From: an uncultured Acidobacteriaceae bacterium
GTDB taxonomy: Bacteria; Acidobacteriota; Terriglobia; Terriglobales; Acidobacteriaceae
Direction of reading: 5' to 3'
Length of the DNA: 64,000 nucleotides
NCBI GenBank assembly: GCA_903842065.1
Contig: CAIMKZ010000017.1
Location: 1 to 64,000 of the forward strand
Shown: positions 1-64,000 of the stretch, in pieces
Layout of the letters: each line of letters opens with the position of its first letter
How positions within the stretch are numbered: the first letter of the stretch is position 1
Notes under the pieces: model-generated
Seen by the model: the letters and a program-made list of their open reading frames with translations, nothing else
What the model was told of the DNA's origin: nothing
Databases searched by the model: none
Translations under genes and position numbers: made by a program

Positions 1-10
1 ATGTCCTGCA

Positions 11-30
11 CCCCCCCCCCCCCCCCCCCC
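11..30. repeat. 20-nt poly-C homopolymer at window edge
   Basis: Twenty consecutive C residues follow the first ten bases of the window. No ORF uses the tract. A homopolymer this long is unusual in a bacterial chromosome. Because it sits at the very edge of the window, a contig end or sequencing/assembly artefact is at least as likely as a genuine slippage-prone tract. The other bases up to the end of the first gene (position 251) hold only a weak hairpin at about 176-208 without a T-run. Confidence 0.8.
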
Positions 31-251
31 GATAAGTACAACTATTCCAACAAGAAATGGGATCTTTGAATTGAGTCGCATACGATAATTATGCACTTCC
101 CCGCAGCTCATTCAACAAAGCGCGGCTGGTCATCCATTACACAGAATCGACATTCGCTCCCCTCACATCGCCGGTGCTGCAGGGCTCGCAATTTTGCAGC
201 CCTGCTGCTCCTCACCGGCAAAGCCTCTTTCCCATCCCACTTCAAATGAAG

Positions 252-3200
252 CTATTGATAAAGCACCATACAGCGCGGACGAATGCTCGCGGAACTCCCG
301 CTCGTCGCAATCGACATCCCCCACCCCGTACCTTGCCCCAGGCTGAGTGTATGTGCCGTGTCGTTACATGACGTACTGGATGTCCCCGCAATCTGGCACG
401 TTACCGGAGACGCCGTTCCATTGCCTGACGTACCGGTCAGAATCGTGAAGGTCACCGTTTGGCCCGTACCCGGCGCAACATCGATGGAGCAGAACAGGTT
501 GCTCACTGTTGCCGAGCGCGGAGACAGCTCGTACACATTGTTGTAGTAGCCGTTAGCGCCATAGATGTTCACGCCGAAATAATTTGTCGTGTTTGACCCC
601 ATCTGTGATGCCTGCCCAAACGTGACCACTGGAGCCCCCGGCGTCACGATCGTCGGCATGCAGCCAACCGGATACCAGATCGATGTGCCTGGGTCATACG
701 TCATCCGAACAGTGGACCCTATCGACGGCGTGCAGGCGGATGCAATGTTGCCGCCTGTCGCCAGAGTCCACGCCGCATCCACGATGAACGTCAATGCGCA
801 CCCATAGCCTGATATCGTGCACGACCTTGGTGGTGTAACCGTCGCTATCGCAGCGGTCCCGGTGATATGCGTGGTTTGTGCTGTCGGCGCAATCGTCGCC
901 GCAGATGCAATGCTGCTCCCGATAGGCGAAGCCTGAACTCCTTGAAGCACCGTGGTTGTCACAGCCGATGAACCCAGCATCACCGAGTTCGAGCCGGCTC
1001 CGGTCGCTCCGTATCCGATCGCGATCTCATTCGTATCCCCGTTGCTGTTTGCCTTTGACTTCGCTCCCAGAAATACACTGTTGCTGCTTGTGCTGTTGGC
1101 AGTAGCGCCATCCGCGATATATCTCCCGGCAGACTCGCCCACCGCTACCAGGCCGCTTCCAGTCGTATTTCCCTCGGCCGCGCCGTACCCTACAAACGCA
1201 TTGCCGGATCCCGTACTGTTCGACAGACCCGAATCCCGTCCCATAAATGCGTTCTGCGTGCCCGAAGTGTTGCTGTAGCCCGACACGAAGCCTAGAAACG
1301 TGTTATCGCTCGCCGTGTTGTTGTAGCCGGCGCTGTTGCCTAACGCGGTGGTCGACGATCCCGATACATTTGCCTGACCGGCAGCTACGCCCACAAACAG
1401 ATTGTTCGTTCCCGTTGTCGTGCTCTGCCCAGCCAGGTACCCAACGAAACTATTTCCCCCTCCGGTCGTATCGCTAAATCCCGCCCCGGCGCCAACAAAT
1501 GTGTTTTGTGTCGCCGTCGTGCTCAGCGTGCCGGAATTGTATCCAACATAGGTATTATGATCACCAGTCGACGATGTGCCGGCACTGTAACCTACATAGG
1601 TGTTTGCGTTGGATGTCACATTTGCCACGCCCGCATAGGAACCTACCACCGTGTTGAAGCTGCCGGTTGTATTGTTCAGGCCTGCATCGTATCCATCGAA
1701 CAGGTTCCAATTCCCGGTCGTGTTCGAGTAGCCGGCGTAAGTTCCGTGACACGACGTATTCATCGCCGTCGTCGTGCTGTAACACGCGGCATATCCGAAC
1801 GCGTCGATCCAGCTCGCCGCCGTGGCACTGTAACCGGCAGCGGCCCCAAAGAAGGTATTATCCTGACCTCCTTGCACATTCGCTCCGGCGTTGAAGCCCA
1901 CCATTGTGTTCTCTCGGCCGTTCATCAGGTTTGAGCCTGCTGAATAGCCGATCGCCGTGTTCCGGTACCCGAAACTCTGATTGATGTCCGGTATGGAGTG
2001 CTGAAAGAGTAGGTAACGTCCGGCGTTCACACCAAGGAACATATTGCCGGCAACGGCACCGCTGCCATCCGAAGCCACGGCCTGAGTGGTTCTGCCCTCC
2101 ACACTCACATTTCCAATCGAATCCTCAAATATCTGATCCGCAGGCGATGCGGTGATCGGCTTCACGGAAATATTGCTGATTGTGAGACCGCTCGCGTTCG
2201 CATCTGGCGTGAATATAAGTGGCGTTGTATCGGCCGTTACTATGCCTTCGGTGACCACATCGTTGGACTGGATCGGCGACCAGCAAGCCGGACCGTTCGA
2301 GTTATAGCAATGATCGATGATTGTCGTCCCGCCCAGCTTCGCCGTAAACGTGCCCGGTTGCGTCAGGTTAGTAACCGTAAACGCTACTCGGTAGTGCCCA
2401 CCGGCCGAAATCGATACCGGATAGGAAAGCGAACTCGTGTTTCCGGAGTTGTTTACCCAGTTACCCGACCAGGATCCTGTCCATCCAGCCGAACTCCAGC
2501 CCGCCGCTGATAGCAGTTCAGAACCTATCGAAGCCTGATCGTACGACGCTCCTGAGTTTTCCAGCAACGTCGTTCCTGCCGCAACGGTACCCGGGCATTT
2601 CACATTTCCGCCCGCTGTAGTCGTGCAGCCATTTGCCGGCAAGGCTGCGTTGGCTGTCGTTTGCAGGCCGGATTCGGCAACTTGTGCGCGGCTGATCTCC
2701 GCCGCAAGATTCGACTGTGCAGCCGCGCCCAGATTGCTTAATGCTGCCGCGGCGGTTGCGGCGCCGGTGCCGCCGGCCGTCACCGGCACCGAGTTCATGC
2801 CGCTTACTTCTGTCCCGTTTGCCGCATAATATGCAATCTGGCCCGTGGTCCCCGAATCCACTATGCCCGAGCCGCCTGAGCCGCCACCCGAACCCGATCC
2901 ACACGCCGACCCTGTTGGTGTTATGTACCCAGATGTATCGATTTGCAGGCAGTTGCGGCCACTTGAAGCCGCCAACCCAGGCAGCTTCACCGCCGTCGGC
3001 CCAAGAAACGCCGCCACTAGACTCGAGCCAGATCCCGCGTAGATATCCGTCTCCGCGCCCGATCCCGACTCGTAGTTCAGCCGGATGTGCCCCGTCGAAT
3101 TGCTCGCATTGATGTATGTATCGCCGCTGTTCGTACTCTGATATGCCTTGATGCTGTCCAGCCCGCCGATCGCCGAGTTCAGCGCCCAGTTGTTGCTCGC

Positions 3201-6200
3201 GTCTTTCACCATGTACCACTGGCTCGCGCCGTTCCAGTCCTTGTAGGTAAACGATCCCTTCTGGCTCGTCGTCTGGCCCGGCCACAAAAAGTAGTCCACT
3301 TCGGCGTTTGCGTTGTTACGCACTGTGATCGTACCCGCCGATTGCGTAGTTCCGTTCACCTGAAGCGTTCCGTTGAGCTGTGCATTTCCTGCGTTGTTAA
3401 TCGTCGCTACCGTCGTCGGCGATGCGCCGCCGCTCGAAAAGCTAACTCCACCCGTACCGGAATTCGACGAGCAGTTGAAGCACACCGACCCGCCGCCCGC
3501 TGCATTCAGATACGTCTGCGGATTGCCGCCCGCCGTCGTATTTTCCTGAACGCCTAGCCTCGATACGTTGTTCAGCATGTCCTGCAATGCCCACACCTGT
3601 TGGCCGCTGGCGCCATCCTGCGGACCCCACTCCCAGACCGCCTGATAATTGCCCGGCGTGCCTGGAACATCGGTAAAATACTCGTCCTGTAGCCCGCGAA
3701 CATGACCCTGGCCCGTGCCCAGGAAGTAGTGGTTGGTAATCGTCGCGTCGGTCTGGCTGCGATAAAGATCGCCAGTCACCCCGTTGAAACCGCGATGAAA
3801 GCTATCCCAGAAGCTATTGTGTGTGCCGTTGTCTGTCAGCTTGCCTGTAAACATCGTCCCGGCTGTAATCCAGCTGTTGTACTGGCTCCCTGCATCGGCG
3901 GCCACCTGCTGCGTCGAGTTTTCGTTCCGCAGTCCTACAATCGTATTGTTCTGCGCGTTCGAACCCAGATGAAGCGCCGTCGCGCAGCCCTCTACATCGC
4001 CGCCGGTGAACGTGTTTCCATCGCCCTGTTGCAGATTGATTCCATACGTGCCCGCTATCGGGGAGCCGCCGCTAGTCGGGCAGTTGATGTGCAGTCGAAC
4101 AAACGTGCTCGCATTCAGCCAGTCCGTAGTCGCCGCATTCGCCGTCTGATGCCCAATCGCATTCACTCCCGTCTGGAACCCGCCGATCTGCACGTCCTGA
4201 ATCGTTCCGCCCGTATAATTCCCTGTTCCATCCAGCGTTACGCCATTTTGATTCGAATTACCCAGCAGATACAGGCTCTCCAGATCCAGTTCCTGCGTGC
4301 GGTAGATTGCAATTCCCTGCGCCGTCGATGCCGATGCCGCCGTCGTGTTAATCACCGCGTTATCCATGTGGAAGCCCGGCGTATCCACCGCGTAGCTCGC
4401 ATCGCCAACTTGCACCGCCGCACTCACACCCGAATAGGCGATCGCCGTTCCGCCCGCGCTTCCGTTCGCCGCCGAGCCGCCACGCAACGCGCAGCCACGC
4501 AACGACACGTTCCGCGTCCCCGCAGCCACCACAATCTGATTTGCCGTCGCTATCGTCGCGCACGGCATCAACACCGTCACATTCGAAGTCGATATCGTCA
4601 CATTCGACCCCATCGAAACGCTGCCTGTGTAGTTCCGCGCGTCGCACGTGCCTCCATAGGCCCCGCTCAACGAGTTCACGCAAGCCTGAAGCTTTGCCCC
4701 AAAGTCCGCGCCCGGATACTGATCAACGTCTCGCGACGAACCCACCGGCCCTGTACCCACCAGACCCGCATACGTTCCACCGCCAGGCAGATTGCCACCG
4801 CCGCCGTTCAGTTGTGTCCCAAAGCTCTTCGAACCGGCCGCGTTCCAGACCGTGTACCCACCGGATCCCTTCAAAAGATTGCCCGCAAAAAAGCTCTGGT
4901 TCTGGCCTGAGATCAGATTCACCGGTGCAGCGGTATTCCACGTCCCGGCCGCGTTCACGCTCGCCGTCGTCGTCGATGAGCAGCCTACGCCGCCCTGTGT
5001 CAAAGTCACCGCGCCAATGCTGCCATCGCTGTTCACTGCCGCCGTTGCCTGGGCCGTACAGCTCCCGCTGAACGCAACCGGCACGCTTACGCCGTATGGA
5101 TCCCAGCCCGCACCATGCTCAGCGCCAACACTAACCGCCGTTACCGCGCCGCCCGCTGACGTCACTGTCAGCACGGGCTGTAGTGCGGTCCAACTCGGCA
5201 GTACCACCGCGTTCCTCACCGTCCAGCCCTGCTGACTGCCCGTAAAATCAAGTACCAGGCCCGTCGGAGGCTCCGCCATAGCTGCCGCATTGCCAGCCAG
5301 CGCCACAAAGTTATCCATCACATTGTTCGAGCCCGCACCTGCCGTAAATCCGTGCACTGCCTGCACCGTAATATTCTGCCAGCGATTCGAGTCCGCATTC
5401 AGCCCCAACGGCGTCGTGCCCGGAAGCGCCGGAATCGCAATGCCGGTGTTCACTCCGCGAATGTCGATATTGCGAAACTCACTCCACTGCGGCCACTGCG
5501 CCAGATACATGCCGCACGTGTGCGTCGAGCGTGCTCCCAAATACTGCGCCGCCATCGTATCCACGCCCGTCGTCGCAATCTCAAGATTCGCTACCTCGGC
5601 AACCTTCAGCCCGTTGCCACCCAAACCCGTTGCCGCCTGCATCGCGATCGCGCAGTTGCCAACCGCCCATCCCGCCCCGCTGCCCGTCGTCCCGCTCAAT
5701 CCGTTGCCGCCCGGCGAAAATACCGAGTTCGGCTCCAGCAATCGGCTGATCTGGCAGCTGCCCGCCACCGCACGTCCTTTGGCTGGCGCACAGGACGCAT
5801 CCACGCTCTGGTCCACATAGATCGTCAGATCGTGAAGCCGTGTATTGCTCAGAATGCTCATACTGTCGGGCGCGGAAGCTAGAACGTCCTGCCCCGGAAA
5901 GCCCTTCAGCGCCGATACCTGTTTGCCCATACCCCCAATCGACTCGCCTCGCCAGTTCAGCGTCCGCGTCTTGCATGTGCCTTCCGGTATCGTTAGCGCT
6001 ACACCATGCGCGTTGGCATAATTCAACGCCGATTGCAGCCCGTTGGTGTCATCCGTTATCCCGTCGCAAACCGCGCCAAACTCCTTCACACTCCGCTCGG
6101 TCTGCTGGCTGCCGCTCGTGCGCAGGTCGCTTACTCGCACTCCGTTCGGATTTGTAAACGTATCCGCGCCCGTATACGTCGGCGGAATCAACACCGCGCC

Positions 6201-6929
6201 GCCCGTTCCCGCTGCGGTCACAGCCGCCTGTAGCGTTGTCTGCGCACTCCCCACCGCGGGCGACTGCACACCATTCACTGTCGGCGTGTTCAATGCTCCC
6301 GACATGTTGCCACCGGCCAGAGGAACAGATTTCGCCACCTGCACATCCACATAGTGCTTGTCCGCTGCCTGTAGCGGTACGCTCGGGTCGCCGCTCAATA
6401 TCAGCGGACCGGTTAGTGTGCCACCGGCTGTCGTCAGCATGCTCTGGGCTAACTGCGACACCGCCTGATCCACGTACGCCTTGCTCGCCGCCTGCACCGC
6501 CTGCGCCGACGGCATCACCATCGCACGAACCTGCGCCAGAGTCACCGTCGCCGCCGCGGGAATCACCCAGTACTCCGTGCTCGTCGACCCGTCGCTCATG
6601 TAGTAGACGGCTGTGTAGTATTGCCCAGCCGGCAGTGACCCCTGATTCGGCGCAAGGTTTACACTCACAAAGCCGGTCGCCGGTATCTTCACTGAAAGGC
6701 TATCGGCCGCTACCGCCTGACCTGTTGCTGTCGTAAACGCTGGCCAGCGTACGGTCAGCGTTCCCGAGCCAGCCCGTCCGTTTGCCAGATACACCGTTCC
6801 CTGAACCGTCGTCGTCGTCACACCCTGTGCGCTGACGTCGCTCGTCCACAGCCCCATCGCCATCAGCAGGCAAATCAGCCCGCACGTCGCTGCCCGCCAG
6901 GCGGCACGAACCATCTCCATCTGCTTCAT
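252..6929 (-). CDS. Giant exported surface protein, tail-fibre/pectate-lyase-like with YadA-head-like repeats
   Basis: About 2225 aa. I place the start at the ATG at 6929 because GAGGAAGAG lies about 10 nt upstream and the protein then opens with a Sec signal peptide (hydrophobic core about residues 15-28, cleavage near SA-Q, residue 34). Residues about 150-240 carry phage tail-fibre-style units (GGTLTGPLILSGDP followed by KHYVD). Around residue 283, EFGAVCDGITDDT matches the start of pectate-lyase-3 / GH28-like beta-helices, and a second similar segment begins near residue 740. Residues about 1630-1990 are about 19 imperfect units such as NTYVGYSAG and NTFVGAGAG, which resemble YadA-head or beta-roll repeats. 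The last 130 residues form a separate Ser/Thr-rich domain. I see no S74 chaperone or outer-membrane anchor. Likely a secreted or cell-surface fibrous protein; ligand and enzymatic activity are unknown. It seems monocistronic, behind its own terminator-flanked leader. Confidence 0.85.
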   Translation of the reverse strand: MKQMEMVRAAWRAATCGLICLLMAMGLWTSDVSAQGVTTTTVQGTVYLANGRAGSGTLTVRWPAFTTATGQAVAADSLSVKIPATGFVSVNLAPNQGSLPAGQYYTAVYYMSDGSTSTEYWVIPAAATVTLAQVRAMVMPSAQAVQAASKAYVDQAVSQLAQSMLTTAGGTLTGPLILSGDPSVPLQAADKHYVDVQVAKSVPLAGGNMSGALNTPTVNGVQSPAVGSAQTTLQAAVTAAGTGGAVLIPPTYTGADTFTNPNGVRVSDLRTSGSQQTERSVKEFGAVCDGITDDTNGLQSALNYANAHGVALTIPEGTCKTRTLNWRGESIGGMGKQVSALKGFPGQDVLASAPDSMSILSNTRLHDLTIYVDQSVDASCAPAKGRAVAGSCQISRLLEPNSVFSPGGNGLSGTTGSGAGWAVGNCAIAMQAATGLGGNGLKVAEVANLEIATTGVDTMAAQYLGARSTHTCGMYLAQWPQWSEFRNIDIRGVNTGIAIPALPGTTPLGLNADSNRWQNITVQAVHGFTAGAGSNNVMDNFVALAGNAAAMAEPPTGLVLDFTGSQQGWTVRNAVVLPSWTALQPVLTVTSAGGAVTAVSVGAEHGAGWDPYGVSVPVAFSGSCTAQATAAVNSDGSIGAVTLTQGGVGCSSTTTASVNAAGTWNTAAPVNLISGQNQSFFAGNLLKGSGGYTVWNAAGSKSFGTQLNGGGGNLPGGGTYAGLVGTGPVGSSRDVDQYPGADFGAKLQACVNSLSGAYGGTCDARNYTGSVSMGSNVTISTSNVTVLMPCATIATANQIVVAAGTRNVSLRGCALRGGSAANGSAGGTAIAYSGVSAAVQVGDASYAVDTPGFHMDNAVINTTAASASTAQGIAIYRTQELDLESLYLLGNSNQNGVTLDGTGNYTGGTIQDVQIGGFQTGVNAIGHQTANAATTDWLNASTFVRLHINCPTSGGSPIAGTYGINLQQGDGNTFTGGDVEGCATALHLGSNAQNNTIVGLRNENSTQQVAADAGSQYNSWITAGTMFTGKLTDNGTHNSFWDSFHRGFNGVTGDLYRSQTDATITNHYFLGTGQGHVRGLQDEYFTDVPGTPGNYQAVWEWGPQDGASGQQVWALQDMLNNVSRLGVQENTTAGGNPQTYLNAAGGGSVCFNCSSNSGTGGVSFSSGGASPTTVATINNAGNAQLNGTLQVNGTTQSAGTITVRNNANAEVDYFLWPGQTTSQKGSFTYKDWNGASQWYMVKDASNNWALNSAIGGLDSIKAYQSTNSGDTYINASNSTGHIRLNYESGSGAETDIYAGSGSSLVAAFLGPTAVKLPGLAASSGRNCLQIDTSGYITPTGSACGSGSGGGSGGSGIVDSGTTGQIAYYAANGTEVSGMNSVPVTAGGTGAATAAAALSNLGAAAQSNLAAEISRAQVAESGLQTTANAALPANGCTTTAGGNVKCPGTVAAGTTLLENSGASYDQASIGSELLSAAGWSSAGWTGSWSGNWVNNSGNTSSLSYPVSISAGGHYRVAFTVTNLTQPGTFTAKLGGTTIIDHCYNSNGPACWSPIQSNDVVTEGIVTADTTPLIFTPDANASGLTISNISVKPITASPADQIFEDSIGNVSVEGRTTQAVASDGSGAVAGNMFLGVNAGRYLLFQHSIPDINQSFGYRNTAIGYSAGSNLMNGRENTMVGFNAGANVQGGQDNTFFGAAAGYSATAASWIDAFGYAACYSTTTAMNTSCHGTYAGYSNTTGNWNLFDGYDAGLNNTTGSFNTVVGSYAGVANVTSNANTYVGYSAGTSSTGDHNTYVGYNSGTLSTTATQNTFVGAGAGFSDTTGGGNSFVGYLAGQSTTTGTNNLFVGVAAGQANVSGSSTTALGNSAGYNNTASDNTFLGFVSGYSNTSGTQNAFMGRDSGLSNSTGSGNAFVGYGAAEGNTTGSGLVAVGESAGRYIADGATANSTSSNSVFLGAKSKANSNGDTNEIAIGYGATGAGSNSVMLGSSAVTTTVLQGVQASPIGSSIASAATIAPTAQTTHITGTAAIATVTPPRSCTISGYGCALTFIVDAAWTLATGGNIASACTPSIGSTVRMTYDPGTSIWYPVGCMPTIVTPGAPVVTFGQASQMGSNTTNYFGVNIYGANGYYNNVYELSPRSATVSNLFCSIDVAPGTGQTVTFTILTGTSGNGTASPVTCQIAGTSSTSCNDTAHTLSLGQGTGWGMSIATSGSSASIRPRCMVLYQ
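970..2030 (-). repeat. About 19 imperfect 16-17-codon repeats inside the surface protein
   Basis: The coding strand repeats a unit of about 48-51 nt encoding N-[TSL]-x-[VFL]-G-x-x-[AS]-G-x-x-[NS] patterns, for example NTAIGYSAG, NTMVGFNAG, NSFVGYLAG, NTFLGFVSG. Units diverge at the DNA level, so this is an old protein repeat rather than a recent tandem expansion. The pattern matches left-handed beta-roll heads of trimeric adhesins and many phage tail proteins. Trimerisation is an inference. Confidence 0.8.
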
Positions 6930-7025
6930 CTCGCTCTCTTCCTCGTTTGACTCCGGTTCCCGATACAATCACCGGTCTACTTCCGCGCGCCTCTCCGTTC
7001 GCCCTCGACTCAACTCCAGTCTCCC

Positions 7026-7065
7026 GGCAAACAAAAGCGGCGATCCCCATAGCGGGAATCGCCGC
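7026..7065 (-). terminator. Intrinsic terminator or attenuator upstream of the giant surface gene
   Basis: On the minus strand, arms GCGGCGATTCCC and GGGGATCGCCGC (7065-7054 and 7048-7037) enclose a 5-nt loop and are followed by TTTTGTTTG. It lies about 100 nt upstream of the surface-protein start on the same strand, with another terminator further upstream at 7346-7400. It therefore either ends a short RNA or attenuates the surface gene. Confidence 0.75.
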
Positions 7066-7345
7066 AAGCCCTGTGCGCCCATCGTCCTTCCGCTTGCCCC
7101 TTTACTCATGTAATTGAGGCGAAAACCGGCAACTGAGCTTACATCTTTTTCTTGCTCAGTTCCATTTCGGATTGATTGTCTTCAGATTAACCAATCGGAG
7201 CCTAATTGCCTGCAACTCCCAGGCAACATTCTTATCCCTTATATATCTAAACTTTACGAGCAATACCCCCTCGCTCTCCCGTTGACACCTATCTCCAGCA
7301 ACGTCAAATCCCCTCCGATTCCGCCTGTAACGGCGCAGACCTCGC
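7066..7345 (-). other. About 280-nt interval between two minus-strand terminators; candidate leader or small RNA
   Basis: No convincing protein gene is present; the only minus-strand ORF (63 codons, 7347-7156) lacks a Shine-Dalgarno sequence. The segment has an AT-rich promoter-like stretch at about 7228-7258 (contains TATATAAG on the minus strand). The part nearer the surface gene (7066-7150) is purine-rich. A transcript starting near 7230 would end at the hairpin at 7037-7065. I could not match it to a known riboswitch consensus. Confidence 0.35.
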
Positions 7346-7400
7346 AAAAATACAGCCTGCGAACCGCGCTCGGATCCTCTCCGAGCGGGACGCAGGCTGT
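7346..7400 (-). terminator. Intrinsic terminator of the beta-propeller gene
   Basis: A long minus-strand hairpin has arms ACAGCCTGCG...CGCTCGG and CCGAGCG...CGCAGGCTGT and a 6-nt loop, followed by ATTTTTGCG. It begins about 30 nt after the stop of the gene at 7431. Confidence 0.8.
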
Positions 7401-7430
7401 ATGGATGCTTTCCGTTCTTTCTGCCCGTGC

Positions 7431-8594
7431 CTACCGGCCGATCACAAGTACGTGGTAGGTATCAACCTTGTAGGGAGATGGACGAGGAGCCTGTGCCGGC
7501 CCACCAGGACCTCCCGGCCCGGGCCCGCCAGGACCAGGGCCCGCAGCCGGTCCACCGGGAGCGGCAGGAGCTGCCGGGCCTTGGCCTGGTGCAGGCGTCG
7601 GTGGCGCTGGAAGCCGTGTCGGCATCGGTACGTTCGGATCGCGCTCGGCGGTGATCGTGTACAGCCGGTCCGTCGTCGGATCGTAATCCATCGTGCGAGC
7701 GCCTACTTCCGTCTCAATCTTTCCAAGCACCGGATACCCGGCAGCCTTGGCATCCACTACCGTAATAATCCCGTCGCCCGTCGAGGCAAACGCCAGATTG
7801 AACTTGGCACTATAGCCGGCTCCGTCCGGACCTTCGCCGATCTCTGAAGACCCCAGGACTTTGCCCGTCTTGGCATCCACTGCAAACATCTTGTTGCCAC
7901 GGCAGATCTGGAAGATCCGGTCATTCACCTCGTCGTAGGCAAGGCCAGAGCCGCTCGTGCAACCTGTCGTCCAACGCGCATCGATCTGCTTCGTCTTCGC
8001 GTCGACGCGGGCCAGAACCCCGCCAATGTTCCCAAACACATGTCCCTTCCCGTCGGCGGTCTGAGCCTCGAGTCTTCCTTCGGGCGTATCGATCGTCGCT
8101 ACCACCTCTTGCGTGACCGTATCGATAGCTATGGCATTGGCGCCACCGGTTCTGCCGTTATACGACCAAACCGTCTTTGTCACCGGCTCAAATACGATAC
8201 CGTCGGGATTGTATTGACTCGGTATCGTCTTCACCTTGGCAAACGTCTTCGTGTCGAAGATCACGATCCCGCTCGCATCCGAAATGTAGCCAAACTTGCC
8301 CGCTGCGTCCAGCGCGACGCCGTGGCTGCCCTTCAGGCCATCCACTGTACCGAGCAGTTTGCCTGTCTTGGCATCGAGAATCTCAAAGCTCTGGCCGTGC
8401 GATACATACAGCCTCTGAGAAGCACTGTCGATATGCACGTAATCCCAACTCGATGCACCGCCGATCTGCCATTTGGCGATCACATGGTAAGGCTGCTGCG
8501 CTGCCAGACTGGCAGGCACACCAGCAACGCCGGCGGCTATTACCGCGGCACAGATAATTCCAAACGCGATACGCGTGATCGCAGATTTTGACAT
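7431..8594 (-). CDS. Exported YncE/YVTN-type beta-propeller protein with Pro/Gly-rich loop
   Basis: 387 aa from the ATG at 8594, chosen because GGAG sits 6 nt upstream; an in-frame TTG 12 nt earlier has no such site. The protein has a signal peptide (cleavage near residue 32, after ASLAA) and successive WD/YVTN-like blades (VSHGQSFEILDAKTGKLLG, KVLGSSEIGEGPDG). Near the C-terminus (about residues 315-375) a collagen-like stretch rich in GP, PGG and PAP is inserted before the closing strand YKVDTYHVLVIGR. The family binds ligands or acts as a scaffold; no catalytic residues are evident and the ligand is unknown. It is divergent from the glycosyltransferase at 8747 with about 150 nt shared upstream sequence, and ends in a strong terminator. 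Confidence 0.85.
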   Translation of the reverse strand: MSKSAITRIAFGIICAAVIAAGVAGVPASLAAQQPYHVIAKWQIGGASSWDYVHIDSASQRLYVSHGQSFEILDAKTGKLLGTVDGLKGSHGVALDAAGKFGYISDASGIVIFDTKTFAKVKTIPSQYNPDGIVFEPVTKTVWSYNGRTGGANAIAIDTVTQEVVATIDTPEGRLEAQTADGKGHVFGNIGGVLARVDAKTKQIDARWTTGCTSGSGLAYDEVNDRIFQICRGNKMFAVDAKTGKVLGSSEIGEGPDGAGYSAKFNLAFASTGDGIITVVDAKAAGYPVLGKIETEVGARTMDYDPTTDRLYTITAERDPNVPMPTRLPAPPTPAPGQGPAAPAAPGGPAAGPGPGGPGPGGPGGPAQAPRPSPYKVDTYHVLVIGR

Positions 8595-8746
8595 AGTAGA
8601 CTCCAATCCAGAATGGATTGAACAAACACTACTCGGTCCACCCTGAAGCGAGGCTTAACGCTTTCGGTCTCCCAGCAACTTCCCCTGCGCCCACCCGCAT
8701 GCTTTACCCTCAGAATAAGCATCAGTCAGCAGCCAGGAGCCGCCTT

Positions 8747-10021
8747 TTGCGCATCGTCCTCTCCAACATCGGCACCTTCGGCGACATCAACCCCCTCATC
8801 GCAATCGCCCTCGAACTTAAGCGCCGCGGCCATGCCCCTGTCATGGCCATCCCCGCCGTCTACCGCCCCAAGATCGAGCCCCTCGGCATCGAATTCCATC
8901 CCATTCGCCCCGATATCGACCCGTCAAACACCATCCTTGTCGAGATGATCTACGACGTCAAAAAGGGAACCGAGCGAGGCCTTCGCGAATTCCTCTATCC
9001 CGTCCTCCGCCAGACCTATGACGACCTCCTCGCCGCCGCCACCCAGCCCGTACGCGCCGATCTCCTCCTCCTCGGCGAGTTAAACTACGCCGGACCCATC
9101 GTCGCAGAAGCCACCGGAATCCCCTGGGCTAGCTACGTCCTCGCTCCCTTCTCCTTCTTCTCAGCCTTCGATCCCCCCGTACTTCCTCCCTTTCCCGGCC
9201 TCGCGCACTTCGACAAACTCCCCGGCATGGGCCACGTCATGCGTAGTGTCGCGCACTTCGTCACCCGCGAATGGCCCGAGCCGGTCTACGAACTCCGCCG
9301 CCAGCTTCGCCTGCCTCACGGCCCAAACCCCATCTTCGACGCCAAGCACTCCCCGCATCTTGTTCTTGCCCTGTTCTCCCGCGCCCTCGGCATCGAGCAT
9401 AAGGACTGGCCCGACAATACCCGAATCACCGGCTTCTGCTTCTACGACTCCGACGCCGGCAACGCCAGCCTCCCCCCGCACCTCGAAGACTTCCTGAACG
9501 CCGGCGATCCCCCCATCTGCTTTACCCTCGGCTCCGCCGCCGTCCTCGCCGCTGGCAACTTCTACGAAGTCTCCGCCCAGGCCGCCATCCGCTTGGGGAC
9601 CCGAGCCGTACTTCTCATCGGCGCCGACCCCCGCAACCGGCCTCAGCAGCAACTCCCCGATTCTATCTGCGTCGCCGAGTACGCGCCCTTCACCGCCCTC
9701 TTCCCCCGCGTTGCCGCAGTCGCCCATCAGGGAGGCGTCGGAACCACCGCGCAGTGCCTCCGCGCCGGCTGTCCGATGCTCATCATGCCCTACTCACACG
9801 ATCAGCCAGACAACGCGCGCCGCATGAGCCGACTCGGAGTCTCCCGCACCGTCCAGCGCAGCCTCTACACTCTGCCACGCGTCGCCCAAACCCTCAACAC
9901 CCTGCTCGAAGAGCCTGCATACGCAGCCCACGCCAAAGCTGCCGCTTCCGTCGTCGCCTCTGAAGACGGCGTCCGCTCCGCCTGCGACGCCCTCGAACAA
10001 CTCCACACCCGCGCCAAATAG
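8747..10021 (+). CDS. UGT-like (GT1/GT28-type) glycosyltransferase
   Basis: I place the start at the TTG at 8747: AGGAG lies at 8735-8739 with a 7-nt spacer, and the protein then opens MRIVLSNIGTFGDINPL, the usual first strand and sugar-acceptor loop of the family. The open frame continues upstream to a TTG at 8618 and contains an ATG at 8699, but neither has a Shine-Dalgarno sequence. About 424 aa, GT-B fold expected. The C-terminal donor-binding motif is visible as HQGGVGTTAQCLRAG followed by PYSHDQPDNA. Similar enzymes glycosylate lipids, polyketides or sterol-like acceptors using NDP-sugars; the acceptor here cannot be deduced. No biosynthetic neighbours are present. Codon use is strongly C-ending, like the rest of the chromosome. 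Confidence 0.85.
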   Translation: MRIVLSNIGTFGDINPLIAIALELKRRGHAPVMAIPAVYRPKIEPLGIEFHPIRPDIDPSNTILVEMIYDVKKGTERGLREFLYPVLRQTYDDLLAAATQPVRADLLLLGELNYAGPIVAEATGIPWASYVLAPFSFFSAFDPPVLPPFPGLAHFDKLPGMGHVMRSVAHFVTREWPEPVYELRRQLRLPHGPNPIFDAKHSPHLVLALFSRALGIEHKDWPDNTRITGFCFYDSDAGNASLPPHLEDFLNAGDPPICFTLGSAAVLAAGNFYEVSAQAAIRLGTRAVLLIGADPRNRPQQQLPDSICVAEYAPFTALFPRVAAVAHQGGVGTTAQCLRAGCPMLIMPYSHDQPDNARRMSRLGVSRTVQRSLYTLPRVAQTLNTLLEEPAYAAHAKAAASVVASEDGVRSACDALEQLHTRAK

Positions 10022-10086
10022 AAATGCCTCCGGTCTCCTGAGAGATATGCTCGCCCGCAAAGAAACCGGAAGGGTGCGAATTCACC

Positions 10087-10125
10087 ACAAAAAGCAAAGG
10101 GGCCAGCCCAACTCGGCTGACCCCT
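10087..10125 (-). terminator. Intrinsic terminator downstream of the 309-aa gene
   Basis: Minus-strand arms AGGGGTCAGCC and GGCTGGCCCCT surround a 6-nt loop and are followed by TTTGCTTTTTG. The hairpin begins 24 nt after the stop of the gene at 10149. Confidence 0.85.
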
Positions 10126-10148
10126 GAACCCTGATCCCTGACTCCTGC

Positions 10149-11078
10149 CTACATATTCCCTTCGCCCGCCCGCATCGACTCGTTGAACTTGGGCTTGGTA
10201 AAGTCGAGTGCAGCCGCAAGCGCAGCCTGGTAATCCGCAGCCTTGGCCATCAGCGCCGGAGTAGCCGCAGCAAACTCGCCGTCGAGCTTCATCAGCCCCT
10301 CTGCCGCCTCGTGGCCGGCCATCCGTAACATGTCGGCCTCTCTGGCATTCAGATACATCGCGTCGCGCGGGTCGGCTATCCACACCGGCGCGCCTTCGCC
10401 CAGCACGCCAGAAAGCCAGTACACCTTGCTCAGCATGTAGGCCAGCCGCCGCTGGTCGTCCGTCTCGGAAAATGTAAACTTCTTCTGCCACCGGCTCCAG
10501 TAGCGCGTAGTCAGCGACACCGGCTGAAGGTTGCCTGTCTTCAGAAACTCGAGCTGTCCGTTGTCCACCGACTTGCGCACGGCGTTATAGACCAGACTCT
10601 CAGCGTAGGGCTGCTCAATCGAAGGCACCAGTTCGGCGATGGTCTTGGTGATGCTGGCCGCCACCTTGGCGTGCAGGTTGTGTCCGCCGCCATCGGCCAG
10701 ATGCATCTCGCCGTGCACCACAAACGTATCGGAACCGGAGCCCGACTTGTGGAACGGCCACTGGAACTTCCCAAACGCCACCGGCAGCCCGGCCAGCGTC
10801 ACATAGCACTGCGGATGCGGATTGCGCAGCCGCTTGGCCTGCGATCCAAGGTGCATAGTGATCTGTTTGGCCAGCTCCGCGTTGCCAAGGTCGAAGCCCT
10901 CGCTCAGTTCCAGTTGCAGCGTCTTCGTCTCAGCCCCGCCAGCAAGCCCAAGCACAAACACCGCAGTGGGCTGACCGTCCAATGCCGCGCCCTGCGAGTT
11001 GGATACAAGTACAAGGCCGGCATTTTTCGCGGCCGCTTCAATCTGCGCAATCAAGGAGGATTTCACTTCTGCTGTCAT
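10149..11078 (-). CDS. Conserved hypothetical cytosolic protein
   Basis: 309 aa with no signal peptide, membrane segment or motif I recognise. The N-terminal 100 residues alternate short strands and helices. The middle contains GKFQWPFHKSGSGSDTFVVHGEMHLADGGGHNLHAKVAASI, quoted here as neighbouring short segments GKFQWPFHK and GEMHLADGGGHNLHAK; the His/Gly-rich stretch could bind metal or nucleotide. The C-terminal third is helical and Ala-rich. It lies downstream of the polyferredoxin gene on the same strand, 66 nt after it in position but transcribed first, and has its own terminator. The Lys/Glu-balanced composition suggests a soluble protein. Function unknown. Confidence 0.7.
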   Translation of the reverse strand: MTAEVKSSLIAQIEAAAKNAGLVLVSNSQGAALDGQPTAVFVLGLAGGAETKTLQLELSEGFDLGNAELAKQITMHLGSQAKRLRNPHPQCYVTLAGLPVAFGKFQWPFHKSGSGSDTFVVHGEMHLADGGGHNLHAKVAASITKTIAELVPSIEQPYAESLVYNAVRKSVDNGQLEFLKTGNLQPVSLTTRYWSRWQKKFTFSETDDQRRLAYMLSKVYWLSGVLGEGAPVWIADPRDAMYLNAREADMLRMAGHEAAEGLMKLDGEFAAATPALMAKAADYQAALAAALDFTKPKFNESMRAGEGNM

Positions 11079-11144
11079 AATTCGCGAGTCCTGCGTGAAT
11101 TTGCTACCGGATTATTTTACCCGCACTGGCAGCGGCAGAGAGGC

Positions 11145-12716
11145 TCAGCCGCCGTACTCCGGCATCGAGAAGCCCTTCTCGGAACGCGTCTCGCCGCGGC
11201 TGGTGCAGTAGATGCCGGGCTCGTCCTCGACCGGACAGCGTGTCTCGCACAGGCCGCAACCGATGCACAGCGTCGTATCGACAATCGGCGCCTTTACCTG
11301 GATCGGCCCGTCCGGCGTCATGAACTCGGTGTCGACCAGCACGATGGCCTTGGGCGAGGTGGGACACTTCTGCTCGCAGACGCGGCACGGCTCGGCGATC
11401 GAATACGGCATACAGCGGTTCTTGCGGATCCACGCCGTACCGATCCTGGTCTGCTGCTTTTGCGGAATCGTAATCGGCTTGATTGCGCCGGTGGGGCAGA
11501 CCTGGCTGCACAGCGAGCAGTAGTACTCGCAGTAGCCGATGCGGGGCACAAGCACAGGAGTCCAGAAACCGAGCAGACCGCCTTCGTTCATGGTGAACTG
11601 GAGTCCGTTTGTGGGACAGACCTTGAGGCACTCGCCGCAGCGGATGCATTTGGAGAGGAACTTGTCTTCGGCGAGCGCGCCGGGCGGGCGGATCAGTTTT
11701 TCCGAGGGGCGCTCGGAGGCTGAGACGCTCAGCACGGGCGCGGCGACGATGCCTAGCGCTGAGGTGAGGATCAGCTCGCGGCGCGACAAGCCCATCGAAT
11801 CCGGTTTTGCTTTGGGCGCGGTGAGTTGGATCTGGATCGCGTCCTGGGGGCAGCGGGTATCGCAACTGAAGCAGTGGAAGCACTCGGCCTCATGCCACTT
11901 CTCGTCGGCGTGTGAGCCGGCCTGCGAGACACAGTGCAGCGCGCACTGCTGGCAGCTGTTGCACTTGTCCTTGTCGGCCTTCAGCTTGAATGGATGCCAG
12001 CGCGATAGCACGCCGAGCAGCGCGCCGGTGGGGCATAGATATCTGCACCAGAAGCGGGGACGCACGAGATTCAGCAGAATGACGGCGAGGAAGATGGCTC
12101 CCAGTACAGCTCCCTGACGAAAGGTGGTGTGGATCATCTGGCTATGCAGGAAGTCATTCCAGCGATCTGCGGGAAAGGGCAGGCCGGTGCGATGCACCAA
12201 TGCGGTCGCGGCCTCGGTGGCGTGCATTGCTGCGGGCAGAACCGCGGCGGAGAAGGAGCGGTAGAGGAACGAGAGCGGATCGAGATAACCGGCAAAGTCC
12301 AGCGTGAAGACGCTTGAGACAACGACGAAGAGCAGGATGAGGTACTTCCAGCGCAGGTGCCGGGCTGGCTCCTTGTGGTGCCTGGTCCACTTCAGCTTTT
12401 GGAATAGATAGGTGAAGAAGTGCACGAGCGAGCCCATAGGGCACACCCAGCCGCACACATAGCGGCCGAAGAGGAGCGTGACGACGACGGTGATGAGAGC
12501 GAAGCCGAAGGCCGCGATAAAGGTGCGCGAAGCCAGCATGCTGACTAGGCCGAGCAGCGGATCGAAGTGGAAGAAGCGTTCGACGGGGCCGATCGTCTCG
12601 CTGCCCGAAGTGCGCGTCATGAACAGCACGGCCAGGAAGAGCGCGAAGAAGAGCGCCTGGCAGACGATTCGTACCAGATGCACGCGGCATATGGAACGGG
12701 TTGGCTTGGCTTTCAA
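11145..12716 (-). CDS. Membrane polyferredoxin, NapH/CcoG-like fused to a multi-[4Fe-4S] domain
   Basis: About 523 aa. GGGAGG directly abuts an ATG at 12722, which leaves no spacer, but lies 6 nt from the TTG at 12716, so I favour TTG. The N-terminal half has about five hydrophobic helices. The cysteine clusters in order are FWCRYLCPTGALLG, CNSCQQCALHC, CFHCFSCDTRCP, CIRCGECLKVCP, YYCSLCSQVCPTG, CRVCEQKCP and CIGCGLCETRCP, enough for several [4Fe-4S] clusters. Around residue 309 there is an internal SRRELILTSALG stretch that looks like a Tat or membrane segment joining a NapH-like half to a NapG-like half. Such proteins pass electrons from quinol to periplasmic partners. The QueG-like Tat protein immediately upstream (gap about 50 nt) is the likely partner. 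Substrate unknown. Confidence 0.85.
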   Translation of the reverse strand: MKAKPTRSICRVHLVRIVCQALFFALFLAVLFMTRTSGSETIGPVERFFHFDPLLGLVSMLASRTFIAAFGFALITVVVTLLFGRYVCGWVCPMGSLVHFFTYLFQKLKWTRHHKEPARHLRWKYLILLFVVVSSVFTLDFAGYLDPLSFLYRSFSAAVLPAAMHATEAATALVHRTGLPFPADRWNDFLHSQMIHTTFRQGAVLGAIFLAVILLNLVRPRFWCRYLCPTGALLGVLSRWHPFKLKADKDKCNSCQQCALHCVSQAGSHADEKWHEAECFHCFSCDTRCPQDAIQIQLTAPKAKPDSMGLSRRELILTSALGIVAAPVLSVSASERPSEKLIRPPGALAEDKFLSKCIRCGECLKVCPTNGLQFTMNEGGLLGFWTPVLVPRIGYCEYYCSLCSQVCPTGAIKPITIPQKQQTRIGTAWIRKNRCMPYSIAEPCRVCEQKCPTSPKAIVLVDTEFMTPDGPIQVKAPIVDTTLCIGCGLCETRCPVEDEPGIYCTSRGETRSEKGFSMPEYGG

Positions 12717-12766
12717 GATCATCCTCCCGAGGGCGTGGAGCCGCGCGCTGGCAGCTCAGGCTTACT

Positions 12767-13831
12767 CTACGCGCGCGTCAGCACCGAGAGGTTTCTTGCC
12801 AGGATCGGGAACGCTTCTTTGGATTGCGTGCCCGGGAACTGCTTCAGCTTGCGCTGGAGCGTCTTTAGCAGCACATCGTTTGAAATGCCCTTCAATATCT
12901 GCTGGGTCTCTTCGGCCGATATGTCTTCGAGGGTTCCGTTCACGCTCGAGTAGCCACCATCCTCCGGGCAACTGTCCTGGCAGCGGATGCAGCCCATTAG
13001 AGCGTTGTGGCTGCTGCGCATCATCCAGTTCGGGAAGGCTCCGGGGCGCTCGTTATAGAGCGTGACGCACTTGTCGATGGTGATTGGGAAGCCGGTCTCG
13101 GAGATGCACGACGTGGGGCAGCTGCGGGCGCAGCGGTCGCAGTGGTTGCAGCGGTTCATCACGCTCAACTGCGTCCAGCTGTCTTCGCCGAAGTTGTAAT
13201 CGGTCAGGAAGGCATAGAGGAGCAGGTAACTTCCCATGCCGTCTACGAAAATGAGGTTATTACGCGCGTACTGGCCCAGCCCGCTGCGGGCGGCGAGCAG
13301 CTTGAGCGGAGTGCTCTTGGAGACGTCGACGATGCGGCTGGTCTTGTTCTTGACGATCTCGTTCTGCACGATTGTCTTCATCCGCGCGCCGGTGTCGTCG
13401 GCGTAGTACTGCGGCGGAACCAGCACGCGAAGCTGCGAGCCGTTCAGGTTGAAGTTCACATACATCGACTTAGTGAACGCAGCAACCACGACAACCGATC
13501 TGGCTCCGGTGAAGTCTGCCGGGAGCTTGAAGCTCAACTTGGCAGTCTCGTCGCGGAAGGCTTTGGCGTTGGTGAACTGGCTGCCGGCGAGGACCTTGGC
13601 GTACTCGGCCTGCATCTCAGGAAACCGGCTGACCGGAAGGGTCTTGAACTTGTAGGCGGGAATCTGAGAGGGGTCCACGGTACGGCGCTGCTTGCCTCCC
13701 CATTCGCCTCTCTGACCAAACGCCTGCGGCAGCACGACTGCGGCCATCAGCGCCTGTATGAGCATCTCCCGGCGGTTCACAGTTCGCGGTCCGCTGTTGT
13801 CAGTTGTCATTCCGCTCTTGGGTTCCTGCAT
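12767..13831 (-). CDS. Tat-exported QueG-like iron-sulfur protein
   Basis: 354 aa from the ATG at 13831, which has AGGA 8 nt upstream; the open frame begins at a GTG seven codons earlier. A twin-arginine signal (VNRREMLIQALMAAVVLP) lies near residues 17-35. The rest resembles the double-cluster half of epoxyqueuosine reductase and reductive dehalogenases: CNHCDRCARSCPTSC near residue 232 and CIRCQDSCPED near residue 280, the classical pair of [4Fe-4S] motifs. In QueG the corrinoid-binding domain precedes these; here the N-terminal region (GLGQYARNNL retained) may hold a cofactor, but I cannot show cobalamin binding. A Tat signal excludes the usual tRNA role of QueG. It is co-directional with the membrane polyferredoxin and likely receives electrons from it. 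Confidence 0.82.
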   Translation of the reverse strand: MQEPKSGMTTDNSGPRTVNRREMLIQALMAAVVLPQAFGQRGEWGGKQRRTVDPSQIPAYKFKTLPVSRFPEMQAEYAKVLAGSQFTNAKAFRDETAKLSFKLPADFTGARSVVVVAAFTKSMYVNFNLNGSQLRVLVPPQYYADDTGARMKTIVQNEIVKNKTSRIVDVSKSTPLKLLAARSGLGQYARNNLIFVDGMGSYLLLYAFLTDYNFGEDSWTQLSVMNRCNHCDRCARSCPTSCISETGFPITIDKCVTLYNERPGAFPNWMMRSSHNALMGCIRCQDSCPEDGGYSSVNGTLEDISAEETQQILKGISNDVLLKTLQRKLKQFPGTQSKEAFPILARNLSVLTRA

Positions 13832-13970
13832 CGTCTGGGTCCTCTCGGGCACTCACTAAACCGTGGCACACGTATCATGAAGGCTTTTTATTTGACGGTC
13901 GAGCCCGCCAATAGTTACATGGCTCGCGAGCGCGTTCGGCGCCTCCCCCGGCCACATGCTGCCGCCAGAG

Positions 13971-14006
13971 ACAAAACCGCCCGCAGGCTGCAAAGCCCAC
14001 GGGCGG
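13971..14006 (-). terminator. Intrinsic terminator of pckG
   Basis: Minus-strand hairpin with arms CCGCCCG and CGGGCGG and an internal GGCT/AGCC pairing, followed by TTTTGT. It lies 33 nt after the pckG stop. The 140 nt beyond it, up to the QueG-like start at 13831, form that gene's upstream region. Confidence 0.8.
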
Positions 14007-14038
14007 TAGATTTGATAACTTGCCAACTTACCGACTTA

Positions 14039-15856
<1,818 letters not shown>

Positions 15857-16229
15857 TGCCCTCTCCCTTTCCGGCGCCGCCGCGCCGGACGTTCATCCAC
15901 TAACGGATGGAATCAAGACGTGTCTTCATATCGTTCTGGTTCATTCAAGCACCTGTTCTATAGGCGTCGTCCATAGCCCACAGGCCGGAAAATTCCCGGT
16001 CCGCGAAACAGTCGTGTACCGAACTGCGTGATTCTAGCAAGGAATGCACAAGAATGAACACCCGCCTGTACCAAAAACGTCCCAAACTTGCCAAGGTGCG
16101 TATACTCGGCCAGGCCCCCGCTCCGCGGACGCTTGCATCCAGAATGAGGAGTTCTCTGCCGAATCCATCTACCTCGGCTGCACAAGAGGCTGGCAGCTTG
16201 AAGCCGCTCTCTGCGATACTGTTTGGGTT
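15857..16229. other. Divergent intergenic region between pckG and the R3H gene
   Basis: 373 nt. No convincing gene. The R3H frame is open upstream to an ATG at 16044, but that 62-codon stretch has unbiased composition and no family resemblance. A TATACT lies near 16111 on the plus strand without a good -35. Probably holds promoters for both flanking genes. Confidence 0.5.
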
Positions 16230-16781
16230 ATGCCCATCGACGACCTCCAGGCTGCCGCGCAGAAGATTGCCAACCTCATCAACTCGATTAACAAGCTCGG
16301 TGGAATGCGCCTCAAGTTCCGCATCACGGCCGGCGACGGCGCACGCGACCCCGACGGCATGGAGGCTCGACAGATTTACGTCGAGCTGGGCGGACCAGAC
16401 GCCCCCATGGCCACTGCCCACAACGGCGAGCTGCTCCGGGCCTTTGAAACCATCTCTGCCCAGATGCTCCGCCTCGACCAGCGCGAGCACGACCTCGTCA
16501 GTTTCGACGCCAACAACTTCAAGGCCCTCCGCGTGCAGGAACTGCGCATGTCTGCCGAAACGGCCGCCGAGAAGGTCCGCCGCACTGGAGTCCCCTTCAT
16601 CTTCCCGCCTATGAACAGCCGCGAGCGCCGCCTGATGCATATGGCCTGCAAGGGCCTCGAAGGCGTCGAGACCCAGAGCTCCGGCGAAGGAAACGACCGC
16701 TTCCTTGTGGTGTATCCGGAAGGCAAAACCGACATCCCCGTCAAGCCGCCCGTGCGGCCACGGGCCTTTGGCCGCCGCTAA
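16230..16781 (+). CDS. R3H-domain (Jag-like) single-stranded nucleic-acid-binding protein
   Basis: 183 aa from the ATG at 16230, where the protein opens MPIDDLQAAAQKIANLI; upstream in-frame ATGs at 16044 would add an unrelated low-quality stretch. The N-terminal helices and a short strand (MRLKFRIT) precede the C-terminal R3H motif, seen as MNSRERRLMHMAC followed by KGLEGVETQSSGEGNDR and the strand FLVVYPEG; the Arg and His spaced by three residues lie at RERRLMH. Family members bind single-stranded RNA or DNA and in Firmicutes (Jag/KhpB) pair with KhpA to regulate cell division. No KH partner or yidC is adjacent, so the role is inferred only. The tail is basic (RPRAFGRR). Confidence 0.8.
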   Translation: MPIDDLQAAAQKIANLINSINKLGGMRLKFRITAGDGARDPDGMEARQIYVELGGPDAPMATAHNGELLRAFETISAQMLRLDQREHDLVSFDANNFKALRVQELRMSAETAAEKVRRTGVPFIFPPMNSRERRLMHMACKGLEGVETQSSGEGNDRFLVVYPEGKTDIPVKPPVRPRAFGRR

Positions 16782-16800
16782 AAATTCCATAGCGCGTTGA

Positions 16801-16847
16801 AAAGCAATCGGGCAACTGCGACTTTCGCAGTTGCCCGATTGCTTTTG
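16801..16847. terminator. Bidirectional intrinsic terminator between R3H gene and gltA
   Basis: A perfect 22-bp inverted repeat (16801-16822 and 16826-16847) with a CTT loop. It starts AAAAGCAATCGGGC and ends with the complementary TTTT, so it can terminate both convergent genes. Its core is shared with the rocD terminator at 18354. Confidence 0.9.
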
Positions 16848-16865
16848 TATCCCTTCTCGGCTTAA

Positions 16866-18176
16866 CTAAGCCTTCAGCCCTTGCCCCGCCTTGCGCTTCT
16901 CGATCGGCACAAACTCACGGTTGTGCTCGCCCACGTAGATCTGCCGCGGGCGCATAATCTTCTGTTCCGCGTCGCGATGCATCTCGTCCCACTGTGCCAG
17001 CCAGCCCACAGAGCGCGGGATCGCAAACAGCACCGTGAAGATCTCCGGCTTGAACCCCATCGCCTCGTAGATCAGACCCGAATAGTAGTCCACATTCGGG
17101 AATAGCCGCTTCTCTGCGAAGTAGCCATCCGCCTGAACCTTCTTTTCGAGTTCGAGCGCAAGATCGAACTTCGGATTTCTTCCCGTCACCTGGAACACTC
17201 GTTCCGCAATTCGCTTCATGATTTCAGCGCGCGGGTCGCAGTGCCGGTAGACACGGTGCCCGAACCCCGGCAGCCGCGCCTTGCCCTCCTTCACCTTGTC
17301 CAGATAAGCAGGCACGCTGTCGGCCGTCCCAATCGCCTTCAGCATCTTGATCACCTGCTCGTTGGCGCCGCCGTGCAACGGACCTGAGAGCGCGGCAACA
17401 GCCGCCGACGTCGCAAGATACGGGTCCGACTGAGAACTGCCCACTGACCGCATCGCGTTCGTCGAGCAGTTCTGCTCGTGATCGGCATGCAGGATGAACA
17501 GCGCATCGAGAGCCCGCGCCAGAACCGGATTCGCTGCGAACTTGGGCTCCACCATCTTCCACAGCATATTCATGAAGTTTTCCGTATAGCTCAGGTCGTT
17601 GTCCGGGTAGACATACGGAAAGCCCACGCTGTGCCGGTACGATATCGCTGCGATAGTAGCAACCTTGGCGATGATCCGCTTCATCTGGTGTAAGCGGTTG
17701 GCTGGGTCCTGAACATTCCTCGCCTCCGGATACACAGTTGAAAGCGTTGACAGCGTACTCACCAGCATCGACATCGGATGCGCGTCGTGACGGAATCCCT
17801 CCGTGAACTCAATCGTCGACTGGTGCAGCATCGTGCGGTGTGAGATTTCGCGCTGCCACTCCTTAAGCTGCCCCTCGTCCGGAAGATCGCCGTAGATCAG
17901 CAGATACGCTGCTTCGAGGAAGCCGCAATGCTCCGCCAGATCCTCGACCGAGTAGCCGCGGTATTCCAGCTTCGCATTCTCGCCATCTACATATGTAATG
18001 CGGCTGCGGCACGATGCCGTGTTCACCAGGCCCGGGTCGTAGACCATCAAGCCGGCGTCGTCCTGACCGTTCTTGATCTGCCGGAAATCCGTCGCGCGGA
18101 TGGCTCCGTCTTCAATAGCGATTGTGTATTTTTCCTTGGTTCGATTGTCCGTAATCGTCAGCGTATTGGATGGCAT
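16866..18176 (-). CDS. gltA: Citrate synthase, type II
   Basis: 436 aa. It condenses acetyl-CoA with oxaloacetate at the TCA cycle entry. Catalytic landmarks are LHADHEQNCSTNAMR (His of the first active-site segment), SGPLHGGANEQVI (second His) and LPGFGHRVYRHCDPRA with later PNVDYYSGLIY (Asp region). The length and N-terminal extension with the strand TLTITDNRT match the hexameric Gram-negative type. GAGAGG lies 9 nt upstream of the ATG. It is convergent with the R3H gene and shares its terminator; about 175 nt separate its start from the rocD terminator, so it has its own promoter. Confidence 0.97.
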   Translation of the reverse strand: MPSNTLTITDNRTKEKYTIAIEDGAIRATDFRQIKNGQDDAGLMVYDPGLVNTASCRSRITYVDGENAKLEYRGYSVEDLAEHCGFLEAAYLLIYGDLPDEGQLKEWQREISHRTMLHQSTIEFTEGFRHDAHPMSMLVSTLSTLSTVYPEARNVQDPANRLHQMKRIIAKVATIAAISYRHSVGFPYVYPDNDLSYTENFMNMLWKMVEPKFAANPVLARALDALFILHADHEQNCSTNAMRSVGSSQSDPYLATSAAVAALSGPLHGGANEQVIKMLKAIGTADSVPAYLDKVKEGKARLPGFGHRVYRHCDPRAEIMKRIAERVFQVTGRNPKFDLALELEKKVQADGYFAEKRLFPNVDYYSGLIYEAMGFKPEIFTVLFAIPRSVGWLAQWDEMHRDAEQKIMRPRQIYVGEHNREFVPIEKRKAGQGLKA

Positions 18177-18350
18177 CTAGCGTCCTCTCCGATTGCAGTG
18201 CGTGAGCAGCCCTCGGCTGCTGCCGGCGCCGTCCTGCGCGTCCGGCCGGGGAATTCCATCCACATAGCATAGCGCGGACAACGTATGGGTTGTCCTGCCC
18301 AGGTCGCGAAACCTGTCCCACACTGTACTCTGTCCAAAATTACCGGAATG

Positions 18351-18387
18351 AAAATCGGGCAACCGCGACCCTCCACGATTGCCCGAT
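18351..18387 (-). terminator. Intrinsic terminator of the ornithine aminotransferase gene
   Basis: Minus-strand arms ATCGGGCAA and TTGCCCGAT with additional inner pairing, followed by TTTTCATT. It lies about 28 nt past the stop at 18416 and shares ATCGGGCAAC-x-GCGAC with the terminator at 16801-16847. Confidence 0.75.
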
Positions 18388-18415
18388 CCATAGCTATTAT
18401 TGCCTGCCGGAAGCC

Positions 18416-19639
18416 TTAGAACTTCATCTCCAGCACCTTCGCAATCCGCTCAAATGCCCAGTCCAGCTCCTCGCGGGTCACTATCAGCGGCGGCGCAATC
18501 CGGATCACGTGATCGTGGGTCTCTTTGCACAGGATGCCCTCGTCCTTCAGCGCCTCGCAGTAAGGCCGTGCCTTGCCTTCAAGCTCGATGCCGATCCACA
18601 GGCCCCTGCCCCGGATCTCCTTGATCGCCGGGTTCTTCAGCGACCGGAACTTGCCCATCAGGTAATCGCCCAGCTCGGCCGACCGCTCGCACATCTTCTC
18701 TTCGACGATCACCTTCAACGACGCCCGTGCCACCGCGCAGGCCAGAGGATTGCCACCGAACGTGCTGCCGTGGTCGCCCGGCGTAATCACGCCGATAATC
18801 TCCTTCGACGCCAGCACCGCCGAGACCGGATAAAACCCGCCAGCCAGAGCCTTGCCCACGATCAGCACATCGGGCTTGATCCCCTCGTGCTCGTAGCAAA
18901 ACATCTTGCCTGTGCGCCCCAGCCCCGACTGAATCTCGTCCAGCATCAGCAGCACATTGTTCTCGCGGCACACCTCAAACGACTCGCGGATGAACCCATC
19001 GGGCGGCATCAATATCCCCGCCTCGCCCTGAATCGGCTCCACCAGAAACGCGCAGGTGTTCGGCGTGATCGCCTTGCGCAGCGCATCCACATCGCCGTAG
19101 GGAATCACCTTGAAGCCCGCAGGATAAGGCCCGAACCCATCCCGATACTGCTCGTCGGTCGAGAAGCCCACAATCGCGATCGTGCGCCCGTGGAAGTTGT
19201 TCGTGCACACAATGATCTCGGCCTTGCCCTCGGCGATTCCCTTGATCTTGTAGCCCCACTTGCGCGCCACCTTGATCGAGCTCTCTACGGCCTCGGTCCC
19301 GGAGTTCATCGCCAGAACCTTCTCAAAACCCGTCAGCTCGCAGATCTCCTTGCCGAACATCGGAAGCTGCTCGTTGCGGAAAGCACGCGAGGTCAGCGTG
19401 ATCTTGGTGGCCTGCTCCTGGAGCGCCGCCAGAATCTTCGGGTGGCAGTGCCCCTGGTTAACGGCCGAATAGGCCGCCAGGCAATCGAGGTACTTTTTTC
19501 CCTCGACATCCCACACCCATGCGCCCTCGGCGCGCTCGATCACTACGTCGAGTGGATGGTAGTTATGCGCTGTATGTTTATCTTCCAGTTGGGCGAGGTA
19601 CTGCGACCGCGTAAGCTGATCTGTCTGCTGAGTTGTCAT
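18416..19639 (-). CDS. rocD: Ornithine--oxo-acid aminotransferase (class III)
   Basis: 407 aa, PLP-dependent. It moves the delta-amino group of ornithine to 2-oxoglutarate to give glutamate semialdehyde, linking arginine and proline metabolism. Visible motifs are [50 protein letters not shown] (PLP-phosphate/Asp) and the lysine segment [16 protein letters not shown], then [14 protein letters not shown]. The early [18 protein letters not shown] is typical of ornithine rather than acetylornithine aminotransferases. Acetylornithine or 4-aminobutyrate specificity cannot be ruled out from sequence alone. No arginine-pathway genes are adjacent. It is divergent from the nucleoside hydrolase gene across about 150 nt. 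Confidence 0.92.
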
Positions 19640-19791
19640 GGCGTTACTTCTATTTTCACCCGAATTACCTCAATTGCGCTCATATTTGGGTCACATTACG
19701 AACCTGAATCCCGCGATTTCCCCACAGTTTTCGGCTTAAGTCCTGTGAAATCTGCTAGAAACGCCCCCCTGCACTATGCCACAATACCGCC

Positions 19792-20814
19792 ATGAAGCTC
19801 CGGCTAACCCTCGCTTTCCTCCTCGCCACCACCCTCGCCTGCCCCGCCCAGAAGCGTCTCATCCTTATCGACCAGGATGGCGCAGGCCCCGGCGGCACCG
19901 ACCAGATGACCATCCTCGCCCTCCTCCGGGCGCCCAACGTCGAGGTCCTCGGCATCACCATGGCCACCGGCGACGGATGGATGGAAGAAGAAACTCGCCA
20001 CACCCTCCGTATGCTGGAACTCACCGGCTACCAGAACGTCCCCCTCGCTAAAGGTGCCAACGGTCCTCTCGTACGCACCCTCGATGAGACTCGCGCGCTC
20101 GAACAGATCTCCGGCAACGCCGGCTGGCTCGGCGCATGGCGCGGGACACCCGCCGCCACCATCCCCGAGGGCGAGCCAGCCATCAAGCCCATCGCCGAAG
20201 ACGCCGCACACTTCCTCATCCGCCAGGTCCGCGCCCATCCCCACCAGGTCACCATCTACGCAGGCGCGCCGTTCACCAACATCGCCCTCGCCATCTCCAT
20301 CGACCCCGAGTTCGCCGCGCTCACCCAGGGAATCGTGTTGATGGGCGCAAGCCTCAACCCCCAGACCGCCGATCCCGAGTTCGCCTCCGACCCCCGCCAC
20401 GAGTTCAATCTCTGGTTCGATCCCGAGGCCGCGCACATCGTCTTTCACGCCGCATGGCCCTCTATCGAAGTCACCACCGCCGACGTCTCGCTCAAAGCGC
20501 CCTTCACGCAATCGATCCTCGATGCTCTAAAGGCTTCAAACACGCCCGCCGCCCGCTACATCGTGCAGTGGTCCAAGCCCACCTCGTACATGTGGGACGA
20601 GCTAACCGCCCTCGCCTGGCTCGACCCCACCATCATCACCAAACGAGAGACCCTCTACCTCGACACCGACCTCAGCCACGGCCCCAGCTACGGCAACACC
20701 CTCACCTGGACCGAAAAAAACAAACCCGCAACAGCGACCCGCCCGGCCCAGGTTCAGCTCGACCTCGATCTCGCTAAGTTCCAGAAGCTCTTCATCGAGC
20801 TGATGACGAAGTAA
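19792..20814 (+). CDS. Exported inosine-uridine-preferring nucleoside hydrolase family protein
   Basis: 340 aa with an N-terminal signal peptide (LTLAFLLATTLACPAQ). The first strand reads LILIDQDGAGPGGTDQM, a variant of the DTDPGxDD calcium-ribose site, with the second Asp of the usual pair replaced by Thr-Asp-Gln, so metal binding may differ from textbook enzymes. The TIYAGAPFTNIALAI segment matches the family's conserved L-x-x-GP-x-TN-x-A core. GIVLMGASLNP corresponds to the next strand. Such enzymes cleave the N-glycosidic bond of nucleosides; export suggests scavenging in the periplasm. It is followed by palindromic repeats rather than a clear terminator. Activity is uncertain because of the altered Asp cluster. 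Confidence 0.85.
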   Translation: MKLRLTLAFLLATTLACPAQKRLILIDQDGAGPGGTDQMTILALLRAPNVEVLGITMATGDGWMEEETRHTLRMLELTGYQNVPLAKGANGPLVRTLDETRALEQISGNAGWLGAWRGTPAATIPEGEPAIKPIAEDAAHFLIRQVRAHPHQVTIYAGAPFTNIALAISIDPEFAALTQGIVLMGASLNPQTADPEFASDPRHEFNLWFDPEAAHIVFHAAWPSIEVTTADVSLKAPFTQSILDALKASNTPAARYIVQWSKPTSYMWDELTALAWLDPTIITKRETLYLDTDLSHGPSYGNTLTWTEKNKPATATRPAQVQLDLDLAKFQKLFIELMTK

Positions 20815-20849
20815 GAAAATTTTGGGGGATTCTGAGCTGGTTTTGAAAG

Positions 20850-20912
20850 GGCATGGCTTTAGCCGTGCCGTAAACACCGCAAAATCAACGCGGGCTTCAG
20901 CCCCTGAGGGAC
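20850..20912. repeat. Two REP-like palindromes
   Basis: 20850-20869 is a short palindrome (GGCATGGCTTTAGCCGTGCC). 20889-20912 begins CGCGGGCTTCAGCCCCTGAG, and a 27-nt stretch including it recurs exactly at about 63176-63202. Both are intergenic, on the same strand, and resemble extragenic palindromes seen in many acidobacterial genomes. Confidence 0.75.
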
Positions 20913-20999
20913 GTTTTTCTGGGATTTCTCCTTGCTCTCGAAGTTTTCCCGCAACCTGTTTAGCACCTGAAAGGTGTTTTTAGACCCTCGAATGATTGG

Positions 21000-21527
21000 A
21001 TGAGTCGATTTCAAATGGTAGGGATGGTCAAAAATATGGAATCTACGCTTGCGTCCGGTGCTTGTTTTTCAAACGATCGCCGATACCGGTACTGGCTATA
21101 TCGCGAATGGGATGAGACAAAGCCTACTGTCGCGTTCATTGGTTTGAACCCTTCTAGGGCGGATGAAAAGCGGAACGACAAAACGATTTCTACGGAAATT
21201 GGCTTCGCAAAGCAATGGGGGTTCGGTGCCATTCTTGCACTCAATGTCGCGGCATACTGCCAGACCGATCCGAACAAAATGCTCCTTGCCAAAGATCCAA
21301 TCGGAAGCGCAAACACTTTGAGACATCTGAAGCAATACATGAAACGATTCAACGTTCAAGAAGTCGTTGTCGCTTGGGGGAAAACTGGGGGACGCTTCTC
21401 TGTCGAATGCCAGGCTATTCTTGCTGCGTTCCCACATGCGGTCTGTCTTGGGAGAAATCTAGACGGCACACCAAAGCACCCTTCAAGACTCGCTTACAAA
21501 TCCAAAAGAGAGCTTTATTGTTCGTAG
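21000..21527 (+). CDS. DUF1643 family protein
   Basis: 175 aa. The family signature is recognisable: YRYWLYREWDETKPTVAFIGLNPSRADE, quoted as YRYWLYREWD and FIGLNPSRAD, then NVAAYCQTDPNKM and VVVAWGKTGG, ending in a GTPKHPSRLAYK block. The biochemical function of DUF1643 is not established; the GLNPS and HPSR blocks suggest a compact nucleotide- or nucleic-acid-related fold like uracil-DNA glycosylases, which is inference. By eye the gene is clearly AT-richer and less codon-biased than its neighbours, so recent transfer is likely. The first ATG (21000) lacks a strong Shine-Dalgarno sequence; starts at residues 7-13 are possible. Confidence 0.8.
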   Translation: MSRFQMVGMVKNMESTLASGACFSNDRRYRYWLYREWDETKPTVAFIGLNPSRADEKRNDKTISTEIGFAKQWGFGAILALNVAAYCQTDPNKMLLAKDPIGSANTLRHLKQYMKRFNVQEVVVAWGKTGGRFSVECQAILAAFPHAVCLGRNLDGTPKHPSRLAYKSKRELYCS

Positions 21528-21542
21528 CCCATCCGCAATAAC

Positions 21543-21570
21543 GAAGGCCCGCCGATCAAGGCGGGCCTTC
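21543..21570. terminator. Terminator-like hairpin between the DUF1643 gene and dnaA
   Basis: An 11-bp perfect inverted repeat GAAGGCCCGCC / GGCGGGCCTTC with a 6-nt loop between convergent genes. T-runs on both sides are weak (TTCGTTATT on the minus side), so termination efficiency is uncertain. Confidence 0.6.
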
Positions 21571-21591
21571 TCATGTTCACTTGCTGACTCC

Positions 21592-23001
21592 CTACCCGTT
21601 CAACAGATCCTGAATCTTGTTCAGCATCCGGTGCAGGTCCTTGTCGTTCCGCCGCAGTTCGTCGATCTTGGCAATCGAGTGCATCACCGTGGTGTGATGC
21701 TTGTTGCCGAACTGACGGCCGATCTCGGGCAGACTCGCCTCGGTCATGTTTTTGGCCAGATACATCGCAATCTGCCGCGGAACCACCACGTTGCGCGAGT
21801 TGTTCTTCTGCTTCAGGTCCACCACGCGCATCCCGAACTGCTCGGCAACCGCCCGCTGAATCGCCTCAATCGTGATCTTGCGAACCTGAAGGTCGATGAA
21901 CTGCTTCAGGCACTGCTGCGCCGCGGGCAGCGTCACGTCCATGCGGTTCAGTTGGCACCAGGCAATCAGCCTTATCATCGCCCCTTCGAGCTCGCGCACA
22001 TTGGTCCGCACGTTCGAGGCCACAAACAGCGCCACGTCGGTCGGCAGCTGCACCTGCTCGCTCTCGGCCTTCTTCTGAAGGATCGCGACCTTCGTCTCAA
22101 GATCCGGCGGCTGAATGTCGGCAATCAGTCCCCACTCAAAACGAGACCTGAGCCGCTCTTCAATTTCTGTCAGTTCCTTCGGCGGACGGTCGCTCGCAAT
22201 CACCACCTGCTTCAGGTTCTCGTGCAACGCGTTGAAGGTGTGGAAGAACTCCTCCTGCGTGCGCTCCTTCTGCGAGATGAACTGGATATCGTCGATCAGC
22301 AGCACGTCCACGGTGCGGAAGCGGTCGCGAAAGCTCGTCATGCGATCGTTGCGGATCGAGTTGATCAGATCGTTGGTAAACTTCTCGGCGCTCACGTAGC
22401 AGATGCTTGCCGCGGGCTGCCGCCGCTTCACCTCGTGCCCGATCGCGTGCATCAGGTGCGTCTTGCCCATGCCAACGCCGCCGTAAAGGAACAGCGGATT
22501 GTAAGCCTTTGAGGGCCGTTCACCCACGGCCAGCGAGGCCGCGCGCGCAAACTGGTTGCCGTTGCCGATCACAAAGTTGTCGAACGTATACCGCGGATTC
22601 AGTTGCGCCGCTGTCGACCAGTCGAACCGTGCCTGCTCGGGAATCCGCGAGTTCGGCACCGGAGGCGGCGCCGTCGGCGCATGCGCAGGCAGAGGGCCAA
22701 AGCCACCTTCACGCCTCGGCTGCGGTATCGAGGGATCCTCCTCCGCAGTCACAAAGCAAACGTCGTCGAAGTCGAGCGACTGGAGATCGATCGCTTCCTG
22801 AATCAGGTCGCCGTACTTCTCCCCGATGTGCTGAAACTCGGGCGACGGCACACGCACATACAGCTTGCGCCCTGATACATGACTGAGCCGCGTCGGCTTC
22901 AACCACGTCTCAAACGATTGCCGGATGACTTTCTTTTCCAGAGCTGAGAGGATCTGCAGCCACGGATTCAAATTAGGAGCAGGAGAGGGTGCAAATGCCA
23001 T
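21592..23001 (-). CDS. dnaA: Chromosomal replication initiator protein DnaA
   Basis: 469 aa, standard length. Domain I (residues about 10-85) starts with SALEKKVIRQSFETWLKP; domain II is a short Pro-rich linker. The AAA+ core has Walker A GGVGMGKTHLMHAI near residue 171, Walker B VDVLLIDDIQFI near 233, and the arginine finger region RLRSRFEWGL. Domain IV ends with the DnaA signature read as SLPEIGRQFGNKHHTTVMHSIAKI, here split as SLPEIGRQFG and NKHHTTVMHSIAKI. The usual GRDHTTV is NKHHTTV, so the base-contacting Asp is His. No dnaN or rpmH is adjacent, and the upstream region has no clear DnaA-box cluster. Confidence 0.97.
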   Translation of the reverse strand: MAFAPSPAPNLNPWLQILSALEKKVIRQSFETWLKPTRLSHVSGRKLYVRVPSPEFQHIGEKYGDLIQEAIDLQSLDFDDVCFVTAEEDPSIPQPRREGGFGPLPAHAPTAPPPVPNSRIPEQARFDWSTAAQLNPRYTFDNFVIGNGNQFARAASLAVGERPSKAYNPLFLYGGVGMGKTHLMHAIGHEVKRRQPAASICYVSAEKFTNDLINSIRNDRMTSFRDRFRTVDVLLIDDIQFISQKERTQEEFFHTFNALHENLKQVVIASDRPPKELTEIEERLRSRFEWGLIADIQPPDLETKVAILQKKAESEQVQLPTDVALFVASNVRTNVRELEGAMIRLIAWCQLNRMDVTLPAAQQCLKQFIDLQVRKITIEAIQRAVAEQFGMRVVDLKQKNNSRNVVVPRQIAMYLAKNMTEASLPEIGRQFGNKHHTTVMHSIAKIDELRRNDKDLHRMLNKIQDLLNG

Positions 23002-23452
23002 CGTGCTTATCCTTAGTGTTATTGCGCCTCTGAGGGGTAAGAAAATTTGATCTGGGACCCGTTGAGAACAGAAAACCTCCTGCGGCGGAAAACTACTATC
23101 CGCTGGGTCTCGTAGTTCTAACTCTGTTCACTGCTATTGTGCCCCGAAAAATTACTCTGCCGTGGGGCTTGAAATACCCGTTCCGAAGGGCGCAAAAAAC
23201 TTTGTTGAACGGTCCCGATAGTAGCACATCTGGAAATCTTTGCAATCTCCCATTCACAATCTTTTCTGCCGCACTATCGAGTTGCACCATGCATGGTGAA
23301 AGTCATCCGAAACTGTCACAAAAGAGAAACAAAATTGTCTGAAACTCCGCCCCCGGGCACTGTTTTCTGTATACATTTCCGCTTCCCAAGGGCAGTTATT
23401 TTCTCCACAACTCCCTCGCCACGTCAATAGCTTTCATCGCGTATTTTTTGCC
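23002..23452. other. Upstream region of dnaA
   Basis: 451 nt, AT-richer than the flanks, with no convincing gene. Only one DnaA-box-like sequence (TTCTCCACA near 23401-23409, one mismatch to TTATCCACA) is visible, which is not enough to call an origin. Polypurine and A-runs (CACAAAAGAGAAACAAAATTG near 23316-23336) may form part of the dnaA promoter region. Confidence 0.5.
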
Positions 23453-23734
23453 CTATCTCTGCGGCCATGTCCCCGGGCCTTCGTTCTTACTGCGCAGCTC
23501 TTCCATCACTGACTGGATCAGCTGCTTCGCGCCGTTCACGCCATCGATCACAGCTTCCAGATCGAGTGCCGGCCGATTCTGATTCCGGCTCGACGTGCAG
23601 TAAACCCCATGCTGTCCCACCAGGACCAGCGCATCTGTCAGCAGGTCGAGCGTGACCGCCAGCCGTCCCCGCTCTACGCCCATCATGAACTCGTGCCGCT
23701 CCAGATCTGTCCGCTTCTCGTCAAATATATCCAT
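23453..23734 (-). CDS. Small conserved-looking hypothetical protein
   Basis: 93 aa, mostly helical by composition, without a signal peptide. It opens MDIFDEKRTDLERHEFMMG and continues with a leucine-rich helix (LAVTLDLLTDALVLVGQ), then a second helix (DGVNGAKQLIQSVMEELRS). The charged/hydrophobic periodicity is what a small helical-bundle protein would show. The Shine-Dalgarno region is weak. It lies alone between dnaA and the membrane regulator. Function unknown; the call rests on composition and position. Confidence 0.55.
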   Translation of the reverse strand: MDIFDEKRTDLERHEFMMGVERGRLAVTLDLLTDALVLVGQHGVYCTSSRNQNRPALDLEAVIDGVNGAKQLIQSVMEELRSKNEGPGTWPQR

Positions 23735-23804
23735 ATATTAAGGGTATCCGAGAAGCGCACTGGGGAATGCCACGGCCGTGCCTTGCCGGGCAGAGCGCCG
23801 GTTC

Positions 23805-25088
23805 TTACCAGAAGTTTGTGGCCAGTACACCTGTACGGCTGGGACTTCCGTGGACGATGTCTATCTGGAGTACGGCTTCGAAATTCTCGCCGTCCCAACC
23901 CTTCTGAGCGCGATCGATGAGCTGTTTCAGATTTTCGGGCTTGGTAATGTATTGGCGCGCCCCATCGGTGCCCTCCGGACCCAGACCGGCGACGATCACA
24001 ACAAGGCTATCGGTGATCGTACTGTGAAATCTGGCGACCAGCGCGCAGTCTTTGCCGAGTTCGACCGCGCGGCTGAGGCCATAGAGAGTGCAGAGTGCAA
24101 CGTCGCCGCCGGACTTGTGCTCGACAATACTCCGAACGTCCAGATCGGTATTTGCCGCTCCAGCAACATAATCTGGTGATGCCGGGCGCTGAATCTGGTA
24201 GCGAAGCGACTGCATCATTCTCAGCGTCCACTCATTATTGAATGCGCCGATGAAGACGATAGGTTTGCCGTGCATATACTCCAGGCTTGTGGCCGGCGCC
24301 GAGATCAGATTGCAGTCGGCGTTATAGGCACGGAAGATGCTGCAAAGCTGAGCGACCAGCATGGTGTCGTTAAAGGATAGGTAGGTTCGCCCTGCGGTAG
24401 CCAGATGTGAGGAGCCTGAGTCGGATGTACTCGATATGTCCTTCTTGCCGACGACGATGACCGCCGGCTGCGGACCCTTCAGGACCGGCCGCCAGAAGTC
24501 GCGCCGCACCTGGTAGCTTAAGTCGGCCCACGTTGCAGCCAAAGCGATGGCGAGCACCGCTGCCAAAGTGATCCACGCCGTGCGGGTCATTCGAAGGCCC
24601 GCAACCGCGGATCTCTGCTTCCCCGCTGCCACGCTGACTGCTGTTGGAGTTGCTGACGAAACTTCGGGCAGGATATCGCCACTGCCGGGCAGAACGGAGT
24701 GAGGCCCCAGCAGGAACTCCGCCACATAGCCACCTGCCGGCAGCTCAATCCGGACCTCAGACCCGGGATGCTCGCTGAAGTACTGCGACAGCCGCTTGCG
24801 GACCTCGCCGGCTGCGATTCGGACCACTGGATCGTTGGCCACGTCGTAGTCCGCCGGACGCCCGAACACCGCACTCCCGACCATCCGCTCTTTGAGGGCA
24901 GTAAGATTGCCCTCGATTGAGTTCTGAACCACGTACTCCAGCATCGCCGAGTACCGCCGGCTCTTGGCAAAATGCGAGCAATCGAGAATCTCCCGCAAGG
25001 CGCGGCCAATACTCTCCTGCTGCGATTGGGAAAGGCCGGAGGCCGCGATAGTCGATGCTCCGCGTTGCACGGTGAGTACACTTTCCAA
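23805..25088 (-). CDS. Membrane-anchored CadC-like (acidobacterial wHTH-type) regulator
   Basis: 427 aa; the start is uncertain, with the first candidate a TTG at 25088. Residues about 25-120 carry the pattern FAKSRRYSAMLEYVVQNSI, ALKERMVGSAVFGRPADYD, DPVVRIAAGEVRKRLSQYF, and IELPAGGYVAEF, typical of the winged-helix-like N-terminal module found in many acidobacterial membrane regulators. One transmembrane helix follows at about 167-188 (TAWITLAAVLAIALAATWA). The C-terminal 230 residues form a large extracytoplasmic domain with no motif I recognise. It is divergent from the TonB-dependent receptor gene across 360 nt, so transcriptional control of that receptor in response to a periplasmic signal is a reasonable inference. 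Confidence 0.7.
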   Translation of the reverse strand: MESVLTVQRGASTIAASGLSQSQQESIGRALREILDCSHFAKSRRYSAMLEYVVQNSIEGNLTALKERMVGSAVFGRPADYDVANDPVVRIAAGEVRKRLSQYFSEHPGSEVRIELPAGGYVAEFLLGPHSVLPGSGDILPEVSSATPTAVSVAAGKQRSAVAGLRMTRTAWITLAAVLAIALAATWADLSYQVRRDFWRPVLKGPQPAVIVVGKKDISSTSDSGSSHLATAGRTYLSFNDTMLVAQLCSIFRAYNADCNLISAPATSLEYMHGKPIVFIGAFNNEWTLRMMQSLRYQIQRPASPDYVAGAANTDLDVRSIVEHKSGGDVALCTLYGLSRAVELGKDCALVARFHSTITDSLVVIVAGLGPEGTDGARQYITKPENLKQLIDRAQKGWDGENFEAVLQIDIVHGSPSRTGVLATNFW

Positions 25089-25448
25089 TCCGCTGGACGG
25101 ATTCGTTTGTGGTCAGTCCCCTTGCAAGAGCCAACCGACGGGTGGGTGAAGTTCTCCTTGTTGCAACACGTTCAGCTTCAGATGTAGCGCAATGATGTGT
25201 CAAGTGAGAACGCAGCCGCCTCACCGGCACGAATGCCATCCAAAGTGGCGCTTGTGCTCATAATGCTGATAACAATATATTTACACATCATTACATACAG
25301 TTCATTTTGTTGATGGGTACTGTCTAATACTTGACCGGCCATCGCCGCGGAGCCTTCAATGCTCCCCGGGAAGGTTTACGTCTATTCCCGGAAATCCTGC
25401 AAATGGCGTTGATGTGAGTCTCAAGTTGTTCTGGAGGTTTGGAGTCGC
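25089..25448. other. Divergent promoter region, regulator / TonB-dependent receptor
   Basis: 360 nt without a gene. A very AT-rich block (about 25255-25330) contains TTTACACATCATTACATACA, which has direct ACATCATTACAT-type repetition. Further on, TTGACC at about 25331 and TTCAAT 18 nt later could be a -35/-10 pair for the receptor gene. An operator for the divergent regulator would be expected here, but I cannot delimit it. Confidence 0.4.
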
Positions 25449-28400
25449 ATGACAAGAAAATTATTCTTCTGGCGGGCATTTACGTGGGTGGCAATCCTTT
25501 TTGTCCTCGCAGCTTCTGCTCAAGTAGTAACCGCGCAAGGATTCTTCGGCTCGGTTGTGGGTACTGTGACCGACGTGAATGGCGGCGTCATACCCGGCGC
25601 AACCGTGATTTTGACGAACATCGGAACCAACGAGAAACACACAGCCAAGACAGACGGAGCAGGCAATTATCAGTTTGTTAGTCTTGTGCCCGCAGTCTAC
25701 AAAATCGACGTGGACCAGACCAACTTCAAGCATTATGTTCACGACAACGTTACGGTAAACGTAAATGCGACCGCCCGCGTTGATGCCGCACTCGCTGTGG
25801 GCGCTGCCAGCGAGACGGTTCAGGTTACAACCTCAGGCATCGTGCTTCAGACAGACTCGCCTAGCGTCAGCAACCACGTCGAGGCCCAGCAGGTGGCCGA
25901 GTTGCCCCTCAACGGACGAAACATGATGGGACTGCTAAGCATTACCGCGGGCGTTATGTCATCGAGCGCCGTGGAGCAAGGCGCCACCATGGCCCAGAAC
26001 AACGGCACCTCCACCAACCCCCTGAGCTGGGGCGGCGGCTCCGGCATCTACACCATTAATGGCGGAGACAACGAGGAATACGTCGACGGCGCTCCGATCA
26101 ATCTGCTCCAGGGCAGCAACATGGGACTCATGATTACGGCAGACGCCGTGCAGGAGTTCAACATCGACACTAACGTCGGCGACGCCAGCCAGGGACGAGC
26201 CACCGGCGGCGTCATCAATATGAGCGTCAAGTCTGGTACCAACAGCCTGCACTTGACGGCGTACGATTACTTCCGCAACGCCGCCCTGAACGCCAACAAC
26301 TTCTTCAGCAATCGCAATAACGTACGCCGTCCGCAGTACAACCAGAACCTCTGGGGCTTCAACTTCGGGATGCCGATCAAGAAGGACAAGATCTTTTTCT
26401 TCGGCTCTTTCGAGCAGAACAATCTGCTTACCTCGGCTCCGACCTTTATCAATATGCCGAGCAACGGCAACGCGTATTCGGGCGGGCAGAACATCTACAA
26501 CGGCATCTTCCCCAAGGCGATTACCGATCCGACCGGCAACTGCCCGGTCGTCACCGGCGCGCAGCCCATCGCAGCGAATTCCACTACTCCATATGCCGGA
26601 CACAACATCGTCAAGGACACGACACTGAACACGTGGACCGTTGGGCAGGGATGCTGGGATGCTTTGTCCACGGTATTCCGTACGTTCTGGGCCAATCAGC
26701 CAAATACCTCGTCGGCCGCCACCAACTATTCCGTCAATATGCCCGGCGGAAACACCGCCCCGGAAATGAACGCGCGCGTGGATTGGATTGTAAGCCCCAA
26801 TCAGCGCATCTTCGCGCATACGGCATGGTGGGCTCCGCAGGACCGAAAACTCTCCCCCTTCCCGCATCCGGATGTAGCCTCCGCACTTCCCGGCGGCAAG
26901 CCCTGGGGTTTGGGCATGTCGGTGGGACACTTCAACAGCAATCTGTACATCCTGGGCGATACCTATACCCTGAACCAGAAGACGGTTCTCGACATCCGCG
27001 CCGAGTGGCTGCGCTTTGCCTACAGGCCTACTCCCGATGTCACCAACTTCGACTATTCGCAACTGAACTCAAACTGGGCATCGCTGGGCGCCTACTTCCC
27101 AGCCAATCTCAAATATCTCCCCGGCCCCACCATGAACGGCGGCGGATCGATCCAGCACAATCTCGCCCCCGCCAATATGGGCTTTACCAACTCCACCAAT
27201 GGCACCTGGGCAACCAATGGCGGCGCGCAGATATGGGACAACTACGGCCTCAACGGGACGGTCAATTATCTGCTTGGAAAACATAGCATCAAAGCCGGAT
27301 TCGAAGCCCGCTTGATGGAAATGGAAGTTCCCTACAGCGTCTTCAACGGCGGCTCGCCCAGCTTCGGCAACAAATACACCGGCGACGAGTGGGGCGACTT
27401 CCTCCTGGGCTACTTCACCTCTATCAGCTTCGGCGGTCAATTCATGGCCACGGAGTTCAACTACTACCAGGCCTACTTTGTGTCAGACACATGGCAGCTT
27501 AACCGCAAGCTGACCCTGAGCATGGGCGCGCGTTGGGAACTGCCCGGCGGTTTGATGGAGAAGAAGGACTCGACTGGCGTCTTCCTGCCCAATACCAATG
27601 ACGCCAATACAGGAACAATGGGGACCGAAGTTCTCGTGAATTCCCCGCAGGCCACTTCGCGGAGCATCTTCCCGATCAAGCACAACCTAGTCGACCCCCG
27701 CCTCGGCTTCGCTTACCGCATCGACGACAAGACTGTCATCCGTGGCGGCTTCGGCATCACCCACCAGGCAGTGGATGAGGACTCCGGCGGCAACGGCGCC
27801 GCGGGATTTGTTACTAACTCAAACAGCCTGAAGTGGACCAACCCAACCGCGTCCGGTCAGACGCCTACGGCATTGCTGTCCAACCCAATCCCTAACCTCA
27901 GCCTGGCGTATCTGCCCAAACCGGGCCGCTCGGCGGACTTCCTCAAGCAGCTCGCGGTCATTAACCAGTTGACCGGTGGCATCGCCCTCAACGGTTTTGC
28001 TAGCCCCATGCCGCTGCCCTACTACCAGCAGTACAACCTAACCGTGCAGCGGCAGGTCGGCACTCGCTTCCAGATTTCGGCAGCCTACGTCGGTTCGCAC
28101 GCTATTCACCTCAAGCCGTCGTCCGTACCCGGCGTCGATCAGATCCCGGCTTCAGCTTATACGGTAAGCGGCACCGGCTCCTCGCAGACGGCAGTTGTAA
28201 GCAGCGGCACGTATGCAGGACAGGCTCTCACCACGCAGGTCCCAACCGGCGGCACCATCCAGGGACAGACCTTCGCGAAGGGTGTCTACTGCTCGCCGAA
28301 CGGCGCGTTCTGCAACAACAACTGGACCATCGGCAGGACGCTTCAGCCTTATCCGAACTACACCGGCGCCACAATCGGAAACCTGTCCTACGGCAACCAG

Positions 28401-29114
28401 ACCTACAACGCGTTGCAGGTCAATAGCCAGTGGCGCATTCAGGGCGGCGGGCTTGTAGGTTTGGCCTATACCTGGGCCAAGACCATGAACGATATGACCA
28501 ACTACCAGGACTACTACAACCACCGCGGCGATCGTACGATCGCAGGCGTGCCTATGCGCCTGGTCTTCAATGTCAGCTATCCGCTGCCTATCGGCAAGGG
28601 ACAGAGGTTCCTCAATACGTCCAATCCGGTGCTGAGCAGAATCGTCTCCGGCTGGACGATCAATGACATTACCTCCTTCCAGCACGGCAACTACCTCACC
28701 TTCACCAGCAACACCCAGAACGCGATCCAGCAGAACTTTGGCGGAGGCACTACGCGCCCCAACTACACCGCTGGTTGCAGCAAAACGGTTAGCGGCAGTG
28801 ATATCGCCAGACTCACCGGATGGTTTAACACTTCGTGCTTTACCTTCCCGGGCACCTACAGCTTCGGCAACGAGCGGGCCAACGACTCCCAGCTCTTCGC
28901 CGCCGGCATCCGCAACTGGGATCTGTCTTTCCTCAAGACAACTCAGATCACTGAGAAAACTAACATCCAGTTCCGTCTGGAAACCTTCAATACGTTCAAT
29001 CGCTTCCAGCCCGGCGCTCCCAACACGGCGTCCGGCAACGGCAACTTTGGCATTGTCACCACACAGGCCAACAACCCCCGCAATGTGCAGCTCAGCCTGC
29101 GCATCAGCTACTAG
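25449..29114 (+). CDS. TonB-dependent receptor with carboxypeptidase-regulatory-like domain (Oar type)
   Basis: 1221 aa, typical for the acidobacterial Oar-like receptors. GGAGG and GGAG precede the ATG. A signal peptide ends near residue 29 (VVTAQ). Residues about 34-115 form the carboxypeptidase D regulatory-like Ig fold (GTVTDVNGGVIPGATV, TDGAGNYQFVSLVPAVYKI). The plug domain follows with AELPLNGRNMMGLLS and VQEFNIDTNVGDASQGRATGG (quoted apart), then a long beta-barrel that ends in LSLRISY, with an aromatic C-terminus as expected for outer-membrane insertion. There is no adjacent SusD-like lipoprotein. These receptors import large ligands, often oligosaccharides or peptides; the substrate is unknown. 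Likely controlled by the divergent membrane regulator. Confidence 0.93.
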   Translation: MTRKLFFWRAFTWVAILFVLAASAQVVTAQGFFGSVVGTVTDVNGGVIPGATVILTNIGTNEKHTAKTDGAGNYQFVSLVPAVYKIDVDQTNFKHYVHDNVTVNVNATARVDAALAVGAASETVQVTTSGIVLQTDSPSVSNHVEAQQVAELPLNGRNMMGLLSITAGVMSSSAVEQGATMAQNNGTSTNPLSWGGGSGIYTINGGDNEEYVDGAPINLLQGSNMGLMITADAVQEFNIDTNVGDASQGRATGGVINMSVKSGTNSLHLTAYDYFRNAALNANNFFSNRNNVRRPQYNQNLWGFNFGMPIKKDKIFFFGSFEQNNLLTSAPTFINMPSNGNAYSGGQNIYNGIFPKAITDPTGNCPVVTGAQPIAANSTTPYAGHNIVKDTTLNTWTVGQGCWDALSTVFRTFWANQPNTSSAATNYSVNMPGGNTAPEMNARVDWIVSPNQRIFAHTAWWAPQDRKLSPFPHPDVASALPGGKPWGLGMSVGHFNSNLYILGDTYTLNQKTVLDIRAEWLRFAYRPTPDVTNFDYSQLNSNWASLGAYFPANLKYLPGPTMNGGGSIQHNLAPANMGFTNSTNGTWATNGGAQIWDNYGLNGTVNYLLGKHSIKAGFEARLMEMEVPYSVFNGGSPSFGNKYTGDEWGDFLLGYFTSISFGGQFMATEFNYYQAYFVSDTWQLNRKLTLSMGARWELPGGLMEKKDSTGVFLPNTNDANTGTMGTEVLVNSPQATSRSIFPIKHNLVDPRLGFAYRIDDKTVIRGGFGITHQAVDEDSGGNGAAGFVTNSNSLKWTNPTASGQTPTALLSNPIPNLSLAYLPKPGRSADFLKQLAVINQLTGGIALNGFASPMPLPYYQQYNLTVQRQVGTRFQISAAYVGSHAIHLKPSSVPGVDQIPASAYTVSGTGSSQTAVVSSGTYAGQALTTQVPTGGTIQGQTFAKGVYCSPNGAFCNNNWTIGRTLQPYPNYTGATIGNLSYGNQTYNALQVNSQWRIQGGGLVGLAYTWAKTMNDMTNYQDYYNHRGDRTIAGVPMRLVFNVSYPLPIGKGQRFLNTSNPVLSRIVSGWTINDITSFQHGNYLTFTSNTQNAIQQNFGGGTTRPNYTAGCSKTVSGSDIARLTGWFNTSCFTFPGTYSFGNERANDSQLFAAGIRNWDLSFLKTTQITEKTNIQFRLETFNTFNRFQPGAPNTASGNGNFGIVTTQANNPRNVQLSLRISY

Positions 29115-29125
29115 CCTCTCAACCC

Positions 29126-29158
29126 GCGGAGCAGGGCGCGTAACCCGCCCTGCTCCGC
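29126..29158 (+). terminator. Strong hairpin after the TonB-dependent receptor gene
   Basis: A 13-bp perfect inverted repeat GCGGAGCAGGGCG / CGCCCTGCTCCGC begins 12 nt after the stop. It is followed by ATTAACC, not a T-run, so it may be a Rho-independent terminator with poor tail or a 3'-end stabiliser. Confidence 0.55.
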
Positions 29159-29318
29159 ATTAACCCAATCGCTGGCCGCGCGCTCTTAAATACACTGTAA
29201 AGTCCGGCTTCACGCATTCATGCTGGAGTGCCGTCTGCGTAGCTGGGAGTCTGCTCCTCAACTGTTGGTTGATGGCTGGCCCTCAAGTGCCGATTCAAAT
29301 GATCCATACAGGAGTCAT

Positions 29319-29978
29319 ATGTTCAAAAACATTTCGAAATTTCTCTATCCCGCAGTATTCCCACCTAAAACCGATCTGGGGCTGTTGCTGCTGCGCTTTG
29401 CCGGTCTTATGCCCCTGTTCCTCAAACACGGTATCGAGAAGATTGTGAACTTTGGCTACATGTCTCACAACTTTCCTGATCCGGTGGGCCTCGGCGTCTT
29501 TCCGACCTTCATCATCGCGTTCATCTCAGACGTTATCTGTTCCTGGCTGGTGATGCTCGGCATCGCAACCCGCTGGATAGCGCTATTCATGCTCTGCAAT
29601 CTCTTCGTGGGCTGGTCGCTCCGTCATCACTTCATGTTCTGGGTCCGCGCCAACTGGCACGGCGAGATGATGACCGTCTACATGGCCGTACTGCTGGCGC
29701 TGGTTTTCCTCGGCCCGGGAAAGTACAGCATCGATGGCATCATCCAGAAGCAGTTCGATATGGCCGGCAAACTGAAGTGTTTCGTTGCGCCCGTAATTTG
29801 CGCAATCGTCTCGATCGTTGGCGGACAGCTCCTGTCTGCCCGAAGCACGGGGCTTTACCTGAACGAATCTGCGATTGGCAAGCAAATGCTATACGGTCTG
29901 TTGCTGGGTGTCGTTGTAGCGGCGATTCTCTGGCCCCGGCGGGCTTCCGCATCGCGTAAAACGGCTAGCCATAGCTGA
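29319..29978 (+). CDS. DoxX-like integral membrane protein
   Basis: 219 aa from the ATG at 29319, preceded by CAGGAG; the frame extends upstream to 29220, but that part lacks membrane character. About six hydrophobic helices. The DoxX-type core is seen as LLLLRFAGLMPLFLKHGIEKIVNFG, quoted as LLLLRFAGLMPLF and KHGIEKIVNF, then SWLVMLGIATRWIALFML and HGEMMTVYMAVLLALVFLGPGKYSIDG (GKYSIDG is the family end motif). It has a C-terminal extension of two more helices that the next gene product lacks. The biochemical role of DoxX proteins is poorly defined; some serve redox or sulfur metabolism. Tandem with a second DoxX-like gene 124 nt downstream. Confidence 0.82.
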   Translation: MFKNISKFLYPAVFPPKTDLGLLLLRFAGLMPLFLKHGIEKIVNFGYMSHNFPDPVGLGVFPTFIIAFISDVICSWLVMLGIATRWIALFMLCNLFVGWSLRHHFMFWVRANWHGEMMTVYMAVLLALVFLGPGKYSIDGIIQKQFDMAGKLKCFVAPVICAIVSIVGGQLLSARSTGLYLNESAIGKQMLYGLLLGVVVAAILWPRRASASRKTASHS

Positions 29979-30102
29979 CTTTGTGCGGCGCGAGGATCCG
30001 CGGAGTGTGTACGAACTCCATACGCGCTTACCTAGCCGCGTCGAACCCCTGTTCTCGCGCCGATGCAATGTTCGATAGTAACGAATTTTTAAGGAGCAAT
30101 GT

Positions 30103-30567
30103 ATGATCCGCCGTTTTCTTTGTCTTTCATCGGTCCGTACCAACTATGACCTGGCACTGCTCGTGATGCGCATCGGTATCGGTATCAACCTCTTCCTGAA
30201 GCACGGTTGGGAGAAGATCGTCTATTTCAACGTCATGGCGCCGCACTTCTTCGATCCCATCGGCATCGGCCACTACACAACCTTCATGATGGCCTTCACC
30301 ACCGACGTAATCTTTTCTGTCTTCATCATGTTCGGTCTCTTCACGCGCTGGTGCAGTGTGGCCTACTTCGGCCTGATGTTCGGGGCCTGGTGGCTCAGGC
30401 ACAACTTCATGTACTGGGGCATGCCCCCAGGCGCTGGCGGAGACCATCTCAAGGGCGACCACGGCGAGCTCATCATGATCTACTTCGTTGCCATGGTCAC
30501 CTTCATCATCGCCGGCTCAGGTCGCTACAGCCTGGACGCCTGGCTGATCAATAAGGATCGGAACTAG
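30103..30567 (+). CDS. DoxX-like integral membrane protein (paralogue)
   Basis: 154 aa. AAGGAG lies 8 nt upstream of the ATG. It is a shorter paralogue of the preceding protein: LLVMRIGIGINLFLKHGWEKIVYF aligns with its LLLLRFAG...KHGIEKIV, DVIFSVFIMFGLFTRW with DVICSWLVMLGIATRW, and SGRYSLDAWL with GKYSIDG. Four helices. The stop codon TAG is the first part of TAGTACCGTGACCGCG, the boundary of a 91-bp palindromic repeat element, so the element sits directly against the gene end. Function unknown. Confidence 0.85.
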   Translation: MIRRFLCLSSVRTNYDLALLVMRIGIGINLFLKHGWEKIVYFNVMAPHFFDPIGIGHYTTFMMAFTTDVIFSVFIMFGLFTRWCSVAYFGLMFGAWWLRHNFMYWGMPPGAGGDHLKGDHGELIMIYFVAMVTFIIAGSGRYSLDAWLINKDRN

Positions 30568-30571
30568 TACC

Positions 30572-30662
30572 GTGACCGCGTGATTTTGGAAGCGTACCCA
30601 TGAATTTGGGTGCCCCAGGTCTCGCGTTTGAGACCTGGGAAAGCACAAATCTTCGCGGTCAC
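30572..30662. repeat. 91-bp MITE-like palindromic element, copy 1
   Basis: Outer 9-bp inverted repeats GTGACCGCG (30572-30580) and CGCGGTCAC (30654-30662) enclose GGGTGCCCC and an inner palindrome CCAGGTCTC...GAGACCTGG. A second copy of identical length is at 41535-41625, and a divergent one is at 42370-42466. No coding capacity. Confidence 0.85.
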
Positions 30663-30697
30663 TGAACTAGACTTGGCGATTCCTTTCCACCAAATAC

Positions 30698-30736
30698 AAA
30701 ACCCCGCCGGCGGGATTATCCGCCGGCGGGGTTTTT
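30698..30736. terminator. Bidirectional terminator between DoxX gene and glucan phosphorylase
   Basis: Perfect 15-bp inverted repeat AAAACCCCGCCGGCG / CGCCGGCGGGGTTTT with an 8-nt loop and T-runs on both strands. Serves the convergent genes ending at 30567 and 30755. Confidence 0.9.
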
Positions 30737-30754
30737 ATTTTCGGATTCATCTGC

Positions 30755-32518
30755 CTATCGCGCCAACGACTCCTCTTGCATCAGCTGCACGGTGCTGCTT
30801 AACAGCACACCCGTGTAATAGGCACTGCGAGCATACTGCCGCACCATCCGGTCCGTGTTGAAGTACGAGCCGTTGTAGGCGATCGTCGTGCGCATCACCT
30901 GCGCCCACTTCTGCTGGCTCCGGTAGAGCGGTACGACCGTGTTCTCGAGCTTGAGGTACATCGCCTCAGCCTCATCGGCATCCGTCGCGCCGTCTTCGAT
31001 CGCCCATCCGGTCACACCCTCGATCCAGCCCTCGATCCACCACCCGTCGAGAATCGACAGGCTCGGCACGCCGTTCAGCGCCGCCTTCATCCCGCTCGTC
31101 CCAGAGGCCTCATAGGGCCGCTGCGGAGTGTTCACCCAAACGTCCACGCCCGCCGTTAGCATCGCGCCCAGCTTCCACTCGTAGTTTTCCAGGTATACGA
31201 TGCGCAGCATGTCGTTGGACAGCTGCGCGGCGTTCTCCACCACGCGCCGGATCAGCGCCTTGCCTGGCTCGTCCTGCGGATGTGCCTTCCCGGCATACAA
31301 AATCTGCAGTCCGCCGGATGCCTTCGCGATCTTGGCAAGCCGCTCGGGATCGGTAAACAGCAGATCGGCGCGCTTATACGTTGCCGCGCGCCGAGCAAAA
31401 CCCAGCGTCAGCACCCTCGGATTCAGAACCTGTCCGGTGCGCGAAGCCACTTCGGCAAGCAACTCCACCTTGGCCCGCGCGTGTGCCGTTAGAATCTTCT
31501 CCTCGTCCAGGTCGATCAGGTTGCGCAAGCAAAGATTGTCCCGCCGCCACTGTGGCACTACCTCGTCGAGAAGATGCTGGATCGGCTCCGACGTCCAGGT
31601 AGCCGCATGCACTCCGTTGGTGATCGAGTCGATATTGAACTCCGGAAACATCTCCCGCGACACACGGCCGTGCTGGAGCGCTACTCCGTTCGCATAGCGT
31701 GAGAACCGAAGCGCGGTCATCGTCAGGTTCAGAAATCCGTCATGGAAACAGCCCAGATCCCTGAGCCGCGCCGTACGGTCCCCTCCGAGAATTCGGATCG
31801 CCTGTTCGACAGAGAACCGGTCATGTCCGGCAGGTACCGGCGTGTGTGTGGTAAACACGCACCTCTGGCGTACCCGTTCGATGTCCGACTCCGTGGGGCC
31901 GTCCTGCGGCCCGCCCCCCAACTGGGTCTCAAGCAGCGCCAGCGTCAGCAGAGCCGCGTGACCCTCGTTCATGTGGAAGACATCGACGTACAGACCTAGG
32001 GCCTTGGCCATCCGCAGCCCGCCCATGCCCAGCACCACTTCCTGCTGAAACCGATAGTTCGTATCGCCGCCATAGAGGTGATCGGTTAGACCGCGGTCCC
32101 AGCCCGTGTTGCTTTCCAGATCGGTATCGAGCAGATAGATCGGCACGATGTGTCCAAAACGGCCCACCATGTCGTACCTCCACGCCCGCAACGTCACACG
32201 CCGGCCCTCGATCGTAACCGCTACCCTGGTCGGCAGCTCCGTACAGAAATCGGCCGGGTTCCAGGGCTGCGTCTCTTCCGTCTGACCGCCGCTCGGGTCA
32301 AGGTGCTGCCGGAAGTACCCCTTGCGATGCAGAAGCGTAAACGCAGCCACCGGCATGCCCAGGTCCGCGGCCGAACGCAGCGTATCACCAGCCAGTACTC
32401 CGAGGCCGCCTGAATACGTGGGCATCAACGGGTGAATCGCAATCTCCATCGAGAAGTACGCGATCTGGCCGCCCTTCGTGTGGGCTTCCGTAATGAGGGG
32501 TTTCGCTGTCTTGTTCAT
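30755..32518 (-). CDS. glgP: Alpha-glucan (glycogen/maltodextrin) phosphorylase, short type
   Basis: 587 aa, much shorter than the about 800-aa classical enzymes, matching the compact alpha-glucan phosphorylase branch of GT35. It releases glucose-1-phosphate from alpha-1,4-glucans. Visible landmarks: AYFSMEIAIHPLMPTYSGGLGVLAGD (quoted as AYFSMEIAI and YSGGLGVLAGD), VFHMNEGHAAL, VFTTHTPVPAGHDRF, NGVHAATW, RRAATYKRADLLFTDPERL, and the PLP-lysine segment EASGTSGMKAALNGV near residue 480. The ATG at 32518 has GAAAGATCGG upstream. Glycogen synthesis genes are not adjacent. It is convergent with the DoxX genes and preceded by 285 nt that hold its promoter and nothing else I can name. Confidence 0.92.
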   Translation of the reverse strand: MNKTAKPLITEAHTKGGQIAYFSMEIAIHPLMPTYSGGLGVLAGDTLRSAADLGMPVAAFTLLHRKGYFRQHLDPSGGQTEETQPWNPADFCTELPTRVAVTIEGRRVTLRAWRYDMVGRFGHIVPIYLLDTDLESNTGWDRGLTDHLYGGDTNYRFQQEVVLGMGGLRMAKALGLYVDVFHMNEGHAALLTLALLETQLGGGPQDGPTESDIERVRQRCVFTTHTPVPAGHDRFSVEQAIRILGGDRTARLRDLGCFHDGFLNLTMTALRFSRYANGVALQHGRVSREMFPEFNIDSITNGVHAATWTSEPIQHLLDEVVPQWRRDNLCLRNLIDLDEEKILTAHARAKVELLAEVASRTGQVLNPRVLTLGFARRAATYKRADLLFTDPERLAKIAKASGGLQILYAGKAHPQDEPGKALIRRVVENAAQLSNDMLRIVYLENYEWKLGAMLTAGVDVWVNTPQRPYEASGTSGMKAALNGVPSLSILDGWWIEGWIEGVTGWAIEDGATDADEAEAMYLKLENTVVPLYRSQQKWAQVMRTTIAYNGSYFNTDRMVRQYARSAYYTGVLLSSTVQLMQEESLAR

Positions 32519-32803
32519 AATCCGATCTTTCTCCGCTCCCTCGTCCGGGGGGCGGACTTATCAATTTTTCAAAGTTCCGCATGGGGAAGATATTGCAAAC
32601 TCCCGACTGACCTGTTCATCGGGGCAAACTTACTTAAGTTTAACAAGGTCAATGCCGTTCGGCGGTCTCCGCCCCTCGGCACACGCTAAACACATGTAGT
32701 AGTTGAAGATACGTTAAATCTATATCCGTTTGAATCACCTGCGGTCACCCCCCGGATTCCACCCGTCAAACTACAGGTGCCCTCAAAATTCCTTGCCTTG
32801 TAC

Positions 32804-34168
32804 TCAGCCCAACTCCGAGCACCCCTCGCCTAGCCGCTCCCAGATGACGTCAAGCCACGCCCTGTGTTCGGGCTTCATCAGTACCGAACGCAGGCAGGTC
32901 ACCAGCTCGCCGCCTGTGCCACCAAACCACACATCCGGCAGTTGTACCAACGCCAGGTGCAACCCGCGCACCGCACAGGCGTCAAAGACTTTCTGTGCTG
33001 CCCTCGATCGCTCCTGATTCGTTGCCGCATCAATCCCCCACACAACAATATCCAGCTCTGGCTTTCCTGCCTCAAGAGCCACAAAACGCCCGTCCGCCCG
33101 TAGCCGACTGTCCAGTTCTACCGCTGCGGCACGGCCCGCAATCAGTCCCTGTGCAAACTCCCCTCCTGGAGTCAGGGGCAGCAGCCGCTGCGTTGCCCAA
33201 AGCGCCACAGCCGCTGCCCCGGCCCGCGAGCATTCAAGACTGATCTCACCCAAATGTAGCTGCTTCGACGTGAAGTACGTATAAGGAGAGTCGTGCCTGT
33301 AGAAGCGGCCCACTGCCGGGTCGCGAAACAGCACGCAACCGCAGCCGTAGGGCTGCAAACCATGCTTATGCGGATCGACCACGATCGAGTCGGCCTGCTC
33401 CATTGCATCGAAGGCCAGCCGCACTGGCTCTTCGAGCTGCTCTCGGATCAGCCGGAAGTAGCCGCCATACGCTGCATCGACATGAATCCTGAACCCGTAG
33501 CGCTCTCGCAATTCCAGGATTCCATCCAGCGGATCAACACCTCCTATCGCCGTCGTTCCCAGCGTCGCCACCACGGTCCCCACATCGCCCTTGCGCAGCT
33601 CTGCCTCGAGCGCGTCCAGCCGCATCCGCCCGCGGTTGTCGGCCTCCACCGGGCAGTATTCCAGCTTGAGCACGCCCGATAGGCGCTGGTGCGTGTAATG
33701 GGCCTGTGCGGAGCCAACTACCCTGCGCCCCGGCGCCAACTGCCCTGCCACCCATAGCGCCTCAAGGTTGGCCAGCGTACCGCTCGAAGTCAGATGCCCA
33801 AGAAACTCGCTCCAGCCAAACATCCCGGCGATCTGGCCCACCGCCTCGATCTCCATCTCCGAACTCGCCCGTCCGCCATCCCGGGCATGATTGTTGGGGT
33901 TAATCTTCATCGCCAGAGCGTAGGCCGCACGCGCCACCGGGTGTGGCGGTTTCAGCATCTGGCCCGCATACAGAGGATGAAAGTATGGATAGTTATCCGC
34001 CAGCCGCCGAGCGGTCTCGGCAAGCACTTCCCCCATCGCCGCTTCGTCGCACTCAGCCACAAACTCGGGCAGCGCGTTTGCACGAGCGACCTCGGCGTCA
34101 AGCAACCGGCCGGCCTGTTCGAGAAGGGAGGGAACGGGATCGAATCTCATCTCAGTTGTTTTCCTCAT
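32804..34168 (-). CDS. PLP-dependent group II amino-acid decarboxylase
   Basis: 454 aa. The fold-type I decarboxylase signature is clear: PNNHARDGGRASSEMEIEAV near residue 90, LTSSGTLANLEALWVA, IHVDAAYGGYFRLI (Asp pairing with the pyridine nitrogen) and VDPHKHGLQPYGCG with the Schiff-base lysine near residue 268. The family includes glutamate, aromatic amino-acid and diaminobutyrate decarboxylases; the substrate cannot be fixed from sequence. An ATG six codons in (34150) is an alternative start; neither has a perfectly placed Shine-Dalgarno sequence. No transporter or biosynthetic cluster is adjacent. Confidence 0.87.
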   Translation of the reverse strand: MRKTTEMRFDPVPSLLEQAGRLLDAEVARANALPEFVAECDEAAMGEVLAETARRLADNYPYFHPLYAGQMLKPPHPVARAAYALAMKINPNNHARDGGRASSEMEIEAVGQIAGMFGWSEFLGHLTSSGTLANLEALWVAGQLAPGRRVVGSAQAHYTHQRLSGVLKLEYCPVEADNRGRMRLDALEAELRKGDVGTVVATLGTTAIGGVDPLDGILELRERYGFRIHVDAAYGGYFRLIREQLEEPVRLAFDAMEQADSIVVDPHKHGLQPYGCGCVLFRDPAVGRFYRHDSPYTYFTSKQLHLGEISLECSRAGAAAVALWATQRLLPLTPGGEFAQGLIAGRAAAVELDSRLRADGRFVALEAGKPELDIVVWGIDAATNQERSRAAQKVFDACAVRGLHLALVQLPDVWFGGTGGELVTCLRSVLMKPEHRAWLDVIWERLGEGCSELG

Positions 34169-34389
34169 CAGGAGAATACCCTCCCCCGCATACCGGATGC
34201 GCCTGCACTAATATCCACAAATTGACACTCAAGGCAACTTTCCCAACCGGCTTCTGCGCACAAATGCTACAATAGCGCCAGCGTTAGTATGAACCGGGCG
34301 TGAGCAGTACTCGCCCAACCTGAGCAAGATTCTGCCAGTGTTCGCTCCGATTCCTCCAGCGCAATTCAACACCAGGAAAATCGAACAAG

Positions 34390-34590
34390 ATGGAACAAGG
34401 TACCGTGAAGTGGTTCAATGACGCGAAGGGCTTCGGCTTTATCTCGCGCCAGAACGGCGAAGATGTTTTCGTGCATTACTCTGCAATCAACTCGAGTGGT
34501 TTCAAGAGTCTGCAAGAAGGCCAGGCCGTGCAGTTCAACGTGGTAAAGGGCCCCAAGGGTTGGCAGGCTGCTGACGTTCAGCCCCTGTAA
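34390..34590 (+). CDS. cspA: Cold-shock-domain protein
   Basis: 66 aa, the whole length of a CspA-type protein. RNP1 is KGFGFI and RNP2 is VFVHY, both intact, in an OB fold opening [12 protein letters not shown] and ending [13 protein letters not shown]. It binds single-stranded RNA/DNA as an RNA chaperone. About 220 nt precede the gene, consistent with the long leaders seen in this family, although no thermo-switch could be folded by eye. AGGAAA lies 12 nt upstream. A strong terminator follows. Confidence 0.95.
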
Positions 34591-34630
34591 ACCTCCAAAG
34601 GCCGGGATTCCGGCAGAATCTCTGTTAGGG

Positions 34631-34668
34631 CAAAGCAGGGCTGGTTTTCCAGCCCTGCTTTGTTTTTG
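34631..34668 (+). terminator. Intrinsic terminator of the cold-shock gene
   Basis: Perfect 14-bp stem CAAAGCAGGGCTGG / CCAGCCCTGCTTTG with a TTTT loop and TTTTTG tail, 40 nt after the stop. Confidence 0.9.
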
Positions 34669-34711
34669 TCCGCCCCTCCACTACTCTTCCCCTCTTCTCT
34701 CTGCGAAACAA

Positions 34712-34743
34712 TGAAAAGCGCCCCGGATCGCTCCGGAGCGCTT
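34712..34743 (-). terminator. Intrinsic terminator of the bactofilin array
   Basis: Minus-strand arms AAGCGCTCCGG and CCGGGGCGCTT with one internal mismatch, followed by TTTCATTG, 25 nt after the last bactofilin stop. Confidence 0.65.
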
Positions 34744-34768
34744 AGGATTCCCTGCCGGGAACTCGTCT

Positions 34769-35257
34769 TTAGGACTGTTGCGAGGAATTGAACTGTTTCG
34801 CCGACTCCGCACCAGCCTTCGCTTCCTGCTTCTCAGGCTTCTTGATGTCGATGCCGCCCTTGAAAAAGGCACCGTCCTCGATGCTGATGCGCGCCGCCGA
34901 TACGTCGCCGTTCAGAGCTCCCTCGGCGCGAATGTCCACACGGTCTGAAGCAGATACGTTGCCGCGGATCTTGCCCAGAATCACCACTTCACGCGCGGTT
35001 ATGTTCGCTGCCACCTGGCCGTTGCGGCCTACCGTCACGCGGTTGTGGGGCAAATTGATCGAACCCTCGATCTTGCCGTCCACAAAGAGCGACGCCGATC
35101 CGGAGATCTCGCCCTTGATAAACAGGCCCTTGCCTATCGTGGCCTGGTCGCCGCCAGCGGCGGGGGTACGAACGGGCTCGGCAACCGAGCTGGAAATTGG
35201 CTGCGCGGTACGGGGAGCGTCCTGGGGCTGCGTCGGGGGCTGGCTCGGTTTCCACAT
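34769..35257 (-). CDS. Bactofilin A (short type)
   Basis: 162 aa from the ATG at 35257; all five paralogues begin MWK-x-x-Q, which fixes the start although the frame stays open upstream. A Pro-rich N-terminal tail of about 45 residues precedes the beta-helical DUF583 core: IGKGLFIKGEISGSASLFVDG, quoted as IGKGLFIKGEISGS and SLFVDGKIEGSI, then ITAREVVILGKIRGN, VDIRAEGALNGDV and FFKGGIDI. Bactofilins polymerise into cytoskeletal filaments, often membrane-attached, that scaffold cell-wall or stalk enzymes. It is most similar to bactofilin D in the array, with both lacking the cysteine loop seen in the other three. Last gene of the array. Confidence 0.92.
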   Translation of the reverse strand: MWKPSQPPTQPQDAPRTAQPISSSVAEPVRTPAAGGDQATIGKGLFIKGEISGSASLFVDGKIEGSINLPHNRVTVGRNGQVAANITAREVVILGKIRGNVSASDRVDIRAEGALNGDVSAARISIEDGAFFKGGIDIKKPEKQEAKAGAESAKQFNSSQQS

Positions 35258-35587
35258 AATACTTGATGATTCCTTTCCTGCTCCGCTCTGAAGTTCGCCT
35301 TCCTGAGCCGGCTCTCCGGCTCTCCGGCTCTTCGAACGTCTTCGCCGTATGCTGGGCAAAGCCAATGCGGATAGATTCTGCTCCTCGATTCTCTCACATG
35401 CGTCGACGGAGATCCCTGGACTCGATCTGTCATCGCGCAGAAGGGGAATCCGGCCTGAAACCGCCTCTTCTGCCGGCGCCAAACTCGATGCTTTACTCAC
35501 CGGCACTGGTGGCGATTGCGTTCCGGCTGAACTTTCCTCTGGTGCCACAGGCTCTCCTCCTTCCGGGTTGCTGCGGGAAGGTTGAGG
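35258..35587 (-). other. Intergenic stretch open in the bactofilin frame
   Basis: 330 nt between bactofilins B and A. After the TAG stop of B (35588-35590) the same frame is open all the way into A, encoding an acidic/Ser/Pro-rich stretch (PEESSAGTQSPPVPVSKASS and so on). This could be a former C-terminal tail of B cut by one stop, or chance in GC-rich DNA. No separate start with Shine-Dalgarno sequence is clear. Confidence 0.4.
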
Positions 35588-36268
35588 CTAAACGTCGCCG
35601 ACTCCTGACTCAATGGTATCCAGCTCCGTTTTAGCTTCCGTGAAAGACTCCGCCTCCGCTTCAGACCGATGTGCCTTAACCACACCCGCGGAAATGGAGT
35701 CCTCTGGCTTTTCCAGCGCTTCCTTCAATGAGCTGATCGCATTCAGCCCTTCCGCCGCAGGCTCAACTACTGCCTCCCGCAGCGCTTCGGGCTTGCGAAG
35801 ATCCACTTCTCCCCGGAAAAATGCCCCGTCCGCAATGCTGATCCGGTGTGTAACCACATCTCCAAGAACGATCCCCTCGGCACGGATCTCCACACGGTCC
35901 GCGGCAACGATGTTCCCAGTGATCTTGCCCATCACAACGATCTCCCGCGCCGTTATACAGGGGTTCAGCGTTGTCGTCATACTACCCAGAACATGCCCAT
36001 TCTGACCGATCGTTACGCGCTGCGTGGGGATATTGATGCTGCCGTCCAAAGTACCGTCAACATACAACGTGTCGGTACCCGTGATCGTCCCTTTGAACTT
36101 AAGACCCTGGCCAAGCACCGATTCTGCCGCCGGCATTGCGCTCATCACGCTGGGAATTGCTTCGATTACCGGCTCGATTGGAACCTGCGCGGGAGCGGGA
36201 GGTTCCGGAGTGGGTGCTTTCCTGTTCTGAGCGCGGCCGTATCCCGAGGATTGAATCGACTTCCACAT
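35588..36268 (-). CDS. Bactofilin B (cysteine-loop type)
   Basis: 226 aa. Starts MWKSIQSSGYGR. The N-terminal Pro/Ala-rich tail (about 50 residues) is followed by the beta-helix core from LGQGLKFKGTITGTDTLYVDG (split: LKFKGTITGT, TLYVDGTLDGSI) through CITAREIVVMGKITGN and VEIRAEGIVLGDV to FFRGEVDLRK. Relative to bactofilins A and D the rung before AREIV holds an extra loop, TTTLNPC, with Cys at residue 104. The C-terminal tail of about 60 residues is acidic and low in complexity. It lies 242 nt after bactofilin C, so it may have its own promoter. Confidence 0.92.
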   Translation of the reverse strand: MWKSIQSSGYGRAQNRKAPTPEPPAPAQVPIEPVIEAIPSVMSAMPAAESVLGQGLKFKGTITGTDTLYVDGTLDGSINIPTQRVTIGQNGHVLGSMTTTLNPCITAREIVVMGKITGNIVAADRVEIRAEGIVLGDVVTHRISIADGAFFRGEVDLRKPEALREAVVEPAAEGLNAISSLKEALEKPEDSISAGVVKAHRSEAEAESFTEAKTELDTIESGVGDV

Positions 36269-36510
36269 GGCAACCGATTATTTCCCTTCCTCTGCACTCT
36301 CGCGGAATCCATCGCTATCCGCGTTGCCAGACCAATATAACGCCTCAGAGCACACTATGGCTCCTCTGATCTGTTTGAACCAACCTGATAGCAATGGAAG
36401 GCGCGCTTGCTCGCCTGAGCGCACAGGCGGCTCTGTTTGCTGAAAATCCAGGCAGGGCGCAGGGGTGCCTGCAAAACATACAGCTAGCACTGACGCCACG
36501 GCATCCGCGC

Positions 36511-37029
36511 TTAGGCGGTTCTTACTGCCTCGTCGCCGTACTCCACGACGTTTGAGATCGTGTTCACAGGTTTCTTGCGGATATCCACTTCGCCGCGGAA
36601 GTACGCCCCGTCTGCAATACTGATTCGCGATGTGCTCACTTCGCCGTTCAGCGTACCCTCGGCTCGGATCTCCACACGGTCTGTGGCTGATACGTCGCCG
36701 GTGACCGTGCCCATGATTACAATCTCGCGCGCGATGATGCAGGCGTTCGACGAAGAGAACCTGCCGATAACCGATCCGTGCTGCCCGATCGTCACTCGCT
36801 CGTTCGGAAGGTTGATACCGCCCTCCACGCGACCGTCAACAAACAGCGATCCTGTGCCGGTAATCTCGCCCTTGTACGTCTGGCCTTTGCAGATCACCGC
36901 GCTGTCAGGCACTGTCGATATCGGATGCACATGATTGGTAACCTCCAACACTGGAACAGCTGGGCTCGGAGCAGGTGTATCCGGAAATTGGACGGGCGCT
37001 TGCTTCAACGACTGGCTTGTCTTCCACAT
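36511..37029 (-). CDS. Bactofilin C (cysteine-loop type)
   Basis: 172 aa from the ATG at 37029 (MWKTSQSLKQ), with AAAGGA 12 nt upstream. The core reads CKGQTYKGEITGTGSLFVDG (split: YKGEITGTGSLF, VDGRVEGGINL), VIGRFSSSNACIIAREIVIMG (split at the Cys: SSSNAC, IIAREIVIMGTVTGD), VEIRAEGTLNGEV and YFRGEVDIRK. The extra loop carries Cys97, at the same place as in bactofilins B and E, plus a second cysteine just before the first rung. The 364-nt AT-rich upstream gap suggests an independent promoter. Confidence 0.92.
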   Translation of the reverse strand: MWKTSQSLKQAPVQFPDTPAPSPAVPVLEVTNHVHPISTVPDSAVICKGQTYKGEITGTGSLFVDGRVEGGINLPNERVTIGQHGSVIGRFSSSNACIIAREIVIMGTVTGDVSATDRVEIRAEGTLNGEVSTSRISIADGAYFRGEVDIRKKPVNTISNVVEYGDEAVRTA

Positions 37030-37393
37030 ATGCTGGGGTAATCCTTTCAAGAAAGCGTGCGTACCCCTTGCCTGATCGCAACAGGGTCAAACACGAATGT
37101 AATTTCCATTTGTCGTTTCGGCATTTGGTGCGGCTTTTACCAAAAATTCTCTACACACGAAACGATGTATGGAAAAACCGTTCGATTCACGACATTCGAC
37201 AGAGTTTAGGGCTGGTCATCGAAAAATGCAACAATTATTGTGATTTTCCTGACACCCTCAGCCCCAATGATTACCAAAGAGTCTTTCATGTGGTACGAAA
37301 AAGCAGAAAAAACGCTCGATAGTTATCTCGCGGTTACTTTCGAATCCAGTCCGCCCGAGTATCGCGCATGAAAACAAGCCATTGCTTCCAGAA
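37030..37393 (-). other. AT-rich promoter region inside the bactofilin array
   Basis: 364 nt, clearly AT-richer than the genes, no credible ORF. It separates bactofilins D and C, so C (and possibly B and A) is probably transcribed from here. TTGACC occurs at about 37081-37086 on the minus strand but without a matching -10. Confidence 0.4.
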
Positions 37394-37825
37394 CTACTTT
37401 TCGGACTTCTTGATGTCGATGCCGCCCTTGAAGAAGGAGCCATCTTCAATACTGATCCGAGCCGCTGAAACGTCGCCGTTCAGTGCCCCCTCCGCGCGTA
37501 TGTCAACTCGGTCCGTTGCCGACACATTCCCCCGCACTTTGCCAAGGATCACCACCTCGCGCGCTGTTACATTGGCCGCCACCTGGCCATTAATGCCCAC
37601 CGTCACTCGGCTCTCGGGAATGTTGATCGCCCCCTCCACCTTGCCGTCCACAAAGAGAGACTCTGACCCAGCGATCTCTCCCTTGATGAAAAGCCCCTTG
37701 CCGATGCTCGATTGCTCGGCGGTCGGTACGCGCCGCGAGACGGCAGGCGTTGGAAGTGCAGCCGGGCTGAGCGACTCCGGCTCGGGCGTTAGGCTGGTTG
37801 GTCCGGTCTGGCTTGGTTTCCACAT
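37394..37825 (-). CDS. Bactofilin D (short type)
   Basis: 143 aa from the ATG at 37825 (MWKPSQTGPTS), preceded by AAAAGGAAAA. Closest to bactofilin A: both have IGKGLFIKGEI, then VTAREVVILGKVRGN, VDIRAEGALNGDVSAARISI and F-FKGGIDIKK, with no cysteine loop. The sequence just upstream (GAGCGGAGGAGAAAAGGAA) also matches that upstream of A (GAGCGGAGCAGGAAAGGAA), which supports duplication of a gene with its leader. It lies 156 nt after bactofilin E. Confidence 0.92.
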   Translation of the reverse strand: MWKPSQTGPTSLTPEPESLSPAALPTPAVSRRVPTAEQSSIGKGLFIKGEIAGSESLFVDGKVEGAINIPESRVTVGINGQVAANVTAREVVILGKVRGNVSATDRVDIRAEGALNGDVSAARISIEDGSFFKGGIDIKKSEK

Positions 37826-37981
37826 GGGTTGATTTTTCCTTTTCTCCTCCGCTCCGAGAGGGTGCTTGAAATATATTGCCGCGATCTTGGGATGGCAGAC
37901 AAGGGGCTGACGCACCTTCGTCCGGCGCGGTGCCAGCTAGGGTCTCGGAGCCGGAACCGCCCTGCGCCTGCGGTTCCTGGG

Positions 37982-38617
37982 TTACGTGCTCGTGTTTGCT
38001 GTCGCAACTACGGGCGGAGTTGAATCCGATGCCGGCTTGACATCTGCCGCATGTGCGGAAGTTGCCGCGGCAACGGCTACAGTGCGATGACTGTCAGACG
38101 ACGCTTCGTGCGGCTTATGCTGATCCGGCTCAACGATCTCCGGCTTGCAAAGATCCACAGCGCCCTGAAACAGCGCGCCGTCTTCTATGCTGATCCGAGG
38201 CGTCCGGATGTCGCCTGTCATCTTCCCCTCCGCGCGTACCTCTACGCGGTCTGAGGCCGTGATATCGCCAGACATAGTGCCCATGATCACGATCTCGCGC
38301 GCCGTGATGCAAGCATGCATATTGCTGATGCTCGATATCACCTGGCCGTTTTCGCCGATCGTAACTCTCTGCCCCGGCAGATATATGCTGCCCTCGAAGA
38401 TTCCGTTGATGTAGAGCGAATCGTCCCCTGTAATCTGCCCCTTGAAGCGCAGATCGCGGCTCAGCACGGCCTCGCCAATTCCCGTCGTGCGAGAGTGCTT
38501 CTGCTTGTTCTCGTCGGCACTCACAGCGGCTGGAGCGGGTGCGGGTGGAGGGATTTCTCGTATCGCGTCGACCTTAGGCACGGAATTCGCAGGAGGGGAT
38601 TGAATGGACTTCCACAT
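37982..38617 (-). CDS. Bactofilin E (cysteine-loop type)
   Basis: 211 aa from the ATG at 38617 (MWKSIQSPPANS), preceded by GAAAGGATC. An N-terminal Pro/Ala-rich segment is followed by the core LSRDLRFKGQITGDDSLYING (split: LRFKGQITGD, SLYINGIFEGSI), SSISNMHACITAREIVIMG (Cys103), VEVRAEGKMTGDI and LFQGAVDLCKPEI. The C-terminal tail of about 50 residues is Ala/Ser/Thr-rich. First gene of the array and divergent from RNase R across about 180 nt. Its N-terminus resembles that of bactofilin B (MWKSIQS), so E-D and B-A look like two copies of one gene pair. Confidence 0.92.
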   Translation of the reverse strand: MWKSIQSPPANSVPKVDAIREIPPPAPAPAAVSADENKQKHSRTTGIGEAVLSRDLRFKGQITGDDSLYINGIFEGSIYLPGQRVTIGENGQVISSISNMHACITAREIVIMGTMSGDITASDRVEVRAEGKMTGDIRTPRISIEDGALFQGAVDLCKPEIVEPDQHKPHEASSDSHRTVAVAAATSAHAADVKPASDSTPPVVATANTST

Positions 38618-38798
38618 AAAAGACTCAGATCCTTTCTGTTTATACGAAAGAGACACTCTTGATTATTACGTTCGCTTCGAAATAAACAATGCAGACATCA
38701 TACAACTTTGGCGCTAGTTACCGTCGCAACTTATTTACTATTACCCCGATGGCTGGCCAGCCCGTAGTAACACCGGGCTCGGGGTTTAATCTTCCCTT

Positions 38799-41477
38799 AT
38801 GACCGATCGCGAACTCATCGCCCGCATCGCCCGTTCCCCTGGAGCAAAGGCCGGCTACAAGCAACTGGTTCGCGAGCTCGGACTCGGCGGTGGTCGAGAA
38901 CGACGCCTGCTCGTCGAACAGCTGGCCCGGCTCACCCTTAGCGGCCGTCTCTCGCAGCTCGACCGAGATCAGTGGGCCCTGCCCCGCGCCGCTGCCGCCA
39001 GCCAGAACCTCACTGCCGGACGCCTCGATCTCCACCGCGACGGCTTCGGATTCGTCAGACCGAATCCGAAACAGGGAATCACAGACGACGTCTTCATCCC
39101 CCCCAACGAAATCGGCGGCGCCATGCACGGCGACCAGGTCCTCGTCGAAGTCGAGCCGCCCAAAGCAGACGGCCGATCCCAGGGCCGTGTCGTCCGCATC
39201 CTCACCCGCCGCAACCCCACCGTCGTCGGCATCTTTCACTATGCTCGCCCCGTCCAATGGTCTGGAGAGTCCGAACACCCCTCCGGCTGGCATCGTGTCA
39301 TCCCCTTCGACGAGCGCGTCACCCAGATCATCCTCATCCCCCCCTCTGAACCCCTCCCCGAACTGAGCGAAATCGAGTCGCCCCACCGCGTCGTTGGCTC
39401 CTCAGCAGCTACGCATCCAAGACTTGAGAGCCTGGAAGGCCTCGTCGTCGATGTCGAGATCATCAGTTGGCCTACGCCCACTCGCCCCGCAACCGGCCGC
39501 GTAATCGAAGTCCTCGGTGCGCGCGACGACTTCGGTGTCGATGTCGAAATCATCATCCGCAAACACCAGCTCCCACGCATCTTCCCCGACGATGTTCTGG
39601 CCGAAGCAAGGAAGGCCGCAGCTCTCGACCAAAAGGCTGCCGTCTGCAAGACCAGGACTGATTTCAGGCATCTGCCCATCGTCACCATCGACGGCGAAAC
39701 CGCACGCGACTTCGACGACGCCGTTCTCGTCACCCCGCGCGCGGACGGCGAACAAGGCTACGAACTCCAGGTCCACATCGCCGATGTGGCCGAGTACGTC
39801 ACGCCAGGCAGCGCCCTCGACATCGAGGCCCGCCTGCGCGGCACCAGTGTCTACTTCCCAGACCGCGCCATCCCCATGCTCCCCCATGAGCTATCGAGTG
39901 GCATCTGCTCCCTGCGCCCCAACGAAGACCGCCTCACACTCAGCTGCATCATGCTCCTCGACTCCGCGGGCCGCATCGAAAATTACCGCATCGAAGAAGG
40001 CATCATCCGCTCCGCCGCACGCATGACCTACACCGAGGTCCACGCCATCCTCAGCGGCGATCCCGACCAGAGCGCAAACGTACGCGAGCACCACGCCGCC
40101 CTCGTCCCCGAGTTCGAACGCATGAAGCGCCTTGCCGTGCTCATGAACAAACGCCGCGAAGAGCGCGGATCCATCGACTTCGATCTCCCCGAGCCGGTCA
40201 TCCAGTTCGACGAGCAGGGCCGCATGAGCGGAGTCACCCGCGCCGAGCGCACCTGGGCCAACCGCCTCATCGAAGAGTTCATGCTCGCTGCCAATGAGTG
40301 CGTCGCCACCTGGCTCGAAGACCTCGGCGTCCCCTCCATCTACCGCATCCACGAGAAGCCAGAACCTCGCCGCGTCGTCCAGTTTGAAGAGCTTGCCGCC
40401 GCCTTCGGTTATTCGCTTGGTCTCGGCGCACTACCTGTGAAGCGCACCCAGTTCAAATCCGAACGCCGCGAACTCCGCGGACAAGGGCGAACCGCGCGCA
40501 CGTACGACGTCCCCGAAGACATCGCCGTCACCCCGCGCATGTATCAAAAGCTCGCCGCCCAAATCGAAGGCAAGCCCGAGGAGCGCATCCTCAGCTACTT
40601 AATGTTGCGCTCGCTCATGCAGGCCCGATACAGCGAGAAAAACGAGGGCCACTTCGCCCTCGCCGCGCCCACTTACACCCACTTCACCTCGCCCATCCGC
40701 CGCTACCCTGACCTGATCGTCCACCGCATCGCAAAGTCTCTGCTCCGCTCCGGCATCTCCGGCCTGGGCCGCATCTCGGCAGACCGCCAAAACTCCCCCT
40801 GGACCCACCCCCACGACTTGATCCAAGGAAATGTAAATCACCCACAACCGGGGGTGCCCCATACCAACCAGCAGACCGGGGTGCCCCACCCTCGGCGCGC
40901 TCTTGTTGTTGCGCCTAGGGTGGGGAGCGATACAGTTGGCGCGCAAAGTCCACCCATCGATCCCCCCATCCCCATCGACGACCTCGTCCAGATCGCCGAT
41001 GAGACCAGCCAGACCGAGCGCCGCGCCGCCGAGGCAGAGCGCGAACTCGTCGAGTGGAAGAAGATCCGCTTCATGCAGGACTACATCGGCGAGCAGTTCG
41101 ACGCCCTCGTCCTCAACCCCACAAAATACGGTCTCTTCGTCGAGTTGACTGACCTCTTCGTCGAGGGCCTCGTACCCATCGACTCTCTGCGCGCCGACCG
41201 CTACACCTTCCGCGAGAACACCCACGAGATCGTCGGCGAGCACTCCCGACGCGTCTTCCGCGCCGGAGCACGCGTTCAGGTAATCCTCGACCGCATCCTC
41301 CAGCAGGAGCGCAAACTTCAGTTCTCATTGGTTGAAGAAGAACTACCCCTCACCGGCAAGCGCACGCCCAAGCCCCCCAAGCCCCCCAGCAAACCCAAGC
41401 ATTCCGCTGCGTCGAAGAAGAAAAAGCTCAAACCGCCAAAGCACCCCAGCAGAAAAGGCAAAGGCAAGCGCAAATAG
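38799..41477 (+). CDS. rnr: Ribonuclease R with in-frame palindromic repeat insertion
   Basis: 892 aa. A 3'-5' exoribonuclease that degrades structured RNA. An N-terminal helix-turn-helix and cold-shock domains (LDLHRDGFGFVRPNPKQG, DDVFIPPNEIGGAMHGDQVLV read in parts) precede the RNB catalytic core: VTIDGETARDFDDAV with the metal-binding Asp cluster, ELQVHIADVAEYV, YFPDRAIPMLP, and FTSPIRRYPDLIVHR. The S1 domain (DALVLNPTKYGLFVEL) and a Lys/Pro-rich basic tail (KKKKLKPPKHPSRKGKGKRK) follow. Between the RNB core and S1, at about residues 684-710, a foreign stretch PQPGVPHTNQQTGVPHPRRA is encoded by a dispersed palindromic repeat (40849-40928). The frame stays open, so the protein may remain active with an extra linker. 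Confidence 0.95.
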   Translation: MTDRELIARIARSPGAKAGYKQLVRELGLGGGRERRLLVEQLARLTLSGRLSQLDRDQWALPRAAAASQNLTAGRLDLHRDGFGFVRPNPKQGITDDVFIPPNEIGGAMHGDQVLVEVEPPKADGRSQGRVVRILTRRNPTVVGIFHYARPVQWSGESEHPSGWHRVIPFDERVTQIILIPPSEPLPELSEIESPHRVVGSSAATHPRLESLEGLVVDVEIISWPTPTRPATGRVIEVLGARDDFGVDVEIIIRKHQLPRIFPDDVLAEARKAAALDQKAAVCKTRTDFRHLPIVTIDGETARDFDDAVLVTPRADGEQGYELQVHIADVAEYVTPGSALDIEARLRGTSVYFPDRAIPMLPHELSSGICSLRPNEDRLTLSCIMLLDSAGRIENYRIEEGIIRSAARMTYTEVHAILSGDPDQSANVREHHAALVPEFERMKRLAVLMNKRREERGSIDFDLPEPVIQFDEQGRMSGVTRAERTWANRLIEEFMLAANECVATWLEDLGVPSIYRIHEKPEPRRVVQFEELAAAFGYSLGLGALPVKRTQFKSERRELRGQGRTARTYDVPEDIAVTPRMYQKLAAQIEGKPEERILSYLMLRSLMQARYSEKNEGHFALAAPTYTHFTSPIRRYPDLIVHRIAKSLLRSGISGLGRISADRQNSPWTHPHDLIQGNVNHPQPGVPHTNQQTGVPHPRRALVVAPRVGSDTVGAQSPPIDPPIPIDDLVQIADETSQTERRAAEAERELVEWKKIRFMQDYIGEQFDALVLNPTKYGLFVELTDLFVEGLVPIDSLRADRYTFRENTHEIVGEHSRRVFRAGARVQVILDRILQQERKLQFSLVEEELPLTGKRTPKPPKPPSKPKHSAASKKKKLKPPKHPSRKGKGKRK
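40849..40928 (+). repeat. Palindromic GGGTGCCCC-headed repeat inside rnr
   Basis: A half copy (CGGGGGTGCCCCATACC) is followed by a full copy starting GGGGTGCCCCACCCT at 40878 with arms CCCCACCCT-CGGCGC and GCGCCTAGGGTGGGG (40884-40898, 40911-40925). The same palindrome, with GCCGCG-CTTTG loop variation, is intergenic at 54710-54757. The reading frame of RNase R runs through it. Confidence 0.85.
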
Positions 41478-41534
41478 CCGCGAAATTCAGAGAGCCGTCA
41501 CTGTTGTCGGCATCCTCGCAATCCGACGAGTGCT

Positions 41535-41625
41535 CTGACTGCGTGATTTTGTAAGCTTTCCCATGAATTTGGGTGCCCCAGGTCTTGTGTTTGAGACCTG
41601 GGAAAGCACAAATCTTCGCGGTCAC
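41535..41625. repeat. 91-bp MITE-like palindromic element, copy 2
   Basis: Same length and layout as 30572-30662: left end CTGACTGCG (two changes from GTGACCGCG), ATGAATTTGGGTGCCCC, inner palindrome CCAGGTCTT...GAGACCTGG, then AAAGCACAAATCTTCGCGG and the right end CGCGGTCAC. Lies between rnr and hypB ends. Confidence 0.85.
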
Positions 41626-41642
41626 AGTACCGGAAAGCCTCC

Positions 41643-42317
41643 TCAGCCCTGCTTCCTGCGCGCCTCGCCCAGATACTCCAGCCACTCCGCCATGCCCGCG
41701 CCGGTCTTCGCGCTCGTCTCAAACACCCGTATCCCCGGCCGGATCTCATTGATGTTCTTCAATGCCAGTGCGCGATCAAACTCGCAGGCCGCGGCCAGGT
41801 CCATCTTGGTAATCACAGCCGCATCGGCGGAGTTGAACAGCGTCGGATACTTCAGCGGCTTGTCCTCACCCTCCGTCACACTCAACAGCGCCACCCGAAT
41901 CCGCTCGCCCAGATCGTAGCTCGACGGACAAACCAGGTTGCCCACGTTCTCAATAAATAAGTAATCCAGACCGGAAACATCGAACGGACCACCGTCCGCA
42001 AGGGCCTTCGCAATCATCTCGGCATCAAGGTGACAGATTCCATGTGTATTGATTTGTTGCACCGGAGCGCCGCTAGCCGCCAGCCGCCGTGCATCGTTGT
42101 CCGTCTCCAGATCGCCAACCAGCGCCGCCACTCTCGCCCCACGGCCGCGCAACTCGCGCAGCGTCCGCTCCAGAAACGCCGTCTTACCCGTCCCGGGGCT
42201 GGACACCAGGTTCAGCACCAGCACTCCCGCGGCCTCGAAGCGCTGCCTGAGCACCGCAGCCAGCTCGTCGTTCTTCTTGAGAATTCCCCGCCGCAGCTCA
42301 ACAATCCGTGTCGTCAT
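41643..42317 (-). CDS. hypB: Hydrogenase/urease nickel incorporation GTPase HypB
   Basis: 224 aa from the ATG at 42317 (MTTRIVELRRGIL), with GGAG 6 nt upstream; the open frame extends 8 codons earlier. It delivers nickel to [NiFe] hydrogenase with HypA. P-loop: VSSPGTGKTAFLERTL; GDLETDNDA (switch); INTHGICHLDAEMI with the Cys-His metal site of the G domain; LFIENVGNLVCPSSYDLG; and base-recognition VITKMDLA. The N-terminal Cys-x-x-Cys or His-rich nickel store of some HypB proteins is absent. It follows hypA on the same strand; a repeat element lies between them. No hydrogenase structural genes are in the window. Confidence 0.93.
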   Translation of the reverse strand: MTTRIVELRRGILKKNDELAAVLRQRFEAAGVLVLNLVSSPGTGKTAFLERTLRELRGRGARVAALVGDLETDNDARRLAASGAPVQQINTHGICHLDAEMIAKALADGGPFDVSGLDYLFIENVGNLVCPSSYDLGERIRVALLSVTEGEDKPLKYPTLFNSADAAVITKMDLAAACEFDRALALKNINEIRPGIRVFETSAKTGAGMAEWLEYLGEARRKQG

Positions 42318-42369
42318 ACTCTTCTCCAGCCTCAATCGCATCCCGCTAACTCGCTAACCTGCTAGGTCT

Positions 42370-42466
42370 ATGACCGCTTGTATATGTACGAGTATGGGTG
42401 CCCCAGGTCCCTCGCATTTGGGGACCTGGGAACCACCGCACTCAACGAACGAGTTCACGCGGTCAC
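42370..42466. repeat. 97-bp divergent copy of the MITE-like element, touching hypA
   Basis: Left end ATGACCGCT, then GGGTGCCCC, inner palindrome CCAGGTCCC...GGGGACCTGG, and right end CGCGGTCAC at 42458-42466. On the minus strand this right end reads GTGACCGCG followed by TGA, supplying the final codons and stop of hypA. The inner stem differs from the other copies by paired changes (TC/GA to CC/GG). Confidence 0.8.
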
Positions 42467-42826
42467 AGTACTAGCTGATTCCGGCTCCTCAATCTCAATC
42501 GACTCAATCTCCAGCTCCTGCCCCTGCCGCAAATCGGCCGTTAACTCCCCACACTTCGAGCAGCGGAAACTCTGCACCCCGATCTCGGAATCCGCGTTGC
42601 AGCCCGCGCAGTGAACCACCACCGGCATCGTTCGGATCACCAGCTTTGCTCCGGCGAGCGGAGTACCTTCCGTCGACACCCCCCAGCAGAACTGGAGCGA
42701 CTCCTCAACGACGGCAGACAGCGCTCCCACCCGCAGCCGCACTTCGATAACCTGCGCCCCAGGGTAAGCAGCAGCAGACTCGGTAACGGTCTCGACGATC
42801 GACGCGGCAATAGACAGCTCGTGCAC
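42455..42826 (-). CDS. hypA: Hydrogenase nickel incorporation protein HypA
   Basis: 123 aa. Starts MHELSIAASIVETV: the N-terminal Met-His-Glu is the nickel site of the family. The zinc site is CAGC and CSKC (residues about 73-93), both intact. HypA works with HypB to load nickel into hydrogenase large subunits. The last residues STVTA are encoded by the end of a dispersed repeat element, so the natural C-terminus has been replaced or extended by a few codons; this part lies outside the conserved domain. It is followed by hypB; no other hyp genes are visible here. Confidence 0.92.
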   Translation of the reverse strand: MHELSIAASIVETVTESAAAYPGAQVIEVRLRVGALSAVVEESLQFCWGVSTEGTPLAGAKLVIRTMPVVVHCAGCNADSEIGVQSFRCSKCGELTADLRQGQELEIESIEIEEPESASTVTA

Positions 42827-42918
42827 GCATCCAGATTACGCCCACGAGCACACACGAACAGAATCCGGCGGGTGTAAACTTTTTACTTCGCGGCCTTCCG
42901 CGATCGATTGAGAACCCT

Positions 42919-45144
42919 ATGCGCAAATTTCTGTCTCTTGCCCTTCTGAGTGTGTTCTTCCTCGCCCTTCCCGCAGCCTTTGCCCAAAGCGCCCCGGCCA
43001 GGCGCCCCATGACCTTCGACGACATGATGCAGATGAAGCGCCTCGGCGAAACAGCCGTTTCGCCCGACGGCAAGTGGCTGGTCTACTCCGTCACAACCGT
43101 CGATCTGGCCAAGAACTCGCGCACAGCGGAGCTATGGATTCAGAAGATCGAAGGTGGCGAGCCCGTGAAGCTGGCCATGACCAAGCCCGGCGACGGCGGC
43201 GTGCAGTTCTCCTCCGACGGCAAGCGCATTCTCTTCGTCAGCGACCGCACCGGGGCCAACCAGATCTGGCTCGTGGACTTTGACACGGCCACGGGCGCGG
43301 TGTCGAACCTGAAGAAGCTCACCAATCTCGACCTCGGCATCGAAAACGCCCAGTGGGCGCCAAACGGCAAGTCCATCGTCTTCACCATGCCCGTCTATCC
43401 CGACTGCCCGGCCATCGTGCCTGACGACGAGGGCAAGGGAGCCGAGTGCGGCTACGCCCGCGACGAGGCCGCCGCCGACAGCAAGGTCAAGGCGCAGATC
43501 TTTACTCATCTTCTTTACCGGCACTGGAACCACTTCGTCGGCGAAAAACGCTCCCATCTCTTCCTCGTCTCGGTTGAGAACGGCGGCGTCCGCGACCTCA
43601 ACCCCAACGACAAGTTCGACACGCCTCCCTACTCGGTGGGCGGCGGCGGCGGGTTCTCTATCTCCCCGGACTCGAAGGAGCTGGCCTATACCGAGAATCT
43701 CGACGCCGAGCAATCGACCTCGACCAACGGCGACATCTTCACCCTCGACCTGACCGATGCAAAAGCCAAGCCCGTGAAGGTGAGCACCTCTCCGGGCGGC
43801 GACTGGACGCCGGCCTACTCGCCCGATGGCAAGTACATTGCATGGCGCTCGCAAGCCCGCAACGGCTACGAGAGCGACAAATTCCGCCTGGTGCTCTACG
43901 ACCGGGCGAAGAAGACCATCACCGACCTGCTGCCGAAGTTCGATCGCTGGGTAGATGAGTTTGCGTGGGGTGCAAAGGGATCGTATGCGATCTTGCTTAC
44001 AGCAGGGAGTCAAGGCGAAAGCCCGGTGTTCGGTCTGGATCTCGATGCCAGTTCCGGCGCGCCGAGCGATCATCTTTGGCAGTTGACCGACCTGGGCTCC
44101 TACGGCGGACTTTTGCCAACTTCCGATGGAAGGCACGTTATCGCCAGTCGTACAGCCGTAGATTCGGCAGGCGAGGTCGTCGTCATCGATTCATCGGTGG
44201 TGGGCAACACATTGGACGATACGGTAGTTGCGTGGCGCAAGGGCGAGCAAAAGCCCGAGCATTTGGCTACGTCGAGCTTTGGCGAAGTTAAACATATCAC
44301 CCACCTCAACGACGCCTTCCTCGCCCAGCTCGATCAGCAGAAGATGGAGCCCTTCTGGTTCACCGCCAAAGACGGCGTCAAGGTTGAAGGCTTCCTCATC
44401 CGGCCACCCGCCTTCGACCCCTCGAAAAAGTATCCCCTCAAGTTCCTCATCCACGGCGGCCCTGAAGGCGACTTCGGCGACTCGTGGAGCTACCGCTGGA
44501 ACGCCGAGCTCTTCGCCGCCAACGGCTACGTCGTCGTCATGATCAACTTCCGCGGCTCCACCGGCTATGGGCAGGCGTTCACTGAAGGCATCATCGGCGA
44601 CTGGGGCGGCAAGCCTTTCACCGATCTGATGACCGGCCTCGACTACGCCGAGGAGCACTATCCCTTCATCGACAAGACCCGCGAGTGCGCCCTGGGCGCA
44701 AGCTACGGCGGCTACATGGCCGACTGGATCCTCGGCCACACCGACCGCTTCAAGTGCATCGTGACCCACGACGGCATGTTCAACTCCGAGTCCGCCTTCG
44801 GGTCGACGGAAGAGCTCTGGTTCAACCAGTGGGAGTTCAAGGGCCGCCCTTGGGACTACGTTGGTAAGCCCGATGCCGAGAACCCCTTCCGCAAGTGGTC
44901 GCCCATGCTCTCGGCCAAAAACTTCAAGACGCCCACGCTCGTCGTCCACAACCAGCTCGACTACCGCCTCGACGTGAGCGAGGGCTACCAGCTCTTCACG
45001 GCGCTGCAACTGCTCGGCGTCCCCAGCAAGATGCTCTACTTCCCCGACGAAGGCCACTGGGTCCTCAAGCCGCAGAACTCCCAGCTCTGGTGGAAGACGG
45101 TGAACGACTGGGTAGACCAGTGGATCGGAAAGAACAGCCGTTAG
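42919..45144 (+). CDS. Exported S9-family prolyl-oligopeptidase-like peptidase
   Basis: 741 aa with a signal peptide (cleavage near residue 23, AFAQ). An N-terminal beta-propeller made of WD/TolB-like blades (GGVQFSSDGKRILFVSDRTG, PNGKSIVFTMPVYPD in part, SPDGKYIAWRSQARNG) precedes the alpha/beta-hydrolase domain. The catalytic triad is Ser in GASYGGYMADWILG, Asp in HNQLDYRLDVSEG and His in PDEGHWV. It resembles dipeptidyl/acylaminoacyl peptidases that cleave short peptides. GC-rich and codon-typical. No Shine-Dalgarno sequence of full strength precedes the ATG at 42919. Confidence 0.92.
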   Translation: MRKFLSLALLSVFFLALPAAFAQSAPARRPMTFDDMMQMKRLGETAVSPDGKWLVYSVTTVDLAKNSRTAELWIQKIEGGEPVKLAMTKPGDGGVQFSSDGKRILFVSDRTGANQIWLVDFDTATGAVSNLKKLTNLDLGIENAQWAPNGKSIVFTMPVYPDCPAIVPDDEGKGAECGYARDEAAADSKVKAQIFTHLLYRHWNHFVGEKRSHLFLVSVENGGVRDLNPNDKFDTPPYSVGGGGGFSISPDSKELAYTENLDAEQSTSTNGDIFTLDLTDAKAKPVKVSTSPGGDWTPAYSPDGKYIAWRSQARNGYESDKFRLVLYDRAKKTITDLLPKFDRWVDEFAWGAKGSYAILLTAGSQGESPVFGLDLDASSGAPSDHLWQLTDLGSYGGLLPTSDGRHVIASRTAVDSAGEVVVIDSSVVGNTLDDTVVAWRKGEQKPEHLATSSFGEVKHITHLNDAFLAQLDQQKMEPFWFTAKDGVKVEGFLIRPPAFDPSKKYPLKFLIHGGPEGDFGDSWSYRWNAELFAANGYVVVMINFRGSTGYGQAFTEGIIGDWGGKPFTDLMTGLDYAEEHYPFIDKTRECALGASYGGYMADWILGHTDRFKCIVTHDGMFNSESAFGSTEELWFNQWEFKGRPWDYVGKPDAENPFRKWSPMLSAKNFKTPTLVVHNQLDYRLDVSEGYQLFTALQLLGVPSKMLYFPDEGHWVLKPQNSQLWWKTVNDWVDQWIGKNSR

Positions 45145-45145
45145 C

Positions 45146-45242
45146 AGCTAGCTTCTAGCTACAGCTTGCCAATGGGAACACAACCCTGGTAAGAGCACTA
45201 TCAAGCTAGAAGCTAGAAGCTAGAAGCTAGGAGCTAGAAGCT
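45146..45242. repeat. Heptanucleotide tandem repeat with inverted partner
   Basis: 45203-45242 is AAGCTAG repeated four times, then GAGCTAG and a partial AAGCT. At 45146-45160 AGCTAGCTTCTAGCT is complementary to it. The array overlaps the 5' end of recX; seven is not a multiple of three, so changes in copy number would alter the frame of any start placed upstream. Confidence 0.85.
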
Positions 45243-45798
45243 GCCCTTCGCACGCAAACCCGGCAAGCCCCGCGCGTTTCTCAACGAGAACGGCCTCTAC
45301 GACTACGCCGTCAAATCCCTCGGCCGCCGCATGCAAACCGAGGCCGAACTGCGCCGCAAGATGCACCAGCGCGTCGAACCCGGCGAACACGGCGATGCAG
45401 TCGTTGCGGCGGTAGTCGTCCGCCTCAAAGAGTACGGCTTTCTCAACGACCAGTCCTTCGCCGAAACCTACGCCCGCCTCCGCCATGAAAACGAGAAGAT
45501 GGGCCAGCGGCGCGTTCGCCAGGACCTCAAGCAAAAGGGCGTACATCCTGACCTGATCGACGAGACCGTCTCCGCCCGCTACGACGAGACCAACGAAGAA
45601 GCCCTCGCCCGCGAGCATCTTGAGCGCAAACGCATCGCCAAGCCTTCAAACGAAAAAGAAGCTGCCCGTGTCATGCGCCGTCTCGTCACCGCCGGCTTCT
45701 CAACCACTACAATTTATAAGATTCTCCGCCGCTGGGATGTCCCCGAAGAGACCCTTGCCGCCCTTGAACACGTCGAAGAAGAGCCCGGCGAGGAATAG
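45241..45798 (+). CDS. recX: RecX family regulator of RecA, atypical start
   Basis: About 185 aa if counted from 45241. The conserved first helix LYDYAVKSLGRRMQTEAELRRKM (split: LYDYAVKSLGRR, MQTEAELRRKM) begins upstream of the first ATG (45331), so starting there would cut a family-typical helix. Upstream of that helix the only codons before the in-frame TAG at 45235 are AAG CTG CCC, with GGAG 7 nt before the CTG. A CTG start is therefore plausible, or the heptanucleotide repeat has displaced the original start. Later helices (YGFLNDQSFAETYARLR, GQRRVRQDLKQKGV, DETVSARYDETNEEALA) match RecX three-helix repeats. Binds RecA filaments and limits recombination. Confidence 0.75.
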   Translation: MPFARKPGKPRAFLNENGLYDYAVKSLGRRMQTEAELRRKMHQRVEPGEHGDAVVAAVVVRLKEYGFLNDQSFAETYARLRHENEKMGQRRVRQDLKQKGVHPDLIDETVSARYDETNEEALAREHLERKRIAKPSNEKEAARVMRRLVTAGFSTTTIYKILRRWDVPEETLAALEHVEEEPGEE

Positions 45799-45843
45799 GC
45801 CCTCTTCCCGCAGCGGCTGAATCAGGCCAAGTAGAATAAAGAC

Positions 45844-46554
45844 GTGTCCAACCAAGTTCCGCCCATCATTCACGCTGAAAACCTGACCAAGGTCTACTCC
45901 ACCGGAAAGATCGAGGTTTCCGCTCTGCGCGGCATCTCGCTCTCCGTCCAGCCCGGTGAGTTCGTGGCCATCGTCGGCCCTTCGGGCTCGGGCAAGTCCA
46001 CACTCTTTTATCTGCTCGGCGGGCTCACGCGGCCCACCAGCGGGCATCTCTCCATCGACGGTATCGACTTCGCCACGCTCAACGACTCCGAGCGCACCAG
46101 GCTCCGCCGTCACCGCATCGGCTTCGTCTTCCAGCGCTTCAACCTGCTGCCCACGCTCACCGGCATGGGAAACATCGAGATCGCCTACAAGGTCAGCGGC
46201 CGAAAAGAGCCGCTCGACCGCAAGTATCTTGAACACCTCGCCGACATGCTCTCCATCACCGGCCGTCTGCACCATCGCCCCAGCGAGCTCAGCGGCGGCG
46301 AGCAGCAGCGCATCGCCATCGCCCGCGCTCTCATCACACGCCCTGCCATCGTGCTCGCCGACGAGCCAACCGGAAATCTCGACACCAAAAACTCCGACGC
46401 CGTGCTGCAAATGCTAGCGCGCTCCAACCGCGAGCTGGGCCAGACTACGCTGATGATTACGCACAATCCCGAAGCCGCGGCAGTGGCCGGACGCATCATC
46501 CACGTCCGCGACGGCCTCATCGTCCACGAAGAAAAGGGCTCGCACTGCGCTTAA
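45844..46554 (+). CDS. ABC transporter ATP-binding protein (LolD/MacB type)
   Basis: 236 aa from a GTG start at 45844. Walker A GPSGSGKST near residue 46, signature LSGGEQQR near residue 145, Walker B IVLADEPTGNLD and H-loop ITHNPEA are all present, so an active ATPase is expected. The DEPTGNLD and the lack of a long C-terminal extension place it with the LolD/MacB-type exporters. No permease gene is adjacent; it would need a partner encoded elsewhere. Followed 74 nt later by a CDF transporter gene, probably unrelated. Confidence 0.88.
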   Translation: MSNQVPPIIHAENLTKVYSTGKIEVSALRGISLSVQPGEFVAIVGPSGSGKSTLFYLLGGLTRPTSGHLSIDGIDFATLNDSERTRLRRHRIGFVFQRFNLLPTLTGMGNIEIAYKVSGRKEPLDRKYLEHLADMLSITGRLHHRPSELSGGEQQRIAIARALITRPAIVLADEPTGNLDTKNSDAVLQMLARSNRELGQTTLMITHNPEAAAVAGRIIHVRDGLIVHEEKGSHCA

Positions 46555-46628
46555 AGGAATTGTTTCAGCACCCCCAACTCCCGCAGCCCTGTTTTTCCCT
46601 ACACGGCCCGCGTTAGACTGTTTGGACT

Positions 46629-47576
46629 ATGCACGTTCATGCGGCACAGCACGGGGCAAGTCAAAAGCGAACAGCCATAGTTCTGCGCATCTCGCTGGCG
46701 GCCACGCTGGCATATGTTCTAGTCACTTTCATCGCCGGCCTCAAGGCCCACTCCCTCGCCCTGCTCGGTGAAGCCGGCCACAACGCATCCGACTTTCTCG
46801 CCCTGCTGCTCAGCTTTACCGCCGTCTACTTCCAGTCGCGCCCGGCAGATAACGCGCGCACCTTCGGCTATCAGCGCGCCGGAGTTGTCGCGGCCTTCCT
46901 CAACGCCGGCACCCTCATCGTCATCGCTCTTTGGATCGCCATCGAAGCCGTACACCGACTCGCCGCCCCGGTCGCCGTACAGCCGCGGCTCATGATGATC
47001 GTCGCCGCTGCCGGCGTAGTCATGAACGGCGCTATCGCGGCACTGCTCTGGGGCGTGGCCCGCGACGTCAATCTGCGCTCGGCCTTTCTGCACATGGCCG
47101 GCGATACGCTTTCGACCGCCGCTGTCATCGCCGGCGGCGCCGGGATTCTCGTCACCGGCAGCAACTGGATCGATCCCGCGCTGTCTCTGCTCATCGCCGG
47201 GCTGATCCTGTGGTCGAGCATCGGCATCGTCCGCGAGACGCTCAACATCCTGCTTGAAGGAACTCCCGCGGGCATCGATCTTAGAAAAATCCGTGCCGAG
47301 ATGCAGCAGACAGAAGGCGTCATCAACGTACACGACCTGCACATCTGGAGCCTCGGCTCGAACTCGCGCGCCTTGGCCTGCCACGTCACCATCCCCGACA
47401 TTCCCCCGTCCGTAAGCGCCGAAATCCTCAACCGCCTCAACCACCTCCTCCGCGAGCACTTCGCCATCAACCACACCACCATCCAGTTCGAACACGTTGC
47501 CTGCGCCGATGCCGATGGCTGCGTAGTCCCGCTCGAAGAGATGACCGGCGAGGCCGAGTGCGGCCACCATCACTAG
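46629..47576 (+). CDS. CDF family cation (zinc/cobalt) efflux protein
   Basis: 315 aa with six transmembrane helices expected (for example VTFIAGLKAHSLALLGE, VVAAFLNAGTLIVIALWIA, LMMIVAAAGVVMNGA). The transport metal site would be E-x-x-H-x-x-x-D in LLGEAGHNASDF, with Glu replacing the common Asp, paired with HMAGDTLSTAAV in helix V. The C-terminal cytosolic domain (INVHDLHIWSLGS, HTTIQFEHV) is typical of ZitB/CzcD. The N-terminus and the C-terminus (CGHHH) have extra His. Exports divalent metal by proton antiport; metal specificity uncertain. Confidence 0.92.
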   Translation: MHVHAAQHGASQKRTAIVLRISLAATLAYVLVTFIAGLKAHSLALLGEAGHNASDFLALLLSFTAVYFQSRPADNARTFGYQRAGVVAAFLNAGTLIVIALWIAIEAVHRLAAPVAVQPRLMMIVAAAGVVMNGAIAALLWGVARDVNLRSAFLHMAGDTLSTAAVIAGGAGILVTGSNWIDPALSLLIAGLILWSSIGIVRETLNILLEGTPAGIDLRKIRAEMQQTEGVINVHDLHIWSLGSNSRALACHVTIPDIPPSVSAEILNRLNHLLREHFAINHTTIQFEHVACADADGCVVPLEEMTGEAECGHHH

Positions 47577-47688
47577 GCTGATGGATTTCTAGCCGATAAG
47601 CGTCTAACGGCTTGTGAGCTTGGCGCAAAGTAGTAAGTAAATTCCGGAGAGAATTGACGGCTTCCTGGCCAATGCCGATACTATCCGT

Positions 47689-47928
47689 GTGGAGATCACC
47701 TTTTCCATCGACGACAGGATTGTGGAACGCGCCCGTGAAAGGTTAAGCGCGATGGGCAGGACCGTGGAACAGGAGATTTGCGAGCATCTCGTTTGGCTTT
47801 CAGGCAGCGAAGATCTGGAACGGGATCTGGAATTCTTTGAGCGCACCTCTGGGCTTGGTGATTCCAAGGGCTGGAAGTTTAACCGGGAAGAGCTCTACGA
47901 GGAGCGGCTGCGCTGGCCCCGCGAGTGA
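47689..47928 (+). CDS. Small ribbon-helix-helix-like protein, orphan antitoxin-like
   Basis: 79 aa from a GTG at 47689. MEITFSIDDRIVERARERLSAMGRTVEQEI is quoted here as MEITFSIDDRIVERARERL and GRTVEQEI; this is a beta-strand followed by two helices, the pattern of RHH antitoxins (DUF6364-like). No toxin gene follows on the same strand (the next ORF is opposite), so a toxin-antitoxin pair is not supported. The Shine-Dalgarno region is weak. Alternative: a stand-alone DNA-binding regulator. Confidence 0.6.
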   Translation: MEITFSIDDRIVERARERLSAMGRTVEQEICEHLVWLSGSEDLERDLEFFERTSGLGDSKGWKFNREELYEERLRWPRE

Positions 47929-47976
47929 GCACTTTATATCCAGGAAAATGAAATATTGATCGACCCAGAATTACGA

Positions 47977-48276
47977 TTAAATTCCGGTCAGTAATTCGAG
48001 AACGCACCCGATTACTGGTACTAGGCTGGACTCTTCCTCATCGCAGACACAGCATTCCGTCGGGTTCATAGGGTCATACACGAGTGTGACTTCCGACCCT
48101 GTTTCCCAGCGATAACGAGAGTGGAATTTGCCCCTGAAACGGTTGCCATCGACGGCATAAGAAAAAACAACTGTGGAATGGCCGACGAATAGGCTGCCTG
48201 GAGTCTGCGATGGAGAGTCTTCCCAGTCGCAATCGGTTATTGTTGCGGTCGTTGTGAGCCAATGGTCACTGGTCAT
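47977..48276 (-). CDS. DUF3592-like small protein
   Basis: 99 aa. Pattern TATITDCDWED, VVFSYAVDGNRFRGKF and GSEVTLVYDPMNPTEC matches DUF3592-type beta-rich domains, which are often next to membrane helices; here there is none beyond a hydrophobic C-terminus (VPVIGCVLELLTGI). There are four cysteines (ITDCDW, TECCVCDEE and the C-terminal one). AT-richer than the neighbours. Function unknown. Confidence 0.65.
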   Translation of the reverse strand: MTSDHWLTTTATITDCDWEDSPSQTPGSLFVGHSTVVFSYAVDGNRFRGKFHSRYRWETGSEVTLVYDPMNPTECCVCDEEESSLVPVIGCVLELLTGI

Positions 48277-48478
48277 TTGGGCCTGATTGTTGCACCTCTT
48301 TTGTGTTGTTGTCTATTGACCGTCAATCCAATTGAAGTATCTGGCAGGCCTAAAGGCAACCGCGATCCATATCAACAATCGATGAGATCGAGGGATTGGC
48401 AGAAGTTTCTGGCTGAACACAAGGCTGAATCGAAGTTAGCCCCGCCTGCGTGTACCCTAGTAGAGAGCGTATGTATCG

Positions 48479-49699
48479 ATGAATAGAGCAGTACAATTGG
48501 GCCGCATGGCGGCCTTTGCGGGTTTTGTGGCTGTGGCAATCGCCGCCGTGGGGCAGAGTGTGCCCAATGTGCCCCAGAAGCAGGGCGCGACCATGATTCA
48601 GTTGCCCCCCGCGCCAAAGGCTTTGCTTCCAGACGCCTTCAACGGATGGCTCCAGACTGCGAAGCCCGTGCTCACCACCGACCCCGCGCAAGCCGATGCG
48701 GCTGGCGTCGAGGCCCTCAAAGAGTTCGGCTTTGTTTCGGCCGAGTTGGCCAGCTACAAGCGCGACGCCGGCGAGACGCTCACCATGAAAGCTCTGCGTT
48801 TCCCTGACGTGAGCGGGGCCTACGGTGCCTACTCCTTCTACCGCCAGAACAACTGGCCGAAGGAAGACATCGGCGCCGGCGGAACTTCTTTCCATAATCG
48901 TGTCCTGTTCTGGAAGGGCGACACGGTTGTCGATGCAACCTTCTCGAAGATCGGCCCCATGACGGCCGGCTCGCTCCGCGCGGTTGCGGCCAGCCTGCCC
49001 GACCTCAAAGGGCGCAACGCGGTGCAGCCGCCTGTGCTCGCCTATCTGCCCCAGGCCAACATCGACAAGCAGACCACGCACTACGCTATGGGTCCGGCCG
49101 GTTACACCGGCGGCGGCGGCGTGCTGCCGGCAAGCCTGGTCGATTTTTCAAAGGGCGCAGAGACCGCGACGGCTAACTACTCGCTCACATCGAATTCGGC
49201 AACGCTCACCATCATCGATTACCCAACCCCCCAGATCGCCGAGGCCAAGGAAAAGGAGATCCGCGCCTATCTTCAGGCCGGCGCCAACGCGCAGCCTGCG
49301 TGGACCCAGGCGCTCAAGGACTCCGATACAGCTTCTCTCGAAGTCCGGCACACCGGCGAGCTTGTCGTGTTGGTGTCGGGCGACGCAATTCCAGACGAAA
49401 GCCACCGCCTGATCGAAACGGTGCACTTCGAGGCAGACCTTACAAAGATTCCCCAGTCCGTGGACTCTGAGATCGCAAAGACCGGCAAGATGCTGGTTGG
49501 CATCGCCGGCATCGTCATCGCAGGCTCAATCGCGGCAGTCGTTTTAGGTTTCTTCTTTGGCGGCGGTCGCGCCCTCTGGCGCGTGGCCCGTGGCAAGCCC
49601 ATCTCATCGGTCTACGACCAGGAGTTCATCAGTCTCGGCCTTCGCACCAACTGGGACGATGAGGACCGGGGTGGAAAAGGCCCGAACCCGCGTGGTTAA
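48479..49699 (+). CDS. Exported DUF6599-type protein with C-terminal membrane anchor
   Basis: 406 aa: signal peptide (hydrophobic residues about 10-25), then a globular part with LLPDAFNGWLQTAKP, FVSAELASYKRDAGETLTM in two pieces, and AYGAYSFYRQNNWPKED, a pattern I associate with acidobacterial DUF6599 proteins. A single transmembrane helix is near residues 340-362 (MLVGIAGIVIAGSIAAVVLG), followed by a short cytosolic tail with acidic DDEDRG. Function unknown; the layout suggests a periplasmic domain anchored by its C-terminus. About 200 nt precede it, holding its promoter region. Confidence 0.75.
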   Translation: MNRAVQLGRMAAFAGFVAVAIAAVGQSVPNVPQKQGATMIQLPPAPKALLPDAFNGWLQTAKPVLTTDPAQADAAGVEALKEFGFVSAELASYKRDAGETLTMKALRFPDVSGAYGAYSFYRQNNWPKEDIGAGGTSFHNRVLFWKGDTVVDATFSKIGPMTAGSLRAVAASLPDLKGRNAVQPPVLAYLPQANIDKQTTHYAMGPAGYTGGGGVLPASLVDFSKGAETATANYSLTSNSATLTIIDYPTPQIAEAKEKEIRAYLQAGANAQPAWTQALKDSDTASLEVRHTGELVVLVSGDAIPDESHRLIETVHFEADLTKIPQSVDSEIAKTGKMLVGIAGIVIAGSIAAVVLGFFFGGGRALWRVARGKPISSVYDQEFISLGLRTNWDDEDRGGKGPNPRG

Positions 49700-49873
49700 C
49701 ATCAGTTTCAGCTTGTGGAAAAACAGGAGGAAATACAAGAAAACAAGGAAGAAACCCTGTGAAAACCGGATGTTATGTGGCGAATTAAAAGCGAACAGAC
49801 TTGCCGGCATTACCGGAATTGCGTTTTTGTAAATTGCTCATTCTTAATTACTTATATTCAGCAAACATTCTCC

Positions 49874-49902
49874 TTGACACCGCCATCCCCCGCTCCTAGT
49901 AT
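49874..49902 (+). promoter_or_regulatory. Sigma-70-like promoter TTGACA-17-TAGTAT
   Basis: TTGACA at 49874-49879, a 17-nt spacer, and TAGTAT at 49897-49902. This is the best -35/-10 pair seen in the window and points to a start near 49909, upstream of no ORF on this strand. Confidence 0.65.
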
Positions 49903-49908
49903 GCAGCC

Positions 49909-49996
49909 AGAAAGTTTCTACGGTTTTGCCTCCGTTGGAACTATTCTCCCTAAGGAAAGGGCTGCCCTGTTGCCGGGCGGCCCTTTCCGCTTTATA
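49909..49996 (+). ncRNA. Candidate small RNA of about 90 nt
   Basis: A transcript from the promoter at 49874 would carry a small stem (ACGG...CCGT around 49919-49936), a CUCCCU single-stranded stretch and a 14-bp terminator hairpin GGAAAGGGCTGCCC / GGGCGGCCCTTTCC (49954-49967, 49975-49988) with CGCTTTATA tail. The C-rich CCUCC and CUCCC segments could pair with ribosome-binding sites. No ORF fits. The rest of the 315-nt interval between 49700 and 50014 is AT-rich spacer. I could not assign it to a named RNA family. Confidence 0.5.
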
Positions 49997-50014
49997 GGCT
50001 AGATTTAACGTACG

Positions 50015-50629
50015 TTACGCCTCCGAATGTTCTTCCTCAGCTTCATCCTCCCACTCGGCGCCGCAAGTTTCGCACGACCAGGCATTGACTGGCTCCACGC
50101 TTTCGAGGATCGGATCGGCTGCTCCGCACTGCGGGCACACCGGGACTTCGAACTCCGGCGCGGACATCTCAGACAGCTCAACAATGTCCTTCGGAATCGG
50201 CTGCGCCAGAACCGCGCGCGCATGATCCAGCTGATCGGCGGCTACCAGAATGCACTTCCCTGTATCGCCATCCCCGAGCGGCGTGAAGCGGCTGGAGCGG
50301 TCAACCCAGCTCTCAATCCCGGCGCGGCGCAGAGCCTCTACGATCTGGAAGCCCTGCTGCGTGCCCTCGCAGGCGCACAGCGGCGTCTTCCACGTGTACT
50401 CGAAGCCGGGCCGGGCTTCAGCGTCTTCTTCGCCCGCTTCTGCGGGTGCGCTCCACGCCGCATCGCGCGGATCGCCCAGCTTCCGCAGTCTCATCTCATC
50501 GGCTAGTACCTGTTGCGCGGTTGGCGTAAGGTCGGCAAAGGCTGCGCCCAGCTCGATCAGTTCGCCGTCGGACATCGTGCGGTAGTGTGCGGTTAGGGCA
50601 AGCCAGTCCTGCGAGGTATTCGTGGTCAT
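50015..50629 (-). CDS. DUF2007-like protein with C-terminal zinc ribbon
   Basis: 204 aa from the ATG at 50629 (MTTNTSQDWLAL). The N-terminal helical segment (DLTPTAQQVLADEMRLRKL) precedes a domain with GFQIVEALRRAGIESWVD and ILVAADQLDHARAVLAQ, similar to the DUF2007 / putative signal-transducing fold. The C-terminus has CPQCGAADP and CETCGAEW, a zinc ribbon, then an acidic tail. Cytosolic; role unknown. The sRNA-type terminator at 49954-49988 is convergent with it. Confidence 0.75.
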   Translation of the reverse strand: MTTNTSQDWLALTAHYRTMSDGELIELGAAFADLTPTAQQVLADEMRLRKLGDPRDAAWSAPAEAGEEDAEARPGFEYTWKTPLCACEGTQQGFQIVEALRRAGIESWVDRSSRFTPLGDGDTGKCILVAADQLDHARAVLAQPIPKDIVELSEMSAPEFEVPVCPQCGAADPILESVEPVNAWSCETCGAEWEDEAEEEHSEA

Positions 50630-50834
50630 GGTTTCGGGTTCCGTGTCAGAGAATGTGAGGAGCTGGTAGGCCAGGGTGTATCCCTGACAACAAGCTGGCA
50701 AAAACAATGCGGGCTTCTCCCCTTGAGCGGCGCCAAATCTACTGCCTCAATGCCGTTCCACTCAAGATGCCCCAGTGCCTGCCCCCGGCTTCACTTTACC
50801 TTCAAGAGGCTGAAAGATACAATCAAATGAGCAG

Positions 50835-50910
50835 CCGACGTAGCTCAGTTGGTAGAGCAGCTGATTCGTAATCAGCAGGTCATCGGTTCAAGTCCGATCG
50901 TCGGCTCCAG
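50835..50910 (+). tRNA. tRNA-Thr (anticodon CGU)
   Basis: 76 nt with encoded CCA. Acceptor stem GCCGACG (50835-50841) pairs with CGTCGGC (50900-50906), discriminator T, then CCA. The D-loop has AGTTGGTA, the anticodon stem is CTGAT/ATCAG around TTCGTAA with anticodon CGT, and the T-arm has ATCGG-TTCAAGT-CCGAT. The 250 nt that follow, up to 51163, hold two DnaA-box-like sites and no other gene. Confidence 0.97.
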
Positions 50911-51071
50911 TATCCTTCCCCCTCCTTCCCTCCCTCCCGGATCGATCAGCTTTTCTTTTCAGCCCGCTGCGCTCTCTCCGGTCGTGCGGCGCGCGGCTCA
51001 TGGCTGCGTGTGCCGGGCTCCGGATCGCCCCGACGTTAGGCTCTGATAAAAAAGCGCGCCTCAATGCCTAG

Positions 51072-51121
51072 TTATCCACGAGAATCTGTTGACTCGCTAG
51101 ATTCCACGCCGTTTATCCACG
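51072..51121 (+). promoter_or_regulatory. Two DnaA-box-like sites upstream of the MerR-TPR gene
   Basis: TTATCCACG occurs at 51072-51080 and 51113-51121 in the same orientation, 41 nt apart. Each has one mismatch to TTATCCACA. They lie 43-90 nt before the MerR-TPR gene, where DnaA could act as a regulator. They are too few for an origin. Confidence 0.5.
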
Positions 51122-51163
51122 CTCAGAGTTGGCATAATCGGGTCAAGAGCGTTTCCGCCGACC

Positions 51164-52135
51164 ATGCATATTAGGGCCAACGAACTATCGGGAGCTACTT
51201 CGGTGGGCAGCTACAGCCGTCAAGATGTGACGCGTATCCTCTCGATCACCTCGCGCCAGCTTCAGGGCTGGGAGCGGGCTGGACTCATTCCCCAACAACA
51301 GAGCTACACCTTTCAGGACCTCGGTCAGTTGCGGACCGTACGCGCACTAAGAGAAGACGCCGTGCCGGCCGCTTCGATCCGTGAGTCTATCCAGGCCATG
51401 AAAGCTGTCGCCGGCATGGCCAATCCGCTGCTCGAAGCGCGAGTGGTTCGCACCGGTTCGCGGGTGGCCTTCCGCCACCGCGGTGCCACCGTGGACCCCA
51501 TCAGCCGGCAACTGCTCCTCGACTTCGAACCCGGCGCCGTCTCCGAGCATCCCACTGCGATGCGCGATACCCTCCCCATGCGGCGTGCAAGCCAGCAGGG
51601 TCTGCAAGAGCGCTTTAACGAAGCGGTACACGCCGAGGAGCGCGGTGAGAAGCAGAAGGCCATCGCCCTCTACGAAGAAATTCTCGTAATCGACCCGAAG
51701 TACGCGGCTGCCTGTATCAACCTGGGCACGCTCTGCTTTCACGCCCGCAAGTTCTCGCGCGCAGAGGAGTACTACCGCCGCGCGGCCGAGGCCGATCCCG
51801 GATACGTCCTCGCCTACTTCGATCTGGGCAATGTGCTCGACGAGGTCGGCCGCTTAGAGGAGTCCGTCGTGGCCTACCAGCGCGCTCTGGCTCTCGCCCC
51901 GAGATATGCCGACGCGCACTACAACATGGCTCTGGCTTACGAGCGGCTCGACCGCCCCCGCTCCGCCCTGCGCCACTGGCACGCATACGCGCAGATCGAT
52001 AAGAATGGGCCATGGGCCGATCACGCCCGCAAGCAGATGCGCATCATCCTTAGCCGCGAGACGCTGACCGTCGCCGCTCGCGCCGAGCACTTTGTACCGC
52101 GTCGCAAAGGCAAGGCTGCGCTCCGGCTCGTGTAG
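51164..52135 (+). CDS. MerR-type HTH protein fused to TPR repeats
   Basis: 323 aa. Residues about 15-85 resemble a MerR winged helix: SYSRQDVTRILSITSRQLQGWERAGLIP (split: SYSRQDVTRILSI, RQLQGWERAGLIP) and TFQDLGQLRTVRALREDAV. Residues about 150-290 hold at least three TPR units (GEKQKAIALYEEILVIDPKY in part, YYRRAAEADPGYVLAYFDLG, AYQRALALAPRYADAHYNM) and end with a basic segment PRRKGKAALRLV. The combination suggests DNA binding coupled to protein interaction. The ATG at 51164 lacks a Shine-Dalgarno sequence; a GTG at 51203 has GGAG 8 nt upstream and also precedes the HTH. Confidence 0.78.
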   Translation: MHIRANELSGATSVGSYSRQDVTRILSITSRQLQGWERAGLIPQQQSYTFQDLGQLRTVRALREDAVPAASIRESIQAMKAVAGMANPLLEARVVRTGSRVAFRHRGATVDPISRQLLLDFEPGAVSEHPTAMRDTLPMRRASQQGLQERFNEAVHAEERGEKQKAIALYEEILVIDPKYAAACINLGTLCFHARKFSRAEEYYRRAAEADPGYVLAYFDLGNVLDEVGRLEESVVAYQRALALAPRYADAHYNMALAYERLDRPRSALRHWHAYAQIDKNGPWADHARKQMRIILSRETLTVAARAEHFVPRRKGKAALRLV

Positions 52136-52479
52136 CGGGCTGAGACAAATTCCCTGCACGTCTTGCTATGGAAAATCGCGTGTGGTGCCTCTGAAGTTTG
52201 CATAAGAACGATCTGTCATCCTGAGTGAAGTTTGGCCGGTTTATCGGCAAAACGCAGTCGAAGGCTCTGCGGTTGCTTTTAAGAATTTCCCCGACGGCAC
52301 ACTTTACGCGCTCTTATCCGCCCGGCAATTTCGAAACCGCATCCAGCCCCGCTCTCGTACTCGGTAGCCTCGCAACCATCTCCCCAGCAGTGTTTTCCCA
52401 TTAGCTGCCCGCGCCGTGCTTTCCCGGCGGAGTCGCTGCTCTTTCATGGTAGAGTTGGAAACCACAGGGGCAATTCAGC
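52136..52479. other. Intergenic region with dispersed repeat, upstream of the partner-switch operon
   Basis: 344 nt. 52213-52274 (CTGTCATCCTGAG...TCGAAGGCTCTGCGGTT) is one copy of a dispersed sequence that recurs at 54527-54590. The remainder is C/T-rich and presumably contains the operon promoter, for which I see no clear boxes. Confidence 0.6.
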
Positions 52480-53640
52480 ATGGCAGCCGAAGATCCGGAG
52501 ACGTTCGGCAATACCGAAACTATAGGCTTGCAGCAGCAGGTGGCGCGTCTCCAGGCGCTGCTTGAGGCTACGCGCCAGGTCCACTCCACCATTCACGAGC
52601 ACGAGGTCCTCGATCGCGTGCTGCGTATCGTCGTGCGCGAACTCGAGATGACCGGTGCGGCTTTTTCCGGTACCAGTCTGGTCTACGGCGAAGCGCCTAT
52701 GCCGGTCGACGGAGTTCGGCTGCCTACATGGCTTCTCGAGGACCGCACCGGCGGCAAGATGGCCGAGCTGGTGGTGCAGCCACCGCCGGGCCGCGCTCTC
52801 AGCCTCTACGAAGCTGACTTTATTGAAGGCCTCGTCCTCCAGGCAGCCGTCGCCCTTGAAAACGCCCACAACCACAAGCGCAACGTCGAGTTCGCGCGTC
52901 TCCAGCAGGACCTTGACGCGGCCCGCCGCATCCAGCAGTCGTTGCTGCCGCAGAGTTTGCCCAAAATTCCCGGATACTCGCTCGGCTTCAGGTCTGACAC
53001 CTGCTACGAGGTCGGCGGAGATTACCTCGACATTCTTGAACTCCAGGACGGCAGCCTGCTCATGGCCGTAGCCGATGTCGCCGGCAAGGGACTGGCATCG
53101 GCCATCGTCTCCATCGGCTTCCGCGCCGCCTTCCGCGGTATGGTGGCCAGCGGACTGCCCTTGGCAGACATCGCCACACGCATCAACCAGCTCCAGTGGA
53201 CCGAGGGCGAGGAATCACGCCGCCGCTACGTCACCGCTATCTTCCTCAAGCTCGATCCCGTTACAGGCGACATCGAAGTGGTGAACGCCGGACACAACCC
53301 CGGCTTCCTCCTCGCGTCCAACGGTAGCTTAATTGAGTTCGAGGCCTCGGGCGCGCCCCTGGGACTACTCCCGGGGACCGTATATACCGAAGAGAATGCT
53401 CAACTCAGCCCCGGCTCACGGCTCCTTCTATACACCGACGGATTGACTGAGGTCTTCCGCGGCGACGACGAGTTCGGTCCCGCAAGGCTACTCAAAGAGG
53501 TCCGCGGTTCATCCGCGCGCAAGGCTGAGGTGCTTCTCGATACAATCTGGAGGGCTATCCGCGACTATTCTGCGGGAAGCCCGCAGGCAGACGACATGAC
53601 CGCGCTCGTTGTCTGTCGTGCCATGGAGCGTGAGCCATGA
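52480..53640 (+). CDS. RsbU-like PP2C/SpoIIE phosphatase with N-terminal GAF-like sensor
   Basis: 386 aa. A coiled segment (LQQQVARLQALLEATRQV) leads into a GAF-like domain (about residues 30-150), then the SpoIIE/PP2C phosphatase: VGGDYLDILELQDG, MAVADVAGKGLASAI, NAGHNPGFLLASNGS, LLLYTDGLTEVFRG and QADDMTALVV hold the metal-binding Asp residues. Such enzymes dephosphorylate the STAS anti-anti-sigma factor. The stop overlaps the next start (ATGA), and the two following genes encode a kinase and a STAS protein, so this is a complete partner switch without a visible sigma factor. Confidence 0.93.
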   Translation: MAAEDPETFGNTETIGLQQQVARLQALLEATRQVHSTIHEHEVLDRVLRIVVRELEMTGAAFSGTSLVYGEAPMPVDGVRLPTWLLEDRTGGKMAELVVQPPPGRALSLYEADFIEGLVLQAAVALENAHNHKRNVEFARLQQDLDAARRIQQSLLPQSLPKIPGYSLGFRSDTCYEVGGDYLDILELQDGSLLMAVADVAGKGLASAIVSIGFRAAFRGMVASGLPLADIATRINQLQWTEGEESRRRYVTAIFLKLDPVTGDIEVVNAGHNPGFLLASNGSLIEFEASGAPLGLLPGTVYTEENAQLSPGSRLLLYTDGLTEVFRGDDEFGPARLLKEVRGSSARKAEVLLDTIWRAIRDYSAGSPQADDMTALVVCRAMEREP

Positions 53641-54083
53641 CGGCTGGCAAACCGGCTACGGTCGAGGTTCGCCTTCCTTCTCGCATGGGATACGAGAAGG
53701 TGGCCATGAGTACTGCCGCTTCAGTGGCTAAACTCATGGGCTTCCGCGAAGACCGCATCGAAGACCTCAAAACCGCCATTGCGGAAGCCTGCATCAATGC
53801 CATCGAGCACGGCAACCGGCTCAACGAAAACCTCTCCGTGGGCGTCATCCTCTCGGCAGGACCCAACGGACTCGAAGTCAAAGTCATCGACAACGGATCG
53901 GGCATGAAAATGCAGCCCGCCAAACCCGACATCGACCGCAAGATGCACGGCGAGGAAGGCCCCCGCGGCATGGGCATGTTCCTCATACAGTCGCTCGTCG
54001 ACGAAGCCGAGTGGGTGGCGGCAAACGAGGGACACGCAAGCTATGTCCGGCTCGTCATCCGGCTCGACAAGGATGCCGCCTGA
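53637..54083 (+). CDS. RsbW-like anti-sigma serine kinase (HATPase)
   Basis: 148 aa, overlapping the phosphatase stop by 4 nt. N-box AIAEACINAIEHGN, G1 box VIDNGSGM and G2 box GPRGMGMFLIQSLVDEAEW are intact, so ATP binding and kinase activity are expected. The family binds a sigma factor and phosphorylates its STAS antagonist on serine. No sigma gene is in this operon; the target may lie elsewhere, or the switch may control something other than a sigma factor. Confidence 0.92.
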   Translation: MTAGKPATVEVRLPSRMGYEKVAMSTAASVAKLMGFREDRIEDLKTAIAEACINAIEHGNRLNENLSVGVILSAGPNGLEVKVIDNGSGMKMQPAKPDIDRKMHGEEGPRGMGMFLIQSLVDEAEWVAANEGHASYVRLVIRLDKDAA

Positions 54084-54117
54084 AATAATAGTGAGAGCTG
54101 ACGGAGGCTATACAGCA

Positions 54118-54477
54118 GTGCAACCCGATACCAAGTCGCGAACAGACCAGCGGACTACGCCGGCCGGACATCCCGTCTCCGTACTCCGTTTCGAGGGCGA
54201 CATCGCCAGTACTTCCCGGGATGCCGTCATCGGCGCCTACCAGGCCCTTCCTAAAGAGACCGCGAAACTCATCCTGCTCGACTTCACCAAGGTGGACTAC
54301 ATCAACTCCAGCGGCATCGCCCTCGTCATCCAACTCCTCATCGAAGCCTCGAACTCTGGCCAGAAGGTCTACGCCTGCGGCCTCTCCGCCCACTTCACCA
54401 AGGTCTTCACCATGGTCGGCATCACCAAGTACGCCCAGCTCTTCCCCACCGAAACCGAAGCCCTCGCCGCGCTCTAG
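54118..54477 (+). CDS. STAS-domain anti-anti-sigma factor antagonist
   Basis: 120 aa from the GTG at 54118, with GGAGG 10 nt upstream and a 34-nt gap after the kinase gene; in-frame ATG at 54073 and GTG at 54043 are alternatives with poorer sites. The STAS core is LILLDFTKVDYINSSGIALVI (split: LILLDFTKVDYI, NSSGIALVIQLL), where the serine after Asn-Ser is the expected phosphorylation site. It binds the kinase when unphosphorylated. Ends SLSAHFTKVFTMVGITKYAQ-type helix. Cytosolic. The gene is followed by dispersed repeats rather than a terminator. Confidence 0.9.
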   Translation: MQPDTKSRTDQRTTPAGHPVSVLRFEGDIASTSRDAVIGAYQALPKETAKLILLDFTKVDYINSSGIALVIQLLIEASNSGQKVYACGLSAHFTKVFTMVGITKYAQLFPTETEALAAL

Positions 54478-54590
54478 TGCCCTGTCTGGAAAGTGTCCTG
54501 TCGCGAAAGTCAGCATCGACAACAATCTGTCATCCTGAGCGGAGATTGGCGCGTAATACGCGACAATCGTAGTCGAAGGACCTGCGGTTC
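54478..54590 (+). repeat. Dispersed repeat copies after the STAS gene
   Basis: 54478-54510 is an imperfect tandem (CCTGTCTGGAAAGTGTCCTG...). 54527-54590 (CTGTCATCCTGAGCGGAGAT...GTCGAAGGACCTGCGGTT) matches 52213-52274 at both ends with a variable centre. Both copies have the same orientation. Confidence 0.7.
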
Positions 54591-54612
54591 TCTCTCTCAA
54601 CCAACCACAAAT

Positions 54613-54757
54613 CCGGGTGCCCCATGTCTCGATTTTGAGACCCGGGAATGACCAACCCTCAACCAACCACACCCTCAACCAACCACGCCCTCAACCAACC
54701 ACAAAAATTGGGTGCCCCACCCTCGCCGCGTCTTTGTTTTTGCGGCTAGGGTGGGAA
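54613..54757 (+). repeat. GGGTGCCCC palindromes flanking a 16-bp tandem repeat
   Basis: 54613-54649 is a palindrome headed CCGGGTGCCCCATGTCTC. 54657-54704 is three copies of CCTCAACCAACCACAC with one- or two-base differences. 54710-54757 is the same palindrome found inside rnr (GGTGCCCCACCCT ... AGGGTGGGA). All intergenic between the STAS and rel genes. Confidence 0.85.
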
Positions 54758-54801
54758 CCACCAACCCAACCGCCCCGCTGCCAGCAAATGCGCGACGATT
54801 C

Positions 54802-57147
<2,346 letters not shown>

Positions 57148-57189
57148 GATTCATTATAGGCCGAGTGGTATTCTCTGGGTAATCGACGC

Positions 57190-57447
57190 CTACATTGGCC
57201 AGCCGTAGTCATCCCAACCGAACTCAGAGCAGTTGGCGGGTTCATCCGGTGACGGCACAGGGCGTAAGTCCGATATCGGCCAGCCATCTCGCGTCCAGAA
57301 GTAGCAAGGGTCAGATCCGCCCAGGTCATCGTAATCATATGGTTGGCATGACTGCGCATTGATGGGGACGAGAAGCGGTAGAACTGACCAAGTTGAAGCC
57401 ACCGCAACAGCAGAATGTATAAATTGTCGTCTCTTCCAATTTTCCAT
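57190..57447 (-). CDS. Small Tat-exported Cys/aromatic-rich protein
   Basis: 85 aa from an ATG with AGGGAG 8 nt upstream. MENWKRRQFIHSAVAVA and STWSVLPLLVPINA form a twin-arginine signal peptide. The mature part is about 53 residues, with Cys at about 34, 47 and 72 and a high content of Asp, Tyr and Trp (CQPYDYDDLGGSDPCYFW, then CSEFGWDDYGWPM). Nothing in it resembles a family I know. It lies 39 nt after the beta-propeller-like gene, so probably last gene of the exported operon. Export by Tat suggests a folded or cofactor-bound protein. Confidence 0.7.
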   Translation of the reverse strand: MENWKRRQFIHSAVAVASTWSVLPLLVPINAQSCQPYDYDDLGGSDPCYFWTRDGWPISDLRPVPSPDEPANCSEFGWDDYGWPM

Positions 57448-57486
57448 CTCAAATTCTCCCTAATCTCTTATTCGCAAACCCGAATT

Positions 57487-58839
57487 TCAGTTGTTGGCTG
57501 CATTGGCATACCACGCCCAATGCACCATGGGTATAGCGGAGTCGAAGGCTGCCAGCTTGTAGCCGGTTAGCCGAGAACCCTCGATCTCGGCAAAAAAGAG
57601 CTTGTCGTGAACGCGCAGCAACACCTGATGGTTATCGAAAACATGAACGATCTCGGAGTCGTCCTCAGGCAGGGCCAGGTCGATGCGGCGGTTGTCTGCC
57701 AGGTTCCACAGCGTGATCCGGCGGGCGGGAAGCGCGGCGGCATCAGGCATGGTACGAGTTTTATCCTCGATTCCCCAATCGGCCCGCTGCTTGCCGGTCG
57801 AGACTACAGTAAGCACTTCCGCAACAGCGGTATCCTTTACCTCGGATTTCGATATTAGTTGTGCCGAGACAGACGTAACTAGCCAGTCGTCGAAGAGGCG
57901 GTATCGCATCCGGTCCATATTCTCCGGACGATCTCCAAGAATGCCGACCGGAAGAACGGGGAGACGCGTCCATCTCCCGTCGCGGATAGTCTGCACAAAC
58001 ACGTCGATGTTGCGGTCAATCAGGTCATTACCGCCAATGCCAATAACAAGGTACCGTTGGTTAGCTGCATCCAGCGAGACTCGATGCTGCCCCTTCAGAG
58101 AAGCGAATTCAGAAGGCAGCGAGGTAAAGGGAATGGACGAAGCACCAAGCAGATACTCAGAGAGTGCGCCGTCTTGAGCCCACAGCCAGCAGCCCTCATC
58201 CGCAGGCACAACTCCATCAAATCGCAAATAGCGAAGGTAATCGCGATTGTTTTTCAGAATATAATGCGGATCACCTCGCTTTTTACACACGCTCTGCAAT
58301 GCTGATTTAGGAATGGTCAAATACGCTTTTTCGTTTAATTCTACCGGGGCCGGAAGCGTATTCCAGGTAATGCATATGCTATCTTCCCTGTCCATGACCG
58401 ATCCTAATCCGCATTTCAAAGCGCTGGAACCGCTACTCGTAACCTCGACGGCTTCGTACTTAAGCGGGTCTGCCTCGGGAATAATAATCGCGCAGCAAAT
58501 CACATCGTGTGCGTACTGGATCACCACGGAGCGGCCCACTTCGTTGATTGAAAATACCCCTTCCGGAATTCCATGGCGAGCGCCAACGATTTCAGTGCCC
58601 TTGAGTATTTCAGCCTGATGCAGCAATTGGCCGTTGCCAGACACACTATACAAATCGGTAGATACAGGCGAATCGAGGACAGGAGCTTCAATGTCCGAAG
58701 TCAATAGGAACAACACCTGAGCGCCCGGTGTGGCAGCCGCAGAACAGTTAAGCGCAAACAGCGAAAAGCCAAACATTATTACTGCGACGCAGATGCTGGA
58801 CATGATGCATCTCGGCCATCCTTGCTCTTGTTTCATCAT
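57487..58839 (-). CDS. Exported, beta-propeller-like protein of unknown function
   Basis: 450 aa with a signal peptide (VAVIMFGFSLFALNC). The rest is rich in strands with several WD- or propeller-like pieces (YSVSGNGQLLHQAEIL, RVSLDAANQRYLVIGIGGN in part, RRITLWNLADNRRIDL, VLLRVHDKLFFAEIEGSRL in part). No catalytic motif visible; six cysteines suggest disulfides. It begins 18 nt after the stop of the transglycosylase-like gene. AT-richer than chromosomal neighbours. Confidence 0.7.
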   Translation of the reverse strand: MMKQEQGWPRCIMSSICVAVIMFGFSLFALNCSAAATPGAQVLFLLTSDIEAPVLDSPVSTDLYSVSGNGQLLHQAEILKGTEIVGARHGIPEGVFSINEVGRSVVIQYAHDVICCAIIIPEADPLKYEAVEVTSSGSSALKCGLGSVMDREDSICITWNTLPAPVELNEKAYLTIPKSALQSVCKKRGDPHYILKNNRDYLRYLRFDGVVPADEGCWLWAQDGALSEYLLGASSIPFTSLPSEFASLKGQHRVSLDAANQRYLVIGIGGNDLIDRNIDVFVQTIRDGRWTRLPVLPVGILGDRPENMDRMRYRLFDDWLVTSVSAQLISKSEVKDTAVAEVLTVVSTGKQRADWGIEDKTRTMPDAAALPARRITLWNLADNRRIDLALPEDDSEIVHVFDNHQVLLRVHDKLFFAEIEGSRLTGYKLAAFDSAIPMVHWAWYANAANN

Positions 58840-58857
58840 CTCTTTGCCATCCGTGCT

Positions 58858-59973
58858 TCAAATTGTGTACGAAGGCATACTGCAAACGTTCGGAGTGTAA
58901 TTTGGATTCGTGGCACTCCCATAAGACCATCCGGACAACGGCCCATTCCATTTTTCCCAATATCCGCCGTTATAAAGGTTGATCCAGTCAGCGTTCCAAT
59001 AAGAATTATTGCCGGTTCCGTTCCAAGTGAAATTACAGTTGCCGCCTATCGGCTGTGGGTACCATGGATTAGGCCCCATATCTGTTTGCATTTGGTTGTA
59101 GTTATTCAAGAAATGGAAATATGCATTCATCCAATTCCCGTTTGCAACCTCGACTCCGTACCTAAGGTTAGTTGTCCATGTCCACAATGAATTGTCTGTG
59201 ACTTTGGTCGGGTTAGCATTAGGCGATCCATCGAGTTGAGACAGTCCAAAACCGTCAGGCTTGCCCCAGTCAGGTTTTCCCAGATATTCCCCTGTTGGAT
59301 TCATCCCAAAGAGGAATTGAATATTGCCTGGCGCATAGCTCCCTGTCCAGTTCGGATGGTCAGCGAAGGTCTCCCAGGTTAATGCATGGCCATACCACCA
59401 AGGAGTGCTAAGGCCAGATAGATACTCAGCCACCGATTGGTTACTAGGATTTTCACCCCTTATTCTGAAATCGAACCCATCGGCCGTGAGGCCATTTGTC
59501 GTAATTGAAAACCAACCGTTTCCGCCCTCGCTATACTGCCCAGGGTGACCGATATTTTGACTCCAGTCGACGGCCCATGGAACATTACCAGCCATCGGCT
59601 CAGATTGATACATACCATAACTCTGCGCATTCGGATACGTGTCGCCGGGCTGTGTAAACTGCACCATCAGTGTATACGAATATGACGTACAGGTAGAATT
59701 GTCCCCATTGCCATTGTAGGTTAGTCTGGGCATCTCAGGATTATTACCTGACCATGTCGTAGTAGCTGCAATACAATAGATTCCGCCCCGATAGAGTGCA
59801 TCGGAGTTGTTACATGGTTCTGACATGCTGACTGGAATACCGCTGAATTCATAATCCGAGCTTTGGCCAAAGCAGCGTCGAGTTTCAGAAATCATGAGAA
59901 CACTGCCAAGAAATACGATTCCGGCAACTGCCTGTTTCGACCAGATAGCGAGATATCTACTCATGAAAGCCAT
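58858..59973 (-). CDS. Secreted, lytic-transglycosylase-like protein
   Basis: 371 aa from the ATG at 59973, with AAGGAGG just upstream; the frame extends 27 codons further without membrane or family character. A signal peptide follows (AVAGIVFLGSVLMISE). The mature protein is rich in Trp, Asn, Tyr and Gly. ALTWETFADHPNW (candidate catalytic Glu) and PDGFGLSQLDGSPN, then NLRYGVEVANGNWMNA, have the order of SLT/lysozyme-like domains (Glu, G-x-G-L-x-Q-x, helix). This is a weak pattern match, so the activity is an inference. Second gene of a four-gene exported operon, AT-richer than neighbours. Confidence 0.68.
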   Translation of the reverse strand: MAFMSRYLAIWSKQAVAGIVFLGSVLMISETRRCFGQSSDYEFSGIPVSMSEPCNNSDALYRGGIYCIAATTTWSGNNPEMPRLTYNGNGDNSTCTSYSYTLMVQFTQPGDTYPNAQSYGMYQSEPMAGNVPWAVDWSQNIGHPGQYSEGGNGWFSITTNGLTADGFDFRIRGENPSNQSVAEYLSGLSTPWWYGHALTWETFADHPNWTGSYAPGNIQFLFGMNPTGEYLGKPDWGKPDGFGLSQLDGSPNANPTKVTDNSLWTWTTNLRYGVEVANGNWMNAYFHFLNNYNQMQTDMGPNPWYPQPIGGNCNFTWNGTGNNSYWNADWINLYNGGYWEKWNGPLSGWSYGSATNPNYTPNVCSMPSYTI

Positions 59974-60028
59974 CTCCCTCCTTAATTGAACTTTGCTGAT
60001 ATCCGAAAATCTAAAAACGCGAATCCGT

Positions 60029-60892
60029 CTACGCGACTGCCGTAAGCGCATCACGAGAATATCTCAGGCGGCGAGCAATGTCCGCTTCGAAAGCGGCTAG
60101 TCCCTGAGACTGGAGTAGGCCCTTCATGATTGCTGCCTCCTGGCTCCGTGCATGAGCATATATTTCATTAGGTGAATTATCCTGAGCTGGGTATCTGTAT
60201 TGAATATGTGAGTCTAGAAAGGCGTAAATTGCGGATGGATTGAGGGATTCGCCTTTGCCAAGTCCCGCCTTTAGCTTTTCGAGCTTTCGCCACACCGACA
60301 CGCCCTCGTCATGCTCGGCTGCGCGGCTGGCCAGATATCGATTCCGAAAATCGAACTGGTCAGGCCCTGCAATTGTCCCTCCAGAGTAGATCACCGCGTC
60401 TACCGAAATCGAATCTACTTCTGCATCCAGAAACGGGAAACGCGATAGGATCGTTTCTTCCACGCTTCCGGGCGCGAAGACGCGGTCGGGTCTGAAGTTG
60501 TAATCCTCAGTCGAGTAATTGAAGAACGGTGAGATGAGGCGCTTCTTGCCCGGTGCGACTGTCTTGACTCCGCTTCGCATCATGCAGTGCTTCTGCACAA
60601 AGACTGCTTGCAATAGGCGCGGATTCCCGCCCGGCTGCTGGATCGTCCAGAGAACGCGATAGGCTTTGGCGTGCTTGTCCCCTTCGTGGTGGAGCACGGC
60701 CATGAACTTTCTGGCTCTCGGGTAGAGCGGATGACCCGCCATCTTCGGATACGTATCCGAAACGTGGTAGTCGAACTCCGGCTCGTCGTGGCGGATGAGC
60801 CGGAGGCCTCCGGCCATTCGCGCATGGGCCGATGCCGCGGCATTGGCCGGATAGAATCCAGAGCCCAACAGAATCCTCGTGAGGTTCGGCAT
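60029..60892 (-). CDS. Hypothetical protein, first gene of the exported operon
   Basis: 287 aa, with GGAG 7 nt upstream of the ATG at 60892. MPNLTRILLGSGFYPANAA is not a clear signal peptide. The protein has mixed strands and helices, with Arg/His-rich parts (HARMAGGLRLIRHDEPEFDYH in two pieces). The C-terminal 80 residues are helical (IYAHARSQEAAIMKGLLQSQ, AAFEADIARRLRYSRDALTAV). I recognise no family. It is cotranscribed by position with the secreted transglycosylase-like gene (55-nt gap). A substrate-binding or regulatory role is not supported by anything visible. Confidence 0.68.
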   Translation of the reverse strand: MPNLTRILLGSGFYPANAAASAHARMAGGLRLIRHDEPEFDYHVSDTYPKMAGHPLYPRARKFMAVLHHEGDKHAKAYRVLWTIQQPGGNPRLLQAVFVQKHCMMRSGVKTVAPGKKRLISPFFNYSTEDYNFRPDRVFAPGSVEETILSRFPFLDAEVDSISVDAVIYSGGTIAGPDQFDFRNRYLASRAAEHDEGVSVWRKLEKLKAGLGKGESLNPSAIYAFLDSHIQYRYPAQDNSPNEIYAHARSQEAAIMKGLLQSQGLAAFEADIARRLRYSRDALTAVA

Positions 60893-61063
60893 GAGTAGTC
60901 TCCGTCGAAAACCAACTCTTAAAAGTTAGCTCGAAGGTTACTATGGGTTTTATTGTGCGTCAAGAGTAATACTCTAACTGTCTTTTTTATTACATAGGTA
61001 ACCGATGCTAGTTATCCTTATCTAACTACAACTGCTGAACACTGCTTGGTCATTCTATAAGCG

Positions 61064-61240
61064 CTACTCGCGCCGCCCCGGCGACCTACGCACTAAATGC
61101 CAAACCCCCATCGCCAGTGCCAGCACGGCCAGCGCATAAGCAAGTACCGCCGTCCGCCCGTGGTGAATCTGCCAGCCCTTCCAGAGGGCAACGCCTGAGG
61201 CGAGGATCATGATGAAGCCGCGTAATGGATCGGATCGCAT
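61064..61240 (-). CDS. Small two-helix membrane protein
   Basis: 58 aa from the ATG at 61240 (MRSDPLRGFIMILASG), with AAAGG 8 nt upstream. Two hydrophobic helices (GFIMILASGVALWKGW, AVLAYALAVLALAMGVWHLV) end in a basic tail RRSPGRRE. It begins 16 nt after the phosphatidyltransferase gene and is probably cotranscribed. Function unknown. Confidence 0.65.
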   Translation of the reverse strand: MRSDPLRGFIMILASGVALWKGWQIHHGRTAVLAYALAVLALAMGVWHLVRRSPGRRE

Positions 61241-61256
61241 GGTTACTACCTTTCTA

Positions 61257-61871
61257 TCACCGCGCATCGCTGGAACCCCCGCTGCCGTCGGCAATCATCT
61301 TCCGGCGCAATCCCCACGCCCTGCGTAGAGTCTTCACATCGCGGGTCCAGCGCGGCAACAGCACAGACATCGTGAGCCCCTCAAGATCGCACAGAATCCC
61401 CCAGCCCAGCGCCAGCGTTAGTACCCAATACGGACCACGAAAAGCGAGCGTAGCCAGCGCGGCGGCGGCCAGCAGGATTCCCCAGAACTTCGAGGCGTAG
61501 GTATGGTAACTGGCCATGCGCCGGTACTTCAGCCAATCGAAGATCCAGCGGATCACCTCAAGCGCCAGCAGCGCTGCAACCAGCGCCAGCTGCTCCCGCA
61601 GCACAGGCCAGGCGCGCAAAACCACCGCCGCCAGAATGCCAAGATAGAAGACCGTATCGGCCGCTGAATCCCCTATGCGCAGCGCGCTCGTCTCGGTCCC
61701 CCACCGGCGCGCCAGAATCCCGTCGTAGACATCCGAAAAAAAGCCCGCCAGAACCATCAGCCCCAGCCACGGCTCGGCGAAAACGACCCGCGCCGCAACA
61801 ACGGCGATAACCGGCCCCAGCAGCGCGCGGCCCACGACCATACTCCACGGAATGTCTCTGCGCCAGTTCAT
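61257..61871 (-). CDS. CDP-alcohol phosphatidyltransferase family protein
   Basis: 204 aa with about six transmembrane helices. The CDP-OH motif D-x-x-D-G-x-x-A-R is DVYDGILAR; the third and fourth aspartates follow as GDSAAD. The Gly normally four residues before the third Asp is Leu here (SALRIGD), a deviation from the consensus. Enzymes of this family join CDP-diacylglycerol to an alcohol such as glycerol-3-phosphate, serine or inositol phosphate at the inner membrane. The substrate cannot be told. It is divergent from gcvT across 58 nt. Confidence 0.85.
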   Translation of the reverse strand: MNWRRDIPWSMVVGRALLGPVIAVVAARVVFAEPWLGLMVLAGFFSDVYDGILARRWGTETSALRIGDSAADTVFYLGILAAVVLRAWPVLREQLALVAALLALEVIRWIFDWLKYRRMASYHTYASKFWGILLAAAALATLAFRGPYWVLTLALGWGILCDLEGLTMSVLLPRWTRDVKTLRRAWGLRRKMIADGSGGSSDAR

Positions 61872-61929
61872 CCATGTGCTCCGAGGTCGGGTGGATGAGT
61901 AAGATTATAGGTTTGAGAAGGAGTTTGCG

Positions 61930-63060
61930 ATGGCAGCGGCTACAGATGCTCTGAAAAAAACCGCCCTGAACGCAGCGCACCGCGCGCTGAAGGCGAAGAT
62001 GGTGGACTTTGGCGGATGGGATATGCCCGTCGAGTACGGAGGCCTCATCGCCGAACACATGGCCGTGCGTACGGCCGTCGGCCTCTTCGATGTCTCCCAC
62101 ATGGGCGAGATTCGCTTCAGCGGCCCCGGCGCGCTCGCCGCCGTGCAGGCTCTCACCATGAACGACGCCTCCAAACTCGTCGATGGCCAGGCCCACTACT
62201 CCGCGCTGCTCACCCCCACCGGCACATTTGTTGACGACATCCTCGTGCATCGAATCGCACCCGAAGACTACCTGCTCGTGGTCAACGCCGGAACCAAAGA
62301 TAAGGACTTCGCCTGGATCAAGCAACACGCCGGCGCCCAAGCCGACGTAGAAATCGTTGACCAGTCCGCCGACTACTCCCAGATTGCCGTGCAGGGCCCG
62401 CGCGCTGCCGAAACCCTCGCCAAGCTGACCCACGTCGATCTCGCGGCCATCAAAAACTACTGGTTCACCTTCGGCACAGTAGCAGGCATCCAGAACGTAC
62501 TCATCGCACGCACCGGCTACTCCGGCGAAGACGGCTTCGAAATCTACACCCCCGGCGACGAGCCAACGACCGTCGGCGTATGGAACGCGCTGCTCGCTGC
62601 TGGCGAGGAGTTCGGCATCCGCCCCTGCGGCCTCGGCGCGCGCAACACACTCCGCCTCGAAGCCGGCATGAGCCTCTACGGCCACGAAATCTCTGAGGAC
62701 ATCAACGTCTTCGAAGCCGGACTCTCCCGCTGGCTCAAACTCGACAAAGGTTCTTTTATTGGCCGTGATGCTTTATTGGCAATTCAAGCTCAAGGCGGCC
62801 CCAAGCGCAAAATCGTCGGCCTTGAAATGATCGAGCGCGGCATCGGCCGCGACACCTACCCGGTGTTTTCTCTTTCGGAAGAGAGAGTTGGCACGATTAC
62901 CTCCGGCTCCCCCGCCCCATTCCTCAAAACAAACATCGCACTCGCACTGATAGAAGCCGGCGTCGCTGCTTCAGCCGAGGACGTTCTCGTAGACGTGCGC
63001 GGCAACCGGGTGCGCGCAAAGCAGGTGCCCATTCCGTTCTACAAGAAACCGAAAAAATAA
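61930..63060 (+). CDS. gcvT: Aminomethyltransferase (glycine cleavage T protein)
   Basis: 376 aa. AAGGAG lies 6 nt upstream of the ATG. It transfers the methylene of the aminomethyl-lipoyl H protein to tetrahydrofolate. Landmarks are DFGGWDMPVEYGG, HMAVRTAVGLFDVSHMGEI in part, GTFVDDILVHRI (folate Asp), ARTGYSGEDGFEIY, LGARNTLRLEAGMSLYGHEI in part and DKGSFIGRDALL. gcvH and gcvP are not downstream; repeats and a convergent esterase gene follow, so the other subunits must be elsewhere. No glycine riboswitch motif is visible in the 58-nt leader. Confidence 0.95.
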   Translation: MAAATDALKKTALNAAHRALKAKMVDFGGWDMPVEYGGLIAEHMAVRTAVGLFDVSHMGEIRFSGPGALAAVQALTMNDASKLVDGQAHYSALLTPTGTFVDDILVHRIAPEDYLLVVNAGTKDKDFAWIKQHAGAQADVEIVDQSADYSQIAVQGPRAAETLAKLTHVDLAAIKNYWFTFGTVAGIQNVLIARTGYSGEDGFEIYTPGDEPTTVGVWNALLAAGEEFGIRPCGLGARNTLRLEAGMSLYGHEISEDINVFEAGLSRWLKLDKGSFIGRDALLAIQAQGGPKRKIVGLEMIERGIGRDTYPVFSLSEERVGTITSGSPAPFLKTNIALALIEAGVAASAEDVLVDVRGNRVRAKQVPIPFYKKPKK

Positions 63061-63101
63061 CAACCCTGTTCCATCACACCTTTTACACTTCCGTACGGCA
63101 G

Positions 63102-63202
63102 GCCAGAGATTTATCTCTGGCATTAAGGGGTGCGGTAGGCCGGGGATTTATCCCCGGCATCCTGCCAGCAAAAAACAACGCGGGCTTCAGCCCCTGAGGG
63201 AC
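63102..63202. repeat. REP-like palindromes between gcvT and the esterase gene
   Basis: Two 20-nt palindromes, GCCAGAGATTTATCTCTGGC (63102-63121) and GCCGGGGATTTATCCCCGGC (63139-63158), differ by compensating changes in their stems and share the centre GATTTATC. At 63179-63202 the GCGGGCTTCAGCCCCTGAG repeat also found at 20889-20912 follows. The region separates two convergent genes. Confidence 0.8.
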
Positions 63203-63232
63203 TTCCACCCGCGCTATTCTCTTGCAACCGCT

Positions 63233-64000
<768 letters not shown>

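Follow-up and report, generated by a model that had tools for sequence, protein, structure and literature searches.

What a compact run of four genes beside relA encodes, and whether the four belong together, is the question posed by positions 57190-60892 of the window, the term used here for the whole 64,000-nt stretch of a contig from an uncultured Acidobacteriaceae bacterium. The reading favoured below, with moderate confidence, is that the first three genes, g1 to g3, form a horizontally exchanged, exported cell-wall-enzyme/inhibitor (effector-inhibitor) cassette, its biochemistry being deduced from sequence. The features of the locus are the following.

60029..60892, minus strand: g1, ORF of 287 aa with ATG start; outer conserved block; no evident signal peptide here, although several relatives seem to be exported
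58858..59973, minus strand: g2, 371 aa, ATG start; Sec-like signal, Ig-like domain and C-terminal lytic-transglycosylase-like domain; inner exchanged block
59449..59799, minus strand: Ig-like beta sandwich of g2, residues 59-175
58861..59448, minus strand: putative peptidoglycan-cleaving domain of g2, residues 176-371; E201 codon at 59371-59373
57487..58839, minus strand: g3, 450 aa, ATG start; Sec-like signal; directly downstream of g2
57850..58767, minus strand: variable part of g3, residues 25-330, covarying with the g2 catalytic domain
57508..57732, minus strand: more constant C-terminal domain (tail) of g3, residues 370-444; assigned to the outer block
57190..57447, minus strand: g4, 85 aa, ATG start; small Tat-like Cys/Trp-rich ORF; candidate module member only

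The ORF coordinates bear out the initially described arrangement of four genes on the minus strand with gaps of 55 (g1-g2), 18 (g2-g3) and 39 nt (g3-g4). The start of relA lies 42 nt past the g4 stop, and Shine-Dalgarno-like AAGGAGG and GGGAG precede g2 and g4, respectively, as judged by eye; promoter and terminator scans gave results at or below chance level. The first-pass annotation had regarded all four genes as AT-richer than their neighbours, which is correct for the region as a whole, with a GC content of 0.518 over 57190-60892 versus a mean of 0.596 (sd 0.017, minimum 0.553) in 3.7-kb windows starting at positions 1-53000. The GC3 values of g1 to g4 are 0.625, 0.487, 0.581 and 0.535, compared with 0.815 in relA and 0.766 in the CDP-alcohol phosphatidyltransferase gene. 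However, since GC3 drops from 0.76 to 0.38 inside g1 and climbs from about 0.5 to about 0.7 inside g3, it is the central part of the cluster that is AT-rich and not all four genes.

The products had been described as exported and, for the most part, as lacking a recognised family. The latter stands for all four, as no meaningful match was found in Pfam (none for g1, g3 and g4; one insignificant match for g2, DUF7155, E 0.17), NCBIfam (none for g1-g4) or PHROGs, in which only g2 of the four matched, weakly (E 0.026). The former applies to g2 and g3, which carry Sec-like N-terminal signals, and to g4 with a Tat-like one, all read by eye and not by a predictor, but not to the g1 of the window, which has no obvious signal peptide; several g1 relatives have one, likewise by eye.

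The unit that recurs in other genomes consists of three genes, g1-g2-g3. Among the matches listed, relatives of all three occur together on at least four other contigs and relatives of two on at least nine more, with contigs equated by size alone and gene order not seen on them; the g3 protein search yielded at least 7996 candidates. In fetched DNA, the g1-g2-g3 order recurs in two distant acidobacterial genomes, at L024 and at L019, where g1 is interrupted, so that the synteny check across genomes, for which genes never adjacent elsewhere had been the adverse outcome, found them adjacent. In 9 of the 11 g2-bearing stretches, the window included, g2 is followed by g3 in the same orientation, directly so in 8; the two stretches without g3, L110 and L111, are both weak partial matches. 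Around several g2 copies g1 is missing from the fetched DNA, and neither g2 nor g3 was seen among the selected frames in the g1 contexts of relatives. A four-gene module, as first proposed, was not borne out: possible g4 matches (E 0.014-0.037) appeared in 6 of 79 other genomes of the genus, and none of the four inspected (L145, L147, L148 and L150; not L146 and L149) was convincing, which leaves g4 an orphan. Among the alignments, A1 omits P0001, the window itself, A2 omits P0041, A3 omits P0016, A5 omits P0041 and P0058, and A6 omits P0016, P0032, P0034 and P0036.

The g2 gene is rare: of 80 genomes sampled from the genus only the source genome itself carries it, and of 399 from the class 9 do; several copies are broken. 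The class searches gave a single own-genome match each for g2 and g1, and g3 likewise has one match only in its own genome, with no silent donor copies. A profile scan of genome contigs with the distant g3 alignment found 12 loci, a scan with the close g2 alignment none, and the g3 tail domain was matched in seven other genomes of the class (8 of 299 including its own). Since g3 relatives also sit beside other genes without g2 (L119, L123), the role of g3 goes beyond partnering g2. Arrays of g3 occur in L018 and L026, and the orphan g3 L018c (genome G178) has two N-terminal parts 79 and 90% identical to the g2-linked g3 of that genome.

Lytic transglycosylases of the GH23/SLT type display a motif order of catalytic Glu, GLMQ-like, NIxxG-like and YNxG-like elements. 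The C-terminal domain of g2 contains motifs of this type, E201, GFGLSQ, NLxxG and YNGG, and the order catalytic Glu, GxxQ, N[I]xxG, YN.G is found in 19 of 19 g2 sequences and in 23 of 30 true SLT segments. The corresponding regular expression, written after the g2 alignments had been seen, matched 33 of 1016 frames of at least 200 aa, comprising 24 SLT, 6 g2 and 3 that are neither, and 30 of 3800 shuffled g2 sequences. Residues E201, Q219, F220, G243, Q246, W264 and N335 are invariant in the 19 g2 sequences, which diverge down to about 21% identity.

While the motif order is that of GH23/SLT (PF01464), g2 differs from this family in having no Pfam SLT match, a profile alignment confined to the surroundings of GxxQ and no fold match. 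No lysozyme-type family profile, Pfam SLT included, was found in the 15 close or the 4 distant g2 members at E up to 1, or in the L107, L110 and L111 pieces at E up to 0.1; the SLT profile reached at best E 0.36 against the 19 sequences, and just 13 columns could be aligned when the g2 profile was compared with that of local SLT proteins. The predicted g2 domain model had no match to a lysozyme-type fold and is weak around the motifs, most of residues 45-89 of the model, where these lie, being at pLDDT below 50. A lysozyme match (6et6, E 0.053) was discarded as weak, and because its aligned part lies C-terminal to both the catalytic Glu and GxxQ. The description of g2 as transglycosylase-like agrees with the motif order; structure search did not recover such a fold. 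The early suggestion of action on cell walls is supported in that g2 is, from the motif order in all 19 sequences, probably a cell-wall enzyme.

Phylogenies of the three genes conflict. In the g1 tree the window groups with contig 29942 at 100/100, and grouping with contig 267276 is rejected (p 5.4e-59). The opposite is seen for g2, where the window groups with contig 267276 at 97/96 and contig 29942 is rejected (p 0.0028), and for g3 residues 25-330 (100/99; contig 29942 rejected, p 2.4e-4); for the g3 tail by itself the other grouping is not rejected (p 0.149). The clades for these topology tests were picked after the alignments had been seen. Across six loci, the g2 catalytic domain covaries with g3 residues 25-150 (r 0.90, 3 of 720 permutations) and 151-330 (r 0.71, 1 of 720) versus r -0.38 for the tail, and the g2 Ig domain shows no covariation with g3 (r 0.14, 182 of 720). 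Mean pairwise identity of g3 is 80% in the tail (24 rows) versus 37% in residues 25-150 (20 rows), with the tails of L025, L026a, L026c and L107 only 41-57% identical to those of other groups. One evolutionary block is g2 with the N-terminal two thirds of g3; the other is g1, to which the g3 tail is joined with less certainty. Recombination has taken place between the two blocks. Together with the occurrence of g2 in a single genome of the genus and the low GC content, the conflicting trees also support the proposed horizontal acquisition.

Lysozyme-type motifs are common to enzymes acting on related beta-1,4 GlcNAc polymers, and g2 might accordingly be a nutrient-scavenging glycosidase for chitin-like or other polysaccharides, which g3 and g1 would assist in binding or maturation. 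Such a role appears very improbable, given that the N-part of g3 varies in step with g2, as in a matched pair, and that L110, distantly related to the g2 motif block, adjoins a protein with PG_binding_1 domains. Alternatively, an exposed g2-g3 complex could serve as a diversifying surface module, its core selected by phages, predators or ligands and its enzyme-like motifs being relics or used for binding. The strong exchange of the core would suit this, as would the Ig-like domain of g2, the TIG repeats in the g2 of L025 and the CarboxypepD_reg repeats in the g3 of L024, but since none of the 19 g2 sequences departs from E201, G243, Q246 or N335, catalysis has probably been kept, and a purely surface role seems unlikely.

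No relative was found in viral contigs with patterns from g1, g2 and g3, and tblastn found g2 in neither plasmids nor phages and g3 in no plasmid; a viral or plasmid origin was rejected on these results. The window contains one tRNA gene (50834-50909), and a search for mobile-element borders revealed no long direct repeats and no Rfam match. When stretches of 3.7-8.5 kb preceding relA were compared by tblastn in 12 relatives, none matched g1-g4, the CDP-alcohol phosphatidyltransferase gene or gcvT; the neighbourhood is therefore rearranged and provides no clean empty site.

TssC (PF05943), the marker by which alone the presence of a type VI secretion system (T6SS) was judged, has no match in the own genome (completeness 100), with the control found in E. 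coli, in 1 of 14 control genomes; g2 has, because of this absence, no known delivery route. The lack of this T6SS marker, the Sec-like signals seen by eye on g2 and many relatives, and the g3 homologues standing alone beside other genes would also fit a set for remodelling the cell's own wall, with g2 as an autolysin, g3 as its regulator, g1 as an envelope scaffold and no role against other cells. This is rather unlikely, as a housekeeping wall enzyme would not usually be so rare and so often decayed, with a core exchanged between lineages.

The effector-inhibitor cassette is favoured by two features looked for in effector-immunity pairs: the putative inhibitor gene adjoins the putative effector gene, and allelic variation of the two is matched. 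According to the model, g2 would be exported by Sec and fold as an Ig-like domain and a glycan-cleaving domain of the lytic-transglycosylase type, with E201 as the catalytic acid, and would cut the peptidoglycan of neighbours, or that of the producer if unchecked. The g3 protein would be exported to the periplasm, where its variable part may bind and block the cognate g2. A new g2 would come in together with a matching g3 N-part through crossovers falling within g1 on one side and close to the 3′ end of g3 on the other, making g1 and the g3 tail bookends, and g1 may have an accessory role in the envelope, as anchor, carrier or adaptor, for which no match to the g2 allele is needed.

The proposed pair resembles the X-Tfi-XAC2610 type of type IV secretion system effector, which, in the accessible part of that account, is a lysozyme-like enzyme with a cognate inhibitor that prevents envelope self-damage and, like Tsi1 and PliI-Ah, folds as a beta-propeller. 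The likeness of the putative g2-g3 pair is one of general kind, and, so far as that part describes it, the effector has its own secretion signal for the type IV system, in contrast to the Sec-like signal of g2 and its lack of a known delivery system. The earlier description of g3 as propeller-like found no confirmation in profile self-comparison, which showed no internal repeat. In the Vibrio cholerae T6SS, effector and immunity genes are exchanged by homologous recombination and orphan immunity genes are left over, as the consulted portion of the study states (PMC5361080); the g3 arrays of L018 and L026 and the conflicting trees are reminiscent of those modules and immunity arrays, whereas TssC is absent here and constancy resides in a separate gene upstream and in the C-terminal tail of the putative inhibitor itself. 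Polymorphic toxin systems likewise join constant parts with exchangeable toxin and immunity parts; in those systems, however, diversity lies in the toxin domain at the C-terminus of a longer protein, in the sections available (PMC3482391), while in the present cassette exchange takes in all of g2 and the N-part of g3. On the best reading, by analogy, exchange of the cassette would work like effector-immunity exchange, although the genome has no TssC match.

Tentatively, the locus might represent a hitherto undescribed system by which Acidobacteriota antagonise other cells. It would consist of three unnamed families, and bookend recombination would replace a Sec-exported wall-cutting enzyme along with the matching specificity part of its inhibitor, outside the known contact-dependent injection machines. 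Acidobacteriota are abundant in soils. If true, a system of the weapon-and-antidote type would be added to this phylum, and its design would be unusual in that a recombination end point falls inside the inhibitor, between the part that sets specificity and a tail that is more constant. The three unnamed families would also gain a function, one that is testable because the trees predict cognate and non-cognate g2-g3 pairs.

The four open reading frames proposed by the first-pass annotation are borne out at the positions given there; each begins with ATG, and they are separated by 55, 18 and 39 nt:

60892-60029, minus strand: g1, the first gene of the cluster
59973-58858, minus strand: g2, with a Sec-like signal, an Ig-like domain (residues 59-175) and a putative catalytic domain (176-371)
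58839-57487, minus strand: g3, with an N-terminal part (residues 25-330) and a tail (370-444)
57447-57190, minus strand: g4, a small gene

The GC content of the block is 0.518, compared with a mean of 0.596 (s.d. 0.017) for 3.7-kb windows starting at 1-53000. All four genes had been described as AT-richer than their neighbours, which holds insofar as the block lies below the rest of the window, but third-position GC confines the effect to the middle, since g1 is GC-richer in its first part and g3 at its end. The relA gene starts 42 nt downstream of g4. When 57147-61871 was compared with 12 relatives, neither g1-g4 nor gcvT nor the CDP-alcohol phosphatidyltransferase gene had a match in their sequence upstream of relA, and most of the relatives carry there what we take to be an RlmI-type methyltransferase gene; the cluster therefore occupies a rearranged junction.

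The g1-g4 products have no meaningful match in Pfam, NCBIfam or PHROGs, and Pfam scans of single sequences (24 g1, 15 g2 and 24 g3) gave only stray matches in one or a few members, the best with an E-value of 0.014. Protein searches at E 0.001 yielded 24 g1, 15 g2 and, from the best 7996 candidates, at least 24 g3 proteins, counts (24/15/24) that include the window's own or identical fragments. Contigs 267276, 29942, 63698 and 6814, designated by their lengths and presumed on that basis to be the same in each case, are common to all three lists and nine further presumed contigs to two of them, which reflects co-occurrence and not gene order. One g2 relative and one g3 relative are each attributed to a Terracidiphilus MAG, and distant g3 proteins in named records come from Acidobacteria, Terriglobia, Acidobacteriales or Bryobacterales MAGs. 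Kinship thus assigns the window to class Terriglobia of the Acidobacteriota. Within the genus, g2 is found in 1 of 80 genomes, which is the window's own, and at E 0.01 in 9 of 399 genomes sampled across the class (own included, two being weak partial matches); g1 is present in 18 of 399 class genomes and the g3 tail in 8 of 299.

The arrangement of the genes was compared in 11 g2-bearing stretches of DNA, the window included; two further stretches, L115 and L116, duplicate L108 and L022. A g3 gene lies downstream of g2 on the same strand in nine of the 11, directly so in eight; L109 has matched g2 and g3 remnants about 0.7 kb apart, and no g3 match was found in stretches L110 and L111. Broken g2 copies occur in L022, L107, L108 and L109. 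The g1 gene immediately precedes g2 in the window, L024 and L019 (stop-interrupted in the latter), the order in L026 is g2-g3-g1-g3-g3, and there is no g1 match within stretches L022, L025, L107, L108 and L109.

The g1 relative P0058 has its C-terminus swapped for unrelated sequence, perhaps at a recombination junction. In L154:2980-5940 and L159:2332-5049, from two separate families within the class, distant g1 relatives with a Tat signal (judged by eye) adjoin a protein that combines DUF6817 with Asp/Asn beta-hydroxylase. Small genes starting with MARIRKWQE recur near g1 or g3 relatives (L022, L158) with sulfotransferase-like genes beside them, a call based on a Pfam match for L022 and made by eye for L158. 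In L111:4585-6226 the gene immediately after a truncated g2-like remnant encodes a protein that matches a PD40 beta-propeller and not g3. The solitary g3 relative of L119:639-4754 has, some 2 kb away, a gene resembling T6SS TssG.

The outer parts of the unit (g1 and the tail of g3) are in some pairs near-identical where g2 and the remaining g3 diverge. Between the window and contig 29942, identity is 84% for g1 28-150 and 97% for the g3 tail, but 41% for the g2 catalytic domain and 22% for g3 25-150; contigs 47475 and 10814 follow the same pattern (g1 91 and 88%, g3 tail 91%, g3 25-150 34%). Across six loci, the g2 catalytic domain covaries with g3 25-150 (r 0.90, 3/720 permutations) and g3 151-330 (r 0.71, 1/720), whereas its correlation with the g3 tail is −0.38 and the g2 Ig domain shows no covariation with g3 25-150 (r 0.14, 182/720). 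Across five loci, the tail covaries with g1 28-150 (r 0.67, 8/120), with which the g2 catalytic domain does not (r 0.05, 49/120).

The trees conflict. For g1, the window groups with 29942 (100/100) and grouping with 267276 is rejected (p 5.4e-59), whereas g2 and g3 25-330 place it with 267276 (97/96 and 100/99) and reject 29942 (p 0.0028 and 2.4e-4); the tail leans to 29942 (89/85), with the alternative not rejected (p 0.149). A second case is in agreement: 47475, 10814 and 5818 are neighbours on the outer block, the inner block rejects this group (p 2e-44), and the outer block rejects the pairing of 47475 and 55355 (p 2.7e-4). The tested clades were chosen after the identities had been seen, and the very small p-values are to be read merely as rejection. 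Conservation by itself does not give rise to sister groups that conflict, which makes exchange the simplest account of the trees.

Genome G178 of the same class carries three tandem g3 genes at a contig end (L018). The two N-terminal parts of L018c, a g3 that lacks a g2, are 79 and 90% identical to those of the g2-linked g3 L019 of the same genome, and the adjacent L018a and L018b have another N-type (24-30%), yet their tails are 72-78% identical to those of L018c and L019. This pattern is reminiscent of left-over immunity genes. The tails of L025, L026a, L026c and L107 are only 41-57% identical to other groups, which counts against a universal tail.

In the full-length g2 model (mean pLDDT 71.8), residues 59-175 form an Ig-like domain and the C-terminal part is helical, E201 lying in helix 194-205. 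A structure search matched the Ig part only, and a separate model of the C-terminal part (mean pLDDT 72.5; mostly <50 at 45-89) gave no useful match in PDB or viral models. Conserved residues persist over 19 g2 sequences down to about 21% identity, and the lytic-transglycosylase motif order is present in 19/19 g2 and 23/30 true segments of the Pfam SLT family. The pattern, composed after the alignment had been seen, matched 33 of 1016 frames (24 SLT, 6 g2 and 3 neither) and 30 of 3800 shuffled g2 sequences; a g2 profile aligned with SLT proteins over 13 columns only. The conserved residues and motif order suggest that g2 is a putative lytic-transglycosylase-like enzyme. A distant 785-aa protein in L110:2875-6611 has the g2 motif block at its C-terminus and is preceded by a PG_binding_1 protein, itself with a sub-threshold match to OmpA; the two are possibly a separate effector-like pair.

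The logic of effector-immunity exchange is already known. A precedent for the g2/g3 pairing proposed here is X-Tfe/X-Tfi of Xanthomonas, in which a beta-propeller inhibitor is paired with a lysozyme-like effector (PMC10933484), and exchange by recombination together with orphan immunity genes is described for the V. cholerae T6SS (PMC5361080). No TssC was found in the window's genome. As judged by titles among the matches listed, the literature held no description of such a system, nor an earlier one of the protein families, the host group or a bookend within the inhibitor. The g1-g2-g3 genes form a rare, recurring three-gene unit that is horizontally exchanged and has a matched g2/g3 core, in which g2 would cut peptidoglycan, g3 would act as its periplasmic inhibitor and g1 may be an envelope partner independent of the allele; a minimal version would amount to plain Sec export plus self-protection.
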